In this document: positions 1 through 64,000 of the stretch, one piece after another | Numbering within the stretch: the stretch's first letter is position 1 | How the letters are laid out: the number at the start of each line of letters is the position of its first letter | Assembly: GCF_014127285.1 (NCBI RefSeq) | Contig: NZ_CP059901.1 | Location: forward strand, 2,790,001 to 2,854,000 | Direction: 5' to 3' | Length of the DNA: 64,000 bases | Origin: Mumia sp. ZJ1417 | GTDB taxonomy: Bacteria > Actinomycetota > Actinomycetes > Propionibacteriales > Nocardioidaceae | Translations under genes and position numbers: made by a program | The notes under the pieces: generated by a model | The model's database searches: none | Told to the model about the DNA's origin: nothing | Seen by the model: only the letters and a program-made list of their open reading frames with translations

Positions 1-183
1 CGGGATGCCGGCGAAGACGAGCAGGACGTCGAGCGTCGACATCGGGGTCCCCTCCTCCCAGCCGATCGGCACGTCAGCAGCGGCCGGTGTGGCGGCGGCG
101 ACGGCGATCAGAGGCGATGCGACGAGAGCACCGGCGACGGCGGAACGGACAGCGGTACGGCTCCGGCTCAGCATGACGGTCAT
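1..183 (-). CDS. Partial secreted or membrane protein (5' end only)
   Basis: The first 61 codons of a leftward gene are visible before the window edge. From ATG at 183 (ATG at 174 is an alternative) the product begins with an Arg-containing n-region and an Ala/Val-rich hydrophobic core. A signal-peptidase-like Ala-Ala-Ala-Asp site follows near residues 34-37. After a short polar stretch a second hydrophobic run begins around Leu-Asp-Val-Leu-Leu-Val-Phe. It is therefore exported and perhaps membrane-anchored. The gene is divergent from the amidase gene, with about 36 bp between the starts. No family can be named from so little sequence. Confidence 0.6.
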   Translation of the reverse strand, partial: MTVMLSRSRTAVRSAVAGALVASPLIAVAAATPAAADVPIGWEEGTPMSTLDVLLVFAGIP

Positions 184-219
184 TCTAACCGAGCACCTCA
201 CTCCCCTAGTCTCGGCGGT

Positions 220-1635
220 ATGCCTTCCGACCCCGACGGCGTTCTCGCGTCCGCACTCGACCTCGCTGCCGCCTACCGGCGGCGCGAGACCGACCCCGTC
301 TCCGTCGTCGACGCGCTCCTCGCACGCATCGAGGCGCTCGACGCGGAGGTCGGCGCCTTCGTCACCGTCACGGCCGACGAGGCGCGGGCGGCGGCCGCCT
401 CCGCCCGGGACGCCCTGCGTGGCCCCAGCGCCGACCTCCTCCCGCCGCTGTTCGGCATCCCCACCGCACTCAAGGACCTCACCCCCACCGCTGGCATACG
501 GACGACCTTCGGGTCGGCGGCGTTCGCCGACCTCGTCCCCGACGCCGACGGCACAGCGGCCGTGCGGGTCGCTGCCGCCGGCATGATCAGCCTCGGCAAG
601 ACCAACACCCCCGAGCTCGGCCTGCCCTGCTACACCGAGCCCGATGTCGCCCCGCCGGCGCGCACCCCGTACGACCTGACCCGAGGTGCGGGCGGTTCGT
701 CCGGGGGCGCAGCCGCCGCTGTCGCGGCCGGCTTGCTCCCGGTCGCGGTCGGGTCGGACGGCGGCGGCTCGATCCGCATCCCCGCCTCGTCCTGCGGCCT
801 CGTCGGCTTCAAGCCGACCCGTGGCCTCGTCCCTGGCACGCCTGAGGAGATCGACGTCTCGGGCCTCGCCGTCCCAGGCCCGCTCGCGACCACCGTCGCC
901 GACGCGGCGGCCCTGCTCGACGTCCTCGCACTCACCGGCGCTCGGCTCAGCGACGCCTGCGAGCGCGCACCGGGGCGCCTGCGGGTGGCACGCTTCGCCG
1001 ACCCGGTCATCGGCGACCTCCCGCCCGACCCGGAGGTCCTCGACGCGTACGAGGAGATGAGCCGCCTCCTGGTCAAGCTCGGCCACGACGTCGTGGATGT
1101 CGCTCCCCCGTTCGGTCCGGAGACCGTCGCTGCCTTCGAGACGGTGTGGTTCGTCGGGGCGGCGTCCGCGCCGGTGCCGCGCGAGCGCGAGGAGCTTCTG
1201 CGGCCGCTGACCCGCTGGGAGCGGGAGCGCGGCCGCGCGGCGAGCGGCACGGAGTACGCGGCGGCGCTGCTGGCGATGCGCCAGGCCGAGCAGCGGACCC
1301 TCGAGGCTTACGAGGCCTACGACATGGTCCTCACCCCGACGCTCGGGCAGCTCCCGGCGCCGGTCGGCTCGCTGCGCGACGACTCCGACCCTGCGGCGGA
1401 CTTCGCGGCGCAGAAGGCGTTCACCCCGTACACGTCCGTCTGGAACATCGCCGGCGCGCCCGCCGTCTCGCTCCCGACCGGCTGGAGCACCGAAGGCCTG
1501 CCGATCGGGACGATGCTGGCGGCCCATCCAGGCGCCGACGTGCTCCTGATGAGCCTTGCCGCTCAGGTTGAGGACGCCTGCTCGGCGCCGGGCGACCCGT
1601 GGAGGCGTCCGCAGACGCTGGTGGGCGCCCGCTAA
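220..1635 (+). CDS. Amidase signature family hydrolase
   Basis: A 471-residue enzyme of the amidase signature superfamily, which hydrolyses C-N bonds in amides with a Ser-cisSer-Lys triad. The triad is visible as Lys85 (in [10 protein letters not shown]), Ser160 (in the Gly/Ser-rich GGSSGG loop) and nucleophile Ser184 (in [11 protein letters not shown]). The spacings of 75 and 24 residues are the same as in classical members such as FAAH. Length is typical. The substrate cannot be deduced: no GatB or GatC gene is nearby, so a glutamyl-tRNA role is not suggested, and a catabolic amidase is more likely. There is no signal peptide. The MscS gene follows 10 bp after the stop and may be co-transcribed. 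Confidence 0.9.
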
Positions 1636-1645
1636 CGTCTTGGGC

Positions 1646-2752
1646 ATGTCCGCTGCCGCCCTCGCCTCCGACAACGAGCTGGTTCCCGAGCTGGTCCCTG
1701 AGGGCCTCCTCAGCCAGAACTGCTGGCAGGACCCCGACCACCAGGTGTGCAGCCTGGTCCATCGGTGGACCGACAACGACACCCTCGCCGAGCTCGCCGA
1801 CCTGCTGCTCGCCAAGCCGATGGCGATCCTGCTGCTGATCCTCGGCGGGGTCGCGGCGCGCTGGCTGATCAACCGCGTGATCGATCGCGTCACCCGCTCG
1901 GCGGCCGCGGGCACCGTGCCCGGCGCACGTGCCGCGGAGGCGGTCACCCCCCTGCTGCACGAGCGCCGCGAGCAGCGCGCCAAGAGCATGGGCTCGCTGC
2001 TCAAGAACATCGCGACGATCGTGATCTTCACCGTCGTCACGTTCATGGTGATCGCGACGCTCGGCTACAACATCGCGCCGCTGCTGGCGTCCGCCGGCAT
2101 CCTCGGTGTCGCCCTCGGTTTCGGCGCGCAGAGCCTCGTCAAGGATTTCATCTCGGGCATCTTCATGATCCTCGAGGACCAGTACGGCGTCGGCGACGTC
2201 GTCGACCTCGGCGACGCGGTCGGCACCGTCGAGGCGGTGAGCATGCGTGTGACGCGGCTGCGCGACGTCAACGGCACGGTCTGGTACGTCCGCAACGGCG
2301 AGATCCTGCGGGTCGGCAACCAGTCCCAGAACTGGGCGCGGACCGTGCTCGACATCCCGGTCGGGTACGACGTGGACCTCAGGCGGGTCCGCGAGGTCCT
2401 GCATGAGGTCGCGCACGCGCTGTGGCAGGACCCCGAGTGGAGCGGCGCGATCCTCGAGGAGCCGGAGGTCTGGGGCGTCGAGCGCTGGACCGCCGAGGGT
2501 GTCGTCGTCCGCGTCGTGCTCAAGACGGCGCCGCTCAAGCAGTGGGAGGTCGCACGCGAGATGCGCGAGCTCATCAAGGACCGCTTCGACACGCTGCACA
2601 TCGACATCCCGTACGCCCACGCCGCCGCGTACGGCGCTCCCCCGCAGGTCGCGCCGGAGCCCGAGGAGGACCCGGAGGGCGATGCGCCGGAGGACGACGG
2701 CGGTCCTGCGGCCCAGCCGGAGGACGAGCCCGAGCGCGGGCGACGCCGGTAG
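1646..2752 (+). CDS. MscS-family small-conductance mechanosensitive channel
   Basis: The start was set at ATG 1646, just after the amidase stop, because an in-frame extension upstream lies inside the amidase gene and is Arg-rich. The 368-residue product has a hydrophobic helix near residues 55-75. A second follows near 115-140 and then the Gly/Ala-rich pore helix typical of MscS TM3 (ASAGILGVALGFGAQ). After that comes the conserved beta-domain start (DFISGIFMILEDQYGVGDVV). Members release osmolytes during hypo-osmotic shock from the cytoplasmic membrane. The C-terminal 40 residues are a Pro/Glu/Asp-rich charged tail, probably disordered. Confidence 0.92.
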   Translation: MSAAALASDNELVPELVPEGLLSQNCWQDPDHQVCSLVHRWTDNDTLAELADLLLAKPMAILLLILGGVAARWLINRVIDRVTRSAAAGTVPGARAAEAVTPLLHERREQRAKSMGSLLKNIATIVIFTVVTFMVIATLGYNIAPLLASAGILGVALGFGAQSLVKDFISGIFMILEDQYGVGDVVDLGDAVGTVEAVSMRVTRLRDVNGTVWYVRNGEILRVGNQSQNWARTVLDIPVGYDVDLRRVREVLHEVAHALWQDPEWSGAILEEPEVWGVERWTAEGVVVRVVLKTAPLKQWEVAREMRELIKDRFDTLHIDIPYAHAAAYGAPPQVAPEPEEDPEGDAPEDDGGPAAQPEDEPERGRRR

Positions 2753-2755
2753 GCG

Positions 2756-3163
2756 CTAGCCGAGGTCCTCGGGCGTGTTGATCATGAACTGCGCCGCGTG
2801 GGTCACGTACGCCCAGAACTCGCGGTCGTGCTCGGGCGACAGGGCCACGCGGTCGAGCGCCGCGCGGAAGTGCCGCAGCCAGTGCTCGGACGCCGTCGGG
2901 GTGACGGCGAACGGCGCGTGCCGCATGCGCAGACGCGGGTGGCCGCGACGCTCGGAGTAGGTCGTCGGCCCGCCCCAGTACTGGACGAGGAACAGCGTGA
3001 ACCGCTCCTCAGCCGGGCCGAGGTCCTCCTCCGGATACATCGGCCGGAGCACCGGGTCCTCGGCGACCCCTTCGTAGAAGGCCGCGACGATCGATGCGAT
3101 CGTGTCGTACCCGCCGATCGCGTCGTAGAAGGTCTGCTGCGGCTCCGCCTGGTCCTGACTCAC
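2756..3163 (-). CDS. glbO: Group II truncated haemoglobin (GlbO type)
   Basis: A 135-residue 2-on-2 globin. The N-terminal FYDAIGGYDTI and following FYEGVAEDPVLRPMYP are the hallmark A/B-helix and E-helix entry of trHbO proteins. The proximal His is in RMRHAPF, and the conserved G8 Trp is in SEHWLRHF. Family members bind O2 and other diatomic ligands and are linked to respiration and oxidative or nitrosative protection in actinobacteria. The gene ends 3 bp from the converging MscS gene and lies 21 bp downstream of the thioesterase gene on the same strand, a pairing that may reflect one transcript. Confidence 0.93.
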   Translation of the reverse strand: MSQDQAEPQQTFYDAIGGYDTIASIVAAFYEGVAEDPVLRPMYPEEDLGPAEERFTLFLVQYWGGPTTYSERRGHPRLRMRHAPFAVTPTASEHWLRHFRAALDRVALSPEHDREFWAYVTHAAQFMINTPEDLG

Positions 3164-3184
3164 GCGTCCATTCTCCCGGTCGGC

Positions 3185-3934
3185 TCAACCGGCGACGACG
3201 TGAGGCTCCAGATGAGCGCGTTCGTGAGCGGTGAGCGGGCGGGACCGCTGAGTCTGCGGGTCGAACCCGACCATCACGTTGTGTCCGCTCGCCACGACGA
3301 CCGGCTCGCTGCCACCGTCCGGCGCCTCGTCGACGAGCTCGGTGAGGATCACGAACGACGAGGTCCCGAGACGGCCGATGCCGGCGTACACCGCGCACGA
3401 GGACCGCCGTCCGAAGGGGCGGAGGAAGGTGGTCTCACTGCGCCCGACCACCCAGGGCTCGTCGCGGGCCCCGATGGCGTCGGCGTACGCGACCCGGGCC
3501 TCCTGGAGGAGCTCGAGCGTCGCGACCTCGTCGACGTACCCGTCGCTGCCGAGGTCGCGCGCCCGTACGGTCACAGGAAGGCGGCCCGTGAGCGACGGAT
3601 CGGGGCGCACGAGCGGCACTGCGCCGTCGGGTACGAGCGTCGTCCTCCCCCGCGCATAGACGGTGCGGCCGCCGTCCTCGTGACGGTCGGCGATCTCCTG
3701 CACCAGCACGCCGTCGGCGTTCATCGTCGTCTCCACGAGCGCAGGCTCGGGCCGGAAGACGAGCGGAGCGCGGTAGTCGATCTCGAGTGCCAGGACGCGT
3801 GCCGGACGCGCACCCTCGGCCTCGGCGGCCGCGAGGCGGGCTTCACGCAGGTAGTCGGCGTACGTGACGTTGTTGACGTGCCCGAACGCGTCCATGTCGG
3901 CCCAGCGGAGGTCGCAGGCAAAGAGGTGTCGCAC
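3185..3934 (-). CDS. Acyl-CoA thioesterase, double hotdog
   Basis: The start was set at GTG 3934, which gives VRHLFACDLRWADMD; the region further upstream is not coding-like. The 249-residue protein carries two hotdog domains. The first begins at RWADMDAFGHVNN, the classic 4-hydroxybenzoyl-CoA thioesterase/YbgC signature with its catalytic Asp. The second begins near DLGSDGYVDEVATLELLQEAR, where the signature is relaxed. Such enzymes hydrolyse acyl-CoA to free acid and CoA in the cytosol. It is divergent from the fatty-acid SDR operon, and the palindrome at 4016-4033 lies between the two, so it may share that regulation. Confidence 0.85.
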   Translation of the reverse strand: MRHLFACDLRWADMDAFGHVNNVTYADYLREARLAAAEAEGARPARVLALEIDYRAPLVFRPEPALVETTMNADGVLVQEIADRHEDGGRTVYARGRTTLVPDGAVPLVRPDPSLTGRLPVTVRARDLGSDGYVDEVATLELLQEARVAYADAIGARDEPWVVGRSETTFLRPFGRRSSCAVYAGIGRLGTSSFVILTELVDEAPDGGSEPVVVASGHNVMVGFDPQTQRSRPLTAHERAHLEPHVVAG

Positions 3935-4015
3935 GCATCGATCGTGGCAGAGATGGCGAGGGCGCTCGCGCACCCGGCTCCCCTGTGTCCTTGCTCACGA
4001 CGAATGCGGTACGTT

Positions 4016-4033
4016 GCTAAGCGATCGCTTAGC
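4016..4033. promoter_or_regulatory. 18-bp perfect palindrome, probable TetR operator
   Basis: GCTAAGCGATCGCTTAGC is an exact 18-bp palindrome about 40 bp upstream of the SDR start at 4074. The same core, CTAAGCG-NN-CGCTTAG, recurs at 11247-11262 next to a TetR gene. The shape and length fit a TetR-family dimer site. It probably controls the 4074-7099 operon, and perhaps also the divergent thioesterase gene. Confidence 0.75.
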
Positions 4034-4073
4034 CCGTGGTCGTGAGCACCAGCAGAAGCAACGAGGAGTACGT

Positions 4074-4829
4074 GTGAGCCAGCAGCGAACTGCCATTGTC
4101 ACTGGCGCGGCCCGCGGGATCGGTGCCGCCGTCGCCAAGCGACTCGCCGCCGACGGGCACGCCGTCGCGGTGATCGACCTCGACGAGGCCTCCTGCGCCG
4201 CGACCGTCGACGCGATCACCGCAGCCGGGGGCAAGGCCCTCGCGGTCGGTGCAGACGTGTCGGACGAGCAGGCGGTCGCCGGCGCCTTCGAGCGCATCGT
4301 CGCCGAGCTCGGTGGCCCGACGATCCTCGTCAACAACGCGGGCATCATCCGCGACAACATGCTGTTCAAGATGTCGGTCTCCGACTGGGACTCGGTCATG
4401 AACGTGCACCTGCGTGGCGCCTTTCTCATGGCCCGCGCCGCCCAGCAGTTCATGGTCGAGGCCAAGTTCGGACGCATCGTCAACCTCTCGTCGACCTCGG
4501 CGCTGGGCAACCGCGGGCAGGCCAACTACTCGGCCGCCAAGGCGGGCATGCAGGGCTTCACCAAGACCCTCGCCATCGAGCTCGGCAAGTTCGGCGTCAC
4601 CGCCAACGCGATCGCCCCAGGATTCATCGAGACCGAGATGACCGCCGAGACGGCCGCGCGCCTGGGCGTCGATTACGAGGACTTCAAGAAGTTCAGCGCC
4701 CAGCAGATCCCGGTCGCCCGCGTCGGACAGCCCGAGGACATCGCGGCGACGGCGTCGTTCCTCACCAGCGAGGAGTCCGGTTTCGTGTCCGGCCAGGTCA
4801 TCTACGTCGCCGGCGGACCGAGGGACTGA
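4074..4829 (+). CDS. SDR-family 3-oxoacyl reductase (FabG-like)
   Basis: The start is GTG 4074, with Shine-Dalgarno GAGGAG about 5 nt upstream. The 251-residue protein has the Rossmann motif TGAARGIG near residues 9-16. It also has NNAG, catalytic Ser in NLSSTSAL and the YSAAK active site, followed by the FabG-like PGFIETEMT segment. It should reduce or oxidise a 3-oxo/3-hydroxyacyl substrate with NAD(P). It is the first gene of a three-gene operon with a phosphotransferase (2-bp gap) and an acyl-CoA dehydrogenase, so the substrate is probably an acyl-CoA in catabolism and not an ACP intermediate. A palindromic operator lies upstream. Confidence 0.9.
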   Translation: MSQQRTAIVTGAARGIGAAVAKRLAADGHAVAVIDLDEASCAATVDAITAAGGKALAVGADVSDEQAVAGAFERIVAELGGPTILVNNAGIIRDNMLFKMSVSDWDSVMNVHLRGAFLMARAAQQFMVEAKFGRIVNLSSTSALGNRGQANYSAAKAGMQGFTKTLAIELGKFGVTANAIAPGFIETEMTAETAARLGVDYEDFKKFSAQQIPVARVGQPEDIAATASFLTSEESGFVSGQVIYVAGGPRD

Positions 4830-4831
4830 CC

Positions 4832-5860
4832 ATGGCCGACCTCCCTGGTCTGGACCTCGACCGGCTGGGCACCTACCTCGACAAGGAGGCGCCCGGCCTC
4901 GTCGCGGGCGCGCTCACCGGGGAGGTCATCCCCGGCGGCCGCTCGAACCTCACATACGACGTGACCGACGGCACGACGCACCTCATCGTCCGCCGCCCGC
5001 CGCTCGGCCACGTCCTTGCGACCGCCCACGACATGGCGCGCGAGCACACCGTCATCGAGGCGCTCGCGCCGACCGACGTACCGGTCCCCGAGGTCTTCGC
5101 GCTGTGCCAGGACACCGAGGTCATCGGCGCGCCGTTCTACGTGATGGGCAAGGCCGAGGGTCGTGCGATGCGACGTGCCGCCGAGCTCGAGGAGCTCGGC
5201 GCGGAGCGGACCGCCACCATCGCCGGTCGCCTCATCGACACCCTCGCCGACCTGCACGCCGTCGACCCGGCGTCGGTCGGGCTCAGCGACTTCGGACGCG
5301 CCGAGGGCTACCTCGAGCGCCAGGTCCGGCGCTGGACCAAGCAGGCCGAGGCGTCCAAGAGCCGCGAGCTCGCCGGGTACGACGCGCTGCACGACTACCT
5401 CGCCGCCCACGTCCCCTCGCACTCCGACGCGGCGATCGTGCATGGCGACTTCCGGCTCGACAACGCCCTCGTGGACACGACGCCGTCCGGCGGCGACCGC
5501 ATCACGGCCGTCCTCGACTGGGAGATGGCGACGCTCGGCGACCCGCTGTCGGACATCGCGCTGTCGATCGTCTATCAGGAGATGGGACGCACCCCCGGTG
5601 CGAGCGCTGTCTCGGACGCCACCCGCGCGTCGGGCTACCCGTCGGTCGACGAGGTGCTCGAGCGCTACTCGACCCGCAGCGGACGCGACGTCTCCTCGAT
5701 GGGTTTCCACCTCGCGCTCGGGTTCTACAAGCTCGCGATCATCACCGAGGGCATCCACTACCGCTACACCCAGGGACAGACCGTGGGTGAGGGCTTCGAC
5801 CGGATCGGCGACGTCACCGAGCCGCTGATCGCCCTCGGTCTCGACGCCGCGCACCGCTGA
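4832..5860 (+). CDS. APH-fold phosphotransferase, ACAD10/11 N-domain type
   Basis: A 342-residue aminoglycoside-phosphotransferase-fold kinase. Visible are the Gly/Ser-rich N-lobe (PGGRSNLTYDV), the catalytic HGDFRLDN loop and the metal-binding D-W-E segment in AVLDWEMATLGDPLSD. This subfamily pairs with acyl-CoA dehydrogenases. In animals the same domain is fused to the dehydrogenase in ACAD10/ACAD11 and phosphorylates 4-hydroxyacyl-CoAs before elimination. Here the two activities are encoded by adjacent genes. It starts 2 bp after the SDR stop and is followed 30 bp later by the dehydrogenase, which makes the same chemistry plausible. Antibiotic resistance is unlikely. Confidence 0.85.
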   Translation: MADLPGLDLDRLGTYLDKEAPGLVAGALTGEVIPGGRSNLTYDVTDGTTHLIVRRPPLGHVLATAHDMAREHTVIEALAPTDVPVPEVFALCQDTEVIGAPFYVMGKAEGRAMRRAAELEELGAERTATIAGRLIDTLADLHAVDPASVGLSDFGRAEGYLERQVRRWTKQAEASKSRELAGYDALHDYLAAHVPSHSDAAIVHGDFRLDNALVDTTPSGGDRITAVLDWEMATLGDPLSDIALSIVYQEMGRTPGASAVSDATRASGYPSVDEVLERYSTRSGRDVSSMGFHLALGFYKLAIITEGIHYRYTQGQTVGEGFDRIGDVTEPLIALGLDAAHR

Positions 5861-5890
5861 TCCTCCCTCCCCCCGCCAGAAGGAGCACCG

Positions 5891-7099
5891 ATGGACTTCG
5901 CACTCGACGCCCGTACGGAGGAGCTGCGCGCCACGCTCCTCGCGTTCATGGACGAGCACGTCTATCCCGCCGAGGAGGCCTTTCACGCCGACATCGACGC
6001 GAACCCGGAACGCTGGGGTCCGCCGCCGATGATCGAGGGCCTCAAGGAGGAGGCGAAGCGGCAGGGGCTGTGGAACCTCTTCCTTCCTGGCAAGGAGGGT
6101 GCAGGCCTCACCAACCTCCAGTACGCCCCGCTGGCCGAGATCACCGGACGCAGCGGCGCGATCGCCCCCGTCGCGCTCAACTGCGCCGCACCCGACACGG
6201 GCAACATGGAGGTGCTGCACGACTTCGGCACCGAAGAGCATAAGAAGCAGTGGCTCGAGCCGCTGCTCACCGGCGAGATCCGGTCGTCGTTCGCGATGAC
6301 CGAGCCCGACGTCGCCTCGTCGGACGCGACCAACATCGCCACGTCGATCGTGCGCGACGGCGACGACTACGTGATCAACGGGCGCAAGTGGTGGATCACC
6401 GGCGCGATGAACCCCGCCGCCAAGATCTTCATCGTCATGGGCAAGACCGACCCGACGGCAGCACGGCACCGCCAGCAGTCGCAGATCCTCGTCCCGCGTG
6501 ACACCCCGGGTGTGAACGTCAAGCGCGGCATGCACGTGCTCGGCTACGACGACCGCGACCACGGAGGCCACGCCGAGATCGAGTTCACCGACGTCCGCGT
6601 GCCCGCATCGAACCTCATCGCCGGCGAGGGCGACGGGTTCGCGATCGCGCAAGCGCGTCTCGGCCCGGGCCGCATCCACCACTGCATGCGCTCGATCGGC
6701 ATCGCCGAGCGTGCGATCGAGCTCATGTGCAAGCGCGTCAACGAGCGCGTCGCATTCGGCAAGCCGCTGGCCGAACAGGGCGTCATCCGCGACTGGATCG
6801 CGGAGTCGCGGGTCAAGGTTGAGCAGCTGCGCCTGCTGACCCTCAAGACGGCCTGGCTGATGGATACCGTCGGCAACAAGGGTGCGCACTCGGAGATCCA
6901 GGCGATCAAGATCGCGACCCCCCGTACGGTCGAGTGGATTCTCGACAAGGCGATCCAGGCCCACGGTGCGGGTGGCCTCTCGCAGGACTTCCCGCTCGCC
7001 GCGTCGTTCGCGGGCGTCCGTACGCTCCGCTTCGCCGACGGCCCAGACGAGGTCCATAAGAACTCCCTCGCCAAGGCCGAGCTGCGCAAGCACCTCTGA
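5891..7099 (+). CDS. Acyl-CoA dehydrogenase, ACAD10/11-like partner
   Basis: A 402-residue flavoprotein with a good ribosome site (GAAGGAG). Typical elements are the central-domain [15 protein letters not shown] and WWITGA motifs, the RIHHCMR helix and the terminal [22 protein letters not shown]. The early residues (MDEHVYPAE) resemble the ACAD11 class and not the medium-chain class. Together with the upstream phosphotransferase it probably converts 4-hydroxyacyl-CoA to an enoyl-CoA. It is the last gene of the operon, and a long hairpin at 7116-7182 follows. Confidence 0.9.
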
Positions 7100-7115
7100 C
7101 GCTTCCCCCAACGAC

Positions 7116-7182
7116 GCCGGGTCGCTCTTTGGCGACCTCGGGTCGCTGAAAGTGACCCGGAGCTGCCAAAGAGCGACCCGGC
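7116..7182. terminator. Long nested inverted repeat between convergent operons
   Basis: The arms GCCGGGTCGCTCTTTGGC (7116-7133) and GCCAAAGAGCGACCCGGC (7165-7182) are perfectly complementary over 18 bp. The 31-nt interior holds a second, imperfect pair built on the same GGGTCGCT/AGTGACCC word, and one more AAGTGACCCGG follows at 7192-7202. The position between the 3' ends of two convergent operons suggests a bidirectional terminator, but the nested repetition is unusual. Confidence 0.6.
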
Positions 7183-7204
7183 ATTGCTAGGAAGTGACCC
7201 GGCG

Positions 7205-7987
7205 TCAGAAGTCGGCGCGGAGGTCCTCGATGCGCCGCTGGAGCCGGTTCATGCCGCCGAGCCACCGGTCCGGGTCGGCAGCCTTCGCACGGGCGTAGTC
7301 GGCCACCTCCGGGTGCGGCAGGATCAGGAACCGATCGTCCTGCAGCGCGTCGTACACGACCTCGGCCGCTTGCTCCGGCGTGATCGCCGCGTCCTTGAGC
7401 GTGACGTCGCCGGCCGGGCCGGTGTCGTCGAGCATCGCCGTACGGACGCCCTGGGGGCAGAGCGCCTGCACGACGACGCCGCGGTGCCGGTACGTGGCCG
7501 ACAGCCACTCGGCGTGAGCGACGGCGGCGTGCTTGGACAGCGTGTATGGGGCCGAGCCGAGCATCATCAGCAGCCCTGCCGCCGAGGCGGTCGCGACGAA
7601 CCGCCCCTCCCCTCGCTCGAGCCACTCGGGCAACAGCGCCCGCGCCGCCCGGACGTGGGCCATCACGTTGACCTGCCACGACGCCTCGAAGTCGGCGTCC
7701 GACGCCGTCTCCGCGTCGCCGCGCGCGATGCCCGCGTTGGCGAAGTACACGTCGATCGCCCCGAGGTGGGCCCGCGCGGCGTCCACCAGGGCGCGGACGC
7801 CCTCCTCGGTGGCGGCGTCACCGGGGACGGCCAGACCGCCGACCTCGTTGGCGACCTGCGCGGCCGCCTCCGGGTCGAGGTCGTTGACGACGACACGCGC
7901 ACCGGCTGCGTTCAGCCGGTGCGCGATCGCACGTCCGATCCCGTTGCCTCCGCCGGTGACGACGACGCCCGCGCGATCGGGGAGCAC
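7205..7987 (-). CDS. SDR-family oxidoreductase
   Basis: Starts at GTG 7987, one base after the stop of the upstream SDR gene. The 260 residues include TGGGNGIGRAIA (cofactor loop), the N-N-D motif after strand beta2 (which favours NAD), Ser in the active-site strand and catalytic YTLSK near residue 150. It is the last gene of the four-gene acyl-CoA operon 11204 to 7205. It probably oxidises a hydroxyacyl or alcohol intermediate of the pathway; the exact substrate cannot be read. Confidence 0.87.
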   Translation of the reverse strand: MLPDRAGVVVTGGGNGIGRAIAHRLNAAGARVVVNDLDPEAAAQVANEVGGLAVPGDAATEEGVRALVDAARAHLGAIDVYFANAGIARGDAETASDADFEASWQVNVMAHVRAARALLPEWLERGEGRFVATASAAGLLMMLGSAPYTLSKHAAVAHAEWLSATYRHRGVVVQALCPQGVRTAMLDDTGPAGDVTLKDAAITPEQAAEVVYDALQDDRFLILPHPEVADYARAKAADPDRWLGGMNRLQRRIEDLRADF

Positions 7988-7988
7988 G

Positions 7989-8756
7989 TCAGACTCCGCC
8001 GGTGAGCGTGAGCCCGCCGTCGACGACGATGTTCTGGCCGGTGAGCCAGCCGGAGTCGTCCGACAGCAGGAACGCGACCACGGAGGCGATGTCGTCGGGG
8101 ACGCCGAGACGCTTCATCGGGTACGCCGACGCGACCTCTTCCTCGCGCCCCTCGTACAGCGCCGTGGCGAACTTCGTCTTGACCACCGCCGGTGCGACGG
8201 CGTTGACTCGCACCGACGGGCCGAGCTCGACCGCGAGCTCCTCGGTGACGTGGATGAGCATCGCCTTGCTGGCCCCGTAGAACCCGATGCCGGGCGCGGG
8301 CTTGATGCCGGCCACCGACGCGAGGTTGACGACGGTGCCGCCGTGCTCGTCCATCCAGGTGTGGAACACCTTCTGGGTCCACGCGAGCGCGCTGAGGACG
8401 TTGACGGCGAAGATCTTGTGCGCCGCCGCGAGGTCGATGTCGATCATCCGGCCGTACACAGGGTTGATCCCCGTGTTGTTGACCAGGTGGTCGACGGACC
8501 CGAACGCCTCGACCGTCCGTGCGACCGCCTCGTCCTGGTGGTCAGGGTCGTCGCCCTTGCCCGCGACGCCGATCGCGACCTCCGGGCCGCCGAGGTGGAC
8601 CACGGCCTCCTGGAGCGCCTCGTCGTTGCGGGCCGTGATGCAGACGCGGGCCCCTTCGTCGACGAGGCGCTGGGCGATGCCGAGGCCGATGCCGCGGCTC
8701 GCGCCGGTGATGATCGCGGTGCGGCCCTCGAACCGCTTCGCGCCGCCGCCGGTCAC
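7989..8756 (-). CDS. SDR-family oxidoreductase (FabG-like)
   Basis: The start was placed at GTG 8756, which overlaps the thiolase stop (GTGA) and gives 255 residues; extensions further upstream lie within the thiolase gene. Features are TGASRGIGLGIA, NNTGIN, catalytic Ser in NLASVAG, and YGASK. The Thr-Gly-Ala-Ser-Arg loop is of the FabG kind. Translational coupling with thiolase suggests it supplies 3-ketoacyl-CoA for thiolysis, acting as the 3-hydroxyacyl-CoA dehydrogenase step of beta-oxidation. No hydratase/HAD multienzyme gene is present in the window. Confidence 0.88.
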   Translation of the reverse strand: MTGGGAKRFEGRTAIITGASRGIGLGIAQRLVDEGARVCITARNDEALQEAVVHLGGPEVAIGVAGKGDDPDHQDEAVARTVEAFGSVDHLVNNTGINPVYGRMIDIDLAAAHKIFAVNVLSALAWTQKVFHTWMDEHGGTVVNLASVAGIKPAPGIGFYGASKAMLIHVTEELAVELGPSVRVNAVAPAVVKTKFATALYEGREEEVASAYPMKRLGVPDDIASVVAFLLSDDSGWLTGQNIVVDGGLTLTGGV

Positions 8757-9976
8757 GAGAGACGCTCGATGACCATGGCCATGCCCATGCCGCCGCCCAC
8801 GCACATCGATTCGACACCGAACTGCTTGTCGTGCCACTGCAGCGAGTTGATCAGCGTCGCGGTGATGCGGGCGCCGGTCATGCCGAACGGGTGACCGACG
8901 GCGATCGCGCCGCCGTTCACGTTGAGCTTGTCCTCGGGGATGCCGAGCTGCTGCGCGGAGCCGAGCGACTGCACGGCGAACGCCTCGTTGATCTCGAACA
9001 GGTCGATGTCGCCGAGCGACATGCCCGCGTGCTTGAGCGCCTGCGGGATCGCCTCGACCGGACCGAGGCCCATGATCTCGGGCGACAGGCCGGTCACGCC
9101 GGTCGACACGATGCGTGCGAGCGGGGTCAGGCCGAGGTCCTTGGCCTTCTGGTCGCTCATGATGACGAGCGCGGCCGCGCCGTCGTTGAGCGGGCACGCG
9201 TTGCCGGCGGTGACGGTGCCGTCAGGGCGGAAGACCGGCTTGAGCTGCGAAACGGCCTCGTACGTGGTGCCCGCGCGCGGGCCGTCGTCGGCGGTGACCT
9301 GCGTGCCGTCGGCGAGCGTGACGGGCGTGATCTCACGCGCCCAGAAGCCCTCGTTGATGCGCTGCTCGGCGAGGTTCTGGCTGCGGACGGCAAAGCGATC
9401 CTGCTCCTCGCGGCTCATGCCGAGCACCTGCGCGACGTTCTCCGCGGTCTGGCCCATCGCGATGTAGACGTCAGGGAGGTGGTCGTCCTGGCGCGGGTCG
9501 GCCCACTTCTGCCCGCCCTGCGCGAGGGACTCGGTCCGCTGCATGGCGTCGGTGAAGACCGGGTTGGTGATCTGCTGGCCGGGGATCGCGTCGCTGTTGC
9601 CCTTGACGAAGCGGCTGACCGTCTCGACGCCGGCGGAGATGTAGGCGTCGCCCTCACCGGCCTTGATCGCGTGGAACGCCATGCGCGTGGTCTGCAGGCT
9701 CGACGAGCAGTAGCGCGTCACGGTCGTCCCGGGGAGGAAGTCGTAGCCGAGCAGGACCGACACGACACGGCCCATGTTCATGCCCTGCTCACCGCCGGGC
9801 AGACCGCAGCCGAGGATGAGGTCGTTGATGTCACGCGGGTCCAGCTCGGGCACCTTGTCGAGAGCGGCGCGCACCATCTGGGCAGAGAGGTCGTCCGGAC
9901 GCATGTCCTTGAGCGAGCCCTTGAACGCGCGACCGATGGGCGATCGCGCGGTGGAGACGATGACGGCTTCTGTCAT
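8753..9976 (-). CDS. Thiolase (acetyl-CoA C-acyltransferase)
   Basis: A 407-residue thiolase of full length. The nucleophilic Cys lies in TRYCSSSLQ, the second active-site element in GGAIAVGHPFGMTGAR, and the C-terminal proton-transfer Cys in SMCVGGGMGMAM. Ribosome site AGAAGGAAAG precedes ATG 9976. It cleaves 3-ketoacyl-CoA to acetyl-CoA and a shortened acyl-CoA. It lies 82 bp downstream of the acyl-CoA dehydrogenase gene and overlaps the following SDR gene by four bases, so all four genes on this strand form a beta-oxidation unit. Confidence 0.94.
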   Translation of the reverse strand: MTEAVIVSTARSPIGRAFKGSLKDMRPDDLSAQMVRAALDKVPELDPRDINDLILGCGLPGGEQGMNMGRVVSVLLGYDFLPGTTVTRYCSSSLQTTRMAFHAIKAGEGDAYISAGVETVSRFVKGNSDAIPGQQITNPVFTDAMQRTESLAQGGQKWADPRQDDHLPDVYIAMGQTAENVAQVLGMSREEQDRFAVRSQNLAEQRINEGFWAREITPVTLADGTQVTADDGPRAGTTYEAVSQLKPVFRPDGTVTAGNACPLNDGAAALVIMSDQKAKDLGLTPLARIVSTGVTGLSPEIMGLGPVEAIPQALKHAGMSLGDIDLFEINEAFAVQSLGSAQQLGIPEDKLNVNGGAIAVGHPFGMTGARITATLINSLQWHDKQFGVESMCVGGGMGMAMVIERLS

Positions 9977-10058
9977 GAGCTTTCCTTCTGGTTCGACGAG
10001 CGGACTGGCGGCGAGGTCCCGAGAAAGTGTGGCGTGGTGAGCGGCTGCTCCGACAGGG

Positions 10059-11204
10059 TCAGAGACCGAGGTCGCGACCGATGAGCTCCTTCATGATCTC
10101 GTTGGAGCCGGCCCAGATCTTGGTCACGCGGGCGTCGCGCCAGGCACGGGCGACGCGGTACTCGTTCATGAACCCGTACCCGCCGTGCAGCTGGACGCAG
10201 TGGTCCAGCACCTCGTTCTGGACCTGGGAGGTCAGCCACTTCACCTTGGCTGCGTCGATCGCGGTGAGCTCGCGCCGGGTGTGGGCGAGCACGGCCGCAT
10301 CGACGTACGCCTCCACCGACTCGATCCGGGTGACGAGCTCGGCGAAGAGGAACTTGTTGTGCTGGAAGGACCCGATCGGCTGCGCGAACGCGTGCCGCTC
10401 CTTCGCGTACGCGATCGTCTCGAGCAGGATCTGCTTGGCGTGGGCGACGTTGGAGACGGCGCACGTCAGCCGCTCCTGTGGGAGGCGCTCCATCATCGCG
10501 ATGAAGCCGCGGTCGACCTCGCCGATGACCTGCGCGTCACTGACCCGGACGTCGGAGAAGAACAGCTCGGCAGTGTCAGACTCGCTCTGGCCGACCTTGT
10601 CGAGCTTGCGGCCGCGGGTGAAGCCATCCATGCCGGTCTCGACCGCGAAGAGCGTGATGCCCTTGGCGCCCTTCTCGGGGCTCGTACGGGCGGCGACGAC
10701 CACGAGGTCGGCCGACCAGCCGTTGGTGATGAAGGTCTTGGAGCCGTTGATGACCCACTCGTCGCCGTCGCGCACGGCGGTGGTCTTGAGGGCGGCAAGG
10801 TCGGACCCGCCCGACGGCTCGGTCATCGCGATCGCGGTGAGCAGCTCGCCGGTCACGAACCTGGGGAGCCAGCGCTCCTTCTGCTCATCCGTGGTCAGCT
10901 CGATGAGGTACGGGGCGACGATGTCGGAGTGGATGCCGGTGCACGACGGCAGCGCGGCGTTGACCTTCGACAGCTCCTCGGCGAGCACCGCGTTGAAGCG
11001 GAAGTCCTGCGCGCCGGCCCCGCCGAACGCCTCGGGAACCTCGAGCCCGAGCAGCCCCTGCTTGCCGGCCTCGAGCCAGTACGCACGTGGGAGACCCTTG
11101 TTGTCGGCGTACTGCTCGACGTGCGGCAGCACGCTACGCTCGACGAACGCGGCGACGGACGCACGGAACGCCTCGTGGTCCTCGTCGAAGATGGCTCGCT
11201 TCAT
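10059..11204 (-). CDS. Acyl-CoA dehydrogenase
   Basis: A 381-residue FAD enzyme of medium/short-chain dehydrogenase length. Seen are AIAMTEPSGGSDLAALKTTA, the WVINGSKTFITNG loop and the C-terminal LHGGYGFMNEY and KIWAGSNEIMKELIGRDL motifs. The catalytic base region lies before the last. It introduces the 2,3-double bond in acyl-CoA. It is the first gene of the leftward operon, divergent from the TetR gene at 11313. A CTAAGCG-CT-CGCTTAG operator sits between the two. Confidence 0.93.
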   Translation of the reverse strand: MKRAIFDEDHEAFRASVAAFVERSVLPHVEQYADNKGLPRAYWLEAGKQGLLGLEVPEAFGGAGAQDFRFNAVLAEELSKVNAALPSCTGIHSDIVAPYLIELTTDEQKERWLPRFVTGELLTAIAMTEPSGGSDLAALKTTAVRDGDEWVINGSKTFITNGWSADLVVVAARTSPEKGAKGITLFAVETGMDGFTRGRKLDKVGQSESDTAELFFSDVRVSDAQVIGEVDRGFIAMMERLPQERLTCAVSNVAHAKQILLETIAYAKERHAFAQPIGSFQHNKFLFAELVTRIESVEAYVDAAVLAHTRRELTAIDAAKVKWLTSQVQNEVLDHCVQLHGGYGFMNEYRVARAWRDARVTKIWAGSNEIMKELIGRDLGL

Positions 11205-11246
11205 GGGAGTGCCTCCGGGTGACAGGTCGCGATCACCTAGAGTGTA

Positions 11247-11262
11247 CTAAGCGCTCGCTTAG
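11247..11262. promoter_or_regulatory. TetR-type palindromic operator in divergent promoter
   Basis: CTAAGCGCTCGCTTAG has two perfect 7-bp arms around two central bases. It sits 43 bp upstream of the acyl-CoA dehydrogenase start and 51 bp upstream of the divergent TetR start. It matches the palindrome at 4016-4033 in both arms. The placement suggests autoregulation plus repression of the leftward operon. Confidence 0.78.
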
Positions 11263-11312
11263 CGTGGAGGAGGGTCCCCACCCTCCGCTGGTTCGTCGTG
11301 CAGGAGAGGCCC

Positions 11313-11894
11313 ATGACCGAGGTACCCGCCCGTCAGCGGTTGATGGACGCCGCCGTCGAGGCCTTCGCCGACCGCGGCTTCCACGCCACGACCACCCGCG
11401 ACATCTCCACGCGGGCCGGCATGAGCCCCGCCGCGCTCTACGTGCACCACGCCTCGAAAGAGGAGCTGCTGTACGAGATCAGCTCGGACGGCCACCGCTC
11501 GACGCGTGACATGCTCGCCATCGCCTACGCCTCGACCGCCGACCCGGTCGAGCGCCTGGCCGAGATGCAGTACGAGTTCACCAAGTGGCACGCCGTGCAC
11601 AGCCGCAAGGCCCGCGTCGTCCAGTACGAGTTCTCAGCACTGTCCCCGGAGCACCGTCGCGAGGTCGCGGGCTACCGGCGCGACATCGAGCGCATCTATC
11701 GCGACGCCGTCGCCGAGGGCGTCGACAAGGGGGTCTTCGAGGTCGACGACGTGCCCGGCACCGCGCTGGCGCTGATCTCGATGGCGATCGACCTCGTCCG
11801 CTGGTACCAGCCGGACGGACCCCGCACCCCCGACTCCGTCGCACGCCTGTACGCCGAGCTGGCGCTGCGCGCGGTCGGCGCCCGTACGGCCTGA
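11313..11894 (+). CDS. TetR-family regulator of acyl-CoA catabolism
   Basis: The start was chosen at ATG 11313, with GGAGAGG 5 nt upstream. The 193-residue protein has a TetR helix-turn-helix in residues 10-55 (AFADRGFHATTTRDISTRAG, then SPAALYVHHASKEELL). The C-terminal ligand domain is helical and ends with a conserved RWY segment, as in regulators of fatty-acid and sterol genes such as KstR2. It probably binds the palindromes at 4016 and 11247 and releases them with an acyl-CoA; this is inferred from position and site sharing. Confidence 0.87.
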   Translation: MTEVPARQRLMDAAVEAFADRGFHATTTRDISTRAGMSPAALYVHHASKEELLYEISSDGHRSTRDMLAIAYASTADPVERLAEMQYEFTKWHAVHSRKARVVQYEFSALSPEHRREVAGYRRDIERIYRDAVAEGVDKGVFEVDDVPGTALALISMAIDLVRWYQPDGPRTPDSVARLYAELALRAVGARTA

Positions 11895-11920
11895 CCGAAG
11901 GGCTCCACCAGACAGGCGAA

Positions 11921-11957
11921 CGGCCGCCCTGAAGCCGGCGGGACTCCAGGACGGCCG
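11921..11957. terminator. Hairpin terminator between tetR and yceI genes
   Basis: CGGCCGCCCTG (11921-11931) pairs with CAGGACGGCCG (11947-11957) at 10 of 11 positions around a 15-nt loop. It lies between the convergent TetR and YceI genes, so it may serve both. Confidence 0.5.
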
Positions 11958-11999
11958 CGTAAGCGTCTCGTACGCGCCGATGTCAGCGCGTCGACGAGG

Positions 12000-12536
12000 T
12001 CACTGGGCGAGGACGGCCTCACCGGTGATGGCGATGCTGATCTTGTCGCCGATCATGACCTTGTCACCCTCGAGCGGGATGTTGAAGTCGATGCCGAAGT
12101 CCTTGCGGCTGATCACCGTCGTGGCCTCGACACCCACACGGGTGCCGCCCCACGGGTCCTTGCCCTCGCCGAGGAACTCGACCGCGAGCTCGACCGAGCG
12201 CGTCACGTCCTTGATGGTGAGGTCGCCGGTCACGACGAACTCGGTGTCGGACTTCTCGACGACACCGGTCGAGGTGAACGTCATGGTGGGGTGGTTCTCG
12301 ACTGAGAAGAAGTCGGCCGAACGCAGGTGCGCGTCGCGATCAGGAGTGCCGGTGTTGATCGAGCTCAGGTCGATCGTCGCGGTGGCAGTCGACTCGGTGA
12401 TCTCGGGCGCGGTGGTGATGCTGCCCTCGAACTTCTCGAACTTGCCACGCACCTTGCTCATGAGGTGGCGGACGGTGAACCCGATCTCCGTGTGCGTGGG
12501 ATCGAAGTTCCAGGTGCCTGCGGTGATCTGTGCCAT
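12000..12536 (-). CDS. YceI-family lipid-binding protein
   Basis: A 178-residue YceI-domain protein. It opens with TWNFDPTHTEIGFTVRHLM and continues through VRGKFEKFEGSI and the SADFFSVENHPTMTFTST motif. The fold is a lipocalin-like barrel that binds isoprenoid or amide-type lipids. No signal peptide is present, so this is a cytosolic version, as is common in actinobacteria. It is divergent from a MarR gene, and shared repeats overlap both predicted -35 boxes, so it is probably the main target of that regulator. Confidence 0.9.
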   Translation of the reverse strand: MAQITAGTWNFDPTHTEIGFTVRHLMSKVRGKFEKFEGSITTAPEITESTATATIDLSSINTGTPDRDAHLRSADFFSVENHPTMTFTSTGVVEKSDTEFVVTGDLTIKDVTRSVELAVEFLGEGKDPWGGTRVGVEATTVISRKDFGIDFNIPLEGDKVMIGDKISIAITGEAVLAQ

Positions 12537-12633
12537 GTCGATGTGTGCCCTTCGGGTGTCGTGCGGGATCCTTGTGGTCGAGGTGTCGGCATCCCCGTAA
12601 GTTGTTGCGGTTTAAACCAACGAGCCTCACTGT

Positions 12634-12675
12634 ATCCACAACTAATTGAATCCACAACTATTCCCTGGGTACACT
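12634..12675. promoter_or_regulatory. Direct repeats over the divergent yceI/marR promoters
   Basis: ATCCACAACTA occurs at 12634-12644 and again at 12650-12660. A promoter for the MarR gene can be read as TTGAAT (12646-12651), 18 nt, TACACT (12670-12675), only 7 nt before the ATG. On the other strand TTGTGG from the first repeat can act as -35 for YceI. A perfect GGTTTAAACC palindrome lies at 12609-12618. The arrangement fits repression of both genes by MarR. Confidence 0.5.
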
Positions 12676-12682
12676 TCTGCTC

Positions 12683-13168
12683 ATGACCTCGACCACGCAG
12701 GCTTCCCCCGAGACACGCTGGCTCGACGACCGTCAGCAGGCGCTCTGGCGGTCGTTCCTGGGCGGCTCGACGGTGTTCTTCGACCAGCTCGACCGCGATC
12801 TGCGACGCGAGCACGACCTCTCGATGCCCGAGTACGAGATCCTCGTCCGCCTCTCCGAGGCCGACGACTGGACGCTCCGGATGGCCGAGGTCGCCGACAA
12901 GGTCGCCCACTCCCGGAGCCGCATCACGCACACCGTCGCCCGCCTCGAGCGCGCCGGTCTCGTCGAGCGCCGCTCGTGCGCCTCCGACGGGCGCGGCGTC
13001 AACGCCCAGCTCACGGAGGCCGGCATGGAGCGGCTGCGCGAGGCTGCCCACACCCATGTCGGCGGCGTGCGCCGCTACCTCCTCGACAACACGACCGACG
13101 AGGAGTTCGCCGTGGTCGGGCGGGTCTTCGAGCGCATCCTCACCGATCTCGGAGGCTCGCGCTTCTAG
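12683..13168 (+). CDS. MarR-family transcriptional regulator
   Basis: A 161-residue winged-helix MarR protein. The recognition region is VADKVAHSRSRITHTVARLERAGLVERR, followed by the wing CASDGRGVNAQLTEAG. Helices at both ends would form the dimer interface. The predicted -10 box is so close to ATG 12683 that the mRNA would be almost leaderless. It probably represses itself and the divergent yceI gene through the repeats between them. Confidence 0.9.
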   Translation: MTSTTQASPETRWLDDRQQALWRSFLGGSTVFFDQLDRDLRREHDLSMPEYEILVRLSEADDWTLRMAEVADKVAHSRSRITHTVARLERAGLVERRSCASDGRGVNAQLTEAGMERLREAAHTHVGGVRRYLLDNTTDEEFAVVGRVFERILTDLGGSRF

Positions 13169-13180
13169 GCACCCTCTTCG

Positions 13181-13261
13181 ACGTACGACCCGACATGAGG
13201 ACCCGACGTTTCACCCCGCATATGGGGGGCTAACGTCGGGTCCTTTTGTCGGGTCGTACGT
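13181..13261. terminator. 81-nt giant hairpin upstream of rhamnosidase operon
   Basis: The 30-nt arms at 13181-13210 and 13232-13261 pair at 27 positions, with one 3-nt internal mismatch (ATG against TTT on the facing strand). The loop itself holds CCCC-GCATAT-GGGG, which would extend the stem. It begins 12 nt after the MarR stop. Termination of marR transcription is the simplest role, but its length is well beyond what termination needs. Confidence 0.6.
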
Positions 13262-13394
13262 CCACCCGGGCGCGTGGCCGAAACCGGACGTGATGGTTGA
13301 CCTCTGCACACATATGTTGCGAAGGTCACAGTGAAACGATTCAACCGCCCGGCTCTGCTTCGTCTATGCACACGCGCCGAAGGGATCCCGCTCG

Positions 13395-16300
13395 ATGAAC
13401 ACACGTCTGTTCAAGCTCGCGGTCGCACTCACGACCGCCACCTTCCTCCTCCCGCTCGCACCCGCCCAGGCCTCGCCGCCGGGCGAGGTCCGCCCCCACG
13501 CCCTCGCGACCGACCACCAGACCCGGCCCCTCGGGGTCGGTGAACGACTCCCTGCCTTCGGATGGCAGCTGACCGCGCACGAGCGCGCGCAGTCGCAGTC
13601 CGCGTACCGCGTCCTGGTCGCCTCGAGCCCGGCCCTCCTCGCCCGCGGCAAGGGCGACGTCTGGGACTCGGGCAAGGTCGACTCGTCCGAGTCGCAGCAG
13701 GTCCCGTACGGCGGCCCGCAGCTCGAGTCCCGTACGCGCTATCACTGGAAGGTGATGGCGTGGGACATCACCGGCCACGCCGGGCGCTGGAGCTCGCCGA
13801 CGTGGTTCGAGACCGGCCTCCTGGACGCCTCGGACTGGTCCGCGCAGTGGATCGCGCACGACACCGACCTCCCGCTGCCGACCTCGAACTCGCAGCAGAA
13901 CTCCCCCGCCGCACTCCGTACGGGCAAGACCCTCGGCCAGTCCGTCACCACGGACCGTCCGTTCGACCGCATCGGCGGAAGCTTCCCGACCTGGGGCACG
14001 TCCGACTCAGACTTCACCCTCACCCTGCGCCGCGGCGGGCCCGATGGCGAGACCGTCGCCGAGCACCGGTTCGTCGACCACGCCGACAACAGCTGGGCCG
14101 AGCTCGAGCTCGAGAGCCCCGCGGAGCCCGGCGACTACTACCTCGAGATGTCCCAGCTTGAAGGCCAGGCGGGGTGGTGGAGCCACACCGACGACGTCTT
14201 CACCGAGGGCCAGGCCTTTGCGGACGGCGCACCGGCGACCGGTGACCGGACCATCCGCTGGAACCCGACGACCGAGGCCAAGGCCGAGCTCACCTCGCAG
14301 CTCCGTACGACGTTCACCGCGGACAAGCGCGTGAAGTCGGCGCGGCTGTACTCGACGGCGCTCGGCATCTACGACCTCCAGCTCAACGGCCGCGAGGTCT
14401 CCGAGGACCGTTGGGCCCCGGGCTGGACCGACTACGCCAAGCGCACGCCCTACCAGACCTATGACGTCACAGCGCTGGTGAAGCAGGGCGCGAACGCGCT
14501 CGGCGCGCGCCTCTCGACCGGCTGGTACGCCGGCAAGATCGCGATCTACGGCCCGAACCTGTACGGCAAGCTGCCTGGTCTGCTCAGCCAGCTCGAGATC
14601 ACCTACACCGACGGGACGACTGAGCGCGTCGTCGTCTCCGACACTTCGTGGAAGAGCACCGCCGGCCCGGTCACCCACGCGGACATCCTTGACGGCGAGG
14701 AGTACGACGCCCGCCTCGAGACGCCTGGCTGGACCCGCACCGGGTTCGACGACCGCTCCTGGGCCCCGGTCGTCGAGAAGACCGACGTCGAGACCGCACT
14801 CGTCGCGCAGTCCGCTCCCCCGGTCACCGTCACGCAGGAGATGCCCGTCCAGAAGATCACCGAGCCGACATCCGGCGCGTACGTCCTCGACCTCGGTCAG
14901 AACATGGTCGGCACGGTCGCACTCACCCTGCGTGGCCTCGCCGAAGGACAGAAGGTCCGCCTGCGCTACGGCGAGGAGATCAATCCCGACGGGACGCTCT
15001 ACACGGAGAACATGCGCAGTGCCCGGGTCATCGACTACTACACGGCCCGCGGCGACCGCGTCGAGGCGTACGAGCCCCGCTACACGTTCCACGGCTTCCG
15101 CTACGTCGAGATCACCGGGCTGTCCGACAAGCCGAGCAAGCGTGACCTGGTCGGCAAGGTGCTCGGCACCGACGCACCGCTGACCGGTCACTTCGAGACG
15201 TCCGACCCGATGCTCAACCAGCTCCAGAGCAACATCGTGTGGTCGCAGCGCGGCAACTTCCTGAGCGTGCCCACCGACTGCCCGCAGCGCGACGAGCGGA
15301 TGGGCTGGACCGGCGACATCAACGTGTTCGCCCCGACGGCCGCGTTCAACATGGACGTCTCCACGTTCCTCGGCGACAAGTGGCTGCAGGACCTGCGAGA
15401 CGCGCAGCGTCCCGACGGCGCGGTCACGGACGTCGTCCCGTACGTGCCTGTGGTCGGCGCCGGCAACGCCGGCTGGGGCGACGCGGCGGTCACCGTGCCG
15501 TACACCGTCTGGCAGACGTACGGCGACACCGCCGTGATCGAGGAGAGCTACGCCTCGATGACGGCGTGGATCGACTACCTCGAGAAGAACAGCGACGACC
15601 TCATCCGCCCGGATGCCGGGTACGGCGACTGGCTGAACCTCGACGACAACACGCCGCGCGACCTGATCGGCACCGCGTACTTCGCGCACGTCACCGCACT
15701 CCTGTCCCAGATGGCCGACGCGATCGGCAAGGACGCCGACGCCGACCGCTATGCCGATCTGGCCGCCGAGGTGCGGGACGCGTTCATCGAGCGGTACGTC
15801 GGTGACGACGGCGCGCTCCCGGGTGACGCCCAGGCCGGCTACGTCCTCGCCCTGTCCTTCGGGCTGGTCCCGGACGCGCTCGTCGACGACGCCGCCGACC
15901 GCCTGGTCGCCAACCTGGAGCGGCACGACTGGCACCTGGCGACCGGCTTCCTCGGCACGCCGGACCTGCTCCCGGTGCTCACCAAGACCGGCCACACCGA
16001 CGTGGCGTACAAGCTGATCAACCAGAAGACCTACCCGTCGTGGGGCTACGAGGTCGAGAACGGCGCCACGACGATCTGGGAGCGCTGGAACTCGATCATG
16101 CCTGACGGCAGCTTCGGCGACGTCAGCATGAACTCCTTCAACCACTACGCCTACGGCGCGGTCGGCAACTGGATGTACCAGACGATCGGCGGCATCGCGC
16201 CCGATCCCGAGCAGCCCGGCTACCGGCACTTCACGGTCGCCCCGCAGCCTGGCGGCGGGCTCGACCACGCCGACGCGCGGTTCGAGTCCGGGTACGGCGA

Positions 16301-16532
16301 GATCCGCTCGCAGTGGGCGCGCAAGAACGGCCGCCTGACGATGACGGTGACGGTGCCGGTCAACACCACCGCCACCGTCACCATCCCGGGCTCGCGCGTC
16401 CGCGCGGTGACCGAGAGCGGCCGGCCCGTCACGAAGGCCGCCGGCGTCAGCGACGTCCGCGTCGAGGGCGACGCCGTCGTCGCCGAGCTGGGCTCTGGCA
16501 CCTACCGCTTCACCGTGAAGGAGGACGCATGA
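13395..16532 (+). CDS. Secreted alpha-L-rhamnosidase, GH78-like
   Basis: A 1045-residue protein with a Sec signal peptide (residues 1 to about 27, ending PAQAS). An Ig-like N-terminal domain follows (LATDHQTRPLGVGERLPAFGW), then carbohydrate-binding domains near 300-560 and an (alpha/alpha)6 catalytic domain from about 600. The GH78 signature is CPQRDERMGWTGD near residue 628, which carries the acidic catalytic candidates, together with TTIWERWNSI near 890. It should release terminal alpha-L-rhamnose from plant polysaccharides or glycosides outside the cell. The stop overlaps the start of a second rhamnosidase gene, so the two are translationally coupled. Confidence 0.9.
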   Translation: MNTRLFKLAVALTTATFLLPLAPAQASPPGEVRPHALATDHQTRPLGVGERLPAFGWQLTAHERAQSQSAYRVLVASSPALLARGKGDVWDSGKVDSSESQQVPYGGPQLESRTRYHWKVMAWDITGHAGRWSSPTWFETGLLDASDWSAQWIAHDTDLPLPTSNSQQNSPAALRTGKTLGQSVTTDRPFDRIGGSFPTWGTSDSDFTLTLRRGGPDGETVAEHRFVDHADNSWAELELESPAEPGDYYLEMSQLEGQAGWWSHTDDVFTEGQAFADGAPATGDRTIRWNPTTEAKAELTSQLRTTFTADKRVKSARLYSTALGIYDLQLNGREVSEDRWAPGWTDYAKRTPYQTYDVTALVKQGANALGARLSTGWYAGKIAIYGPNLYGKLPGLLSQLEITYTDGTTERVVVSDTSWKSTAGPVTHADILDGEEYDARLETPGWTRTGFDDRSWAPVVEKTDVETALVAQSAPPVTVTQEMPVQKITEPTSGAYVLDLGQNMVGTVALTLRGLAEGQKVRLRYGEEINPDGTLYTENMRSARVIDYYTARGDRVEAYEPRYTFHGFRYVEITGLSDKPSKRDLVGKVLGTDAPLTGHFETSDPMLNQLQSNIVWSQRGNFLSVPTDCPQRDERMGWTGDINVFAPTAAFNMDVSTFLGDKWLQDLRDAQRPDGAVTDVVPYVPVVGAGNAGWGDAAVTVPYTVWQTYGDTAVIEESYASMTAWIDYLEKNSDDLIRPDAGYGDWLNLDDNTPRDLIGTAYFAHVTALLSQMADAIGKDADADRYADLAAEVRDAFIERYVGDDGALPGDAQAGYVLALSFGLVPDALVDDAADRLVANLERHDWHLATGFLGTPDLLPVLTKTGHTDVAYKLINQKTYPSWGYEVENGATTIWERWNSIMPDGSFGDVSMNSFNHYAYGAVGNWMYQTIGGIAPDPEQPGYRHFTVAPQPGGGLDHADARFESGYGEIRSQWARKNGRLTMTVTVPVNTTATVTIPGSRVRAVTESGRPVTKAAGVSDVRVEGDAVVAELGSGTYRFTVKEDA

Positions 16533-19500
16533 CCCGGCGATCCACGGCCTGGCGCCGTCGCACGCGCACGGCGGCTGCCGCTCTCGCGGTCGTCGCGCTG
16601 ACCCTCGGGCTGACCAGCGCGTCGAGCGCGACCGACCGCACACCCAGCTCACCCGCCTGGGACGACGCCACCGGTCGTCTCGACCCGGCGGCGTTCGCCG
16701 ACCCGCCGTCCACGAGTCGGCCGCACGCGTTCTGGTTCTGGAACGGCAAGCTGACCGAGGCCGAGCTCGAGCGCCAGCTCGACGAGATGCAGGACAACGG
16801 CGTGGAGGAGTTCTTCATCCACCCGCGCCAGGGCCTCGGCGGCGAGTTCGGCAAGACCGAGAACACGTACTACCTGTCGACCGACTACTTCGACACGGTC
16901 GGCTTCGTCCTCAAGGAGGCCCGCAGCCGCAAGATGAAGGCGTGGTTGTACGACGACCTCAACTGGCCGAGCGGGTTCGCCGGCGGCCGTACGGTCCGCG
17001 GCGGCGACGTGGACGGACGCACGATCGAGGCCGATCCGTCGTACGTCCCGTGGTATCTCTCCCCCAGCGCCACCGAGGTGGCCGGTGGGACGACGTACGA
17101 CGCTGAGGTTCCCGGCCGCAGCGACGGGTCCGACACCCCGCAGCCGGAGCTGGTGGCCACCCTGGCGGCACGCAAGTCCGGCGACGGGGCGTGCGCGACG
17201 AACGGTGAGGCGCGCGGCGTCCGCCTCGACGGCGCGTCCACCATCGAGCTGACCGACCAGATCAAGGACGGCCGTCTGACGTGGAAGGCGCCTGCCGGCG
17301 ACTGGTGCGTCGTGCACCTCGTCCAGCGGCCGCTGGAGAACTACCACCCCGACCTCGAGCCGGACGAGCCGTACGTCGACATGCTCAACCCGGACGTGAC
17401 CGAGAAGTTCATCGACATCACGCACGAGACGTACTACGAGCGCTTCGGCCGCCACTTCGGGTCGACGATCCCGGGCATCTTCAACGACGAGCCGGGCTTC
17501 TACAACAACTTCCCGGACAACCGCGGCGGGCTCGACTCACGCGGCTCGATCCCGTGGACGCCGGGGTTCCGGGCGTACCTCGCGGACAACGCGGGCTACG
17601 ACCTGACACAGGATCTGCTCGGGATCTGGTACGACGTCGGCGCGACCACGACCAAGGCCCGCGTCGACTACTACGACGCTCTCTCCGACCGCTACAACGA
17701 GGCGCACACCAAGCCCCTCGCCGACTGGGCGGCCGAGCACGACATCGCACTGATCTCCAACCCGCTCGTGGAGGAGGACCTCGGTAGCCACAAGCTGATC
17801 GAGGGCGGGAGCTGGTTCGAGATGAGCCGGCACTACCAGCTGCCGGGCATGGACCTGATCAGCGGGCTCAACACCTCGGCGATCACGCCGAAGCTGAACT
17901 CCTCGGTCGCCCACCTGTTCGACCGCAAGCGCAACCTCGCGGAGACGTTCGGCGCGTTCGGCTGGGACCTCACGATGGAGGAGATGAAGCGGACCGTCGC
18001 ATGGGAGGCCGCAGGTGGCGTGGACCTCATCGACAACCACGCGTTCTACTACTCGACCGACGGCGAGCGCGCGGCGGAGTCCCCGCCGAGCCAGTTCTTC
18101 CAGAACACGTTCTGGCCCCGTTTCTCCCAGTACGCCGAGATGGTGGGCCGGCTCACCGAGCCCGCACGCGGCGCGACGGCCATGAACCCGGTCGGCGTGC
18201 TTTATCCGAGCTCGTCGATCATGGCGACGGGGACGCCGTGGGACGTCCGCGGGTTCGCGGGCAATGGTCCCGACCTTGGGCCGGTCGACGACTCGTGGAC
18301 GGGCACGTCGAACGACCTGCTGCGCGCGCAGCTGGACTTCGACTACCTCGACGAGCTGGCGCTGGCCGGCGACGAGGACCTGGGTGTGGACGTGAAGGTA
18401 CGCGACGGCGAGCTGGCACTGCACAAGCAGCGCTGGCAGGCGGTGGTCCTCCCCCGTACGACCGTGCTGTCGCTCGAGTCCGTACGGACTCTCGAGCGGT
18501 TGGTCGCCGACGGTGGCACCGTGGTCGCCGTCGACGGCCTGGCGACACGCGAGGCGTCCGGCCGTGACGCGGCGCTCCAGCGTCGTCTGACCGCGCTGTT
18601 CGGCACCGATCCGGCAGCGCCGGTCGCCTCGACCAAGAAGCACCGTCGCGGCGGGCTCGCGGCCTACCTGCCCGACCGCAGCACACTTGCCGAGGTCGTC
18701 AGCGCACGGGTGACACCGGGCGTCACGCTCGACGCCGCACCGGACCTGCGTGTGCGGCATGTGAAGCGCAAGGCCGACGACGCGTTCCTCGTGGTGAACC
18801 TGTCCGGGGACGAGGTCCGGACGACGGCACGATTCGACGTCGCCGGCACGCCCGAGAACTGGGACCCCGAGACCGGGGAGACCCAGGTCGCGCCGGTGTT
18901 CCGTCGCGACGGCGACCAGACGGTCGTCCCGCTGACGATGGAGCCGTACGAGGCACGGTGGGTCACCTTCCGACCCGGGGCGCACCCGAAGGGGAAGGTC
19001 GCGCACCTCACGGCGACCAACGCCCAGGCGGAGGACGTCACGTTCACCAAGGGCACCCTGCGGACGACGCTGGTGGCCGACCGGCCGGGCGAGGTCTATG
19101 CCCGCAGCGAGTACCGCGGGCGCGAGTACGGGGCGGTGACGACGGTCGACGACCCGCTGGAGGCGCTGTCCCTCGGCGGTGACTGGCAGTTCCGGTTCGA
19201 CCAGGACGGCGCGCAGTCGGTGACGCGTCCGCTCGGGTCCTGGACGGACCTGGACCGCGACTACTCGGGATCGGGCACCTACACCAAGACGTTCACGATC
19301 CCTGACGGGTTCCGCGCGGACGACCGGCGGCTGCAGCTCGACCTGGGTCGCGTGCGCGAGCTGGCCGAGGTGACGGTCAACGGCCGTACGGCGGGTTCGG
19401 TCGACTGGTCGCCGTACACCGTCGACGTCACCGACCTGCTGCGCGACGGCAAGAACGTGATCGAGGTGCGCGTCACCAACGCGTCAGCCAACGCGGTCGA

Positions 19501-20317
19501 CGGGAGTGCTGCGCCGTCCGGCCTGCTCGGACCCGTGGCGCTGCGCCCGCAGAAGGTCGTCGACCTCGCCCTCACCCAGGGCACTCAGGTGACGTCGCTC
19601 GACCTCGCTGTCGAGCCTGGCTCGGCATCGGTCATTCCCGGCCGGCCGGCCCGGTTCACCGCGACAGTGAGCGGGATCGCCCCCGACGACCTGACCGCGA
19701 CGCTGAGCACCGCCGTTCCGGAGGGGTGGACCGTCGACCCCGCGACCGTCGAGATCACCGAGCCGTCGTCCGGCACGCAGGTCCGCACCAGCGTGGACGT
19801 GCTCGTCACGCCTCCGTCCGACGCGGACGAAGGCACGGTGCCAGTGACGCTCACGCTGGCGGGTCCGGACGGACGCACCGTCGCACGCACCGTCCACGTC
19901 ACGGTCGTGCACTCCTTCGCCGCGTGGGAGTTCGAGATCGACGGCGAGACGGAGGGCTGGTCCGCGGCGAACCAGATCGAGGGGCTGGCGGCGTCCGGTG
20001 GCGCGCTCCGGTTCTCGTCGACCGGCGGCGACCCGTTCCTCGTGGGACCGCAGGTGTCAGTCCCGCTGGCCGACGGTGCCGTGGTCGAGGTCGAAATGTC
20101 GTCGACTGCCGGGGGCGGCGGACAGCTGTTCTGGGCGACGACCGACGGCGGCTTCGCCGAGTCGCGCAGTGGACGGTTCTCCGTCGAGTCGGGCGGGACG
20201 AGGACCTACCGGATCGTCATCCCGCGTCAGGACGCCTCGCTGACGCAGCTGCGACTCGATCCGCTCACCGGCACCGGTGACCTCGTGGTCGACGCGATCA
20301 GGGTCCTCCCGAGCTGA
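16529..20317 (+). CDS. Secreted GH106-like alpha-L-rhamnosidase, multidomain
   Basis: The start is ATG 16529 in an ATGA overlap. The 1262-residue product has a signal peptide (about residues 1-35), then a GH106-type catalytic region. This opens with RPHAFWFWNGKLTEAELERQ and includes FFIHPRQGL, YDDLNWPSGFAGG and GIFNDEPGF, the last holding acidic catalytic candidates. A GH2-like sugar-binding beta-sandwich starts near residue 880 (LGGDWQFRF), and an NPCBM-associated NEW3-like domain covers about 1025-1130. A C-terminal beta-rich domain with carbohydrate-binding character runs to the end. Paired with GH78, it suggests breakdown of rhamnose-rich pectin or rhamnosides. Family placement is from motifs only. 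Confidence 0.82.
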   Translation: MTRRSTAWRRRTRTAAAALAVVALTLGLTSASSATDRTPSSPAWDDATGRLDPAAFADPPSTSRPHAFWFWNGKLTEAELERQLDEMQDNGVEEFFIHPRQGLGGEFGKTENTYYLSTDYFDTVGFVLKEARSRKMKAWLYDDLNWPSGFAGGRTVRGGDVDGRTIEADPSYVPWYLSPSATEVAGGTTYDAEVPGRSDGSDTPQPELVATLAARKSGDGACATNGEARGVRLDGASTIELTDQIKDGRLTWKAPAGDWCVVHLVQRPLENYHPDLEPDEPYVDMLNPDVTEKFIDITHETYYERFGRHFGSTIPGIFNDEPGFYNNFPDNRGGLDSRGSIPWTPGFRAYLADNAGYDLTQDLLGIWYDVGATTTKARVDYYDALSDRYNEAHTKPLADWAAEHDIALISNPLVEEDLGSHKLIEGGSWFEMSRHYQLPGMDLISGLNTSAITPKLNSSVAHLFDRKRNLAETFGAFGWDLTMEEMKRTVAWEAAGGVDLIDNHAFYYSTDGERAAESPPSQFFQNTFWPRFSQYAEMVGRLTEPARGATAMNPVGVLYPSSSIMATGTPWDVRGFAGNGPDLGPVDDSWTGTSNDLLRAQLDFDYLDELALAGDEDLGVDVKVRDGELALHKQRWQAVVLPRTTVLSLESVRTLERLVADGGTVVAVDGLATREASGRDAALQRRLTALFGTDPAAPVASTKKHRRGGLAAYLPDRSTLAEVVSARVTPGVTLDAAPDLRVRHVKRKADDAFLVVNLSGDEVRTTARFDVAGTPENWDPETGETQVAPVFRRDGDQTVVPLTMEPYEARWVTFRPGAHPKGKVAHLTATNAQAEDVTFTKGTLRTTLVADRPGEVYARSEYRGREYGAVTTVDDPLEALSLGGDWQFRFDQDGAQSVTRPLGSWTDLDRDYSGSGTYTKTFTIPDGFRADDRRLQLDLGRVRELAEVTVNGRTAGSVDWSPYTVDVTDLLRDGKNVIEVRVTNASANAVDGSAAPSGLLGPVALRPQKVVDLALTQGTQVTSLDLAVEPGSASVIPGRPARFTATVSGIAPDDLTATLSTAVPEGWTVDPATVEITEPSSGTQVRTSVDVLVTPPSDADEGTVPVTLTLAGPDGRTVARTVHVTVVHSFAAWEFEIDGETEGWSAANQIEGLAASGGALRFSSTGGDPFLVGPQVSVPLADGAVVEVEMSSTAGGGGQLFWATTDGGFAESRSGRFSVESGGTRTYRIVIPRQDASLTQLRLDPLTGTGDLVVDAIRVLPS

Positions 20318-20333
20318 CCCAGGGCGAGGCAGG

Positions 20334-20380
20334 AACGACGGTGCCTCCCGACCGATGTCTGGTCGGGAGGCACCGTCGTT
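20334..20380. terminator. Perfect 20-bp stem bidirectional terminator
   Basis: The arms at 20334-20353 and 20361-20380 are perfectly complementary over 20 bp around a 7-nt loop, GATGTCT. AA leads and TT ends the structure. It sits between the convergent GH106 and EttA genes and should terminate both. Confidence 0.85.
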
Positions 20381-20393
20381 TCTGAACCGTCCG

Positions 20394-22076
<1,683 letters not shown>

Positions 22077-22159
22077 GGTGGGTCAAGCCTAGGCGCTCGA
22101 CCACAGCATGCGTGAATCGGACGCCCTGACCGCCCCCGGACCGCCCCCGACCGCCCGCC

Positions 22160-22630
22160 TCAGACCGCGACGGGCTCCGCACGCGCTCCGGGTGCCGGGG
22201 CGGTGTGGCTGCTCTCGAACTCCGCGACCGCCTCACCGTCTGATGACGCCTGCTCCTGCACTGCTGCCGGCTCGTTGCGCGTGAACGTCGACGTGCCGCG
22301 GTTGAGGTCGTGGCACACCGCGGTGGCCTCGAGGACATCTCGCTGATGCTGCTCGCGGGTGTCCTTGTCCTCCCAGGTGTGGCTGCGCAGGCGTCCGATC
22401 ACCACGACCGGATCGCCGGTCTTGAGGGAGGCGGCGACGTTCTGCGCGAGCGTGCGGCTGGCCTTGACGGTGATCCAGACCGTCTCCAGGTCACGCCAGC
22501 GGCCCTGCTGGCGGTCGAAGAAGCGCGGGGTGGAACCGACCCTGAACATCGCCCACCCGAAGCCCTTGCTCTCCCGGTAGTCGACCGGGGTGCCGAGGTT
22601 GCCGTACACGGTCATCTGGTTGTCGCTCAT
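22160..22630 (-). CDS. ssb: Single-stranded DNA-binding protein
   Basis: The start was set at ATG 22630 with AGGAGAA upstream, which gives 156 residues. The OB-fold begins MSDNQMTVYGNLGTPVDYR. It contains FRVGSTPRFFD, the conserved Ser/Thr-W region (TVWITVKASRTLAQNV) and GDPVVVIGRLRSHTW. The C-terminal part is short and lacks the acidic DDDIPF-type tail seen in the main replicative SSB. It is therefore more likely a paralogue, such as a competence or repair SSB, than the essential copy next to rpsF. Confidence 0.87.
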   Translation of the reverse strand: MSDNQMTVYGNLGTPVDYRESKGFGWAMFRVGSTPRFFDRQQGRWRDLETVWITVKASRTLAQNVAASLKTGDPVVVIGRLRSHTWEDKDTREQHQRDVLEATAVCHDLNRGTSTFTRNEPAAVQEQASSDGEAVAEFESSHTAPAPGARAEPVAV

Positions 22631-22691
22631 GACTTCTCCTGCTCGTCGGGGACACACACAGCGTGGGTCCCCAAGAGCCCTGTACGCACGA

Positions 22692-22720
22692 CGTCCGGCC
22701 GCCCTGGGGACGGCCGGACG
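22692..22720. terminator. Terminator after the GTPase operon
   Basis: CGTCCGGCCG (22692-22701) and CGGCCGGACG (22711-22720) form a perfect 10-bp stem with a 9-nt loop, just beyond the stop of the leftward GTPase gene at 22743 and before ssb. Confidence 0.7.
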
Positions 22721-22742
22721 CTGTGGACGTACGAGGAGAAGG

Positions 22743-24368
22743 TCAGACGTTGCGGCCGAGCGCGGCAGCGATGCCGCGACGAGCCTGCTCGTACGCGGCG
22801 AGCTCGTGATCGACAGGCGCGAGCACCCGCTCACGCGTCACCTCGGCGATCGTCGCGCGCAGCCGGTCTTCGGCGCCATGGGCGCGTCGCGAAGCCGACG
22901 ACTTCGCGGCGACCGTGGTCACCAGCGCCAAGAGCAGTCCGACGACGAGGCCGCCTCCGGCCAGGTAGGCAGGTAGCCACACCCCTGCCACCGTCGGCGC
23001 GGACGCCGAACCGGTCAGCTCGGCACCGGTGAGCGCGAGCATCCAGAGGAGGCCGGCGATCATGACGGCGAGCGCGGCCCACTGCACCAGCTTGACGAAC
23101 GACCACCACGTCGGCGTCTTGTCGATGCCCAGCCCCGTACGGGCGATCGCGTCGTCCAGGACATCGGCGAGGTCGCGGTTGGGGACGACGACGGCACGGC
23201 GCATCGACTGCACCCACGACGGCGTGAGCCCGATCGCAGCCTTCTCGGCGACGTCGCGCACAGCGACGTCGACGGCCGGGCGCTGGACCCGCGCGGAGAC
23301 GCCCTCGGCACCGAGGGCGTGCAACGCGGAACCGGGCCCGGACGACGTGCTCTTGGAGCGGCCGATCATGCGCAGCGGCGGCCAGGTGGTCGCCGAGACC
23401 GCGCGCGACACGAGCGACTTCTCGGCGGCGTCAGCGACCGCCGAGACGCCCGCCGCGTCGGCGAGGGTGTCCGCGAGCTGCGCACGGTCGGAGTCGGTCA
23501 GACCGAGCGCCGGCGCGTCGCCGCTGATCTGCTCGAACGCCTTGGCGAGGTGCTCGACATCGGCGCCCGTACGAAGGCCAGCAGCCTGCTTGTCGCGGAT
23601 CCTGCGCACCAGCGCGCGCTTGAAGTCGTCGACGCCGTCGCCGCGCAGGGCAGACACGGCGATGACCGGGACTCCCGCCAGACCGTCCTCGGCGAGGAGT
23701 CGGCGGACGTCCTGGAGGGTGCCGTCCCACTGCTCCGGCGGGAGCTTGTCGATCTGGTTGAGGACGACCATCGTCACCTCGGCGTGCCGAGCGAGCGGGC
23801 GCAGGTAGCGCTCGTGGATGGCGGCGTCGGCGTACTTCTGCGGGTCGAGGACCCACACCAGCACGTCGGCGTACTTCACAAGGCGGTCGACCTCGAGGTG
23901 GTGCGCCACCTCGGTCGAGTCGTGGTCAGGGAGGTCCAGGAGGACGAGCCCGTCGAGGTTCGTGTCTTCTGGGACGAGGCCGAGCGGGCTGCCGAGCGAC
24001 ATCTGCTGGCGCTCGGGGATGCCGATCCACTCGAGCAGAGCACGGCCGCCGTCGTTGCCCCAGGCGACCGCCATCGCCCACGACGTCGTCGGACGGCGGA
24101 CGCCGACCGCAGAGAGCTCGACGCCGGCGACGGCGTTGAACAGCGACGACTTGCCGGAGCCGGTCGCTCCAGCGAGGGCGACGACCGTACGGTCGCTGGC
24201 GAGGCGGAGGCGTGCGCTGGCGCGCTGGACGACCGCTGCCCCCTCCGCCACGAGTGCGGGGTCGAGGCGGCCTGCAGATGCTTCCACGGCGCGGGCGAGC
24301 CCGTCGACGCGTGCGGCGACGTCACCGCCGGTCGTGCTGAACAGCGGTGCGGGAGGGGTGTCAGTCAC
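22743..24368 (-). CDS. Membrane-associated dynamin-like/YfjP-type GTPase
   Basis: A 541-residue GTPase that starts at GTG 24368, one base after the upstream GTPase gene. Motifs are G1 GATGSGKSS (about 68-76), G2-region Thr in RRPTTSW, G3 DLPDHDS and G4 NQIDK. Two adjacent transmembrane helices lie near residues 440-462 and 475-500, before a charged C-terminal tail. In Streptomyces a coupled pair of dynamin-like proteins, DynA/DynB, remodels sporulation septa. The tandem arrangement here is comparable, but equivalence is inference. Confidence 0.82.
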   Translation of the reverse strand: MTDTPPAPLFSTTGGDVAARVDGLARAVEASAGRLDPALVAEGAAVVQRASARLRLASDRTVVALAGATGSGKSSLFNAVAGVELSAVGVRRPTTSWAMAVAWGNDGGRALLEWIGIPERQQMSLGSPLGLVPEDTNLDGLVLLDLPDHDSTEVAHHLEVDRLVKYADVLVWVLDPQKYADAAIHERYLRPLARHAEVTMVVLNQIDKLPPEQWDGTLQDVRRLLAEDGLAGVPVIAVSALRGDGVDDFKRALVRRIRDKQAAGLRTGADVEHLAKAFEQISGDAPALGLTDSDRAQLADTLADAAGVSAVADAAEKSLVSRAVSATTWPPLRMIGRSKSTSSGPGSALHALGAEGVSARVQRPAVDVAVRDVAEKAAIGLTPSWVQSMRRAVVVPNRDLADVLDDAIARTGLGIDKTPTWWSFVKLVQWAALAVMIAGLLWMLALTGAELTGSASAPTVAGVWLPAYLAGGGLVVGLLLALVTTVAAKSSASRRAHGAEDRLRATIAEVTRERVLAPVDHELAAYEQARRGIAAALGRNV

Positions 24369-24369
24369 G

Positions 24370-26115
24370 TCAGTCCCAGTCCTCGGGGATCAGGTCGGTG
24401 TGCCGCGCGTCCTCTGCTGCGCGTGCAGCGGCTCGAATGCTATCGGCTGCAGCGGGTGCAGCGGCAGTGCGTGCGATCACGTCATAGAACCGCTGCCGCT
24501 CATCACGCAGGACGGCGCCCGCCCGGCGGAGAAGGTCCTCCTTGGCGAGCTCGACGAGACGCCGCGCTGTCGCGTCTCCGAACACGTCGAAGAGCAGCTC
24601 GCGGGCTATCGCAGCACCGGTGTTCGCCTCGTCCTCGCGGGGGGCGAGCTCGTTGACGACGCAGATGCCGAGGGTCACCGCGGACCCTGCCGTACCCAGC
24701 GCGAGGAACCGCGCGGTCATGCGGCGCTCGCCGCCCTCGGCGCGCACGATCTCGGTGCACGCCTCGATCCAGTCGGAGGAGATCCGCTCGGCTCGCGAGC
24801 GCAGGGTGCGGGTCGCACGGTCGAGCTCGCGGCCCGGCCCCTCGATCAGGCCGGAGCCCGCAGGGTTCTGCTCCCATGCCTGGTACGCCCCGTGGGCGCC
24901 GGCCTCAGCCTGCTCCAGGAGGAGGAGCTCGACGTTGTGCGCGAGGCTCTCGTGGACCTCGGCGACACGCGCGCGACGGCCGCGGACGCTATCCACGATG
25001 CGGTCACGGATCCGGCCGATGCGGTCGTCGGCGCCGCGCAGGAGGTCGCCCGACCCCGCGAAGTCGCGCCAACGCGCGGTCAGCTCGCCATGCATGAGCG
25101 TCCCGTCGGAGACGGCCTTGGCGAACGCCGCCTCGGCGCCGGTGTAGGCACGGTCGACGTCCTCGACCAGCGCGCTCAGCACCGCCCCCTGGTCGGCCAC
25201 GGCGTCGGCGACGTCGAACGCACCGAACACGATCTTGCGCACCGCGCCGTCGAGGGTCTGGGTGACGATCGCGGAGCGGACCTCCGGGTCGGCAGCGAGG
25301 TCGTGGAGCCAGTTGAGGATCGGTGCGACCGAGCTCGGGGGCAGCAGCCCGTCATCGTCGACCTCGGTCTCGAGCACCGTGAACAGAGGCGAGTCCTTGA
25401 GGCCGCGCGCAGTCAGCATGCGTGCGAGGTGGCCGCGGACCTCGCCCATCGATGTGTCCGGCGTGCGGTCGAGGACGATGGCCACAGCCGCACTGCGGTC
25501 GGCCGCCTCACGCAGGTAGTCCCACGGGACCTGGTCGGCATAACGGGCGGCCGACGTCACGAACAGCCAGAGGTCGGCCGCCGCGAGCAGCTCGGTGGCG
25601 AGGCGGCGGTTCTCGGTCTCGATCGAGTCGACGTCGGGCGCGTCGAGGAGCGCGAGACCCTTGGGCACCGTGTGCGCGGCCACGAGCGTCAGCGAGCGGG
25701 TGTCATGGGACTGGGTCGTGGCGCGGGCCAGGTCGGGCAAGATCCGGTCGGGCTGGAACCAGTCGGCGTCAGCCGGATTGTGCACCAGCACGGCCGAGCG
25801 CGTGGTCGGCCGCAGGACGCCCGACTCGGTGACCCGACGGCCGATCAGCGAGTTGACCAGGGTCGACTTGCCGGCGCCGGTGGAGCCGCCGACGACCGTC
25901 AGGAGAGGGGCGTCGAGCTGCACCAGGCGCGGCAGCACGTAGTCGTCGAGCTGTGTCAGCAGCGCCCGCTGAGCCTCACGTCCGTCCGAAGCCCCGGGGA
26001 TGTCCAGCCCGAGGGCAGCACCGCTCAGCTCGGTGCGCAGCTTGAGCAGCGCAGCGAGCAGAGTCGCAGTGGAGCCATCCGTCGACACTCGAACCTCCGG
26101 AGAAGGGGGGGACAT
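24370..26115 (-). CDS. Dynamin-like GTPase, first of a coupled pair
   Basis: A 581-residue GTPase with P-loop GGSTGAGKSTLVNSL (about 75-89), switch Thr in RPTTRSAVLVHNP, and a G3-type DAPDVDS. The G4 motif is degenerate (IVLDRTPD). A long helical stalk follows, with one possible membrane-interacting segment near residue 470 (ALGTAGSAVTLGICVV). It precedes the second GTPase by one base, and gene order from PrsW through both GTPases suggests one transcript. The two products probably assemble together at the membrane. Confidence 0.82.
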   Translation of the reverse strand: MSPPSPEVRVSTDGSTATLLAALLKLRTELSGAALGLDIPGASDGREAQRALLTQLDDYVLPRLVQLDAPLLTVVGGSTGAGKSTLVNSLIGRRVTESGVLRPTTRSAVLVHNPADADWFQPDRILPDLARATTQSHDTRSLTLVAAHTVPKGLALLDAPDVDSIETENRRLATELLAAADLWLFVTSAARYADQVPWDYLREAADRSAAVAIVLDRTPDTSMGEVRGHLARMLTARGLKDSPLFTVLETEVDDDGLLPPSSVAPILNWLHDLAADPEVRSAIVTQTLDGAVRKIVFGAFDVADAVADQGAVLSALVEDVDRAYTGAEAAFAKAVSDGTLMHGELTARWRDFAGSGDLLRGADDRIGRIRDRIVDSVRGRRARVAEVHESLAHNVELLLLEQAEAGAHGAYQAWEQNPAGSGLIEGPGRELDRATRTLRSRAERISSDWIEACTEIVRAEGGERRMTARFLALGTAGSAVTLGICVVNELAPREDEANTGAAIARELLFDVFGDATARRLVELAKEDLLRRAGAVLRDERQRFYDVIARTAAAPAAADSIRAAARAAEDARHTDLIPEDWD

Positions 26116-26193
26116 GCCCGACCTCAGAGTAATGGAGAGCGGGGCGGATCACGCACCGGTGACCTCGCGGGATGTCCGAGACAGTGTCGGCGG

Positions 26194-27585
26194 TCACCTG
26201 CGGGGCTGCTGCGGGGGCCGACCGCCCGGGGGGTGCTGCCCTGGCGCGTTCGGTGGAATGTCGGGGCTGGACGGGGTGACAGGAGGGGCGGCGTAGGGCG
26301 CGCGGGGGCCGTACGGGGTGTTCATCGGGTATGACGACGGCGGCGGGACGGCTCCGTACGGAGGGTTGCCGTAGGCGCTCGGCCGCGCGTACGAGAAGCG
26401 CAGGGGCGGCGGCAGGACCACGTACGGGCGGAGCACCCGCATCTCCGAGAGGAACGCGTCGACGCGCTGCGGTGCCTGCGGCTTGGGCATCCGGTCCATG
26501 ACGCCGGCATAGAGGTAGGCCATCGTGATGGCGTCGCGCTGATAGCGCTTGGTCGCCTTGGCCGAGATCTCGCCGCCGTGGAGCTTGGCGTGCTTGACGG
26601 CCTTGCGGCGATAGCTGAGCGAGGCGATGTAGGGGATCTCGTCGGCGACCAGCCAGCCGCGCCGGGCGATGTCGGTGAGGGCGCGGACGAGGTAGCGGCC
26701 CTGGTCACGCCGCGCGAGGACGGCGAGGACGATCGTGCCGGCCAGCAGCAGCCCGGTGAATCCGTACGCGAGGAGGAAGCCCGTCCCGCCGAGATAGCTG
26801 ACGCCGCCGTTCCAGATGCCGTGCAGCAGCATGCTCCCGAGGAGCCCTGCAGCCCAGATCAGGCCACGCACCGCCGTGGAGCGCTGACGCACCGACAGTC
26901 CGACGGCGATGCCGAACGCGGCGGTGAACATCGGGTGGGCGAACGGGCTCATGATGCCCCGGAGCACGAACGTCACCGTCGTCGCCGCCGGGCCGTCGAC
27001 GCCCGTCTCGTCGATGCCGCCATAGGCGCCTGCGTAGTAGACGACGTTCTCGACGAAGGCGAAGCCGAGGCCGACCAAACCGGCCAGGACGAGCCCGTCC
27101 ACGAGACCGTCGATGACGCGGCGCATCCGCAGGAACGTGAGAACGAGGAACAGGCACTTCGCCGGCTCCTCGGTGACCGGCGCGATGAACGTCGCGAGCG
27201 CCGAGTCGGACAGGTCGAAGGTGTTCGAGATCAGGATCTGGGCCAGCAGCGCGATCGCGACCGAGACCACGCCGCCCCACACGACGGCAGCGAGCTTGTA
27301 GTGCCACGGCTCCGGTTCGTACCGGTCGAGCCAGAAGAAGCAGCCGAGCATCGCCGGCAGCGGCAGCACTGCGTAGAGGAGGCTCAGACCGCTGCCCGCG
27401 GCGTCCCCGCTGGTGATCGCGAAGAAGCAGACCCCTACGACGCCGATCGCGGCTGTGACGAACATCAGCACCATCAGCAGTGTGTGGCCGCGCTGCCACA
27501 TGGGGTCGCGCAGCCGCGGCAGCGGCCCGGGCGGGACCGGCGCTGACGGAGAGTGCGGCGCGGATGCCGCCCACGGCTGGGACAC
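26194..27585 (-). CDS. PrsW-family intramembrane metalloprotease
   Basis: A 463-residue multi-pass protein that starts at GTG 27585. About eight hydrophobic helices fill residues 30-300. The PrsW motifs are EEPAKC in TM4 (Glu-Glu metal/catalytic pair), HPMFTAAFG and HGIWNG. Family members cleave membrane proteins such as anti-sigma factors. A Pro/Tyr/Gly-rich cytoplasmic tail ends the protein. It lies 78 bp upstream of the GTPase pair on the same strand. The substrate is unknown. Confidence 0.9.
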   Translation of the reverse strand: MSQPWAASAPHSPSAPVPPGPLPRLRDPMWQRGHTLLMVLMFVTAAIGVVGVCFFAITSGDAAGSGLSLLYAVLPLPAMLGCFFWLDRYEPEPWHYKLAAVVWGGVVSVAIALLAQILISNTFDLSDSALATFIAPVTEEPAKCLFLVLTFLRMRRVIDGLVDGLVLAGLVGLGFAFVENVVYYAGAYGGIDETGVDGPAATTVTFVLRGIMSPFAHPMFTAAFGIAVGLSVRQRSTAVRGLIWAAGLLGSMLLHGIWNGGVSYLGGTGFLLAYGFTGLLLAGTIVLAVLARRDQGRYLVRALTDIARRGWLVADEIPYIASLSYRRKAVKHAKLHGGEISAKATKRYQRDAITMAYLYAGVMDRMPKPQAPQRVDAFLSEMRVLRPYVVLPPPLRFSYARPSAYGNPPYGAVPPPSSYPMNTPYGPRAPYAAPPVTPSSPDIPPNAPGQHPPGGRPPQQPRR

Positions 27586-27641
27586 ACGAGAACCCTAGCG
27601 GCGTACGCAGACCAGTCCTGCGCCGCTAGGGTTGCCTGTGG

Positions 27642-27715
27642 GCGCCCGTAGCTCAGTTGGATAGAGCGGCGGCCTTCTAATCCGCGGGTCGGGGGTTCGA
27701 GTCCCTCCGGGCGCG
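27642..27715 (+). tRNA. tRNA-Arg (TCT)
   Basis: Cloverleaf with 7-bp acceptor GCGCCCG/CGGGCGC, D-arm GCTC/GAGC, anticodon loop CTTCTAA (anticodon TCT, reads AGA/AGG) and T-loop GGTTCGAGTCC. The 3' CCA is not encoded. The last anticodon-stem pair (31-39) reads C against T, a mismatch. Confidence 0.93.
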
Positions 27716-27716
27716 C

Positions 27717-28163
27717 TCAGCTCTCCAGGACGGCGTCGAGGACGATCTCCGGCACCGAAGCCAGGGCCTTGCTGACCGGGCAGGCCTTCTTGGTCTCCTC
27801 GGCGACCTCTGCGAACTGCTCGGCGGTGAGCCCGTCGACCTTCGCGCGGACGGTGAGGACGATCTTCGAGATCAGCAGGCCGCCGTTGTCGCGATCGGGC
27901 CGCACGGTGACATCAGCCCGTACGGACGCCGACTGCGGCGTCCCCCCGGCGTTGGCGAGCCCGCCGGACAGCGCCATCGCGTAGCACGAGGCGTGCGCGG
28001 CCGCGATGAGCTCCTCAGGGCTGGTGCTCCCCTCGGCCTCGTCGGCGATGCGGCGAGGGAAGGACACGTCGAACGTGCCCGTCCCCGAGCTGTCGAGGGT
28101 GACGCGGCCCGTGCCGTCCTGCAGCCCTCCGGTCCACTGCGTCGTCGCGGTACGTGTCGCCAT
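27717..28163 (-). CDS. OsmC/Ohr-family peroxiredoxin-like protein
   Basis: The start was set at ATG 28163 (MATRTATTQW), which gives 148 residues. The two redox-active cysteines of OsmC proteins are in AAHASCYAMAL and KKACPVSKAL, and the SPEELIAAAHASC motif is diagnostic. It reduces organic hydroperoxides in the cytosol with thiols. It ends two bases after the tRNA-Arg gene on the opposite strand. Confidence 0.93.
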   Translation of the reverse strand: MATRTATTQWTGGLQDGTGRVTLDSSGTGTFDVSFPRRIADEAEGSTSPEELIAAAHASCYAMALSGGLANAGGTPQSASVRADVTVRPDRDNGGLLISKIVLTVRAKVDGLTAEQFAEVAEETKKACPVSKALASVPEIVLDAVLES

Positions 28164-28210
28164 GGTGTCGCTCCCGTCGTCGTGTGCTCGAACCTCCACC
28201 GTAGAGACGT

Positions 28211-28243
28211 GAGGCCCCGTACGCATCATGCGTACGGGGCCTC
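28211..28243. terminator. Palindromic terminator downstream of dsbA-like gene
   Basis: GAGGCCCCGTACGCAT (28211-28226) and ATGCGTACGGGGCCTC (28228-28243) are exact inverse complements around a single base, so about 13 bp can pair with a short loop. It sits 3' of the leftward DsbA-like gene and upstream of OsmC. Confidence 0.7.
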
Positions 28244-28269
28244 GCGGGTGTCTCGGCAGGTCAGACGGG

Positions 28270-29073
28270 TCAGCCGGCCTTGGCTTCCTCGATGGCGGCC
28301 AGGACTTCCTCGGTGCCAGGGACGCCCGGGGTGCCGTCCGGACCCTCGGGCCCGTTCACGGTGGTGCCGTTGACCCAGACGGTCGGGGTGCCCGAGAGCT
28401 TGTTGCCTTCGGAGTCGGGCTGGTCGAACGCCTTCTCGGTCTGCTCTTCGGTCCAGTCACGGAACGGGCGACCCGTGATGCAGTCGGTCGCCGCCTTGCT
28501 CGCGCCCGCCTCCTCGGCGAGGTCGCGGAACTCCTTGTCGCTGAGCGAACCGCCCTGAGGCTGGTTGGCGAAGAGCAGCTTGGCGTAGTCGCGGAAGACC
28601 TTCGCGCCGTCCTCCTCGAACACGCACATCGCCGCGGCCATCGCGTCGTTGGAGAACTCGTTGAGGAAGGCGACCGGGCGGTACTCGACGTCGATCGCGC
28701 CGGCGGCAACCTGCTGGTCAAGGACCTGACCGGTGGTCTCCTCGAACGACTTGCAGTGCGGGCACGCGAAGTCCTCGAAGATCGTGACCTTGACCGGGTC
28801 CTCGGCCGCCGTACCGCCCAGGTCGGTCGCGGTGAGATTCACGCCGCCGGTGTCGGTGATGCCGTCCGGGGTGCGGGTCGGAGAGTCGGCGGAGTTGTCG
28901 ACCGCCGCCTTCACTGCGAAGCCGGCGCCGGCGATCACGACCAGCACCACCGCGACGATCGCCACGGTGATGAGGTTGCGGCGCCGCTTCGCCTGGCGCT
29001 CGCGGTCCTTGCGCATCTGCTCCGCGCGCTCACGACGGGCGCGCTTGTCATCCTTGCTGGCCACCTGGGTCAT
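28270..29073 (-). CDS. DsbA-like membrane-anchored thioredoxin-fold protein
   Basis: The start was set at ATG 29073, giving 267 residues. A strongly basic cytoplasmic segment rich in Arg/Lys/Glu (residues 5-35) precedes one transmembrane helix (about 36-58). The extracytoplasmic thioredoxin-fold domain has active site FACPHC. The C-terminal cis-Pro loop is in [11 protein letters not shown]. It resembles actinobacterial DsbA/BdbD-type oxidoreductases that make or isomerise disulfides in exported proteins. It stands alone, divergent from orn by 116 bp. Confidence 0.88.
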
Positions 29074-29189
29074 CCATCCTTCGCGTACGGACACGTGTCG
29101 CCGGGACAACGTACGAGCCGGTGCTCGCGTTCCCTTGCGACCGCGACCAGGCTACCGGTCAGAGTCAACGGCTAAGGTGGTTGGTCGTG

Positions 29190-29816
29190 ATGGATAGGCT
29201 TGTATGGATCGACTGTGAGATGACAGGGCTCGACCTCGAGCACGACGCGCTGATCGAGGTGGCAGCGATCGTGACCGACTTCGAGCTCAACCCGGTCGCT
29301 GAGGGCGTCGACGTCGTGATCAAGCCGCCGCGTGAGGCGCTCGATCAGATGAACGACGTCGTGACGCAGATGCACACCAGCTCCGGGCTCCTGGACGAGC
29401 TCGACGCCGGTCTGGCGCTCGCCGACGCGGAGCAGGTCGTTCTCGACTACATCAAGCAGCACGTCCCCGACGCGGGCAAGGCTCCGCTCGCGGGCAACTC
29501 GGTCGGCACCGACCGCGCGTTCCTGCTGCGGGACATGCCCGAGCTCGAGGGCTACCTTCACTACCGCGTGGTCGACGTCTCGTCGATCAAGGAGCTGTCG
29601 CGTCGCTGGTATCCGCGGGTCTACTTCAACTCCCCCGCCAAGACCGGCAACCACCGCGCGCTCGCCGACATCCTCGAGAGCATCGAGGAGCTGCGCTACT
29701 ACCGCGCGGCCGTCTTCGTGCCGCCGCCCGGGCCCGACAGCGACACCGCCAAGGCGCTCGCCGCGGAGCACTCCGGCGCACTGCGCGGCAGCGACTCCTC
29801 AGACGACGCTTCGTAG
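29190..29816 (+). CDS. orn: Oligoribonuclease
   Basis: A 208-residue DEDDh exonuclease starting at ATG 29190 (GTG 29187 is a near alternative). Motif I is [12 protein letters not shown] with the metal-binding Asp and Glu. Motif II is in [10 protein letters not shown], and motif III is [18 protein letters not shown] with the catalytic His and last Asp. Orn degrades the di- to pentanucleotides left by RNA decay and also clears pGpG from c-di-GMP turnover. Placement before tRNA-His is common in actinobacteria. Confidence 0.96.
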
Positions 29817-29893
29817 GGACCCGGATTTCGAGCCGTCAGGACTGACCCGCTACACTCGTGCACGCCGCACACGGTGATGCCGTGTCGCGCGCG

Positions 29894-29966
29894 GTGGGTG
29901 TAGCTCAGTTGGTAGAGCACCGGCTTGTGGTGCCGGTGGTCGCGGGTTCAAGTCCCGTCATCCACC
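29894..29966 (+). tRNA. tRNA-His (GTG)
   Basis: Acceptor GTGGGTG/CATCCAC, D-arm GCTC/GAGC, anticodon stem CCGGC/GCCGG around TTGTGGT with anticodon GTG, and T-loop GGTTCAAGTCC. Position -1 is G (29893) facing discriminator C (29966), the identity pair of tRNA-His. The 3' CCA is not encoded. Confidence 0.96.
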
Positions 29967-29981
29967 CCCAAAGACGCCAGG

Positions 29982-30419
29982 TCAGGACATCGTTCCCGGC
30001 CTGGCGTCCTTCGTTTGCGCCAGCGGGCGACGTCGCGCCGCGGCGATCTCAGCCCCGTTCGCGACCGCCCAGTCCGCCAGGGCGGAGAGCGGCTCGAGCA
30101 GCGACCTCCCCAGCGGCGTGAGGGTGTACTCGACGCTTGGCGGCACGGTCGGGAACACCTCTCGACCGACCAGGCCGTCCTCCTCCAGAGCGCGCAAGGT
30201 GCGGGTCAGCATCCGCTGGCTGATGCTGTCGATCTCGCGGTGGAGCTCGTTGTACCGGTGCGCACGCCGTCCGAGGAGCACGAGCACCAGGAGCGTCCAC
30301 TTGTCACCGATCCGACGGATCACGTCGGTCACGGGACATCGTTCGTACTCATCCGCAGGGACCGGCCCGGGCAAGGGCGTGTCGACAAGGGTAGGCACAT
30401 CCGCGTGCGTACCGGACAT
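29982..30419 (-). CDS. HxlR-family transcriptional regulator
   Basis: A 145-residue winged-helix protein. The family signature is CPVTDVIRRIGDKWTLLVL, with the conserved N-terminal Cys as a possible redox or electrophile sensor. The recognition helix and wing follow in ISQRMLTRTLRALEEDGLVGREVFP. It is divergent from an SDR-like gene with a 72-bp intergenic region, the usual arrangement where an HxlR/YodB-type repressor controls the enzyme next to it. Confidence 0.9.
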   Translation of the reverse strand: MSGTHADVPTLVDTPLPGPVPADEYERCPVTDVIRRIGDKWTLLVLVLLGRRAHRYNELHREIDSISQRMLTRTLRALEEDGLVGREVFPTVPPSVEYTLTPLGRSLLEPLSALADWAVANGAEIAAARRRPLAQTKDARPGTMS

Positions 30420-30491
30420 TCAACTGCCTCCTTCCGCACTCGCCGAAGGTTCTCGATGCTAGTGGCAACCACCGTCGAGTCGAGGAGGAAC

Positions 30492-31385
30492 ATGAGCCCG
30501 GAAGCCGTCACCCCGAGGGGCGACAGGACACCGCGGACGGTCGTCGTGAGCGGAGGGACGGACGGGATGGGGCGCGCCCTCGCCCTCGGCAGGGCCGCCC
30601 GTGGAGACACGGTCGTCGTCCTCGGCAGCAACAGGGAGAAGGGAGAGCGCGTTCTGGAAGAGGCCGCTCGGCTCGATGGCACAGGGGCGCTCGAGTTCGA
30701 GCGGGTCGACCTGTCCAGCATCGACGACACCCGTGCGGCTGTTCGGCGGATCGCGGCTCGTCACGAGGCTGTCGACGCCCTCACCCTGTTCGCCAACCGC
30801 CAGGCTCCGAGGCGGACAGTCACCGCGGACGGCCTCGAGCAGGTGTTCGCCGTGTACTACCTCAGCCGCTACCTGCTCAGCTACGAGCTCAGTCCCCTGC
30901 TGCGCCGGAGCCGGACGCCGGTCATCGTCAACGTCGCCGGCGTCGGTATGACGAAGGGGCGCCTGCACTGGGACGATCTCCAGCTCGAGGGCGAGGGCGA
31001 GTACGGCATGGTGGCCGCACAGCTGCAGGCTGCACGTGCGAACGACCTCCTCGGGGTGATGTTCGCCGCAGAGCCGGACAACCCGGTTCCGTACGTCCTC
31101 TATCACCCGGGGTTCACCAAGAGCGGCGACCTCACCCCGCTGCGACCGGCGCTCAGGGTGACGTTGCGGGCACTCGCCGCCCTGGCGGCACGCCCCGTCG
31201 AGAGGGCAGTCGCTCCCCTCCACCGGTTCATCGAGGAGCCGCCGCGCGCACCGCTCAGCGCGATCGACCGCGAGACGTCACTGCCGCTCAGCCTGAGGAC
31301 ACTCGACCCGCATGGCGCGGACCGGCTCGCCGCGGCCACCCGTGCGATCCTCGCGGCCCACGAGGGAACCGTCTCATCGGCGTAG
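30492..31385 (+). CDS. SDR-fold protein lacking the Tyr-Lys active pair
   Basis: The start is ATG 30492 with AGGAGG four bases upstream. The 297-residue Rossmann protein carries SGGTDGMGRALALG and the loop LGSNREKG. Where ordinary members have Tyr-x-x-x-Lys followed by Ala-Asn, the matching segment reads AAQLQAARANDL, so Tyr is Gln and Lys is Ala. The Asn-Ala-Gly after beta4 is also altered (FANRQAP). It may be a non-catalytic NAD(P)-binding sensor or use other residues. It is divergent from the HxlR gene, so it is probably induced by the same signal. Confidence 0.75.
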   Translation: MSPEAVTPRGDRTPRTVVVSGGTDGMGRALALGRAARGDTVVVLGSNREKGERVLEEAARLDGTGALEFERVDLSSIDDTRAAVRRIAARHEAVDALTLFANRQAPRRTVTADGLEQVFAVYYLSRYLLSYELSPLLRRSRTPVIVNVAGVGMTKGRLHWDDLQLEGEGEYGMVAAQLQAARANDLLGVMFAAEPDNPVPYVLYHPGFTKSGDLTPLRPALRVTLRALAALAARPVERAVAPLHRFIEEPPRAPLSAIDRETSLPLSLRTLDPHGADRLAAATRAILAAHEGTVSSA

Positions 31386-31402
31386 GGCCACCACCCTCAC
31401 GT

Positions 31403-31437
31403 ATGTTCCCAACATCCCGTCGATATGTTGTCGACAT
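31403..31437. promoter_or_regulatory. Paired operator-like repeats upstream of ABC exporter
   Basis: ATGTTCCCAACAT (31403-31415) is a 5-bp-arm palindrome. ATGTTGTCGACAT (31425-31437) has the same ends and length around a TGTCGACA core. Their spacing of 22 bp, two helical turns, and position 31-65 bp upstream of the permease start make them candidates for the operator of the TetR protein encoded at the end of the operon. Confidence 0.5.
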
Positions 31438-31467
31438 GGTGTCGGTTAATTCTCGCATGAGGACGTG

Positions 31468-32604
31468 ATGATGTTTCTCGCCATTCGTGAGCTCGTGTTC
31501 GCTCGAGGGCGGTTCGCCCTCATGGGATCCGTGGTGGCCCTGATCGCCATCCTCATGGTGCTGCTGTCGGGCCTGTCGGTCGGACTGGTCAACGACGGCG
31601 TCTCGGGACTCAAGAAGGTCCCGGTGACTTCGTTCGCGTTCCAGCAGGACGTTGCCAAGGACTCGGCGTTCTCGCGCAGCGTCGTGTCGTCGGAGGCTGT
31701 CGAGGCGTGGGCCGACCGTCCGGGCGTCGAGGACGCGGCGCCGTTCGGCAATACCCTGGTGAACGCGCGCGCCGACAACGGCACCGAGGTCGACCTCGCC
31801 CTCTTCGGCGTCGAGACCGACTCCTTCCTCGCCCCCTCCCCCGCGACCGGCGCCCCGCTCGGCGACGAGGCGGACGGGATCGTGATCAGCGAGACCGCCG
31901 CCGACGAGGGCATCGCGCTCGGCGACGTCGTCCGCATCGAGCCCACCGGGACGGCACTCAGGGTCGTCGGGATCCTCGACGGCCAGCACACGTACGGGCA
32001 CGTGGACGTGGCGTACGTGCCGCTGACCACGTGGCAGGAGGTCCGCGCCGGCGTACGGACGGGAGACCCCGTACCGGCGCACGTGCACGACGAGTTCACC
32101 GCCGTCGCGGTACGGGCCGCTGACGGCGACGACGTGGATCTCGCTGCGGGAGACGAAGCCGCGTCGACGACCTCGATGACCCTCGAGGAGTCGTTCGGAG
32201 CCTCGCCCGGGTACACCGCCGAGACGTCGACCCTCCAGCTGATCCAGGTCTTCCTCTATGCCATCTCCGCGCTGGTCGTCGGCGCGTTCTTCACCGTGCT
32301 CGTCATCCAGCGCCGTCAGGAGATCGCGGTGATGCGGGCGATGGGAGCGAGCACCGGCTATCTTCTGCGCGACAGCCTGCTGCAGTCCCTGATCCTCCTG
32401 ATCGTCTCGGCCGGGGTCGGCGTCGGGATAGGCCTCGCCGGTGGCGCCGCCCTCGCCTCCACGCCCATGCCGTTCGCCCTGGAGGCGGGTCCGATCGCCG
32501 CCGCCACCGCACTCCTCATCGCCCTCGGTGTCGTCGGAGCCGCCGTCGCGGTCGTCCGCGTCACCCGGGTCGACCCGCTGACCGCACTCGGAGGCAACCG
32601 ATGA
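31468..32604 (+). CDS. ABC transporter permease, FtsX/MacB type
   Basis: A 378-residue permease from ATG 31468 (GTG 31465 and ATG 31471 are alternatives; GAGGA lies just upstream). One TM helix is near residues 15-37, then a large extracytoplasmic domain (about 45-240). Three C-terminal helices follow in the FtsX pattern (VFLYAISALVVGAFF, then two more). It resembles DevC/MacB-like permeases that drive export mechanically instead of importing. The next gene, the ATPase, overlaps by four bases. Confidence 0.88.
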   Translation: MMFLAIRELVFARGRFALMGSVVALIAILMVLLSGLSVGLVNDGVSGLKKVPVTSFAFQQDVAKDSAFSRSVVSSEAVEAWADRPGVEDAAPFGNTLVNARADNGTEVDLALFGVETDSFLAPSPATGAPLGDEADGIVISETAADEGIALGDVVRIEPTGTALRVVGILDGQHTYGHVDVAYVPLTTWQEVRAGVRTGDPVPAHVHDEFTAVAVRAADGDDVDLAAGDEAASTTSMTLEESFGASPGYTAETSTLQLIQVFLYAISALVVGAFFTVLVIQRRQEIAVMRAMGASTGYLLRDSLLQSLILLIVSAGVGVGIGLAGGAALASTPMPFALEAGPIAAATALLIALGVVGAAVAVVRVTRVDPLTALGGNR

Positions 32605-33284
32605 CCCCCGCACTCGCGCTCACCGACGTCACGCTCGTCCACGGCGACGGCGAGGACACCGTCACGGCGTTGGACGCCGTCAGCCTGCGTGTCGCGCCCG
32701 GAGAGCTCGTCGCGATCGTCGGGCCGTCCGGATCCGGCAAGTCGAGCCTGCTCGCCGTCGCCGGCGCCCTGACCACCCCGACCTCCGGCGAGGTCCGCGT
32801 CGGCGAGGTCGACCTCGCGACGGCCTCGCGCCGCGAGCTGGCGCGGATCCGGCGGGAGCGGCTCGCCTTCGTCTTTCAGAGCGGCAACCTCGTCCCCGCG
32901 CTCACCGCGATCGACCAGATCCGGCTTCCCCTCACGTTCGGCAAAGTCTCCGAGCCCCGTGACCCGTACGACCTGCTGGCCGAGGTCGGGATGGGGCACA
33001 AGGCGCGCCGTCGGCCCCACCAGCTCTCGGGCGGGGAACGGCAGCGCGTCGGGATCGCCCGTGCCCTGGTGACCCGCCCGCGACTGCTCCTCGTCGACGA
33101 GCCCACAGCTGCGCTGGATCGCCAACGCAGCCAGGACATCGTGTCGTTGCTCGCTCGCGAGACGCACGAGCACGGTGTCGCCACCGTGATGGTGACGCAC
33201 GACCACGACGTGCTGCACCACTGCGACCGGGTCTACGAGATGATCGACGGACGACTCGGCGTCCCTGCTGCGTCGCCCGACTGA
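32601..33284 (+). CDS. ABC transporter ATP-binding protein (LolD/MacB class)
   Basis: A 227-residue ATPase that overlaps the permease stop (ATGA). Walker A GPSGSGKSS (about 40-48), Q-loop FVFQSGNLVPALTA, signature LSGGERQRVGIARALV, Walker B LLLVDEPTAALD and H-loop MVTHDHDV are all intact. It forms a homodimer with two permease subunits. Cargo cannot be assigned. The operon ends with a TetR regulator, typical of inducible exporters of toxic compounds or lipids. Confidence 0.93.
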   Translation: MTPALALTDVTLVHGDGEDTVTALDAVSLRVAPGELVAIVGPSGSGKSSLLAVAGALTTPTSGEVRVGEVDLATASRRELARIRRERLAFVFQSGNLVPALTAIDQIRLPLTFGKVSEPRDPYDLLAEVGMGHKARRRPHQLSGGERQRVGIARALVTRPRLLLVDEPTAALDRQRSQDIVSLLARETHEHGVATVMVTHDHDVLHHCDRVYEMIDGRLGVPAASPD

Positions 33285-33297
33285 CCCAGGAGGACCC

Positions 33298-33951
33298 GTG
33301 CCCCGCATCCAGGCGCCCACGGTGGTCGAGCACCGCCGTCGCCAGGAGCGGGCGATCCTGGACGCGGCACGGGCCCTCATCGCCGAGACCGGCGAGGCGC
33401 CCTCGCTAGGGGCGGTGGCCAAGCGGGCGGGGATGGCGAGGCCGAGCCTCTACCAGTACTTCCCGTCGCGTGGGGAGCTGCTCGCGGGCGTCGTCGCCGA
33501 CGTGTTCCCCGAGTGGTCACGCCACGTCCGCGAACGCGTCGAGGCGGCCGAGGCACCGGGCGAGCGGGTCTGGGAGTACATGGCGGCCAACATCGACCTC
33601 TTCGCCAGCTCGGAGCAGGCGGTCGCGCACGTGCTGAGCAGCGTCGTCGAGCCCGCCGTCCTGCAGGCCCCGATGCAGCGGTTCCACGCCGAGCTCCAGG
33701 AGCCGCTGGTCGCTGCCCTGCACGACCTCGGCGAGCCGCACGTCGACCAGATGGCCTCGCTGGTGAACGCGCTGATCGTCCAGGTGTGCGCGACGTACGG
33801 ACGTGACGACGCGCACGCAGGCCACGGCGATGCCCCGTCCTTGTCCCGTACGGAGGCCCTCGAGCTGCTCCGCCGGCTCATCGGCGCCTACCTCGACCTG
33901 CCCGGGGAAGCCGACCTGCCCGGGGAAGCGAAGGGGCCCCGCAGGCGTTGA
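33298..33951 (+). CDS. TetR-family regulator of the ABC exporter
   Basis: A 217-residue TetR protein from GTG 33298, with AGGAGG upstream. The helix-turn-helix covers about residues 15-62 (LIAETGEAPSLGAVAKRAGMARPSLYQYFPSRGELL). The C-terminal ligand domain ends in an unusual duplicated Leu-Pro-Gly-Glu-Ala tail (PGEADLPGEAK) encoded by a short tandem repeat. It lies 13 bp after the ATPase gene and probably represses the promoter upstream of 31468. Confidence 0.88.
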   Translation: MPRIQAPTVVEHRRRQERAILDAARALIAETGEAPSLGAVAKRAGMARPSLYQYFPSRGELLAGVVADVFPEWSRHVRERVEAAEAPGERVWEYMAANIDLFASSEQAVAHVLSSVVEPAVLQAPMQRFHAELQEPLVAALHDLGEPHVDQMASLVNALIVQVCATYGRDDAHAGHGDAPSLSRTEALELLRRLIGAYLDLPGEADLPGEAKGPRRR

Positions 33952-34000
33952 CCCTGTCGGACCGACGCGCCCGCGTCGGTCGGTCGACGAGGAGGTCGCG

Positions 34001-35047
34001 GTGCACGGCGAGTACAAGGTTCCCGGGGGCAAGCTGGTCGTCATCGACCTCGAGATCGTCAGCGACCACCTGAAGGACGTCCAGCTGTCGGGCGACTTCT
34101 TCCTCGAGCCCGACGAGGCCCTGGAGCGGATCACCGGAGCCCTCGAAGGAATGCCTGCCGACGCGTCGGTCACCTCGTACGCGGCCGCCGTTGAGGGGTC
34201 GCTCGCCGGCGCGTCGATGATCGGCTTCGACCCGCGTGCGGTCGGCTTCGCGGTGACCCGGGCGCTCGGGCGTTCGACGTCCTGGCACGACCACGCGTTC
34301 GCGCTCGTCGACTCGGGCCCGCTGCACCCGGCCGAGCAGATGGCGCTCGACGAGGTGATCGCGACCCAGGTCGCCAGGGGCGAGCGGCCGCCCGCGCTGC
34401 GCTTCTGGGAGTGGGCGTCCAACGCCGTCATCATCGGCTCGTTCCAGTCGCTGTCCAACGAGGTCGACCTCGACGCCGCTGCACGCCACGACGTGACGGT
34501 CGTACGGCGGATGTCCGGCGGCGGCGCGATGTTCGTCGAGCCCGGCAACACCATCACGTACTCGCTGTACGTCCCCGCGTCGCTCGTCGAGGGCATGAGC
34601 TTCGCCGAGTCGTACGCGTTCCTCGACGCCTGGGTCCTGCGCGCGCTCAAAGGCCTGGGCATCGACGCCTCGTACGTACCGCTCAACGACATCGCCACAC
34701 CTCACGGCAAGATCGGCGGCGCCGCGCAGAAGCGCCTGGCCGGCGGCGCGGTGCTGCACCACGTGACGATGTCGTACGACATGGACGCGACCAAGATGCT
34801 CGACATCTTGCGGATCGGGCGCGAGAAGCTGTCCGACAAGGGCACCGCGAGCGCGGCGAAGCGGGTGGACCCGCTCAAGAGCCAGACCGGCATGCCGCGC
34901 GACGAGGTCGTACGGGCGATGGTGGGCCACTTCGCGGACAGCTACGGGCTCACTCGTGTCGGCGTCGACGAGGCGACACGTGCCGAGATGGAGGCGCTGG
35001 CGCGCAGCAAGTACGGCACCGAGGAGTGGACCGCGCGCGTGCCGTGA
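34001..35047 (+). CDS. Lipoate-protein ligase with N-terminal accessory domain
   Basis: The start is GTG 34001 with GGAGG five bases upstream, giving 348 residues. Residues 1 to about 75 (HGEYKVPGGKLVVIDLEI ... FFLEPDEALERI) match the small lipoate-ligase accessory domain, which in E. coli LplA is C-terminal. The catalytic biotin/lipoate transferase domain follows, with VRRMSGGGAMF and IGGAAQKRLAGG, the latter holding the lipoyl-AMP-binding Lys. It activates free lipoate or octanoate and attaches it to 2-oxoacid dehydrogenase E2 subunits or GcvH. The reversed domain order is notable. Confidence 0.85.
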   Translation: MHGEYKVPGGKLVVIDLEIVSDHLKDVQLSGDFFLEPDEALERITGALEGMPADASVTSYAAAVEGSLAGASMIGFDPRAVGFAVTRALGRSTSWHDHAFALVDSGPLHPAEQMALDEVIATQVARGERPPALRFWEWASNAVIIGSFQSLSNEVDLDAAARHDVTVVRRMSGGGAMFVEPGNTITYSLYVPASLVEGMSFAESYAFLDAWVLRALKGLGIDASYVPLNDIATPHGKIGGAAQKRLAGGAVLHHVTMSYDMDATKMLDILRIGREKLSDKGTASAAKRVDPLKSQTGMPRDEVVRAMVGHFADSYGLTRVGVDEATRAEMEALARSKYGTEEWTARVP

Positions 35048-35092
35048 CGCAACGGGGACCCGCACGGGCCACGGCTCCGTCATCGTGAGCGC

Positions 35093-35662
35093 ATGTCGCT
35101 CTCACGTACGGCGGTCCTCGTGTCCGCAGGTGTCATCGTCGGCCTGGTCGCCGGCGGTACCACCGTCGCTGTTGCCGCGTCGTCGGCAAAGACCGTGAAG
35201 GTCTGCACCACCAAGAAGGGTGTCGTGCGCTCGGCCGACGCCAAGGGCAGGTGCCCGAAGAAGTCGAAGAAGCAGGCGATCAACGTCCGGGGCCCTGCAG
35301 GGTCTCGGGGTGCGCCCGGCGTCGCGGGTGCCCGCGGACCGTCGGACGCATGGAGGATCGGCGCGCTCAACCGTGCGGAGGCGGTGAAGGTGCCGGCGGG
35401 TTCGTACGTCGTCAACGGCACCGTCTACTTCGGCAGGGCGTCGGCGACCGCACAGTGCTGGGTCTGGCATCAGGACTCGCCGACCGGGAGCTCGGGCATC
35501 GGCTCCTTCCTGACCGGGGCGAACGCCGTCGCGACGCTGGCCGTGTCCGACGCGTTCACGGTGACGGCGACCAGCGACGTCTGGGTCGAGTGCAGCGGCG
35601 GTGAGGGCTTCTCGGTCACCCCGCGCGTCACCGTCCTTGCGGTCGGGACGCTCCACGACTGA
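35093..35662 (+). CDS. Small secreted protein with short collagen-like stretch
   Basis: A 189-residue exported protein. A signal peptide covers about residues 1-29 (hydrophobic AGVIVGLVAGGTTVAVAA). A basic Cys-containing segment (KVCTTKKGVVRSADAKGRCPKKSKK) follows, then a short Gly-x-y run, GPAGSRGAPGVAGARGP. The C-terminal beta-rich domain of about 100 residues is typical of actinobacterial surface proteins. The two N-terminal Cys residues could form a disulfide. No function is known. It stands alone between the ligase and a pseudouridine synthase. Confidence 0.72.
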   Translation: MSLSRTAVLVSAGVIVGLVAGGTTVAVAASSAKTVKVCTTKKGVVRSADAKGRCPKKSKKQAINVRGPAGSRGAPGVAGARGPSDAWRIGALNRAEAVKVPAGSYVVNGTVYFGRASATAQCWVWHQDSPTGSSGIGSFLTGANAVATLAVSDAFTVTATSDVWVECSGGEGFSVTPRVTVLAVGTLHD

Positions 35663-35669
35663 GCCGCGC

Positions 35670-36590
35670 TCACTCCTCGGCGTGCAGCGGGAGCGTGCGA
35701 CGGCTCACGAACCGGCGCTCGCTCCCGTCGACCGGGTCGGTGAACGCCAGCTCGCTCGCCAGCAGCTGCAGCGGGTGGCGGAAGTCGTCGAGGTCGACGT
35801 CGAGGACCTCCGGATAGACGGGGTCGCCGACGATCGGGATGCCGAGGCCGTACAGGTGCGCGCGGAGCTGGTGCGTACGACCGGTCTCGGGCTCGAGGCG
35901 ATAGACGCCGTGGTCGCCGTGGCGGCCCTCGAGCGCGATCCGGGTGATCGCGTTCGGGGTCGCGCCTGCGACCACCTCGACCTGGAACGAGCCGCGCCGC
36001 TTGACGAGGTGGTTGGTCACCGTCGTCGGGAGCGCGAGGTCGGGGTCGACGGGCGCGAAGGCGCGATAGATCTTGCTCGCCTGCCGCCGCTGGAAGACCA
36101 GCTGGTACGGGCCACGCCACCGCCGCTCGGTAGTGAGGACCAGGACGCCGGAGGTGATCCGGTCGAGGCGGTGCGCGGGGGACAGCTCGGGGAGGCCGAG
36201 CTGGTCGCGCAGCCGTACGACGACGCTCTCCTTGACGTGTCGCCCGCGCGGGATCGTCGCGAGGAACGGCGGCTTGTCGACGACGACGAGGCGCTCGTCG
36301 CGGTGGAGCACGTGCAGCTCACCGGGGACGGGCGCCTCCTCGCGGAGGTCGCGGTAGAACCAGACGAAGGTGTGCGGGCGGTACGGGGCGGCATCGGCGA
36401 CCGGTGCGCCGGAGGCGTCCACGATGCGCTCGGCCGTGAGCATCGCGGTCACGTCGACCTTCTCCGGCAGGCGCCAGCGCAGCCACTCCCCCATGGTGGT
36501 CCAGGCCTCCGGCTCGCGGCCACGGTCGGGGGTGCGCAGCCAGACGGCGTTGAGACCGTCGCGCGGCGGCAGTGGGGAGCGGGGAGGCAC
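35670..36590 (-). CDS. RluA-family 23S rRNA/tRNA pseudouridine synthase
   Basis: A 306-residue protein from GTG 36590. The catalytic Asp is in the family motif AHRLDRITSGVLVLT (about residue 145). RTHQLRAHLYGLGIPIVGDPVYP follows near the C-terminal third. No S4 domain is visible at the N-terminus, so this is the RluA/RsuA-like actinobacterial variant with a different N-terminal extension. It isomerises uridine in structured RNA; the target position is not deducible. Confidence 0.88.
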   Translation of the reverse strand: MPPRSPLPPRDGLNAVWLRTPDRGREPEAWTTMGEWLRWRLPEKVDVTAMLTAERIVDASGAPVADAAPYRPHTFVWFYRDLREEAPVPGELHVLHRDERLVVVDKPPFLATIPRGRHVKESVVVRLRDQLGLPELSPAHRLDRITSGVLVLTTERRWRGPYQLVFQRRQASKIYRAFAPVDPDLALPTTVTNHLVKRRGSFQVEVVAGATPNAITRIALEGRHGDHGVYRLEPETGRTHQLRAHLYGLGIPIVGDPVYPEVLDVDLDDFRHPLQLLASELAFTDPVDGSERRFVSRRTLPLHAEE

Positions 36591-36623
36591 GGCTTCGATC
36601 GTACGGAGGTGCCGCTCGTCGCT

Positions 36624-36685
36624 CCTCCCCGGACGTCATACGAATCGAGGGGTATCACCCTCCGTTCGTATGACGTCCCGGGAGG
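36624..36685. terminator. 28-bp-arm inverted repeat between rluA-like and glpD genes
   Basis: The arms at 36624-36651 and 36658-36685 pair at 25 of 28 positions around a 6-nt loop. The core word GGACGTCATACGAA is perfectly inverted. It begins 34 bp upstream of the pseudouridine synthase start and its right arm ends 4 bp from the glpD stop, so it probably terminates the glpK-glpD transcript. Confidence 0.6.
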
Positions 36686-36688
36686 AAG

Positions 36689-38440
36689 CTACTCGACCCG
36701 CGGCACCACCGGGACGACGTCGGGTGCGCCCATCCGTGCGGCATCTGCCGTCTCGTCGTCCGGCATCGTCTGGCTCTCGCGTTCGGCAGCCACCCGCGCG
36801 AGGTAGTGCTCGACCTCGCGCGCGACCTGCTCGGCACCCCACCCGAGCGGTCCCGCCATCAACGCGGCGGCCTCCTCGGCCGAGGCCGTCCCGCGGTCGA
36901 ACGTCTCGATCGAGATCCGGGTCCGACGCGTGAGCACGTCGTCGAGGTGCAGTGCGCCTTCATGGGTGACCGCGTAGACAACCTCCGCCCGAAGGTAGTC
37001 GTCGGCACCGCCGAGCGGCTCCGCCAGCGTCGGGTCGTCCGCGATCAGCGCAAGCACCTCCTCGACCAGCGCCCCGTACCGGCGCAGCAGGTGCTCGACC
37101 CGCACCTCGTGCAGTCCGCTGCGCCGCGCGAGCAGCCTGCGCCGGTTCCAGAGCCCCGCGAAACCGTCGGCTCCGAGCAGCGGCACGTCCTCGGTCACGC
37201 ACTGCGGGATCGCCCGCGACAGCTGCCCGCCGAGCGCGTCGGCGGCGGCGTCGATCGCGTCGCGGGCCATGACCCGGTAGGTCGTGTACTTGCCGCCCGC
37301 GACCACCACGAGCCCCGGCACGGAGTGCGAGACGGCGTGCTCGCGCGACAGCGTCGACGTCGCCTCGGACTCGCCGCGCAGCAGCGGCCGCAACCCTGCG
37401 AACACGCCCTCGACGTCGGCATAGCTGAGCGGCGTCGCGAGCACCGTGTTGACGTGCGCGAGCAGGTAGTCGATGTCCGTACGCGACGCGGCCGGGTGGT
37501 CCTTCGAGAGCGACCAGTCGGTGTCGGTGGTCCCGATGATCCAGTGCCGCTTCCACGGGATCACGAACAGGACCGACTTCTCCGTACGAAGGATCAGACC
37601 GGCCTCCCCCTGGATGCGGTCGCGCGGCACGACGAGGTGCACGCCCTTGCTCGCGCGCACCTGGAACTGCCCGCGCTCGGCGGCCATCGCCTGCGTCTCG
37701 TCGGTCCACACGCCGGTCGCGTTGACGACCTGTGCGGCCCGGATCTCGAACTCCTCGCCCGACTCCAGGTCGCGCACCACGACACCGGTCACGCGCTCGC
37801 CCTCGCGCAGCATGCCCGTGACGCGCGTACGGGTCGCGACGTGCGCCCCGTACGAGGCAGCCGTGCGCGCCAGCATCATCGTGTGGCGCGCGTCGTCGAC
37901 CTGGCCGTCGTAGTACTCGATCGCGCCGACGAGCGCGTCCTTGCGCAGCGCCGGCATCCGCCGCAGCGCCTTGCGCCGGGTCAGGTGCCGGTGTCGCGGG
38001 ACGCCTCGCGACTGCCCGGACGCCCACGCCAGCGAGTCGTACATCGCGACGCCCGCGCCCGCGTACGCCCGCTCCCACCCGTGGTGCGTGAGCGGATAGA
38101 GGAACGGGATCGGGTGCACGAGGTGCGGGGCGAGGCGCTCGACGAGCAGGCTGCGCTCGGCCAGCGCCTCGGCGACGAGCGCGAAGTCGAGCATCTCGAG
38201 GTAGCGGAGCCCGCCGTGGATGAGCTTCGACGAGCGGCTCGAGGTGCCGGAGGCGAGGTCGCGCGCCTCGACGAGCCCGGTCGTCAGCCCGCGGGTCGCC
38301 GCGTCGAGCGCGCAGCCGGCGCCGACCACTCCGCCGCCGATGACCAGCACGTCGAGAGGCACACCGTCCGCAGCGGCCGTCGCACGCAGGGCAGCGAGCG
38401 CATCCGCGCGGGCAGCGTGGTCGAGCGCAAGGGGCCGCAC
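36689..38440 (-). CDS. glpD: Aerobic glycerol-3-phosphate dehydrogenase
   Basis: The start was set at GTG 38440, directly after the glpK stop; the extension upstream overlaps glpK. The 583-residue flavoprotein has the FAD-binding VLVIGGGVVGAGCALDAATRG (about residues 32-52), SSKLIHGGLRYLE and GGKYTTYR. These are all standard for GlpD, as is the C-terminal helical domain. It oxidises sn-glycerol-3-phosphate to DHAP and passes electrons to quinone at the membrane. It is the second gene of a glpK-glpD operon; no glpF permease is adjacent. Confidence 0.94.
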   Translation of the reverse strand: MRPLALDHAARADALAALRATAAADGVPLDVLVIGGGVVGAGCALDAATRGLTTGLVEARDLASGTSSRSSKLIHGGLRYLEMLDFALVAEALAERSLLVERLAPHLVHPIPFLYPLTHHGWERAYAGAGVAMYDSLAWASGQSRGVPRHRHLTRRKALRRMPALRKDALVGAIEYYDGQVDDARHTMMLARTAASYGAHVATRTRVTGMLREGERVTGVVVRDLESGEEFEIRAAQVVNATGVWTDETQAMAAERGQFQVRASKGVHLVVPRDRIQGEAGLILRTEKSVLFVIPWKRHWIIGTTDTDWSLSKDHPAASRTDIDYLLAHVNTVLATPLSYADVEGVFAGLRPLLRGESEATSTLSREHAVSHSVPGLVVVAGGKYTTYRVMARDAIDAAADALGGQLSRAIPQCVTEDVPLLGADGFAGLWNRRRLLARRSGLHEVRVEHLLRRYGALVEEVLALIADDPTLAEPLGGADDYLRAEVVYAVTHEGALHLDDVLTRRTRISIETFDRGTASAEEAAALMAGPLGWGAEQVAREVEHYLARVAAERESQTMPDDETADAARMGAPDVVPVVPRVE

Positions 38441-38441
38441 G

Positions 38442-39959
38442 TCAGTCCACCTCCACCCAGTCGAGGGTCCGCTGCACGGCCTTCTTCCAGCGGGCGTACG
38501 CCTGCTCACGCCGCTCCTCGTCCCACTGCGGCTCCCAGCGCTTCGACTCCTGCCAGTTGCGCCGCAGCTCGTCGGTGCTCTCCCAGAAGCCGACCGCCAG
38601 GCCTGCTGCGTACGCTGCGCCGAGCGCCGTGGTCTCGGCGACGACCGGGCGGCTGACGGTGGTCCCGAGCACGTCGGCCTGGATCTGCATGCACAGCTCG
38701 TTCTCGGTCACTCCCCCGTCGACCTTGAGGACGTCGACAGCGACACCGGAGTCCTCGCGCATCGCCTCGGCGACGTCGCGCGACTGGAAGCAGATCGCCT
38801 CCAGCGTCGCCCGGGCCAGGTGCGCGTTGGTGTTGTAGCGGGAGAGGCCAACGATCGCGCCGCGGGCGTCCGAGCGCCAGTACGGGGCAAAGAGCCCGGA
38901 GAATGCGGGCACGAAGTAGACCCCGCCGTTGTCCTCGACCTGCCGCGCGAGCGCCTCGGACTGCGCGGCGCCGGAGATGATGCCGAGCTGGTCGCGCAGC
39001 CACTGCACGGCCGAGCCGGTCACCGCGATCGAGCCTTCCAGCGCGTACACGGGAGCGTCGTCGCCGAGCTGGTACGCGACGGTGGTGAGCAGGCCGGCCT
39101 TGCTCCGGACAATGTCGGTGCCGGTGTTGAGCAGCAGGAAGTTGCCGGTGCCGTAGGTGTTCTTGGCCTCCCCCGGCGCGAAGCACACCTGCCCCACGAG
39201 CGCCGCCTGCTGGTCGCCGAGCACGCCGGTGATCGGGACCTCGCCGGCGAACGGGCCGGTCTCCAGCGTCACCCCGTACGGGTCGGCGACCGACGACGGG
39301 CGGATCGCGGGGAGCATCGCGCGAGGGATGTCGAAGATCTCGAGCAGCTCGTCGTCCCAGTCGAGCGTCTCGAGATTCATGAGCATCGTGCGGCTCGCGT
39401 TGGTCACGTCGGTGACGTGGACGCCGCCGCGCCGACCGCCGGTGAGCTGCCAGGTGACCCACGAGTCGGTCGTGCCGAACAGCGCGTCGCCGCGCTCGGC
39501 GGCCGCGCGAACGCCGGGGACGTTCTCGAGGATCCAGGCGATCTTGCCGCCGGAGAAGTACGTCGCGGGAGGAAGGCCCGCCTTCGCACGGATGGTCTCG
39601 CCGTGCCCGTCGACCTCGAGCCGCGACGCGAGCCGGTCGGTGCGGGTGTCCTGCCAGACGATCGCGGGCGCGTATGGGCGTCCGGTGCGGCGGTCCCAGA
39701 CGATGGTGGTCTCGCGCTGGTTCGTGATGCCGATCGCGGCGAGGTCGGAGGCGGTCAGGCTCGCCTTCGCGAGTGCAGTCTGGACGACGGCGCTGGTGCG
39801 CTCCCAGATCTCCACCGGGTTGTGTTCGACCCAGCCGCTGCGCGGAAGGATCTGCTGGTGCTCGAGCTGGTGACGGGCGACCTCGTTGCCGTCGTGGTCG
39901 AAGATCATGAAGCGGGTGCTGGTCGTGCCCTGGTCCACAGATCCCACGAAGTCGGCCAT
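38442..39959 (-). CDS. glpK: Glycerol kinase
   Basis: A 505-residue FGGY-family kinase. It opens with [16 protein letters not shown] (ATP phosphate 1 loop). It also contains [36 protein letters not shown], the [13 protein letters not shown] motif and the phosphate 2 segment [15 protein letters not shown]. It phosphorylates glycerol for entry into glycolysis. It is the first gene of the leftward glp operon, with ATG at 39959. The 207 bp to the divergent metallophosphoesterase gene holds the promoter; no clear operator stands out. Confidence 0.96.
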
Positions 39960-40166
39960 GGAACGTTTCTACACGGTCGCGCAGCGGTTGAGCGACAGGA
40001 AGCGGCCACAGAGGCACCTGCTCCGCGTCATGTCCCGTTGTTTGTCTCACGGTCGCCTGAAGATCAGCACGAGTTCATCGGCGTCCGAGAACGTCTCGTC
40101 GGGCTCCCGCGTTCCGGGGGCGGGCGCCCACTCCTCATGACGACGACAGGAAGGACGTGTGCGCCC

Positions 40167-43100
40167 ATGCGCTTACACACGATCGGGAAGCACCGTCTCC
40201 CCCGAACTCCGCGCCCGTGGATCGCCGCCGCAGCTGGTCTCGCCGTGGTCGCAGCCGGCATCGCCATGGCCGGCCCGGCCTCCGCCGCGCGACCTCAACC
40301 CCTCTCACCTCCGCTGCTCACCCCCGCCGACGGCTCGTTCCTGGAAGGAACGGCCACCTTCGCCGCGACGCCCGTGACCGCCGGCGACTCGGTAACCGGC
40401 CTCACCGTCGACGGCACACCGGTCGTCGCCGAGACGACGCTCGGTGTCTCCCACCTGGTGTACGACGTCGGCACGAACTCGATGGACGCCGCGTTCGGCA
40501 ACCACGTCGAGGTCAACGGACACCGCATCGACCCTCCGCGCACGGCCGTCTCTGAGCGCGTGTCCCTCGAGGTGCCGAACGAGTTCCTCGTCGCCGGCGA
40601 CAACACCGTCGTCTTCCAGGCCGGCGGCCGGGACGCCGACTGCGGGGTCAACTTCGACGACTTCACGATCTCCGACGTCGACCTCGAGCTACTCGGCGAG
40701 ACGGCCGACGGCGAGAAGAACGAGTACACGTACGCGATGGGCGACGGTTCCTGCGGCTCGAACCCCGGACTGACCAAGACGGCGACGCTCACCTTCACGG
40801 TCGACGGCGACCCGCGACGGACGACGGGCCTGTCCGCCGAGGTCGACACGACGACCCTGGCGAACGGGCGTCACAAGATCGTCGCGACCACCAGGTCCCG
40901 CGCCCGTACGACGAACGCCGTCCGCGTCAACAACACGCCGGTCGGTGCCCCCTCCCTCACCCCGACCGACGGCACGCTCGCGAACGGGCGTCAGCCCGTG
41001 ATCGCCTCCCAGCCGGCCGCCTCGGACGGTGGCGTCGGGTCGATCACGGTGGATGGGAAGGCGCCGCCGACCAGGACGACCCTCGGCACCGGGGCATCGA
41101 CGTTCAGCTTCGACGTCGGCAGCAACGCGATCGAATTCCGCTACCAGAACTCCCTGCGGGTCAACGGTCACACGGTCTCCCTCGGCGGTGACCACGCGAG
41201 CACGCGGGTGGACCTGGCCGTGCCGAACCGCTACCTGGTGCCGGGTCGGAACACGCTCACCGTCGTCACGGGCGACATCGGCTCGACCTGCGGGGCGAAC
41301 CGCGACGACTTCGACATCGCCAACCTGGCCCTCACCCCGAGCGAGGGGACGGCGACACCGGTCGACGTCGCGGCGTCGTACTCCCTCGGCGACGGCAACT
41401 GCGGGTCGTCGACGAAGCCACGCGAGGTCGAGCTGCGGTTCGACGTCGAGGCGACGGGTGTCAGCACGTACCAGACCCTCGGCTCCGGCGACGCCGTCCT
41501 CGCCTTCGACGTCGGCAGCAACGCGATGGACGCCGCGGCCGGCAACTACCTTCTGGTCAACGGCATGCGGCAGGAGGTCGAGAACTACGCCGGCGAGCGG
41601 GCACGGATCACGGTGCCCAACGACTGGCTGCTGCCGGGGCACAACGTCGTCGAGATCGTGACCGGCACGTACGCCGGCGAGTGCCCGAACCGCGACGACT
41701 TCGTCCTCTCGAACGTCGAGCTCGTCCCGGCCGACGGGTCGGCGGCACCGATCGGGCTCAAGCCCACCTACGGCATGGGCGACGGCGGCTGCGGCTCGAA
41801 CGTCACGTCGTTCACCGAGGTCGACCTGCACTTCGAGGTCGACGCCGCGGCGCGGGGGCGCCGCGCTGACGTGCAGACCGCCGACCTCGCCGACGGCGAG
41901 CACCAGGTCGTCGCCGCGTCGACCACCGGCGAGAAGGCGACGCGCACGCTGGTCACCGACAACACCGCCCCGGCGGTCGCGTCCAGCGCGCCGGCGGCCG
42001 GGGAGACGATCACCGCCGCAACGGTCCTCGCGGTCGAGGTCGAGGACGCCTCCGGGGTCAGCGACGGCCCGGTGCTCACGCTCGACGGCGAGCCGATCGA
42101 GCAGGGTGCCGTGGTCGGTCCCGGGCTGTCGGCGGGCGAGCACACCCTCGCGGTCACCGCGACGGACGCGCTCGGCAACACGGCTGCCCGGAGCGTCGTG
42201 TTCAGGTCGGCCGGGATCCCGGACGAGCCGACGGACCTCGCGCCCGCCTCGGGCTCGCGCGACGTCGCACGCACGGCGACCCTCTCGGCCACGGTCGCCG
42301 AGCCGGACGGGGGCCCGGTCAGGGCGACGTTCTCGGAGGCCGAGATCCTCGAGCCCCACCGTGGCTGGCAAGGCACGGCCGATGCGGTGCCGACGACCCT
42401 CCAGGTCGCCGGCGAGGACGGGGTACGCGACCTGCGTACGCTCGCCCCCGGCGACGACCGCACCCTGGCTGCGCCCCGCGGGTCCGGAGTGACGTTCCAG
42501 CGGTTCGACATCGCCGTCCGCGGCCGGGTCGAGGCGCCGGTCCTGAGGTGGGAGGGCACGATCGACCCCGAGCGCGTGGCGTCCTTGCGGGTGTGGAACC
42601 GCGACACCCGCGCGTGGGACGTCGTGGCCTCCTCCCCCGGCAGCGTCGGTGCCGCGACCGTGCTCGACGCCACGATCGACGCCGACTACGTCGACCGCGG
42701 CAAGGTGCACGCGATGGTCACCGGTGAGGATCCGTTCGCCGACGACCTGGAGTCCACCGTCGACACCAGCTTTGCCGACCCGGCCGGGTACGACTTCGCG
42801 ATCGCGCACTACACGGACACGCAGTACCTGTCCGAGGGTGCGGTCGAGCAGGAGACGGCGGCCGAGCGTGCGGTGTGGGCGACGGCGTACACGAGGCTCA
42901 CCGAGTGGATCGCTGAGAACGCCGACGACCGCAAGATCGCCTACGTCGCGCACACCGGCGACATCACCGAGAACAACATCAACGCACCGACGACCGACGA
43001 GATGCGTCAGCAGATCACGGGCGAGTTCGAGACGTCCTCGGGGGCGCAGGGGATCCTGGACGCCGCCGGCGTACCGAACGGTGTCGTGGCCGGCAACCAC

Positions 43101-44102
43101 GACAACCAGCGCGGTCTCGAGATCGGACCGGAGTCGACGTTCAACCAGTACTACGGTCCGGGTCGCTACGCGTCCGCGGCCGCATCCTGGGAGCACGCGT
43201 CGTACGGCGGTCCGTGGCGTGAGGGCGACAACCAGAATCACTACGACCTGTTCAGCGCCGGCGGCCTGGACTTCGTCGTGGTCGGGCTGTCGTTCGGCGT
43301 GACGAAGGAGGAGGCCAACTGGGCCGAGTCCGTCTTTAAGGCCTACCCCGACCGCAACGGCATCCTGCTCACGCACGATTACCTGACGCCGTCGGTCCGT
43401 GCCGACGGCCGCGACTCCGAGCTGGCGGCGCCGGACGGGTCGACGCTGTTCAACACGGTCGTGCTCGACAACCCGAACGTGTTCCTGGTGCTCGCCGGGC
43501 ACCGGCACGGAGTCGGCACGAACGTGAAGCCGAAGGTCGGCGACGTCGGGCACGGCGTGGTCGAGCTGCTCGCCGACTATCAGGCGTACACGGTGGACGC
43601 GGACCGGCTCGGGCTCACCGAGATCGGCGGCTATCTCCCGACCGACCGGCTGCGCTTCGGCGCGAGCTTCCTGCGGATGCTGCAGTTCGACGTGGAGCGG
43701 TCGCAGATGGTGGTCGACACGTACTCGCCGTTCCTGGACGACTTCGGTGCGAACGACTTCGACCCGGACGCCCGGTACGACGGTTCCGAGGACGACACGG
43801 TGTTGCCGGTCGACCTCTCGAGCCGTGCGACGACGTTCTCGACGGACGCGCTGGCGCTGTACGTCCCCTCGGACGTCATCGCCTCGACGACGGTGGACTC
43901 GGGCGAGGTTGCGTCGGTCCAGTGGACCAGGCTGCGGCCGGACACGGTCCACACGTGGTTCGTGACCGCACGGTCCTCGGGCGGTGGCGAGACGTCGTCG
44001 CTGCCGAGCGTCTTCGTGACCAAGGACGCGGACGGGCGGCCGGGCCACTTCGGTCCGGACCACCCGGCGTGGCCGCACTTCGCGGGGAAGCGAGGCGACT
44101 GA
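40167..44102 (+). CDS. Secreted calcineurin-like phosphoesterase with triple repeats
   Basis: A 1311-residue protein from ATG 40167 (in-frame ATG 40137 is possible but lacks a ribosome site). A signal peptide ends near residue 40 (GPASAA). Three related modules occupy about 91-214, 307-429 and 439-560. Each has a DVGTNSMD-like start, V-P-N-(E/R/D)-(F/Y/W)-L, Cys-x(3)-(N)-x-DDF, and Y-x-(M/L)-GDG-x-CGS. An Ig/Fn3-like segment follows. The metallophosphoesterase domain (about 874-1150) has HYTDTQYL, HTGDITENN, GNHDNQRG and LAGHRHG. A C-terminal Fn3-like domain ends it. The substrate is unknown: phosphoester of glycan, lipid or nucleic acid. Confidence 0.83.
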   Translation: MRLHTIGKHRLPRTPRPWIAAAAGLAVVAAGIAMAGPASAARPQPLSPPLLTPADGSFLEGTATFAATPVTAGDSVTGLTVDGTPVVAETTLGVSHLVYDVGTNSMDAAFGNHVEVNGHRIDPPRTAVSERVSLEVPNEFLVAGDNTVVFQAGGRDADCGVNFDDFTISDVDLELLGETADGEKNEYTYAMGDGSCGSNPGLTKTATLTFTVDGDPRRTTGLSAEVDTTTLANGRHKIVATTRSRARTTNAVRVNNTPVGAPSLTPTDGTLANGRQPVIASQPAASDGGVGSITVDGKAPPTRTTLGTGASTFSFDVGSNAIEFRYQNSLRVNGHTVSLGGDHASTRVDLAVPNRYLVPGRNTLTVVTGDIGSTCGANRDDFDIANLALTPSEGTATPVDVAASYSLGDGNCGSSTKPREVELRFDVEATGVSTYQTLGSGDAVLAFDVGSNAMDAAAGNYLLVNGMRQEVENYAGERARITVPNDWLLPGHNVVEIVTGTYAGECPNRDDFVLSNVELVPADGSAAPIGLKPTYGMGDGGCGSNVTSFTEVDLHFEVDAAARGRRADVQTADLADGEHQVVAASTTGEKATRTLVTDNTAPAVASSAPAAGETITAATVLAVEVEDASGVSDGPVLTLDGEPIEQGAVVGPGLSAGEHTLAVTATDALGNTAARSVVFRSAGIPDEPTDLAPASGSRDVARTATLSATVAEPDGGPVRATFSEAEILEPHRGWQGTADAVPTTLQVAGEDGVRDLRTLAPGDDRTLAAPRGSGVTFQRFDIAVRGRVEAPVLRWEGTIDPERVASLRVWNRDTRAWDVVASSPGSVGAATVLDATIDADYVDRGKVHAMVTGEDPFADDLESTVDTSFADPAGYDFAIAHYTDTQYLSEGAVEQETAAERAVWATAYTRLTEWIAENADDRKIAYVAHTGDITENNINAPTTDEMRQQITGEFETSSGAQGILDAAGVPNGVVAGNHDNQRGLEIGPESTFNQYYGPGRYASAAASWEHASYGGPWREGDNQNHYDLFSAGGLDFVVVGLSFGVTKEEANWAESVFKAYPDRNGILLTHDYLTPSVRADGRDSELAAPDGSTLFNTVVLDNPNVFLVLAGHRHGVGTNVKPKVGDVGHGVVELLADYQAYTVDADRLGLTEIGGYLPTDRLRFGASFLRMLQFDVERSQMVVDTYSPFLDDFGANDFDPDARYDGSEDDTVLPVDLSSRATTFSTDALALYVPSDVIASTTVDSGEVASVQWTRLRPDTVHTWFVTARSSGGGETSSLPSVFVTKDADGRPGHFGPDHPAWPHFAGKRGD

Positions 44103-44125
44103 GGCTGTGAGCTCCTGAGGTCCAT

Positions 44126-44161
44126 GGGCGTCGCCCCGGCCACCGCGCCCGGGCGACGCCC
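44126..44161. terminator. Hairpin terminator after phosphoesterase gene
   Basis: GGGCGTCGCCC (44126-44136) and GGGCGACGCCC (44151-44161) are perfect inverse complements with a 14-nt loop, 24 bp after the phosphoesterase stop. Confidence 0.6.
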
Positions 44162-44193
44162 TCCCCGCTCCTCCTGGAAGGCACCAACGTCCC

Positions 44194-45366
44194 ATGCCCG
44201 TGTCCCGACGCCGTCTCACCGGCCTGCTCGTGCTGGTCGCCGGCACGCTGCTGGCGATCGCGCCGAGCGGTCCCGCCGCCGCGCACGACGCGACCACGAC
44301 GGCGTACCTCGAGGCCACCCAGGTCGCCGGCACCACCGACGTCGAGGTCACGGTCGAGGCGGAGTACGACCTGCTGATGAAGTCCGCGTGGCTGGAGGCG
44401 CCGGCGTACGAGGCGACGGCCCGTGACGAGCAACGGCGCCAGCTCGCGCTGAACGCCGACGCCGTCGGGAGGTACGTCACCGATCGGCTCGAGGTCGCGT
44501 ACCAAGGTCAGGAGTGCACGCCGACGGCCGGCACCGCCGACGTGCGGGAGCGCCGCGGACGTGCCCACGCCGTGGTCCCCGTGACCTTCGGCTGCCCGGC
44601 CGGCGACCCCGGTGCCGAAGCGGTGCACTCCGTCTCCAGCACGCTCTTCCCGGACGCCGAGGGGTTCGTGCACAGCACCGAGGCGCTGCTCGTGTACGAC
44701 CTCGACGAGCGAAGCGGCGAGACGCTGCTCGACGTGCAGACGCCCACGTTCATCGCAGGTGAGCAGAGCACGGCCGAGGAGCTCGGGGAGTTCTTCGTGC
44801 ACGGCGCCGAGCACCTGCTGTTCGGGCTCGACCACGTGCTTTTCCTGCTGATTCTCATCCTCGGGTCGCGATCGCTTCGCGAGATCGTGCTGACGACGGC
44901 CGCGTTCACCGTCGCCCACAGCGTCACCTTCCTCCTCGCCGCGCTCGGCCTGGTCGACGTCCCGGCGATCGTCGTGGAGCCGGTGATCGCGGCGTCCATC
45001 GCGCTCACGGCGGCCGTCTGCCTGTGGAGCGTCGTCGTGCGCACCGACCTGGAGCGCACACGTCCGTCGGTGGTCGACCGCCTCCGGTTCCCGGTCGTGT
45101 TCGCGTTCGGGCTCGTGCACGGGCTCGGGTTCGCGGGAGCGCTCGGGATCGACGAGCCGTGGTCGTGGGGTCTGCTGGCGGCGCTCGTCAGCTTCAACGT
45201 CGGGATCGAGGTGACGCAGCTCGTGATCGTCGTGCTGGTCTTCCCCGCGCTGATGCTGCTGCGGCGCCGCGCTCCTCAGGTGGCGCGGGTGGGGACGGCG
45301 GCCGCGGCCGGCGCCGTCACGCTCGTGGGCGCGTACTGGACGTTGGAGCGCCTGCTCGCCGGCTAG
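44194..45366 (+). CDS. HupE/UreJ-2-like membrane protein
   Basis: A 390-residue protein. A signal peptide (about 1-31, ending AAAHD) precedes an extracytoplasmic beta-rich domain of about 160 residues. Six or seven transmembrane helices follow. The first carries HGAEHLLFGLDHVLFLLI, the HupE/UreJ signature, and a later pair of motifs are AHSVTFLLA and FGLVHGLGFAG. The conserved His/Asp residues inside helices suggest metal (Ni, Co or other) handling, but actinobacterial members are uncharacterised. No hydrogenase or urease genes are in the window. Confidence 0.82.
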   Translation: MPVSRRRLTGLLVLVAGTLLAIAPSGPAAAHDATTTAYLEATQVAGTTDVEVTVEAEYDLLMKSAWLEAPAYEATARDEQRRQLALNADAVGRYVTDRLEVAYQGQECTPTAGTADVRERRGRAHAVVPVTFGCPAGDPGAEAVHSVSSTLFPDAEGFVHSTEALLVYDLDERSGETLLDVQTPTFIAGEQSTAEELGEFFVHGAEHLLFGLDHVLFLLILILGSRSLREIVLTTAAFTVAHSVTFLLAALGLVDVPAIVVEPVIAASIALTAAVCLWSVVVRTDLERTRPSVVDRLRFPVVFAFGLVHGLGFAGALGIDEPWSWGLLAALVSFNVGIEVTQLVIVVLVFPALMLLRRRAPQVARVGTAAAAGAVTLVGAYWTLERLLAG

Positions 45367-46244
45367 GTCCGACCCCAGCGCGCGTCGAGCAGGTCCAGGA
45401 ACGCTGCCGCTGCCGGCGTCGGCCGGGAGCGGCTCCACGCGACGTGCTCCTCCCGCGCGGGCGCGTCGGCGATCGGGACCATACGGACGTCGGCGAGCGT
45501 CGCTGCGTACGCGCTGGGGAGCAGCGCGATCCCGAGCCGCTGCGCGACGAGCCGTGCCGCGAGGTCGCCGGTCGTCACCTCGAACGCGACGTGCCGCTCC
45601 AGCCCTGCGGCGGCAAACGCCTCGTCCGACTGCAGCCGCCCCGGCGTACCCGCGGTGAAGTCGACGAACGGGTACGGGGCGAGGGTCGCGAGGTCCGTAC
45701 GACGCTCCCCCGCCAGCGGGTGGTCCAGGGCGACGACGGCGACGTGCTCGTCCCGGCCGAGGATGCTGCTGCGCACGCCCTGCGGCACGCGTCCGGGCGG
45801 CAGCCCGAGGAACGCGACGTCCACCGAGCCTGCGGCGATCTGCGCCACCAGCTCCTGGCTGCCGCCGGTGCGCAGCGAGACGTCGACCCGGGGATGGGTC
45901 TCGTGGAAGCCGCGCAGCACGCTCGGCAGGTCGATCACCGTCACCGTCGGGATCGCCCCGAGCCGCAGGCGTCCGCTCACCACGCCGGAGACAGCGGCCG
46001 CCTCGGCACGCGCGCGTTCGGCGGCGTCGAGCGCCTCGCGTGCGGCGGGCAGGAAGGCCTCGCCCGCCGCGGTCGGCACGACACGCCGGCTCGTACGGTC
46101 GAACAGCCGCGCACCGACCTCGCGCTCGAGCTTGGCGACCTGGTGGCTCAGCGCGGACTGCACGACGTGGCACTGCTGCGCGGCGCGCGTGAAGCTGCGG
46201 GTCTCGGCGACCGCGATGACGTAGCGGAGTTGCTGGAGCTCCAT
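45363..46244 (-). CDS. LysR-family transcriptional regulator
   Basis: A 293-residue LysR protein with the N-terminal helix-turn-helix SFTRAAQQCHVVQSALSHQVAKLEREVG (about 17-44). The two-lobed periplasmic-binding-protein-like effector domain follows from about residue 90. It is divergent from an MFS gene 93 bp away. The intergenic DNA holds an inverted TGAGTC/GACTCA pair (46270-46275 and 46304-46309) that may be its binding site. Its last codons overlap the HupE-like gene 3' end by four bases on the opposite strand. Confidence 0.92.
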   Translation of the reverse strand: MELQQLRYVIAVAETRSFTRAAQQCHVVQSALSHQVAKLEREVGARLFDRTSRRVVPTAAGEAFLPAAREALDAAERARAEAAAVSGVVSGRLRLGAIPTVTVIDLPSVLRGFHETHPRVDVSLRTGGSQELVAQIAAGSVDVAFLGLPPGRVPQGVRSSILGRDEHVAVVALDHPLAGERRTDLATLAPYPFVDFTAGTPGRLQSDEAFAAAGLERHVAFEVTTGDLAARLVAQRLGIALLPSAYAATLADVRMVPIADAPAREEHVAWSRSRPTPAAAAFLDLLDARWGRT

Positions 46245-46336
46245 CCCTCCATCGTCGCAGGTCGATCAATTTGAGTCATGCTTGCTGTGACATCCATGTG
46301 TTGGACTCATGGCTTGCCGACCGCGACGCTGGAGGG

Positions 46337-47638
46337 ATGACCCGCCCGCTCCTCCTCCTGATGGCTCTCGCGACCGGCCTGTCGGTCTCCGCGAACTACC
46401 TCGCGCAGCCGCTGCTCGACGTCCTCGCGAGCGACCTCGGCATCTCCGAGGCGAGTGCGGGGACGATCGTGACGGCAGCGCAGGTCGGGTACGCGGTCGG
46501 GCTGCTGCTCGTGGTCCCGCTCGGCGACCTGCTGGAGCGACGCCGGCTCGCGGTCACGCTGCTCGGCGCGACCGCCGTCCTGCTCGTGGCGTCCTCGTTG
46601 GCACCGAGCGGGCGCGCACTGCTGGTCACGACGACGCTGACGGCACTGACGTCGGTCGCTGCGCAGGTCGTCGTCCCGTTCGCGGTGACGCTCGCAGACC
46701 CGGCGCGACGCGGGCAGGTCGTCGGCGTGGTGATGAGCGGGCTCCTGCTCGGGAGCATCGTGTCGCGCCCGATCTCCGGGGTGCTCTCGCAGCTCGCGGG
46801 ATGGCGCACGGTGTACGTGGTGTGCGGGGTGCTCGTGGCGGCGGTCGCGGTGGCGCTGTGGCACCGGCTGCCGACGCTGCACACGCCGAGCGGGATCGCG
46901 TACCCGCGTCTGATCGGGTCGACGCTCGCGCTCTTTGCTACGCAGCCGGTCCTGCGACGCCGTGCCCTGGTCGGCGCACTGTCCCTCGCGTCGTTCAACA
47001 CGTTCTGGACCGCGTCGACGTTCCTGCTCGCCACCTCGTACGGGTGGGCGGAGGCGGCGATCGGCGCGTTCGGCCTGATGGGGATCGCGGGCGTCGTGGC
47101 GACGCCGGTCGCGGGTCGGCTCGTCGACGCGGGGCGCGCCCGTACGGTCGCACGGGCGTCGACGCTCGCTCTCCCGGTGGCGTGGGGCGCGATCGCGCTC
47201 GGCGGAGGAGGCGGCACGGTCGGGCTCTGGTGGCTGCTCCTCGGCGTGCTGGTGCTCGTGGTGGCGCAGCAGATGCTGCTCAACGCCAACCAGAACGCGA
47301 TCTATGCGCTGGCGCCCGAGCTGCGCAACCGGCTCAACGCGGCGTTCATGGCGGCGTTCTTCGTCGGCGGGGCCGCAGGGTCGGCGGCGACGACCGTCGC
47401 GTGGGTCGCCGGCGGCTGGGGTGCGGTGAGTCTGCTCGGCGCGGTTCTCGCGGCCTCGACCTGCGTGGTGTGGCTCGAGGGACGGCGGGCGCCGAGGGAT
47501 CTCGATGCGGGCTCCGCTAGCGCTCCGACCAACGGGGCCCAACGCGGCTCCAGTGCCTCACGCGCCGAGCGCGGCTCCGCCGACGTCGCCGTGCGGCATC
47601 TCCTTCGCCGGGGATCTGGCCGAACCGTCCCTTGCTGA
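46337..47638 (+). CDS. MFS transporter (drug/sugar efflux type)
   Basis: The start was chosen at ATG 46337, giving 433 residues and twelve hydrophobic helices. It opens with LLLLMALATGLSVSANYLAQPLL. The loop motif GDLLERRRLAVTLL between TM2 and TM3 is the MFS motif A, and the protein resembles YnfM/AraJ-type exporters. The last ~45 residues (from about RRAPRDLD) are polar and Arg/Ser-rich, unlike a transporter end. They overlap antisense to a pirin remnant, so the original stop may have been lost. LysR probably regulates it. Confidence 0.88.
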   Translation: MTRPLLLLMALATGLSVSANYLAQPLLDVLASDLGISEASAGTIVTAAQVGYAVGLLLVVPLGDLLERRRLAVTLLGATAVLLVASSLAPSGRALLVTTTLTALTSVAAQVVVPFAVTLADPARRGQVVGVVMSGLLLGSIVSRPISGVLSQLAGWRTVYVVCGVLVAAVAVALWHRLPTLHTPSGIAYPRLIGSTLALFATQPVLRRRALVGALSLASFNTFWTASTFLLATSYGWAEAAIGAFGLMGIAGVVATPVAGRLVDAGRARTVARASTLALPVAWGAIALGGGGGTVGLWWLLLGVLVLVVAQQMLLNANQNAIYALAPELRNRLNAAFMAAFFVGGAAGSAATTVAWVAGGWGAVSLLGAVLAASTCVVWLEGRRAPRDLDAGSASAPTNGAQRGSSASRAERGSADVAVRHLLRRGSGRTVPC

Positions 47639-47678
47639 AGTCCTCGTACGCCTCCATGACCTCCTGACGTAACAGGGA
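47517..47678 (-). pseudogene. Pirin C-terminal fragment
   Basis: On the minus strand the frame ending at TAG 47517-47519 reads RQEVMEAYEDFSKGRFGQIPGE, which fits the terminal helix of pirin proteins (usual form: REE-x-x-x-A-x-x-D-x-x-x-G-R-F/L-G). The rest is Arg-rich. It lies in the correct order and strand below the N-terminal fragment at 48313-48450, but about 600 bp of unrelated DNA separates them. It overlaps the MFS 3' end antisense. Confidence 0.6.
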
Positions 47679-47691
47679 GACATGAGCGCGC

Positions 47692-47727
47692 AGTCCGCCA
47701 GGACGCCGGACGCTGCTCACGCAAAAG
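47692..47727. repeat. Left imperfect direct repeat of lipoprotein cassette
   Basis: A 36-nt sequence that starts AGTCCGCCAGGACGCCGGAC and ends CTCACGCAAAAG. It recurs in the same orientation at 48177-48213 with a few substitutions and one indel. The two copies flank the phage-type lipoprotein gene. Confidence 0.7.
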
Positions 47728-47734
47728 GCAACGG

Positions 47735-48139
47735 TCAGTCGTCGGCAGACGTGCGCAGGTCGATCGATGGGACGATCGCCTCCGGCTTAAACGTGACCCG
47801 ATAGTGGTTCGGGTCCGCGTACGAGCCTTCGATCTGCTCGACGAAGTACGAGACGTTGTCAGACAGCCCGAGGAAGTGCTTCTTGTAGGCGCCCTTCCCG
47901 ACCTTGCACGTCACTTCGAGTTGCCCGCCATCGTCCTCGATCGCGCACCGGCCCTCGATCGTCAGAAGGTACTTGTCCGTGATCCCGTTGAAGAACACGA
48001 CGCGGCGGTCGATCTCGAAGTTGTCGGCCGCCTTCGACAAGTTTTCGCTCACGACCACCGCATCATCTGAACACGCCGTCGTGAGCATGCCGATAGCGAC
48101 GACACCAGCGAGCGCGGTGAGCGACTTCTTTAACCTCAT
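47735..48139 (-). CDS. Phage-type beta-sandwich lipoprotein
   Basis: A 134-residue lipoprotein. A lipobox LTTAC places the lipidated Cys at residue 23 after a short signal peptide. The mature part (NLSKAADNFEIDRRVVFF, NGITDKYLL, IEGRC, KKHFLGLSDNVSYFVEQ, HYRVTFKPEAIVPSIDLRTS) matches from memory a protein very common in actinobacteriophage genomes, usually annotated only as a lipoprotein. Two Cys residues in the mature domain may pair. In other phages, lipoproteins of lysogens block superinfection; here this is only a hypothesis. The gene has lower G+C than its neighbours and sits between direct repeats inside a broken pirin gene. Confidence 0.8.
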   Translation of the reverse strand: MRLKKSLTALAGVVAIGMLTTACSDDAVVVSENLSKAADNFEIDRRVVFFNGITDKYLLTIEGRCAIEDDGGQLEVTCKVGKGAYKKHFLGLSDNVSYFVEQIEGSYADPNHYRVTFKPEAIVPSIDLRTSADD

Positions 48140-48176
48140 GTGGCCTCTTAGGACGTCAGGGAACGATCGGGGAGGG

Positions 48177-48213
48177 AGTCCGCCAGGGCGCCGCGCGCCG
48201 CTCAGGGCAAAAG
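48177..48213. repeat. Right imperfect direct repeat of lipoprotein cassette
   Basis: A 37-nt partner of 47692-47727: AGTCCGCCAGGGCGCCGCGC at the start and CTCAGGGCAAAAG at the end. About four fifths of positions match the left copy. Together they bound a ~0.5-kb cassette. Confidence 0.7.
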
Positions 48214-48218
48214 CGAAG

Positions 48219-48254
48219 CCCCCGGATCCGAGTAAGGGTGCCAGGGGCCGGGGG
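48219..48254. terminator. Weak GC-rich hairpin beside the cassette
   Basis: CCCCCGG (48219-48225) and CCGGGGG (48248-48254) form a perfect 7-bp stem with a 22-nt loop. It lies in the ~100 bp of unassigned DNA between the right direct repeat and the pirin N-terminal fragment. Confidence 0.35.
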
Positions 48255-48312
48255 TCAGCGGATCGGGAGCGGGTCGCGGGTGTAGGGGCCCCGGTCCGCC
48301 GCTAAGGCCGCA

Positions 48313-48450
48313 GCCGTCGGTGATCGATCCGCCGCTGTGGGAGTCGGCGTGGTCGAAGACGCCATCGAGCATGTAGGTCACGGTCTCGAAGCCGCGGTGC
48401 GGGTGCCACGGCGTGCCCTTGGGCTCGCCCGGCGCATATTCGACCTCGCC
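48313..48450 (-). pseudogene. Pirin N-terminal fragment
   Basis: The minus strand encodes GEVEYAPGEPKGTPWHPHRG, then FETVTYMLDGVFDHADS and HSGGSITDG. These are the unmistakable pirin N-domain segments with two of the metal-binding His. In intact pirin the next residues are the DVQWMTAG motif; here the frame runs instead into unrelated Pro/Gly-rich sequence. There is no room for the normal first ~35 residues upstream because the oxidoreductase gene begins at 48481. It is a dead remnant. Confidence 0.8.
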
Positions 48451-48480
48451 CACTCGACCAGCCAGCCTAGGCTGACCCGC

Positions 48481-49998
48481 ATGACTCACGACGTCGTCAT
48501 CGTCGGAGGCGGCCACAACGGTCTGGTCGCCGCAACCCTGCTCGCCCGCAGCGGCCTCCGTACGGTGCTGCTCGAACGCCTCGACCACACCGGCGGCGCC
48601 GCAGTGAGCGAGCGCCCGTTCCCCGGCATGGATGCGCGACTGTCGCGCTACTCCTACCTCGTCTCGCTCATGCCGCACGAGCTGGTCCGCGAGCTCGGCC
48701 TGAAGCTCGAGCTCCGCTCCCGCGCCACCGCCTCGTACACCCCGTACGAGGGCGGCGGGCTGCTCGTCGAGACGCACGAGGGGCGCGCGACAGCGGAGTC
48801 GTTCCGGCAGGCGACGGGGACCGACAGCGAGTACGAGGCCTGGCGGGCGTTCTACGGCGATGCCGAGACGCTCGCGCTGAGCGTCGCGCCGACCCTCCTG
48901 CAGCCGCTGCCGACCGCGGAGTCGCTGCGCGAGCAGGTCGGCGACGGCGTCTGGCGCGACCTCGTGGCGGAGCCACTTGGTCGTGCGGTCGAGCGGCGCT
49001 TCGCCAGCGACCTGGTCCGCGGCGTGGTCGCGACCGACGGTCTGATCGGCACCTACGCGTCGCTGGAGGACGAGTCGCTGCTGCAGAACCGGTGCTTCCT
49101 CTATCACCTGGTCGGCAACGGCACGGGCGAGTGGCGCGTCCCGGTCGGCGGCATGGGTGCGGTGACCGACGAGCTGCGCCGCGTCGCGGAGAAGGCCGGC
49201 GCGGAGATCCGTACGGGCGTGGAGGTGACGTCGGTCGACGCCGGGCTCGACGGTGTCGTCGTGCACGCCGACGGACTCACGCTCGAGGCGCGGTGGATGC
49301 TGTCGGGCGTCGCCCCGTACGTGCTCGCGGGGCTGCTCGGCGACCCGCTCCCCACGAAGCCGCAGGGCTCGCAGCTCAAGATCAACCTGCTCGTGGACCG
49401 GCTGCCGCGCCTGAAGTCGGGCGTCGACCCGAAGGTCGCGTTCGCAGGCACGTTCCACCTCGGCGAGACCTACTCCGAGCTCGCCCACGCGTACGCCGCG
49501 CCGTCGCCGGACCTCGCGTGCGGCGAGCTCTACTGCCACACGCTCACCGACCGGTCGATCCTTGGGCCGGAGCTGGCGGCGAGCGACGCGCAGACCCTCA
49601 CGTACTTCGGGATCCACTGGCCGTACGAGGCCTCCGACACCTATGCGAAGGAGCGCGGCTGGCGCGCCTTCGCGGCGGCAATCGACGCCTACCTCGAGGA
49701 GCCGATCGAGTCCGTGCTCGCGCGCGACGCGAACGGCGACCGCTGCGTCGAGGTCAAGACGCCGGCCGACATCGAGTCGGATCTCGCGATGCCGGGCGGC
49801 CACATCTTCCACGGCGACCTGCGCTGGCCGTGGGTCGAGCGGCTCGGTCACACACCGGCGGAGCGGTGGGGCGTCCAGACCGGGCACGCGCGCGTGCTGG
49901 TGTGCGGGTCGGGCGCGCGGCGCGGTGGTGCGGTCAGCGGCATCGGCGGGCACAACGCGGCGATGGCCGTGCTCGACCACGAGGGCCGGCACGCGTAG
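48481..49998 (+). CDS. FAD-dependent oxidoreductase, PYROXD2/phytoene desaturase-like
   Basis: The start was set at ATG 48481, since the in-frame extension covers antisense pirin DNA. A predicted -10-like TAGGCT sits 8-13 nt upstream, so the mRNA may be nearly leaderless. The 505-residue product begins with the dinucleotide fold DVVIVGGGHNGLVAATLLARSG. It has VPVGGMGAVTDELRRVAEKAG and a C-terminal GSGARRGGAVSGIGGHNAAM. It belongs to the NAD(P)/FAD carotenoid-desaturase-like group that includes human PYROXD2. The substrate is unknown, and no carotenoid genes are nearby. Confidence 0.87.
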   Translation: MTHDVVIVGGGHNGLVAATLLARSGLRTVLLERLDHTGGAAVSERPFPGMDARLSRYSYLVSLMPHELVRELGLKLELRSRATASYTPYEGGGLLVETHEGRATAESFRQATGTDSEYEAWRAFYGDAETLALSVAPTLLQPLPTAESLREQVGDGVWRDLVAEPLGRAVERRFASDLVRGVVATDGLIGTYASLEDESLLQNRCFLYHLVGNGTGEWRVPVGGMGAVTDELRRVAEKAGAEIRTGVEVTSVDAGLDGVVVHADGLTLEARWMLSGVAPYVLAGLLGDPLPTKPQGSQLKINLLVDRLPRLKSGVDPKVAFAGTFHLGETYSELAHAYAAPSPDLACGELYCHTLTDRSILGPELAASDAQTLTYFGIHWPYEASDTYAKERGWRAFAAAIDAYLEEPIESVLARDANGDRCVEVKTPADIESDLAMPGGHIFHGDLRWPWVERLGHTPAERWGVQTGHARVLVCGSGARRGGAVSGIGGHNAAMAVLDHEGRHA

Positions 49999-50008
49999 GC
50001 CAGCAGGC

Positions 50009-50044
50009 GCATCAGTGATGCACCCGTACTCGCATCACTGATGC
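50009..50044. promoter_or_regulatory. Twin palindromic operators of the vapBC module
   Basis: GCATCAGTGATGC (50009-50021) and GCATCACTGATGC (50032-50044) are exact inverse complements of each other. Each is also a palindrome around one base. Centres are 23 bp apart, about two helical turns, and end 12 bp before the antitoxin ATG. This is the layout expected for cooperative binding by a ribbon-helix-helix antitoxin complex. Confidence 0.82.
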
Positions 50045-50056
50045 TAGGCTGACGGT

Positions 50057-50299
50057 ATGACGCGCACGACCGTCCGACTCGACCCTGATGTCGCCGCAGC
50101 CGCAGATCGCCTGCGCCGCGAGCGTCACGTCGGATTGAGCGAGGCGGTGAACGAGCTGGCAAGAGCGGGGATGACCCGCACGTCGTCGACCTCACCGACC
50201 CCGTTTCGCCAACGCACCTCCGAGCTCGGCCTTCGCATCGACGTGTCGAATGTCGCTGAGGCGCTCGATCTCCTCGACGAGGCTGAGCCGACCACGTGA
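50057..50299 (+). CDS. vapB: VapB-type ribbon-helix-helix antitoxin
   Basis: An 80-residue protein whose N-terminus (TRTTVRLDPDVAAAADRLRRERHVGLSEAVNELARAG, in pieces) is a ribbon-helix-helix DNA-binding domain: one beta-strand and two helices. A flexible linker and a short helix (VAEALDLLDE) follow; the latter should wrap the toxin. It is autoregulated through the twin palindromes just upstream. Its stop overlaps the toxin start by four bases. Confidence 0.88.
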   Translation: MTRTTVRLDPDVAAAADRLRRERHVGLSEAVNELARAGMTRTSSTSPTPFRQRTSELGLRIDVSNVAEALDLLDEAEPTT

Positions 50300-50727
50300 T
50301 CGTCGACGCCAACGTCCTCCTCTACGCGGTCGACAGGACGAGCCCCTTCCACGAGGTGGCCGCAGAGTGGCTCGAAGGCGCACTGAGCGGCACCACGCGG
50401 ATCGGTTTCCCCTGGCCCACACTTCTTGCCTTCCAACGCATCGCGACACACCCGCGCGCCTCGGCGTCGCCACTGTCACCGGCCGAGGCGTGGAGCTTCG
50501 TCGAGGACTGGATCCAGGCAGAGCAGACGTGGATCCCGGTGCCGGGTCCGCGCCACGCCGAGGTTCTCGGACGTCTTCTCGTCGACGGTGACCTTCGGGC
50601 CAACCTTGTTCCGGACGCTCACCTCGCTGCCCTCGCCCTCGAGAACGGCGTCGGCGTGTGCTCGTTCGACAGCGACTTCGCGCGCTTCGACGGGCTCTCT
50701 TGGCACAACCCTTCTTTGGGGTGGTAG
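50296..50727 (+). CDS. vapC: VapC-type PIN-domain toxin
   Basis: A 143-residue PIN-domain ribonuclease from GTG 50296. The first acidic residue is in MIVDANVLLY. The C-terminal pair is in VPDAHLAALALENG and SFDSDFARF. The second conserved acidic position, usually Glu in TLLEFLR, is Ala here (TLLAFQRIATHP), as I recall for other members of this VapC subfamily. VapC toxins cut tRNA or rRNA when the antitoxin is degraded. The module stands alone and may be stress-related or a stabilising addiction unit. Confidence 0.9.
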   Translation: MIVDANVLLYAVDRTSPFHEVAAEWLEGALSGTTRIGFPWPTLLAFQRIATHPRASASPLSPAEAWSFVEDWIQAEQTWIPVPGPRHAEVLGRLLVDGDLRANLVPDAHLAALALENGVGVCSFDSDFARFDGLSWHNPSLGW

Positions 50728-50736
50728 TCAGCAGGT

Positions 50737-50758
50737 CAGCGTGATGCTGGTCACGCTG
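50737..50758. terminator. Short hairpin after vapC
   Basis: CAGCGTGA (50737-50744) and TCACGCTG (50751-50758) are a perfect 8-bp stem with a 6-nt loop, 9 bp after the vapC stop. It probably terminates vapBC transcription. Confidence 0.55.
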
Positions 50759-50807
50759 CGCCTCGCAGACCTCACTCGCACCGCCTATCTGAGCATTCTG
50801 CGCCGAT

Positions 50808-50893
50808 GATCAGGCGGCTGTTGCGCGTCCCGTCACTCTTGGGCACTGTGAGCACATCACATCGCCGTATGTGAGCCACGCAACAGCCTGATC
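50808..50893. promoter_or_regulatory. Long-range inverted repeat in the indolepyruvate oxidoreductase leader
   Basis: GATCAGG-CGG-CTGTTGCG (50808-50825) pairs with CGCAACAG-CCTGATC (50879-50893): 15 pairs with one 3-nt bulge. The 53-nt interior carries TGTGAGCACATCACATC and ATGTGAGCC repeats. It lies 36-121 bp upstream of the oxidoreductase start. It may be an operator array for the adjacent AsnC protein or an RNA structure. Confidence 0.4.
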
Positions 50894-50928
50894 CAGGCAC
50901 GTGCCCCCGCAGCGCGAAGGAGCCCGCC

Positions 50929-53900
50929 GTGACCGAGCTGGCGATCCGTCCCATCGAAGCAATGCCGACCGCCCCGGCCCCGTACGATCTGGCGGACCGT
51001 TATCGCGCGGGTTCGCCGCCGGTGCTGCTCACGGGCGTCCAGGCGATCGCGCGGCTCCTGGTCGAGCAGCGCGCGCACGACCGCCGCTGCGGCCGGCGTA
51101 CGGCGTCATTCGTGTCCGGCTACCAGGGCAGTCCGCTCGGCGGCGTCGACCGCATGCTCGCCGACATGCCGGACGTGCTCGAGGCGCACGACATCCGCTT
51201 CGTCCCCGGGCTCAACGAAGAGCTCGCCGCGACCGCGGTGTGGGGCAGCCAGCAGCCGGTCGACCCGGCTGACGCGACGCACGACGGCGTCGTCGGCTAC
51301 TGGTACGGCAAGGCGCCCGGCGTCGACCGCGCGACCGACTCGCTGCGCCACGCCAACATGTATGGCGTCGACCCGCGCGGCGGTGCCGTGATCCTCGCCG
51401 GCGACGACCCGGCCTCGAAGTCGTCCACCGTCCCTGCCGTGAGCGAGCGGACGCTGGCCGCGCTCGGCATCCCGGTCCTCTTTCCGCGCAACGCCGCCGA
51501 GGTCATCTCGTACGGTCTGCACGCCGCTGCACTCTCGCGCGCGTCCGGCTGCCTCGTCGCGCTCAAGATCGTCGCCGACGTCGCGGACGGATCCTGGGTG
51601 GTCGACCGCCCCGCGGACTCCTTCTCCCCCGTCGTCCCGTCGCTCGAGTGGGGCGGCAAGCCCTGGTCGTACGCGCAGGCTCCGATGATCGTGAACCCCG
51701 ATGCCATCGTCGGCGCGGAGGCGCAGCTCGTCGGCCCTCGTACGGCGATGGTCCGCGCCTACGCCGCCGCGAACGCGCTCGACGTCCTCGACATCGATCC
51801 GCCGCACGCGACGACCGGCTTCGTCGCCGCCGGCACGACGTACGACGCGCTGCGCCAGGCGTTCGTGGACCTCGGCATCTCCGACGACGACCTCGCGACC
51901 GCGGGCATCCGCGTGCTGCGCCTCGGCATGATCACGCCGATCGAGCCCGGTGCCGTCGAGCGCTTCGCCGAGGGACTCGACGAGATCGTCGTGGTCGAGG
52001 ACAAGACATCGTTCATCGAGATGCAGGTCCGCGAGATCCTGTACGGCCGTCCGGGCGCGCCGCGCGTGCTCGGCAAGAAGGACGCCGCCGGCCTCTCCCT
52101 CGTACCGGCCGACGGCGAGGTCACCTCCGGCAGGCTCCTCGCTCCGCTGCGGCACGTCCTCGGCGACCGCGTCGCCATCACGCCGCCGCGCCCGAAGACC
52201 ATCGCCCTCCCGCTCCTGACGACGTCGCGCGCGCCGTACTTCTGCAGCGGCTGCCCCCACAACCGCTCCACCGCCGTGCCTGAGGGCTCGCTCGCCGCGG
52301 GCGGGATCGGCTGCCACATCATGGTGTCGACGTCCGGCCGCGAGGACAGCGCGGTCACGGGCTTCACGCAGATGGGCGGCGAGGGCAGCCAGTGGATCGG
52401 GCAGTCCGCGTTCACGCGCGCGGGCCACACGTTCCAGAACATCGGCGACGGCACTTACTTCCACTCCGGCCAGCTCGCGATCCAGGCGTGCCTGGCCGCC
52501 GGCGTGAACATCACCTACAAGATCCTCTACAACGACGTCGTCGCGATGACCGGCGCGCAGGATGCTCAGGGCGCGCTCACCGTCCCACAGCTCACGCACA
52601 AGCTCAGCGACGAAGGCGTCGCCCGCATCATCGTCGTCGCCGACGAGCCGCAGCGGCACCGCAAGCGCGCGCTCGCCAAGGGCACGACGCTCTGGCATCG
52701 CGACCGGCTCGACGAGGCGCAGCGGATCCTGCGCGACGTCCCCGGCGTGACCGTGCTGATCTATGACCAGCACTGCGCCGCCGACGCGCGTCGCCAGCGC
52801 AAGCGGGGCACGCTCCCCGCCCGCAACACGCGTGTCGTGATCAACGAGGCCGTCTGCGAGGGGTGCGGCGACTGCGGCGTCAAGAGCAACTGCCTGTCGG
52901 TGCAGCCGGTCGAGACCGAGTACGGCCGCAAGACGCGCATCGACCAGACGTCGTGCAACACCGACTACTCGTGCCTCGACGGCGACTGCCCGTCGTTCGT
53001 GACGGTCGAGGTCGACCCCTCGACGAAGTCGCCGCGTCGTGCGACACCGACGCCTCCGGCCGTCGCCGACCCTGCCGCTCCCCCGCTGCGTGGCACGCAC
53101 GACGTGTTCCTCGCGGGCATCGGCGGCACGGGCATCCTCACCGTCAACCAGGTGCTCGCGACGGCGGCGCTGCGGGCGGGCTTCGACACCGAGACGCTCG
53201 ACCAGACCGGGCTGAGCCAGAAGGCCGGACCGGTGACGGGCCACCTGCGCTTTTCGCCGCGTTCGTCCTCCGGCGGCCTCGAGCCGTCCAACCGCCTCAC
53301 GCCGCAGGGCGCCGACTGCGTCCTCGCCTTCGACCTGCTCGCGGCGACATCCCCGAAGGGCCTCTCGTACGGGGACCCGGCGACGACGGTCGCGATCGCG
53401 TCGACGAGCAAGACCCCGACGGGCGACATGGTGTACGACGCGTCGGTCGGCTATCCGGAGACGGCTGAGCTCATCGACCGGCTCGGCACCGTGTCGCGCG
53501 ACGTCATGACACTCGACGCACTCGAGGCGGCCGAGGAGCTGTTCGGGAGCACGACCACGGCGAACTTCCTGCTGGTCGGCGCTGCCTATCAGACCGGCGC
53601 CCTCCCGATCCCCGCCGCGGCGATCGAGGAGGCGATCGGCCTCAACGGCGTCGCCGTCGACGCGAACGTCGCCGCGTTCCGGTGGGGCCGCGTCGCGGTC
53701 GCCGACCCGGCTGCGTTCGCCGCCGCGGCGAGCCCTCGTACGGTCGAGGCGGCGCTGATCGCGGTGCCGGCGGTCGACGCGGCGGGCTTCTCCGACGCGA
53801 TCCGCGCGACGGTGGCGCGGCGCGCGAGCGACCTGGTGCGGTTCCAGGGGATGGCGACGGCCGAGCGGTATGTCGCACGGGTCGCCGCCGTCCGCGACGC

Positions 53901-54420
53901 CGAGCGCGTCGTGGGCTCCGACGAGCGGCTCACGCAGGCGGTCGCCACCTCCCTGTTCAAGCTCACCGCATACAAGGACGAGTACGAGGTCGCGCGTCTG
54001 CTCACCGACGCCGCCTTCGCCGACGAGGTCGCGCGGCAGGTGCCGGGCGGGTCGCGGATGACCTACAAGCTCCACCCGCCGGCGCTGAAGGCGATGGGCC
54101 GCTCGAAGAAGGTCGGCTTCGCGCCGCGCTCGCACGTCGTGCTGCGCGGGCTCGCACGGATGAAGGGGTTGCGTGGCACGCCGTTCGACCCGTTCGGCTA
54201 CGCGAAGGTGCGCCGTCTCGAGCGGCGTCTCGTGAGCCACTACGAGGGCGTGGTCGACACGCTCGTCGCCGGGCTCAGCGCGGAGTCGTACGAGCGCGCG
54301 GTGCGGATCGCTGCGCTGCCGGACGTCGTGCGCGGGTACGAGGACGTGAAGCTGCGCAACGTCGCCACGTACGTCGAGCAGCTGCGCGAGGAAGGCGTAC
54401 CGGTCGACCTGCTGGTCTGA
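50929..54420 (+). CDS. Fused indolepyruvate:ferredoxin oxidoreductase
   Basis: A 1163-residue single-chain enzyme from GTG 50929 (AAGGAG upstream) that joins the IorA- and IorB-like parts. An N-terminal 2-oxoacid-binding domain starts at SGYQGSPLGGVD. The TPP-binding region is near residue 483 (GGEGSQWIG, then GDGTYFHSG and YNDVVAMTG). A Cys-rich 4Fe-4S segment lies near 638-690 (CEGCGDCGVKSNC, CNTDYSCLDGDC). The gamma-like domain begins near 730 with GIGGTGILTVNQVL. It oxidatively decarboxylates aryl pyruvates to acyl-CoA and reduces ferredoxin. The AsnC regulator follows directly. Confidence 0.92.
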   Translation: MTELAIRPIEAMPTAPAPYDLADRYRAGSPPVLLTGVQAIARLLVEQRAHDRRCGRRTASFVSGYQGSPLGGVDRMLADMPDVLEAHDIRFVPGLNEELAATAVWGSQQPVDPADATHDGVVGYWYGKAPGVDRATDSLRHANMYGVDPRGGAVILAGDDPASKSSTVPAVSERTLAALGIPVLFPRNAAEVISYGLHAAALSRASGCLVALKIVADVADGSWVVDRPADSFSPVVPSLEWGGKPWSYAQAPMIVNPDAIVGAEAQLVGPRTAMVRAYAAANALDVLDIDPPHATTGFVAAGTTYDALRQAFVDLGISDDDLATAGIRVLRLGMITPIEPGAVERFAEGLDEIVVVEDKTSFIEMQVREILYGRPGAPRVLGKKDAAGLSLVPADGEVTSGRLLAPLRHVLGDRVAITPPRPKTIALPLLTTSRAPYFCSGCPHNRSTAVPEGSLAAGGIGCHIMVSTSGREDSAVTGFTQMGGEGSQWIGQSAFTRAGHTFQNIGDGTYFHSGQLAIQACLAAGVNITYKILYNDVVAMTGAQDAQGALTVPQLTHKLSDEGVARIIVVADEPQRHRKRALAKGTTLWHRDRLDEAQRILRDVPGVTVLIYDQHCAADARRQRKRGTLPARNTRVVINEAVCEGCGDCGVKSNCLSVQPVETEYGRKTRIDQTSCNTDYSCLDGDCPSFVTVEVDPSTKSPRRATPTPPAVADPAAPPLRGTHDVFLAGIGGTGILTVNQVLATAALRAGFDTETLDQTGLSQKAGPVTGHLRFSPRSSSGGLEPSNRLTPQGADCVLAFDLLAATSPKGLSYGDPATTVAIASTSKTPTGDMVYDASVGYPETAELIDRLGTVSRDVMTLDALEAAEELFGSTTTANFLLVGAAYQTGALPIPAAAIEEAIGLNGVAVDANVAAFRWGRVAVADPAAFAAAASPRTVEAALIAVPAVDAAGFSDAIRATVARRASDLVRFQGMATAERYVARVAAVRDAERVVGSDERLTQAVATSLFKLTAYKDEYEVARLLTDAAFADEVARQVPGGSRMTYKLHPPALKAMGRSKKVGFAPRSHVVLRGLARMKGLRGTPFDPFGYAKVRRLERRLVSHYEGVVDTLVAGLSAESYERAVRIAALPDVVRGYEDVKLRNVATYVEQLREEGVPVDLLV

Positions 54421-54433
54421 CAGACTCGACCCC

Positions 54434-54937
54434 GTGCCGCGACTGGACCGCCTCGACGCCGAGATCATCGGGAGACTGACCCGCAACGCACGAGCCGGCG
54501 TCGTGGAGCTCGCGGCGGCGCTCGGCGTCGCCCGCAACACCGTGCAGGCGCGACTGAAGCGGCTCGAGGACACCGGAGTCGTACGGGGCTTCCGCCCAGA
54601 CGTCGACCTCGAGGCGATCGGCGTGCCGGTGCAGGCGTTCGTCGACATCGAGCTCGACCAGCGGCGCATGGCGCACGTCGTGCAGGAGGTCGCGCAGATC
54701 CCCGAGGTGCTCGAGATCATCACGCAGGCCGGGCGCGAAGACCTGCGGGTGCGGGTCGCGGCGGTGACGCACGCCGAGCTCCAGGAGGTCGTCGTGCGGA
54801 TCATCGACACCCCCGGTGTCCGACACACGACGTCGACGCTGGCGATCTCGACGCCGCTCCCCTATCGGGTGCAGCCGCTGCTGGAGAAGCTGACCCGCGA
54901 GTCCGGCTACGGCCGCTCCCACCCACCCGTTGGTTGA
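54434..54937 (+). CDS. AsnC/Lrp-family regulator
   Basis: A 167-residue Lrp/AsnC protein from GTG 54434, 13 bp after the oxidoreductase. The helix-turn-helix is GVVELAAALGVARNTVQARLKRLEDTG (about residues 18-44), and the ligand-binding RAM domain follows from about 65. It probably senses an aromatic amino acid and controls the upstream gene. The last three codons and the stop lie inside a genome-repeat unit (GGTTGAGCCTGTCGAAACC), so the end of the protein may have been altered by repeat insertion. Confidence 0.88.
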   Translation: MPRLDRLDAEIIGRLTRNARAGVVELAAALGVARNTVQARLKRLEDTGVVRGFRPDVDLEAIGVPVQAFVDIELDQRRMAHVVQEVAQIPEVLEIITQAGREDLRVRVAAVTHAELQEVVVRIIDTPGVRHTTSTLAISTPLPYRVQPLLEKLTRESGYGRSHPPVG

Positions 54938-54950
54938 GCCTGTCGAAACC
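54932..54950. repeat. 19-nt dispersed repeat, copy 1
   Basis: GGTTGAGCCTGTCGAAACC, an intergenic word that recurs in many actinobacterial genomes (from memory). It is repeated as a variant at 54963-54981, in the same orientation. This copy supplies the TGA stop of the AsnC gene. Confidence 0.7.
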
Positions 54951-54962
54951 CGCCCCACCGCC

Positions 54963-54981
54963 GGTCGAGCCTGTCGAGACC
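54963..54981. repeat. 19-nt dispersed repeat, copy 2
   Basis: GGTCGAGCCTGTCGAGACC differs from copy 1 at two positions. Each copy has short GGT/ACC terminal symmetry. Centre-to-centre distance is 31 bp. Confidence 0.7.
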
Positions 54982-55065
54982 CCTTGCCATTCCAGCAAAC
55001 GCCTTTGGCACCCACCCCTCCCGTCGGCTATCCCTAAAGGACACCCGCACGACCCGAGGAGCGCG

Positions 55066-55725
55066 ATGACCACCCACGCCGACCACCCCACCACCCCGAC
55101 CGACCCCACCGAGTTCTGGGAGCAGCGGTACGGCGGCTCCGACCGCGTGTGGAGCGGCAAGCCAAACCCGCTCCTCGTCCGCGAAGTCGCCGATCTCACG
55201 CCCGGCACCGCCCTCGACCTCGGCTGCGGCGAGGGCGCGGACGCCGTCTGGCTCGCCACGCAGGGCTGGACCGTGACGGGCGTTGACATCTCCCGTACCG
55301 CGCTCGACCGCGCCGCCGCTCACGCCGCCGACGCGGGAGTCACGGACCGTACGAGCTGGGAGCAGCACGAGCTCGGGACCACGTTTCCTGCAGGCTCGTA
55401 CGACCTCGTCAGCGCGCAGTTCCTCCAGTCCCCCGTCGCCCTCGACCAAGACGGCGTCCTGCGCAGCGCGGCCGAGGCGGTCGCGCCCGGCGGCACGCTC
55501 CTCGTGGTCATGCACGGCGGCTGGCCGTCGTGGGCCGAGCCGCACGAGCACTCCGTACCCGGCGCCGTCTTCCCGACGCTCGACGAGGTGATGACCGCGC
55601 TCGACCTGCCCGAGGACGAGTGGAAGGTCGTGACGCTCGACGGCGTCGCGAGCACCTCGACCGCACCGGACGGTCGTACGGGCACGCGCGTCGACAACGT
55701 GTGGCGCCTGCAGCGCGCGGCCTGA
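55066..55725 (+). CDS. Class I SAM-dependent methyltransferase (TehB/TPMT-like)
   Basis: The start is ATG 55066 with CGAGGA six bases upstream, giving 219 residues. FWEQRYGGSDRVWSGKPNPLL is the entry motif of the tellurite/thiopurine methyltransferase-like group. SAM motif I is ALDLGCGEGADAVWLA with acidic GVDIS after beta2. The later part (LVSAQFLQ, GGTLLVVMHGG) is standard. It probably methylates a small thiol, metalloid or xenobiotic. It is a single gene; a repeat-containing intergenic segment precedes it. Confidence 0.88.
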   Translation: MTTHADHPTTPTDPTEFWEQRYGGSDRVWSGKPNPLLVREVADLTPGTALDLGCGEGADAVWLATQGWTVTGVDISRTALDRAAAHAADAGVTDRTSWEQHELGTTFPAGSYDLVSAQFLQSPVALDQDGVLRSAAEAVAPGGTLLVVMHGGWPSWAEPHEHSVPGAVFPTLDEVMTALDLPEDEWKVVTLDGVASTSTAPDGRTGTRVDNVWRLQRAA

Positions 55726-55747
55726 CCCGTACGACCTGACGGGCGCG

Positions 55748-56089
55748 TCAGCTCGCGGGGTCGTACTGGAAAGCCCGCACCTCCTGCGCGCATCGGCAGG
55801 ATGCCGCGATCTTCGCGGCCCACTCCAGCGCGGCCTCTTGGGACGGCAGCTCCAGGACCGCGTAGCCGCCCTCGAGCTCCTTCGTCTGCGGGTAGGTGCC
55901 CTCGGTCACCGTCCCCTCGGCGTCGACCATGACCGGCGGGACGCTCTCGTCGATGCCGCCGCCGAACACCCAAACGCCGGCATCCTTCGCCTCCTGCACG
56001 ACGGCGTGCGACTCCTCCGACACGGCGTGCAGATCCTCGCCGGACAGGTCCATGGCGGCACTCGGGAACGAGATGAGGTACTTCGTCAT
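55748..56089 (-). CDS. YCII-related small protein
   Basis: The start was set at ATG 56089 (MTKYLISFP), giving 113 residues. The YCII fold is a dimeric ferredoxin-like domain, with a His near GEDLHAV and the conserved GGYAVLEL strand and EAALEWAAKI helix. In actinobacteria such proteins are often encoded next to ECF sigma factors; none is here. The role is unknown. Confidence 0.83.
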   Translation of the reverse strand: MTKYLISFPSAAMDLSGEDLHAVSEESHAVVQEAKDAGVWVFGGGIDESVPPVMVDAEGTVTEGTYPQTKELEGGYAVLELPSQEAALEWAAKIAASCRCAQEVRAFQYDPAS

Positions 56090-56148
56090 CGGGTCGACTC
56101 CTTCGATCGCACGACAGATGGAAGACATTCCACCACCGGACGGGTCCT

Positions 56149-57150
56149 CTACGAGGTCGCCGGGGTGCTGACCCTTCTGAACGCGCTGCGATAGCCGGAC
56201 GGGGTGGTCAGGAACCTGGCCTTGAACTGTCGCCGGTACGCCGTGGGGTCCGTGAACCCCACGCGCTGTGCGATGACGTCGATCGTCTCGTCACTCGTCT
56301 CGAGCAGCTCCGTGCTCCGGTGGAGTCGACGCTCGGTGAGCCAGTCGTAGAAGGTCGAGCCGGTGACCTTCTTGAAATGCCGGCTGAACGTGCGCTCCGA
56401 CATGTTGACCCGTTGCGCGGCGGCGGCAACCGACACGGGGCGACGCGGGTCTTCGACCACCCACTCGATCAGCTGCTGGATGCGGTCGTCGTCTGCCCGC
56501 GCGACGGGCGCCTCGACGTACTGTGCTTGCCCGCCCTCACGGATCGGGGGCACGACGAGCCGGCGAGCCACCGCGTTCGCGATGGCGGCGCCGTGATCCT
56601 TACGGATGATGTGCAGGCTGAGATCGATGCCCGCAGCGGAGCCGGCAGAGGTGAGCACCCGATCGTCGTCCACGTAGAGCACGTCGCGGTCGACCTGGAG
56701 TCGGGGATAGCGACGAGCCAACTCGTCGGCGTAGCGCCAGTGCGTGGCGGTGCGGCGACCGTCGAGCAGACCGGCGGCCGCGAGCACGAACGCTCCCGAG
56801 CAGATGGAGACGACGCGCGCGCCGCGTTCGTACGCTGCCCTGATTCCTCTACAGATCTCCTCGGAGGGCTCGAGGTCGACAGGCCAGCTGGGGACGATGA
56901 CGGTGTCGGCCACCGCCATGGCCTCGACCCCTGCTTCGACATCGAGCTGCATGCCGCCCAGTGCCGCGACTCCGGCGTCGTGAGGGGTGAAGACCTGGAC
57001 GGCGTACCAGTGGTCGACGTCGAGCTCGGGGCGCTCGAGCGCGAACACCTCGACGACGATCGCCAGCTCGAAGAGCGACATCCGGGGCGCCGCCATCACC
57101 GCAACTCGATGTGACGGTCCACGCGGCGACATGGCCGGATCGTACGACAT
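56149..57150 (-). CDS. GlxA-type regulator: DJ-1/PfpI domain plus AraC HTH
   Basis: A 333-residue two-domain regulator. Residues 15 to about 200 form a class I glutamine-amidotransferase-like (DJ-1/PfpI) sensor with the nucleophile-elbow Cys in SICSGAFVLAAAGLLDG. Residues 220-325 are an AraC/XylS DNA-binding domain (MSERTFSRHFKKVTG; then VGFTDPTAYRRQFKARF). It is divergent from a rhodanese-MFS operon and probably controls it through palindromes in the 53-bp intergenic region. Confidence 0.92.
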   Translation of the reverse strand: MSYDPAMSPRGPSHRVAVMAAPRMSLFELAIVVEVFALERPELDVDHWYAVQVFTPHDAGVAALGGMQLDVEAGVEAMAVADTVIVPSWPVDLEPSEEICRGIRAAYERGARVVSICSGAFVLAAAGLLDGRRTATHWRYADELARRYPRLQVDRDVLYVDDDRVLTSAGSAAGIDLSLHIIRKDHGAAIANAVARRLVVPPIREGGQAQYVEAPVARADDDRIQQLIEWVVEDPRRPVSVAAAAQRVNMSERTFSRHFKKVTGSTFYDWLTERRLHRSTELLETSDETIDVIAQRVGFTDPTAYRRQFKARFLTTPSGYRSAFRRVSTPATS

Positions 57151-57163
57151 GATGTCCTTCCAG

Positions 57164-57181
57164 TCACTAGTGAGCGCTCAC
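57164..57181. promoter_or_regulatory. Overlapping palindromes in divergent promoter
   Basis: TCACTAGTGA (57164-57173) and GTGAGCGCTCAC (57170-57181) are both perfect palindromes that share GTGA. They lie between the divergent GlxA-type regulator and the rhodanese gene, 23 bp from the latter's start. Confidence 0.5.
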
Positions 57182-57203
57182 GCATTCCAGCACCGTTGCC
57201 TCT

Positions 57204-57635
57204 ATGCGAATGCGCTCCCACGTTCTGGACCCTGCACCGGCAAGCAGCGAGACAGCCTTGCGGCACTTCGAGGCGAGACTGGCCTTCGAGGCCGACTGCG
57301 CGGACGTCTACGCCGACATGCTGGCGGGCATCCAGGGATTCACGCTGCTGGACACTCGATCGCCCGAGCACTACGCGGCCGGGCACATCCCGGGAGCCCT
57401 GAGCCTGCCGCACAGGCGGCTCAGCAGGGAGACCCTTGAGCTGCTCGGTGTCCCGGAGGACGACCTGCTCGTGACGTACTGCGCCGGGCCCCACTGCAAC
57501 GCCTCGACACGAGGAGCGATCCGCGCGGCCGCCCTCGGACGCGCGGTGAAGGAGATGCCGGGGGGAATGCTGGGCTGGACTGCGGAGGGCTTCCCGGTCG
57601 CGGTCGGCGAAGAGCCTGGCGACCTCGCAAGATGA
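57204..57635 (+). CDS. Rhodanese-domain sulfurtransferase
   Basis: A 143-residue single rhodanese domain. LLDTRSPEHYAAGHIPGALSLPH is the canonical first half. The active-site loop is YCAGPHCNASTRGA with the catalytic Cys first. It moves sulfane sulfur between thiols. The stop overlaps the start of the following MFS gene by four bases, so sulfurtransferase and transporter are made together under the GlxA-type regulator. The physiological sulfur donor is unknown. Confidence 0.92.
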   Translation: MRMRSHVLDPAPASSETALRHFEARLAFEADCADVYADMLAGIQGFTLLDTRSPEHYAAGHIPGALSLPHRRLSRETLELLGVPEDDLLVTYCAGPHCNASTRGAIRAAALGRAVKEMPGGMLGWTAEGFPVAVGEEPGDLAR

Positions 57636-58855
57636 GGCGCACGCCACACCGCGCCAGGAGCACCTTCGGCTGGTTGTGGGCGGGCCAGAGTGCCAGCGTG
57701 CTGGGAGACCAGGTCACCCTGATCGCGCTACCCCTGGTGGCGGTCGCCCATGCGGGAGGGTCGACGAGCGACATCGCGGTCGTCGCGACCCTGTTGAAGC
57801 TGCCGTTCCTGGTGCTCGGTCTTCCGGCCGGCGTCTGGGTCACCCGGTGGGGGCTCGGACGCTCGATGCTGGGCGCCGACCTCGTACGCCTCCTCGTGCT
57901 CGGGTTCATCGCGGCGCTCATCCTTCTGCGAGGCGAGTTCTCCATCGTCGTCCTGATGACAGCCGCCGCTCTCATCGGCTCCGCGACAGTGTTCTTTCAG
58001 ATCGCGTATCAGTCGATCGTTCCGGAGGTCGTTCCTGACCAGGCAGGTTGGCATCCGGCGAATCTCCGCCTCACCCTGTCGGAGTCATGGGGAATGCTGG
58101 CTGGTCCTGCGCTGGGTGGCCTGCTGATCAGCGTCTGGTCGCTCGGGGTGGCGCTGAGCCTGGATGCGCTGACGTTCGCCCTCAGCGCGGCAACGCTTGT
58201 CGTGGTCACCTTGTCGCTCCCACCTCCTGCCCGACGTGTGGAGACGGCACCGCTCTTCACCTCCATCCGCGTCGGCTTCCGCTACGTGCTCGACCGTCCG
58301 GTGCTTCGCGGGATCATGGTCGTCGGGGCGGTCTTCAACATCGGCGTTGCGATGTTCGAGACGATGCTCGTGCTGTACGGGGTCAAGACGCTCAGCCTCG
58401 ACGTTGCACAGGTGGGGGTCGCCGTCGCCGCGGGCGGACTGGGGTTTCCGTTGGGCGGCCTCGCGTCCGGGCGGCTGAACCGTCGCTATGGAAAAGGTCG
58501 GGTGATGGCACTCGCCGGCATTCCTTCGGTGGCCGGTATCGCTGTTCTCGGGCTCGCCACACAACCCGTCGCACTCGTACTCCTGGCCACCGGGATGCTG
58601 GTGTTCGGCCTGGGGCAAGGAGCGTTCGCCGTCAACGCCGTCACCCTGCGTCACGAGCACGCAGAACCTCATATGCGTGCCCAGGCGACGTCGGTCCACC
58701 GCTTCGCGAGTTGGGGTGCGCTGCCGGTGGGCACGTTGCTGGCGGGCCTCGTCGCCGGGGTGCTGGGACTGCGCGCGGTCATGCTCGTCGGCGCCGCGAT
58801 CTCGGCGCTGTGTCTGGTGCCCCTCTGGTCCCCCGAGATCCGGCGTGCTCCGTGA
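57632..58855 (+). CDS. MFS transporter, enterobactin-exporter-like
   Basis: A 407-residue twelve-helix MFS protein. It opens with FGWLWAGQSASVLGDQVTLIALPLVAV, the hallmark of the EntS/MefA-like export group. Motif A-like loops occur after TM2 (VTRWGLGRSML) and in the second half (ASGRLNRRYGKGRVM). It starts by ATGA overlap with the rhodanese gene. It probably exports a small molecule linked to the rhodanese function or a toxic electrophile; cargo is unknown. Confidence 0.88.
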   Translation: MRRTPHRARSTFGWLWAGQSASVLGDQVTLIALPLVAVAHAGGSTSDIAVVATLLKLPFLVLGLPAGVWVTRWGLGRSMLGADLVRLLVLGFIAALILLRGEFSIVVLMTAAALIGSATVFFQIAYQSIVPEVVPDQAGWHPANLRLTLSESWGMLAGPALGGLLISVWSLGVALSLDALTFALSAATLVVVTLSLPPPARRVETAPLFTSIRVGFRYVLDRPVLRGIMVVGAVFNIGVAMFETMLVLYGVKTLSLDVAQVGVAVAAGGLGFPLGGLASGRLNRRYGKGRVMALAGIPSVAGIAVLGLATQPVALVLLATGMLVFGLGQGAFAVNAVTLRHEHAEPHMRAQATSVHRFASWGALPVGTLLAGLVAGVLGLRAVMLVGAAISALCLVPLWSPEIRRAP

Positions 58856-58863
58856 GGTCGTGA

Positions 58864-58886
58864 CTCGGGCGAGGCCCTAGCCCGAG
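58864..58886. terminator. Hairpin between convergent MFS and esterase genes
   Basis: CTCGGGC (58864-58870) and GCCCGAG (58880-58886) form a 7-bp stem with a 9-nt loop. It overlaps the last codons of the leftward esterase gene and lies just past the MFS stop. Confidence 0.45.
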
Positions 58887-59941
58887 ACTGCCTTCTCCAC
58901 GGCCTGCGCCGCCCGCAGGGTCGCCTCGTACGCGCTGGGGCTGACGCCGGCGATGTTGATGAACGCGTGGATGAGATCGCCCGCGCGAGCGAGCTCGGTC
59001 GGGACGCCCGCCTCCTCGAGCCGGCGCGCGTACGCGATGCCCTCGTCGCGCAGCGGGTCAAACCCGGCCACTGCCACGTACGCGGGTGCCACGCCGGAGA
59101 GGTCGTCGATGAGCAGCGGGGAGACACGCGGATCGAGGGCGTGGGCGGGGTCGGCGAGGTAGCGCTCGCGATACCAGTCCATGTGCTGCTCGGTCAGGAA
59201 GAATCCGTCGGAGAACTCCTCGTACGAGGGGTGCTTCGTGGACAGGTCGGTGACGGGGAAGAACAGCAGCTGCAGGCATGGCTCGACCGCGGCGCCGCGC
59301 AGCGCGAGAGCGAGGACGGCGGTGATGTTGCCGCCGGCGCTGTCGCCTGCGACGACGATGCGGGACGGGTCGAGGCCCCAGACGGGCGCCTGTGCAACCG
59401 CGTACTCCCACGCCGCGAGCCCGTCCTCGATCGCCGCCGGGAACGGGTGCTCGGGCGCGAGACGGTAGTCGACCGAGAGCACGTCCACGCCGGCGTGCAG
59501 CGCGAGGAACCGTACGGCGGAGTCCGTGCTCACGCGGCTCCCGAGCACCCAACCGCCGCCGTGGAAGTAGACGACCACACCGCGCGACTCCCCCGCCTTG
59601 GCGCGATAACGGGTCGCGGGGATATCGCCGTGTACGGCCGTGATGAGGAGGTCGTCCTCGACCGCGAACGGCGGGAACGTGTCGGCGAAGACGAGCGACT
59701 CCTCCTCGATCTGACGACGCGCGACGTCGACCGGCTTGGTCGAGAAGTCGGATCCGGGGATGCGGTTGAGCACGCCCAGCGCAGTCGCGATCTCGGGCGC
59801 GAGGCCCTCGCCGTCGCGGTTGACTGGGGCCTTGGCGCCAAGGCGTTCGACCACCCCTCGCGGCAGGCGGGCGAAGCCGCGGATCGCGGCCCGCTCGAGC
59901 CGCAGCGGGAGGGACAACGGGCGCGAGGTAGCGTCGCTCAT
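58877..59941 (-). CDS. Alpha/beta-hydrolase, hormone-sensitive-lipase family
   Basis: A 354-residue esterase from ATG 59941 (GAAGGAG upstream). The oxyanion-hole motif is VYFHGGGWVLGS, and the nucleophile Ser is in VAGDSAGGN. The catalytic Asp is near VAVAGFDPLRDEG and the His in GDLIHAFINIAG. It should hydrolyse short or medium acyl esters in the cytosol. It stands alone; the tRNA-Lys gene and accessory region lie behind its promoter. Confidence 0.92.
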   Translation of the reverse strand: MSDATSRPLSLPLRLERAAIRGFARLPRGVVERLGAKAPVNRDGEGLAPEIATALGVLNRIPGSDFSTKPVDVARRQIEEESLVFADTFPPFAVEDDLLITAVHGDIPATRYRAKAGESRGVVVYFHGGGWVLGSRVSTDSAVRFLALHAGVDVLSVDYRLAPEHPFPAAIEDGLAAWEYAVAQAPVWGLDPSRIVVAGDSAGGNITAVLALALRGAAVEPCLQLLFFPVTDLSTKHPSYEEFSDGFFLTEQHMDWYRERYLADPAHALDPRVSPLLIDDLSGVAPAYVAVAGFDPLRDEGIAYARRLEEAGVPTELARAGDLIHAFINIAGVSPSAYEATLRAAQAVEKAVSG

Positions 59942-60089
59942 GGGGGCTCCTTCGGGGGCTGGTGCCGCATTTTCGCAGGCGTACGGACAGCGCGGGAGAC
60001 CCGCGTCACAAGCCGGCCCCTCGATTAGGAGCGGTTGGGGTCCCCTGCTAGAGTTCCTACTGCTTCGAGCGACGGCTTAGAGGCACCAC

Positions 60090-60165
<76 letters not shown>

Positions 60166-60168
60166 TCC

Positions 60169-60203
60169 AAGCAGGTCAGACGCGATGAGCGTCTGACCTG
60201 CTT
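60169..60203 (+). terminator. Terminator after tRNA-Lys
   Basis: AAGCAGGTCAGACGC (60169-60183) and GCGTCTGACCTGCTT (60189-60203) are a perfect 15-bp stem with loop GATGA, starting 3 nt after the tRNA. Confidence 0.88.
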
Positions 60204-60290
60204 CTCGTCTACCACCCTTTACCCTCACTTTTCGTGTTCGGAAGCCCGGCGAAGTCGCATCGAGATCATGAGCACGTTGGTGGCTGAACT

Positions 60291-60614
60291 CGTCCAGGGC
60301 TCCGCACCTGTGGCTACTCGGTACGTCCCCAGCCCGATGCCAAGGGGTTGTGGGTCGAGGTCACACACCAGGCGTCGCGAGGAGAGTGGCAGGTCGACTT
60401 CAGTCCGCACGAGCTTGCGAGAGCACTGGAGGGAGTCGTTAGGTCGACGGGACGTGATCGGCCATGGTGCCGGCGGGAGGCGTGACGGGGTCGAGAGCCT
60501 TATCGGTCGGTTCGCCGCCGGTCTTCAGGTCTAACCGCCGGCCCGGGGGCCGTTCGTCCTCGGCGCCGTGGGCAACTTCCTCCCGACCAACCCGCACCCA
60601 ATGGCCGACTGGGA
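60291..60614 (+). pseudogene. Decayed gene fragments downstream of tRNA-Lys
   Basis: Two stretches read as ordinary protein but lack starts and are broken by stops. Around 60330-60485 one frame gives LWVEVTHQASRGEWQVDF and SPHELARALEGVV before a TGA. Around 60545-60614 another gives FVLGAVGNFLPTNPHPMADWD and a TAA. Neither matches a family I can name. They look like remains of genes lost at an integration or deletion site. The DNA from 60204 to 60290 shows nothing. Confidence 0.4.
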
Positions 60615-60764
60615 CTAACCCTCAGGTCGGCAGTTCTCCGGCGCGGGGAGCGCTTCGCGAAGCGCGTGCTCGAGGGCTTCGACGGCGGCCGGTGAGACGC
60701 GGGCGAGGTGCTGGGCATCGAGGTCGTCCGGCGGCCCACGGCAGTCGATCACGTGCGCGACCAT
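60615..60764 (-). CDS. Possible 49-residue hypothetical protein
   Basis: From ATG 60764 the minus strand reads MVAHVIDCRGPPDDLDAQHL, then ARVSPAAVEALEHALREALP to a stop. The composition is protein-like (amphipathic C-terminal helix, one Cys), and codon-position bias looks real, but no family is recognised and a ribosome site is not evident. It may be a small gene or another remnant. The 330 bp from 60765 to 61095 hold no gene I can support. Confidence 0.35.
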   Translation of the reverse strand: MVAHVIDCRGPPDDLDAQHLARVSPAAVEALEHALREALPAPENCRPEG

Positions 60765-61095
60765 GGTTCTGCACCTCGGGACATCATCAAGCGCTAGCAC
60801 AGGTTTGGTCGCCCAGTTAGCGCACGCACTCGAACCGATCCCGGCGCTGTCAGGCTAGTTCGCCGAGGCGCACCGTGCTCGGGAAGAAGTGGCCCGCCGC
60901 GGCGATCGCTGATCTCGCCGAGTATCCCTCTCAGGTCGGTGAACTTGTCGACGCCATGAACGTCCTTTCGAACGTCGGGAGTCCACGATGCCCGGTCGCC
61001 CGACCGACGGAAGCAGACTGAACTTGGGGTCCGTGAAAAACGGAATGCAGAAGGTCGTACTGCGAACTGTGCCCCACCCGTCCGTTCGCACGAAT

Positions 61096-61638
61096 ATGCT
61101 CGCCACCATGCCAGCACAACCGGAGAACGACAGTGGCCTCTTCATCGACCAAGCGCGCTGGCTACTGGAGTGGCATGACCGCCGAAGCGATGCGTTTACC
61201 ACGCGAGCTGTGGCGCTCCTTGGCTTCGTCGGCGTAGTCCTCGCTCTACTGCTACAGGGAGCAGGCGTCGGCGGCATGGTAGCGACCTTCTGGACCTGGG
61301 CGTTCCTACTTCCTGCCCTAACTGCACTTTTGCTTGCTGGTTTTTTTGCCTTGCTGGCCATCTCCCCCTCGCCAGTCGCCATCCCAAGTGCACAGCAGCT
61401 TCGCCACTGGTGGAAGCGGCACGCGGCTGATCCGCGACCAGGAACGAGCGGGCCTCAAATCGCGGAGAGTCTCCTCAACAGCAGCAGCCTCTCCGCGGTC
61501 TCCGCGCTGTCCGGCGCCAAGGGGGACGCCGACATTCGTGCTCAGCGATTCCGCTACGCGATCAGATCGATGTTCACCGCGCTCGTCTTCTTGGTTGCCC
61601 TCCTCTTGAACGTCCTCTACCTGGCGTGGGGGAGGTGA
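61096..61638 (+). CDS. Three-TM membrane protein, SLATT/PycTM-like layout
   Basis: The start was taken at ATG 61096 (ATG 61108 also possible), giving 180 residues. An amphipathic start (FIDQARWLLEWHDRRSDAF, residues 16-34) leads into TM1 (about 38-55) and TM2 (64-89). A polar cytoplasmic segment of ~60 residues (90-150) and TM3 at the C-terminus (about 157-178) follow. Charged-helix-then-two-TM layouts are seen in SLATT and Pycsar PycTM effectors of phage-defence systems, but I see no diagnostic motif, so this is only a structural resemblance. A 45-codon gene follows immediately. Confidence 0.72.
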   Translation: MLATMPAQPENDSGLFIDQARWLLEWHDRRSDAFTTRAVALLGFVGVVLALLLQGAGVGGMVATFWTWAFLLPALTALLLAGFFALLAISPSPVAIPSAQQLRHWWKRHAADPRPGTSGPQIAESLLNSSSLSAVSALSGAKGDADIRAQRFRYAIRSMFTALVFLVALLLNVLYLAWGR

Positions 61639-61639
61639 C

Positions 61640-61777
61640 ATGAGCGAACAAGTTGGTGAACCAACTGAGCCCGAGGCGACGGCCGAGCCGCTTAAGTTCG
61701 ACCCCCCGATCTATGACTACGTCGAGAAGGGCGCCGATCCGCACGGATACGAAACTCGGGAAGGCAGTCACAATTAG
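61640..61777 (+). CDS. 45-residue acidic protein, coupled to TM protein
   Basis: ATG 61640 follows the previous stop (61636-61638) by one base and is preceded by GGAGG at 61631-61635, a very good ribosome site. The product starts MSEQVGEPTEPEATAEPLKF and continues DPPIYDYVEKGADPHGYETR, ending at TAG 61775. It is strongly acidic, Pro/Tyr-containing and has no membrane segment. The tight coupling suggests a partner, chaperone-like or inhibitory subunit of the three-TM protein. No homologue is known to me. DNA from 61778 to 61860 is a short gap between convergent genes. Confidence 0.6.
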   Translation: MSEQVGEPTEPEATAEPLKFDPPIYDYVEKGADPHGYETREGSHN

Positions 61778-61860
61778 ACGAAGTGAGTGAGCGATAGCGG
61801 TCGCCTCCGTGGCCGCCAGACCGAGGTCTGTCGGCCACGGGAACCTCGTTCCCAGCGCTA

Positions 61861-62787
61861 CTAGGGGGGCGTCGAGCCCGGTTCGGGCGGCTCAATCGCA
61901 CTGCGAAGTCGGGCGAGGATCAAGGGATCCGCATCGTCACGGATTGTCACCTTGCTTGCGAGCCACGCGCGGCTAGCGTTCAACAGAGCCCAAATATCAG
62001 CACCAGCGAACTCAGCGTACTTTAGAACGGCGTATTGCGTCATCTCGTACGCTGCACGTAGGACGTCTGCCACGCCTTGGGTATCCGCAACCCGAATCTG
62101 TCGGGACTTTCCGTCCTCCACTGGCACTTCTACAAGTCGTTGCAGATCTTGTGTTGGCCAGTACATGCCGTGGGCGGAGCCGCTCGCCGCGCGCCAGAGG
62201 CGCTCGACTCGATCAGCTCCGAGGTCGAGGCCGTCTGCGTCGCACGCTCGCTGCAGAACCCAGAGGTAGCCCTGGGGCGGTCTAGTCTCATCCTCGGTGA
62301 ACACCTGCGAAACGCGACGAATAAGGTCATTCTCACGCGCGACCACCTGCTCTTTCTCATTTCGCTCCAGCTTGCTGCGTTTATGCTCCTGAAGGTCCCA
62401 GCGAATCAGGCAGAGATGGCGCCGAACGCACTCGACTGGCTCCCTAGTGTCGAGCATCCAAACAGCTTGAGCAGCAGACTCCATTGCAGCTCGAGCGAGG
62501 GTGTACGGGGGTCGCTGATGAAAGTTGGCTTCATGTTCCGGATGGAACTTGAACGGGGCGGCGTGGTCGGCCCACATGACCAGGTGCTCAAGCGCGGCAC
62601 CGACATAGGAACGTGCCCTCTCATCAACCGGTTCGTAGGGATAGAGATCACGCATCGCCGCGAAGTTTGATCCCTCGCAAGGTAACGGAACATTCCTGAA
62701 GATGTGCCAGCTGATGCGGGTCCCCTGGGCAACTTCGACCCATGCGCGGGAAGACTCTGGGTCTACCGGGACTCGTTCCTCAGTCAT
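61861..62787 (-). CDS. Uncharacterised helical protein (308 aa)
   Basis: A 308-residue protein with no signal peptide or membrane segment and mostly helical character. Features that may be functional are ARAAMESAAQAVWMLD (about 98-113), a charged helix DLQEHKRSKLERNEKEQVV, and ASGSAHGMYWPTQ (about 202-214) with an isolated conserved-looking His. The pattern of Arg in one helix and a later His is reminiscent of HEPN-type folds, but the R-x(4-6)-H motif is not present. The gene is convergent with the TM-protein pair and has visibly lower G+C than the left part of the window. Confidence 0.65.
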   Translation of the reverse strand: MTEERVPVDPESSRAWVEVAQGTRISWHIFRNVPLPCEGSNFAAMRDLYPYEPVDERARSYVGAALEHLVMWADHAAPFKFHPEHEANFHQRPPYTLARAAMESAAQAVWMLDTREPVECVRRHLCLIRWDLQEHKRSKLERNEKEQVVARENDLIRRVSQVFTEDETRPPQGYLWVLQRACDADGLDLGADRVERLWRAASGSAHGMYWPTQDLQRLVEVPVEDGKSRQIRVADTQGVADVLRAAYEMTQYAVLKYAEFAGADIWALLNASRAWLASKVTIRDDADPLILARLRSAIEPPEPGSTPP

Positions 62788-63320
62788 GTGTGGAGCGTAG
62801 ACCCGACCGTCGCCATATCTCTAGCGCACCTGCCAAATCATCACACATCCGCTTCTTCGCCCGGGAAGGCGGAATGGCACTTGGGATCAACTCGTACAGC
62901 CACAGACACACGGCGACCGCCCGGCAAGGTCGCAACGAGAGGCCCCGGTCTTTGCTCCTCTTTCGACGCCGCGAATCAGACGCCGCAAATCAGTAACGAG
63001 TTCCGAGACGCTCGATCGCGTGCTGACCGCCTCGAAAGTGGGGCCAGAGCGACCGATTGGTTGCCGGGAGTCATCGCAACTGTCCAGTCTTCGAGCGTCA
63101 TCGACAGCGGCGAATAGGGCTGGCAGGCGACAACCGAACGCAAGGTCGCCAGACCTCGGGCGGCAGGACCAGGACGTGGGTCACCGTAGAAGGCGAGTGT
63201 TCGGCCATTACCCGGTCTCGTACCGAAGTCGGATCGTAGTAGCTCAAGCAGGTTGCAACGGTGGATGAGCATTCCAGCAATTGTCAGACGGACTGTCGGC
63301 GATGTCCCTACGGTGGCGTA
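62788..63320. other. 533-bp region without a supportable gene
   Basis: Several short frames exist on both strands, including a longer one on the minus strand that extends across the start of the TIR gene, but none has consistent protein-like composition, a ribosome site or recognisable motifs. The segment should contain the promoter of the TIR gene and that of the 308-residue gene. TTGTCA at 63281-63286 could be a -35 box, but no well-spaced -10 follows. Confidence 0.5.
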
Positions 63321-64000
63321 ATGCGATGCACAGCACCCGCTCAAGGCCACCGCACCGCCAGCGGTGCCGCTGCCTGCCCTGTCCATGGCCGGTCGTCGTA
63401 CCGATCGTACCCGTCCTACTCGCCCTCGCCTTCTTACTCCGCTCCGACCCCGTCGCGCAGCAGCGGCGGTGGCGGGTCCTCTGGTGGGGGCGGTGGTGGC
63501 CGATCGACGCGGCCGCGGTGGTCGCCGGCCAACTCGACCGTTACTTACACCCCTGACGAGACCTCGGCGCTGGAGCGGTACCGCAGCAGGGTCGAGGCGG
63601 TAGGACCACGGGCCGAGTCCTATGACCTGTTTCTCTGTCACGCCTGGGACGACCGGCGTGAGACCGCGACTACGCTGCACAACCTCCTCGAAGCCGAGGA
63701 GGTGTCGGTCTGGTTCAGCGAGAAGGACATCATCCTCGGCCAGCCGTTCATGAGGGAGATCGACAAGGGCCTGGCGAAGACGCGCATCGGTCTTGTCCTC
63801 ATCACGCCCGCTTTCCTCAAGCGAATCGAGAATGGTGGGGTGTCCGAGAAGGAGCTCTCGGAACTGCTGTCGCGGGATCTACTGATCCCTGTCGCGCACG
63901 AGGTGACCTATGACGAGATTCGGTCGGTCAGTCCTCTCCTCGGCTCCCGAAACGGGCTGAGCACGGACGAGGACTCCATGGAAGACATCGCCAAGAAGAT
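63321..64000 (+). CDS. TIR-domain protein with N-terminal metal-binding-like segment (partial)
   Basis: The reading frame from ATG 63321 runs off the right edge (226 codons seen). Residues 1-23 hold Cys3, His10, Cys19 and His22, a possible metal site. Residues 28-75 are a Ser/Pro/Tyr then Gly-rich linker. From about 100 a TIR domain begins (YDLFLCHAWDDRRETA). It continues with VSVWFSEKDIILGQ, MREIDKGLAKTRIGLVLITPAFLKR and GVSEKELSELLSRD. The Glu in EKELSEL lies where TIR NADases have the catalytic Glu. TIR proteins of this type deplete NAD or make signals in antiphage immunity. Confidence 0.8.
   Translation, partial: MRCTAPAQGHRTASGAAACPVHGRSSYRSYPSYSPSPSYSAPTPSRSSGGGGSSGGGGGGRSTRPRWSPANSTVTYTPDETSALERYRSRVEAVGPRAESYDLFLCHAWDDRRETATTLHNLLEAEEVSVWFSEKDIILGQPFMREIDKGLAKTRIGLVLITPAFLKRIENGGVSEKELSELLSRDLLIPVAHEVTYDEIRSVSPLLGSRNGLSTDEDSMEDIAKK

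Follow-up and report, generated by a model that had tools for sequence, protein, structure and literature searches.

Morons are single phage genes that carry their own signals, and the superinfection-excluding lipoprotein of phage T5 is an outer-membrane receptor blocker of Gram-negative bacteria. The protein described here would resemble the T5 protein in being a lipoprotein of phages that acts on the surface of the cell, although the T5 setting is Gram-negative whereas the family concerned here, PF25682/phrog_478, occurs in phages of both Gram-positive and Gram-negative hosts. Surface lipoproteins that block the injection of phage DNA have been documented, for example Ltp of S. thermophilus phage TP-J34, whose architecture includes repeat domains and a serine-rich spacer (PMC3952083), and the term moron is applied to ltp in a second paper (PMC6356513). 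Gene 40 of Adephagia also encodes a lipoprotein (PMC11373665). No account of PF25682 or phrog_478 by name was found in a search of open-licence PMC papers.

We analysed a 64,000-nucleotide stretch of the chromosome of Mumia sp. ZJ1417 (NZ_CP059901.1, positions 2,790,001 to 2,854,000; hereafter the window). It contains, at 47735–48139 on the reverse strand, a gene for a 134-residue lipoprotein with a lipobox at Cys23; the motif AAGAGG, 4 nt 5' of the ATG, may serve as its ribosome-binding site, and no sigma-70-type promoter for the gene was found. The initial annotation had placed a lipoprotein gene between two pirin fragments, and the identification is borne out by matches at E of about 1e-53 to PF25682 (Phage_VG64) in Pfam (E 6.8e-54, 181.5 bits against a cut-off of 27, profile positions 2–127 of 127) and to phrog_478 in PHROGs (E 6.3e-54). 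The protein therefore belongs to PF25682: it exceeds the curated cut-off over its full length and shares the lipobox cysteine with most members, and its export is predicted from sequence.

A pattern search recovered the lipobox in 142 of 158 PF25682 relatives, which implies export. In an alignment of 59 hand-picked sequences (the window protein and 58 of the 158 loci, most of them chosen with an unambiguous start and a lipobox), the residues C23, N33, F41, R45, N51, G63, C65, N95 and P119 are invariant, the invariance of Cys23 being partly a result of that choice, and a cysteine pair is conserved besides the lipobox cysteine. The Mumia protein groups among phage and bacterial members in a tree of 119 of 159 rows, those left out having no pattern lipobox, an odd length or an identical mature part. 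Because the locus scans began from exact matches to short stretches of the window protein's sequence, they favour close relatives.

The best of five structure models (pLDDT 85.1; the other four 66.9–72.9) predicts one helix and a five-stranded beta domain, a beta-meander, with the conserved cysteine pair. A fold search of the model against the PDB gave no match below E 0.1 and a search against solved structures gave three matches, the best at E 0.99, while a viral fold library returned four matches at E ≤ 0.001, one of them a phage lipoprotein and one labelled adhesin. Like Ltp, the protein is a small phage-type lipoprotein with a signal sequence, and by analogy a similar action is possible. 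Compared by description, however, the modelled helix and beta-meander differ from the Ltp architecture; no serine-rich spacer or repeat domain of the Ltp type was seen by eye in the sequence or the model.

The family was recovered in 797 of 50,697 phage records, with hosts of many genera from the Bacillota, Actinomycetota and Pseudomonadota, so the earlier description of it as known mainly from actinobacteriophages was too narrow. Identity between members from phages of different phyla is about 60%. Twort and SP82G, which are lytic phages not known to have an integrase, carry it, as do further phages, and its neighbours are unrelated from one phage to another. The phage proteins and the Mumia protein are alike in the full-length match, the lipobox and the cysteine pair. 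The Mumia copy differs from the phage genes in its setting: it is a solitary chromosomal gene within the remains of pirin, and its scanned neighbours include no phage gene.

The label 'recombination directionality factor' (RDF) stands in PHROGs for phrog_478 and in many RefSeq phage records, and would make the Mumia gene such a factor left behind by a prophage. We consider this identity highly improbable. The lipobox of most members, with the export that it implies, fits the label poorly, as does the presence of the family in the lytic phages Twort and SP82G; no integrase lies among the scanned neighbours of the Mumia gene; and the 72-residue gp44 of A118, which we take to be the Listeria RDF, gave no blastp hit to the lipoprotein. 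The current database name would mislead searchers.

Our best guess is that the gene encodes an exported accessory lipoprotein of phages, excluding or envelope-modifying, that has been captured by chromosomes. It is foreign to the clade: it was found in 2 of 341 genomes of the host's bacterial family, both Mumia, and in 2 of 396 sampled Actinomycetota, this genome being one of them. Its GC content is 60.0% against a mean of 69.9% for the window, a value as low being seen in 7 of 786 GC windows, and its closest row outside Mumia is a viral contig (83% identity over 111 residues). A phage would be the probable immediate donor; among 15 listed of 497 records the donor phage was not found, similarity to phage DNA being confined to the gene. 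The gene resembles a moron in being a single gene with unrelated neighbours in different phages and, in the second Mumia genome (G002), in being followed by a terminator-like hairpin, but differs in lying in a chromosome outside any recognisable prophage.

An MFS transporter gene (46337–47638, forward strand, start picked by eye), whose open frame overlaps the C-terminal pirin remnant, and a gene for an FAD/amine-oxidase-like oxidoreductase (48481–49998, forward strand), a conserved neighbour that marks the site, enclose the locus, and the stretch with LysR, MFS and FAD genes aligns in all five other Mumia genomes. At the equivalent position the pirin gene is intact in three of these (G001, G003 and G005, each with an open frame of 329 residues) and missing in one; in G002 it is disrupted by the insert found here. 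In the window, the N-terminal fragment proposed earlier is real (48313–48456, reverse strand, Pfam Pirin E 5e-10) and covers residues 63 to approximately 110 of 329 without the start codon; blastx takes it as residues 63–133 (to 48253), whereas DNA homology ends at 48313. The C-terminal fragment is present but is shorter than the 47517–47678 first assigned to it: alignment to the relatives' pirin places residues 294–329 at 47561–47669 on the reverse strand, with a frameshift. Residues 1–62 and approximately 111–293 are lost. A foreign segment at 47670–48312, at both ends of which DNA homology to the three intact genes stops, has replaced about 550 nt, as expected from the suggestion that the pirin gene lacks its middle. 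Since two further pirin-domain loci are present in this genome, the site is probably dispensable. The scanned neighbours (MFS, LysR, HupE/UreJ-like and FAD oxidoreductase genes) include no recombinase, as noted before, and no phage gene, and with the alignment of the neighbourhood in five Mumia genomes this speaks against the earlier alternative of a prophage remnant. Decay of pirin through REP-like repeats was also considered and rejected, the relatives' 16-nt motif not being enriched here (2 occurrences against 5 for the control).

The capture could have occurred by illegitimate recombination, in which a phage accessory gene of the moron type entered the chromosome of a Mumia lineage and took the place of the central part of a dispensable pirin gene. 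The locus appears to have moved again since. Identity to G002 in 100-nt bins is 95–100% over 47500–48499 and 63–93% in the flanking bins that align (45400–49999), which delimits a nearly identical block at 47460–48500 with approximate edges. The two species otherwise differ by about 16%, and across 348 windows of 700 nt, identity of at least 93% is reached only in those over the block. Between this genome (G000) and G002, dS is 0.027 for the lipoprotein gene, against 0.40–0.72 for LysR, the 5' part of MFS, the remainder of FAD and the gene that follows FAD. A block of about 1 kb carrying the lipoprotein gene therefore appears to have been recently exchanged between two Mumia species. Its size and its inclusion of the pirin remnants point to transfer of the locus by homologous recombination and away from excision at the repeats.

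The imperfect direct repeats reported on either side of the gene are real: they lie at 48177–48214 (upstream) and 47692–47729 (downstream), 37 nt before the start and 5 nt past the end of the gene in the window, and flank it in both Mumia genomes. The copies are 79% identical ungapped over 38 nt and match in 31 of 37 columns when gapped over the coordinates first given. None of 500 Markov resamplings attained their ungapped score of 22 (null 10.0 ± 1.3), though one did among 437 control positions taken from other parts of the window, so the repeat is above chance but not overwhelmingly so.

The initial annotation saw in these repeats the ends of a mobile cassette, moved by site-specific recombination. 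The presence of repeats around both Mumia copies and the recent mobility of the block agree with this, but a recombinase is lacking among the scanned neighbours, the copies are only 79–84% alike and the exchanged block exceeds the repeat-bounded unit. Flanking repeats scoring at least 16 were found at 0 of 73 bacterial PF25682 loci (control 9 of 403) and at 6 of 68 viral loci (control 5 of 394), where some resemble, by eye, tRNA pairs or repeated promoter-like motifs; this test left out locus L116, identical genes and genes with less than 200 nt of flank. At the intact pirin sites of the three relatives the best stretches matched 21–23 of 38 positions, against 21–24 for control stretches, giving no copy of the repeat, and one 28-nt degenerate pattern found 0 stretches in viral contigs. 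As judged by eye, the similarity among 14 loci of Nocardia and Pseudonocardia extends roughly from start codon to stop codon and no further, except in close relatives. We therefore regard repeat-bounded movement as very unlikely. Of the earlier reading, the evidence supports a lipoprotein of phage type that is alien to this clade, sits in a pirin gene intact in relatives and has recently moved; it does not support the repeats as general cassette ends.

The repeat may instead be a unit from between the donor's genes, since in G002 a strong hairpin and its T-run precede the downstream copy. This hairpin has a folding energy of −35.1 kcal/mol (z −6.0), though the terminator scan, by its rules, found none in G002; the stretch before the upstream repeat does not fold significantly (z −1.1). 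The 37 nt that hold the hairpin are absent from this genome between 47729 and 47730, adjacent to the downstream repeat, and a weak terminator-like site of 5 pairs overlaps the end of the lipoprotein gene. Capture might have brought in intergenic donor DNA, with the repeated element on each side and the hairpin retained in G002. Exact copies of the 16-nt core of the repeat are confined, across the whole genome, to the two window sites; allowing two mismatches adds 35 places (24 forward and 11 reverse), compared with 26 for a reversed control pattern. The 98 nt between the upstream repeat and the pirin fragment gave short matches in 8 of 333 genomes of the bacterial family besides G000 and G002, one of them in a cobK-type frame (read by eye), and seven plasmid records matched no better than E 0.01. 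A short open frame in this stretch ending in GPYTRDPLPIR was considered as the end of a donor gene; nothing supports it.

The insert could also be decaying phage DNA without function in Mumia. In its favour, the two Mumia copies differ at 6 nonsynonymous and 2 synonymous positions (dN/dS approximately 0.7), so that selection is not demonstrated, the strong hairpin has been lost here, and the gene lies amid pirin rubble at a probably dispensable site. Against it, both copies retain the frame, the lipobox and all nine invariant residues, the block recently moved between species, and two same-site Nocardia pairs have dN/dS of 0.15 and 0.07. We judge such a relic rather unlikely. Low dN/dS was also seen among Nocardia copies (44 pairs, restricted to equal length and dS of 0.05–1.5).

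If functional, the protein would be translated, exported by Sec and lipidated at Cys23, leaving the mature part outside the membrane as a helix and five-stranded beta domain with its cysteine pair. By analogy with other phage lipoproteins it would most likely hinder other phages early in their infection of the cell. We hold the full sequence of events, from capture of a moron by illegitimate recombination through interspecies exchange of about 1 kb to surface display and a probable block of early infection, at slightly below an even chance; exclusion as the function is, taken by itself, a guess with less than an even chance. A search of the 59 aligned members against PADLOC gave nothing convincing (best E 0.012). 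Identity of about 60% across phyla is unusually high for an arms-race exclusion protein and suggests something general in the host as the target.

The lipoprotein may accordingly modify a conserved envelope function of the host, such as an export, cell-wall or lipid step, in favour of phage growth, and chromosomes may retain it because they benefit in a related way. Strong conservation among phages from several phyla, with nine invariant residues (among the 59 chosen members), occurrence in Twort, SP82G and other phages with unrelated neighbours, and low dN/dS in Nocardia agree with this. However, neither an enzymatic motif nor a known fold was found for the lipoprotein and no shared chromosomal neighbour that would point to a pathway was seen among the loci, in a Pfam neighbour scan covering 19 of 66 proteins at 10 of 11 loci (ten Nocardia and one Pseudonocardia), and we regard this function as a tentative possibility.

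With its lone chromosomal copies and its conservation across phages of three host phyla, PF25682 probably acts generally at the cell envelope. Should it exclude phages, it would be a defence made of a single gene, easily tested and perhaps widespread; otherwise it probably targets some conserved component of the bacterial surface. More speculatively, and with some doubt, it could be a self-sufficient one-gene surface-lipoprotein trait, an anti-phage or envelope-control system under the wrong RDF label, that moves among phages of different phyla, is repeatedly captured as a lone chromosomal gene, is kept by selection (about 15 Nocardia sites) and is passed between Mumia species. In Nocardia, 21 of 148 genomes carry the family, one copy being a fragment and the other 20 lying in approximately 15 contexts, and ordinary chromosomal genes surround nine of the ten loci checked.

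The window, most likely from Mumia (Nocardioidaceae), lies in a genome that is a single contig of 4.19 Mb. On the minus strand at 48139–47735 it carries a gene for a 134-residue protein with a lipobox, from which export and lipidation are predicted. The protein matches PF25682 (E 6.8e-54; 181.5 bits against a cut-off of 27) and phrog_478 (E 6.3e-54), and the same gene is also present on NZ_JAHWCI010000005.1 of Mumia sp. zg.B17. Fragments of pirin flank it, the N-terminal one on the right (Pfam Pirin, E 5e-10) and the C-terminal one on the left. DNA homology to pirin ends near 48313 and 47669, respectively, and some 640 nt of insert stand for about 550 nt of lost pirin. Among five other Mumia genomes, three (G001, G003 and G005) have uninterrupted 329-aa pirin frames at this site, with the same MFS and FAD-oxidoreductase genes on either side, while G002 has the insert and G004 has neither pirin nor insert. 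The initial annotation's observation is confirmed, and its view of a mobile phage surface-type protein within a wrecked pirin gene is borne out. In G004, short repeated pieces resembling window 47490–47533 occupy the former place of pirin (3299–3670 of locus L226); this loss, together with the repeated pieces, indicates that the site is unstable in the genus even without the lipoprotein. Given two further pirin-domain loci in the window's genome, the interrupted pirin is probably dispensable.

Alignment of the window with G002 gave a mean identity of 83.5% (sd 4.9; 348 windows of 700 nt), and every 700-nt window at 93% or more falls over the lipoprotein/pirin block. In 100-nt bins, identity is 95–100% across 47500–48499, 89–92% to the left (47000–47499) and 93% in the 48500 bin to the right, beyond which (48600–49999) it ranges from 74 to 91%. 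Synonymous divergence between the two genomes is 0.027 for the lipoprotein gene (2 synonymous and 6 nonsynonymous differences) and 0.72 for LysR; it is 0.69 and 0.30 in the 5′ and 3′ halves of the MFS gene, and 0.18 in the first 120 nt and 0.44 in the remainder of the FAD gene. The pirin remnants are near-identical, which selection would not easily account for. The graded edges of the block fit homologous recombination of about 1 kb, and a recent transfer of this size between Mumia lineages is the simplest reading of these sequence comparisons. The pirin start has been lost in different ways, G002 retaining 67 nt more than the window. We propose that a phage accessory gene was captured into the probably dispensable pirin and that the locus afterwards spread by recombination; as a pattern this has good support, and the process is inferred.

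The gene is flanked by a 38-nt repeat pair (47692–47729 and 48177–48214) with 79% identity ungapped, or 31/37 with one gap. The pair stands above chance, though not overwhelmingly so: its score of 22 compares with 10.0 ± 1.3 in resampled sequence (0/500 reaching 22) and was attained once in 437 sliding controls across the window; G002 also has it, with a score of 21. As the ends of a cassette, which the initial annotation took them to be, the repeats find no support. Flanking direct repeats scoring at least 16 were found at 0/73 bacterial loci of the family (controls 9/403) and 6/68 viral loci (controls 5/394), and the best matches to the repeat at the three intact-pirin sites (21–23/38) were no better than in control stretches (21–24), which speaks against the cassette reading. 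By eye only, several viral flanking repeats resemble tRNA pairs or repeated promoter-like motifs, and on viral contigs L036, L037 and L038 the gene apparently lies between tRNA-like repeats. In G002 a hairpin (−35.1 kcal/mol, z −6.0) immediately precedes the downstream copy, within a 37-nt stretch deleted from the window, where a weak terminator-like site of 5 pairs overlaps the end of the lipoprotein gene; folding before the upstream copy was not significant (z −1.1). Since the hairpin directly precedes the downstream copy, we read the repeats as part of a donor intergenic unit rather than as proven recombination sites.

The family is of phage type, as first described, but 'known mainly from actinobacteriophages' is too narrow. 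By tblastn it is present in 797/50,697 phage records, with hosts led by Mycobacterium (326), Gordonia (79), Bacillus (78), Streptococcus (51) and Staphylococcus (47), followed by Streptomyces (32), Arthrobacter (31), Proteus (17), Vibrio (16), Erwinia (13) and 32 more names. It also occurs in 34/72,556 plasmid records, 293 confirmed viral-contig stretches (80 kept) and 78 distinct genome loci. Hosts near the window carry it rarely: 2/341 genomes of the Nocardioidaceae, both Mumia, and 2/396 sampled Actinomycetota, including the genome that holds the window. In a 119-row quick tree, in which many forks are unresolved, the window and G002 copies group together (SH-aLRT 98); of the remaining rows, viral contig L035 is nearest by path. 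Neighbouring genes in eight annotated phage examples are unrelated, mostly hypothetical or of DNA metabolism.

Many RefSeq phage records name the protein 'site-specific recombination directionality factor RDF'. This label is doubtful for the family, since 142/158 of its proteins have a lipobox by pattern, the gene is found in the lytic phages Twort and SP82G, and blastp gave no match to the 72-aa A118 gp44, which we take to be the RDF of phage A118; the name has probably been propagated in error.

The family is also present in 21/148 Nocardia genomes; in one of them the match is to a C-terminal fragment. Flank DNA divides the 20 other copies into 15 context groups (16 counting the fragment), perhaps too many, as one site with divergent flanks could split. 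Of 19 nearby proteins scanned at 10 loci, 14 belong to families taken as ordinary chromosomal (cutinase, LysR, globin-type flavoprotein, wax ester synthase, desaturase, cyclopropane synthase, aldo/keto reductase and others, including one Fic protein classifiable either way), three had no match and two are phage-like. The latter, Thg1 and RNA ligase, both lie at L158, which is probably a prophage; judged by nearby genes, the other nine loci are not obviously so. Median dN/dS is 0.15 among 44 usable pairs, but 42 of them compare copies from unlike contexts and could record selection that acted in phages prior to capture. The other two, which are same-site pairs (0.15 and 0.07), speak for selection on the chromosome, although on few data. 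The differences between the two Mumia copies do not demonstrate selection. Nine copies have a GC content of 57–61% within flanks of 65–75%. The broader pattern, a phage lipoprotein under a doubtful label that is also found by itself in chromosomes, is of greater interest.

The best structure model (pLDDT 85.1, pTM 0.65; the remaining four 66.9–72.9) predicts a signal helix followed by one helix and five strands. Cys23, the predicted lipid site, is among the conserved positions of the alignment, Cys65 is invariant and Cys78 is conserved at 90% or more. Fold searching found nothing below E 0.1 in the PDB and four matches at E ≤0.001 in a viral fold library, headed by a lipoprotein of Corynebacterium phage Darwin; defence families gave no convincing match. 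A first guess, by analogy with Ltp (PMC3952083), is that the exported domain may exclude phages. It may instead have a general envelope target, a view favoured chiefly by how strongly the family is conserved across phyla.

Elsewhere in the window, 62209–63018 has a GC content of 57–60% (window mean 69.9%), equal to or below that of the lipoprotein gene, and may be another foreign segment; a second, smaller dip (about 60%) lies at 12313–12798. A pair of small ORFs at 50057–50727 (80 and 143 aa), with no alignment in G002, looks by eye like a VapBC-type toxin–antitoxin system.
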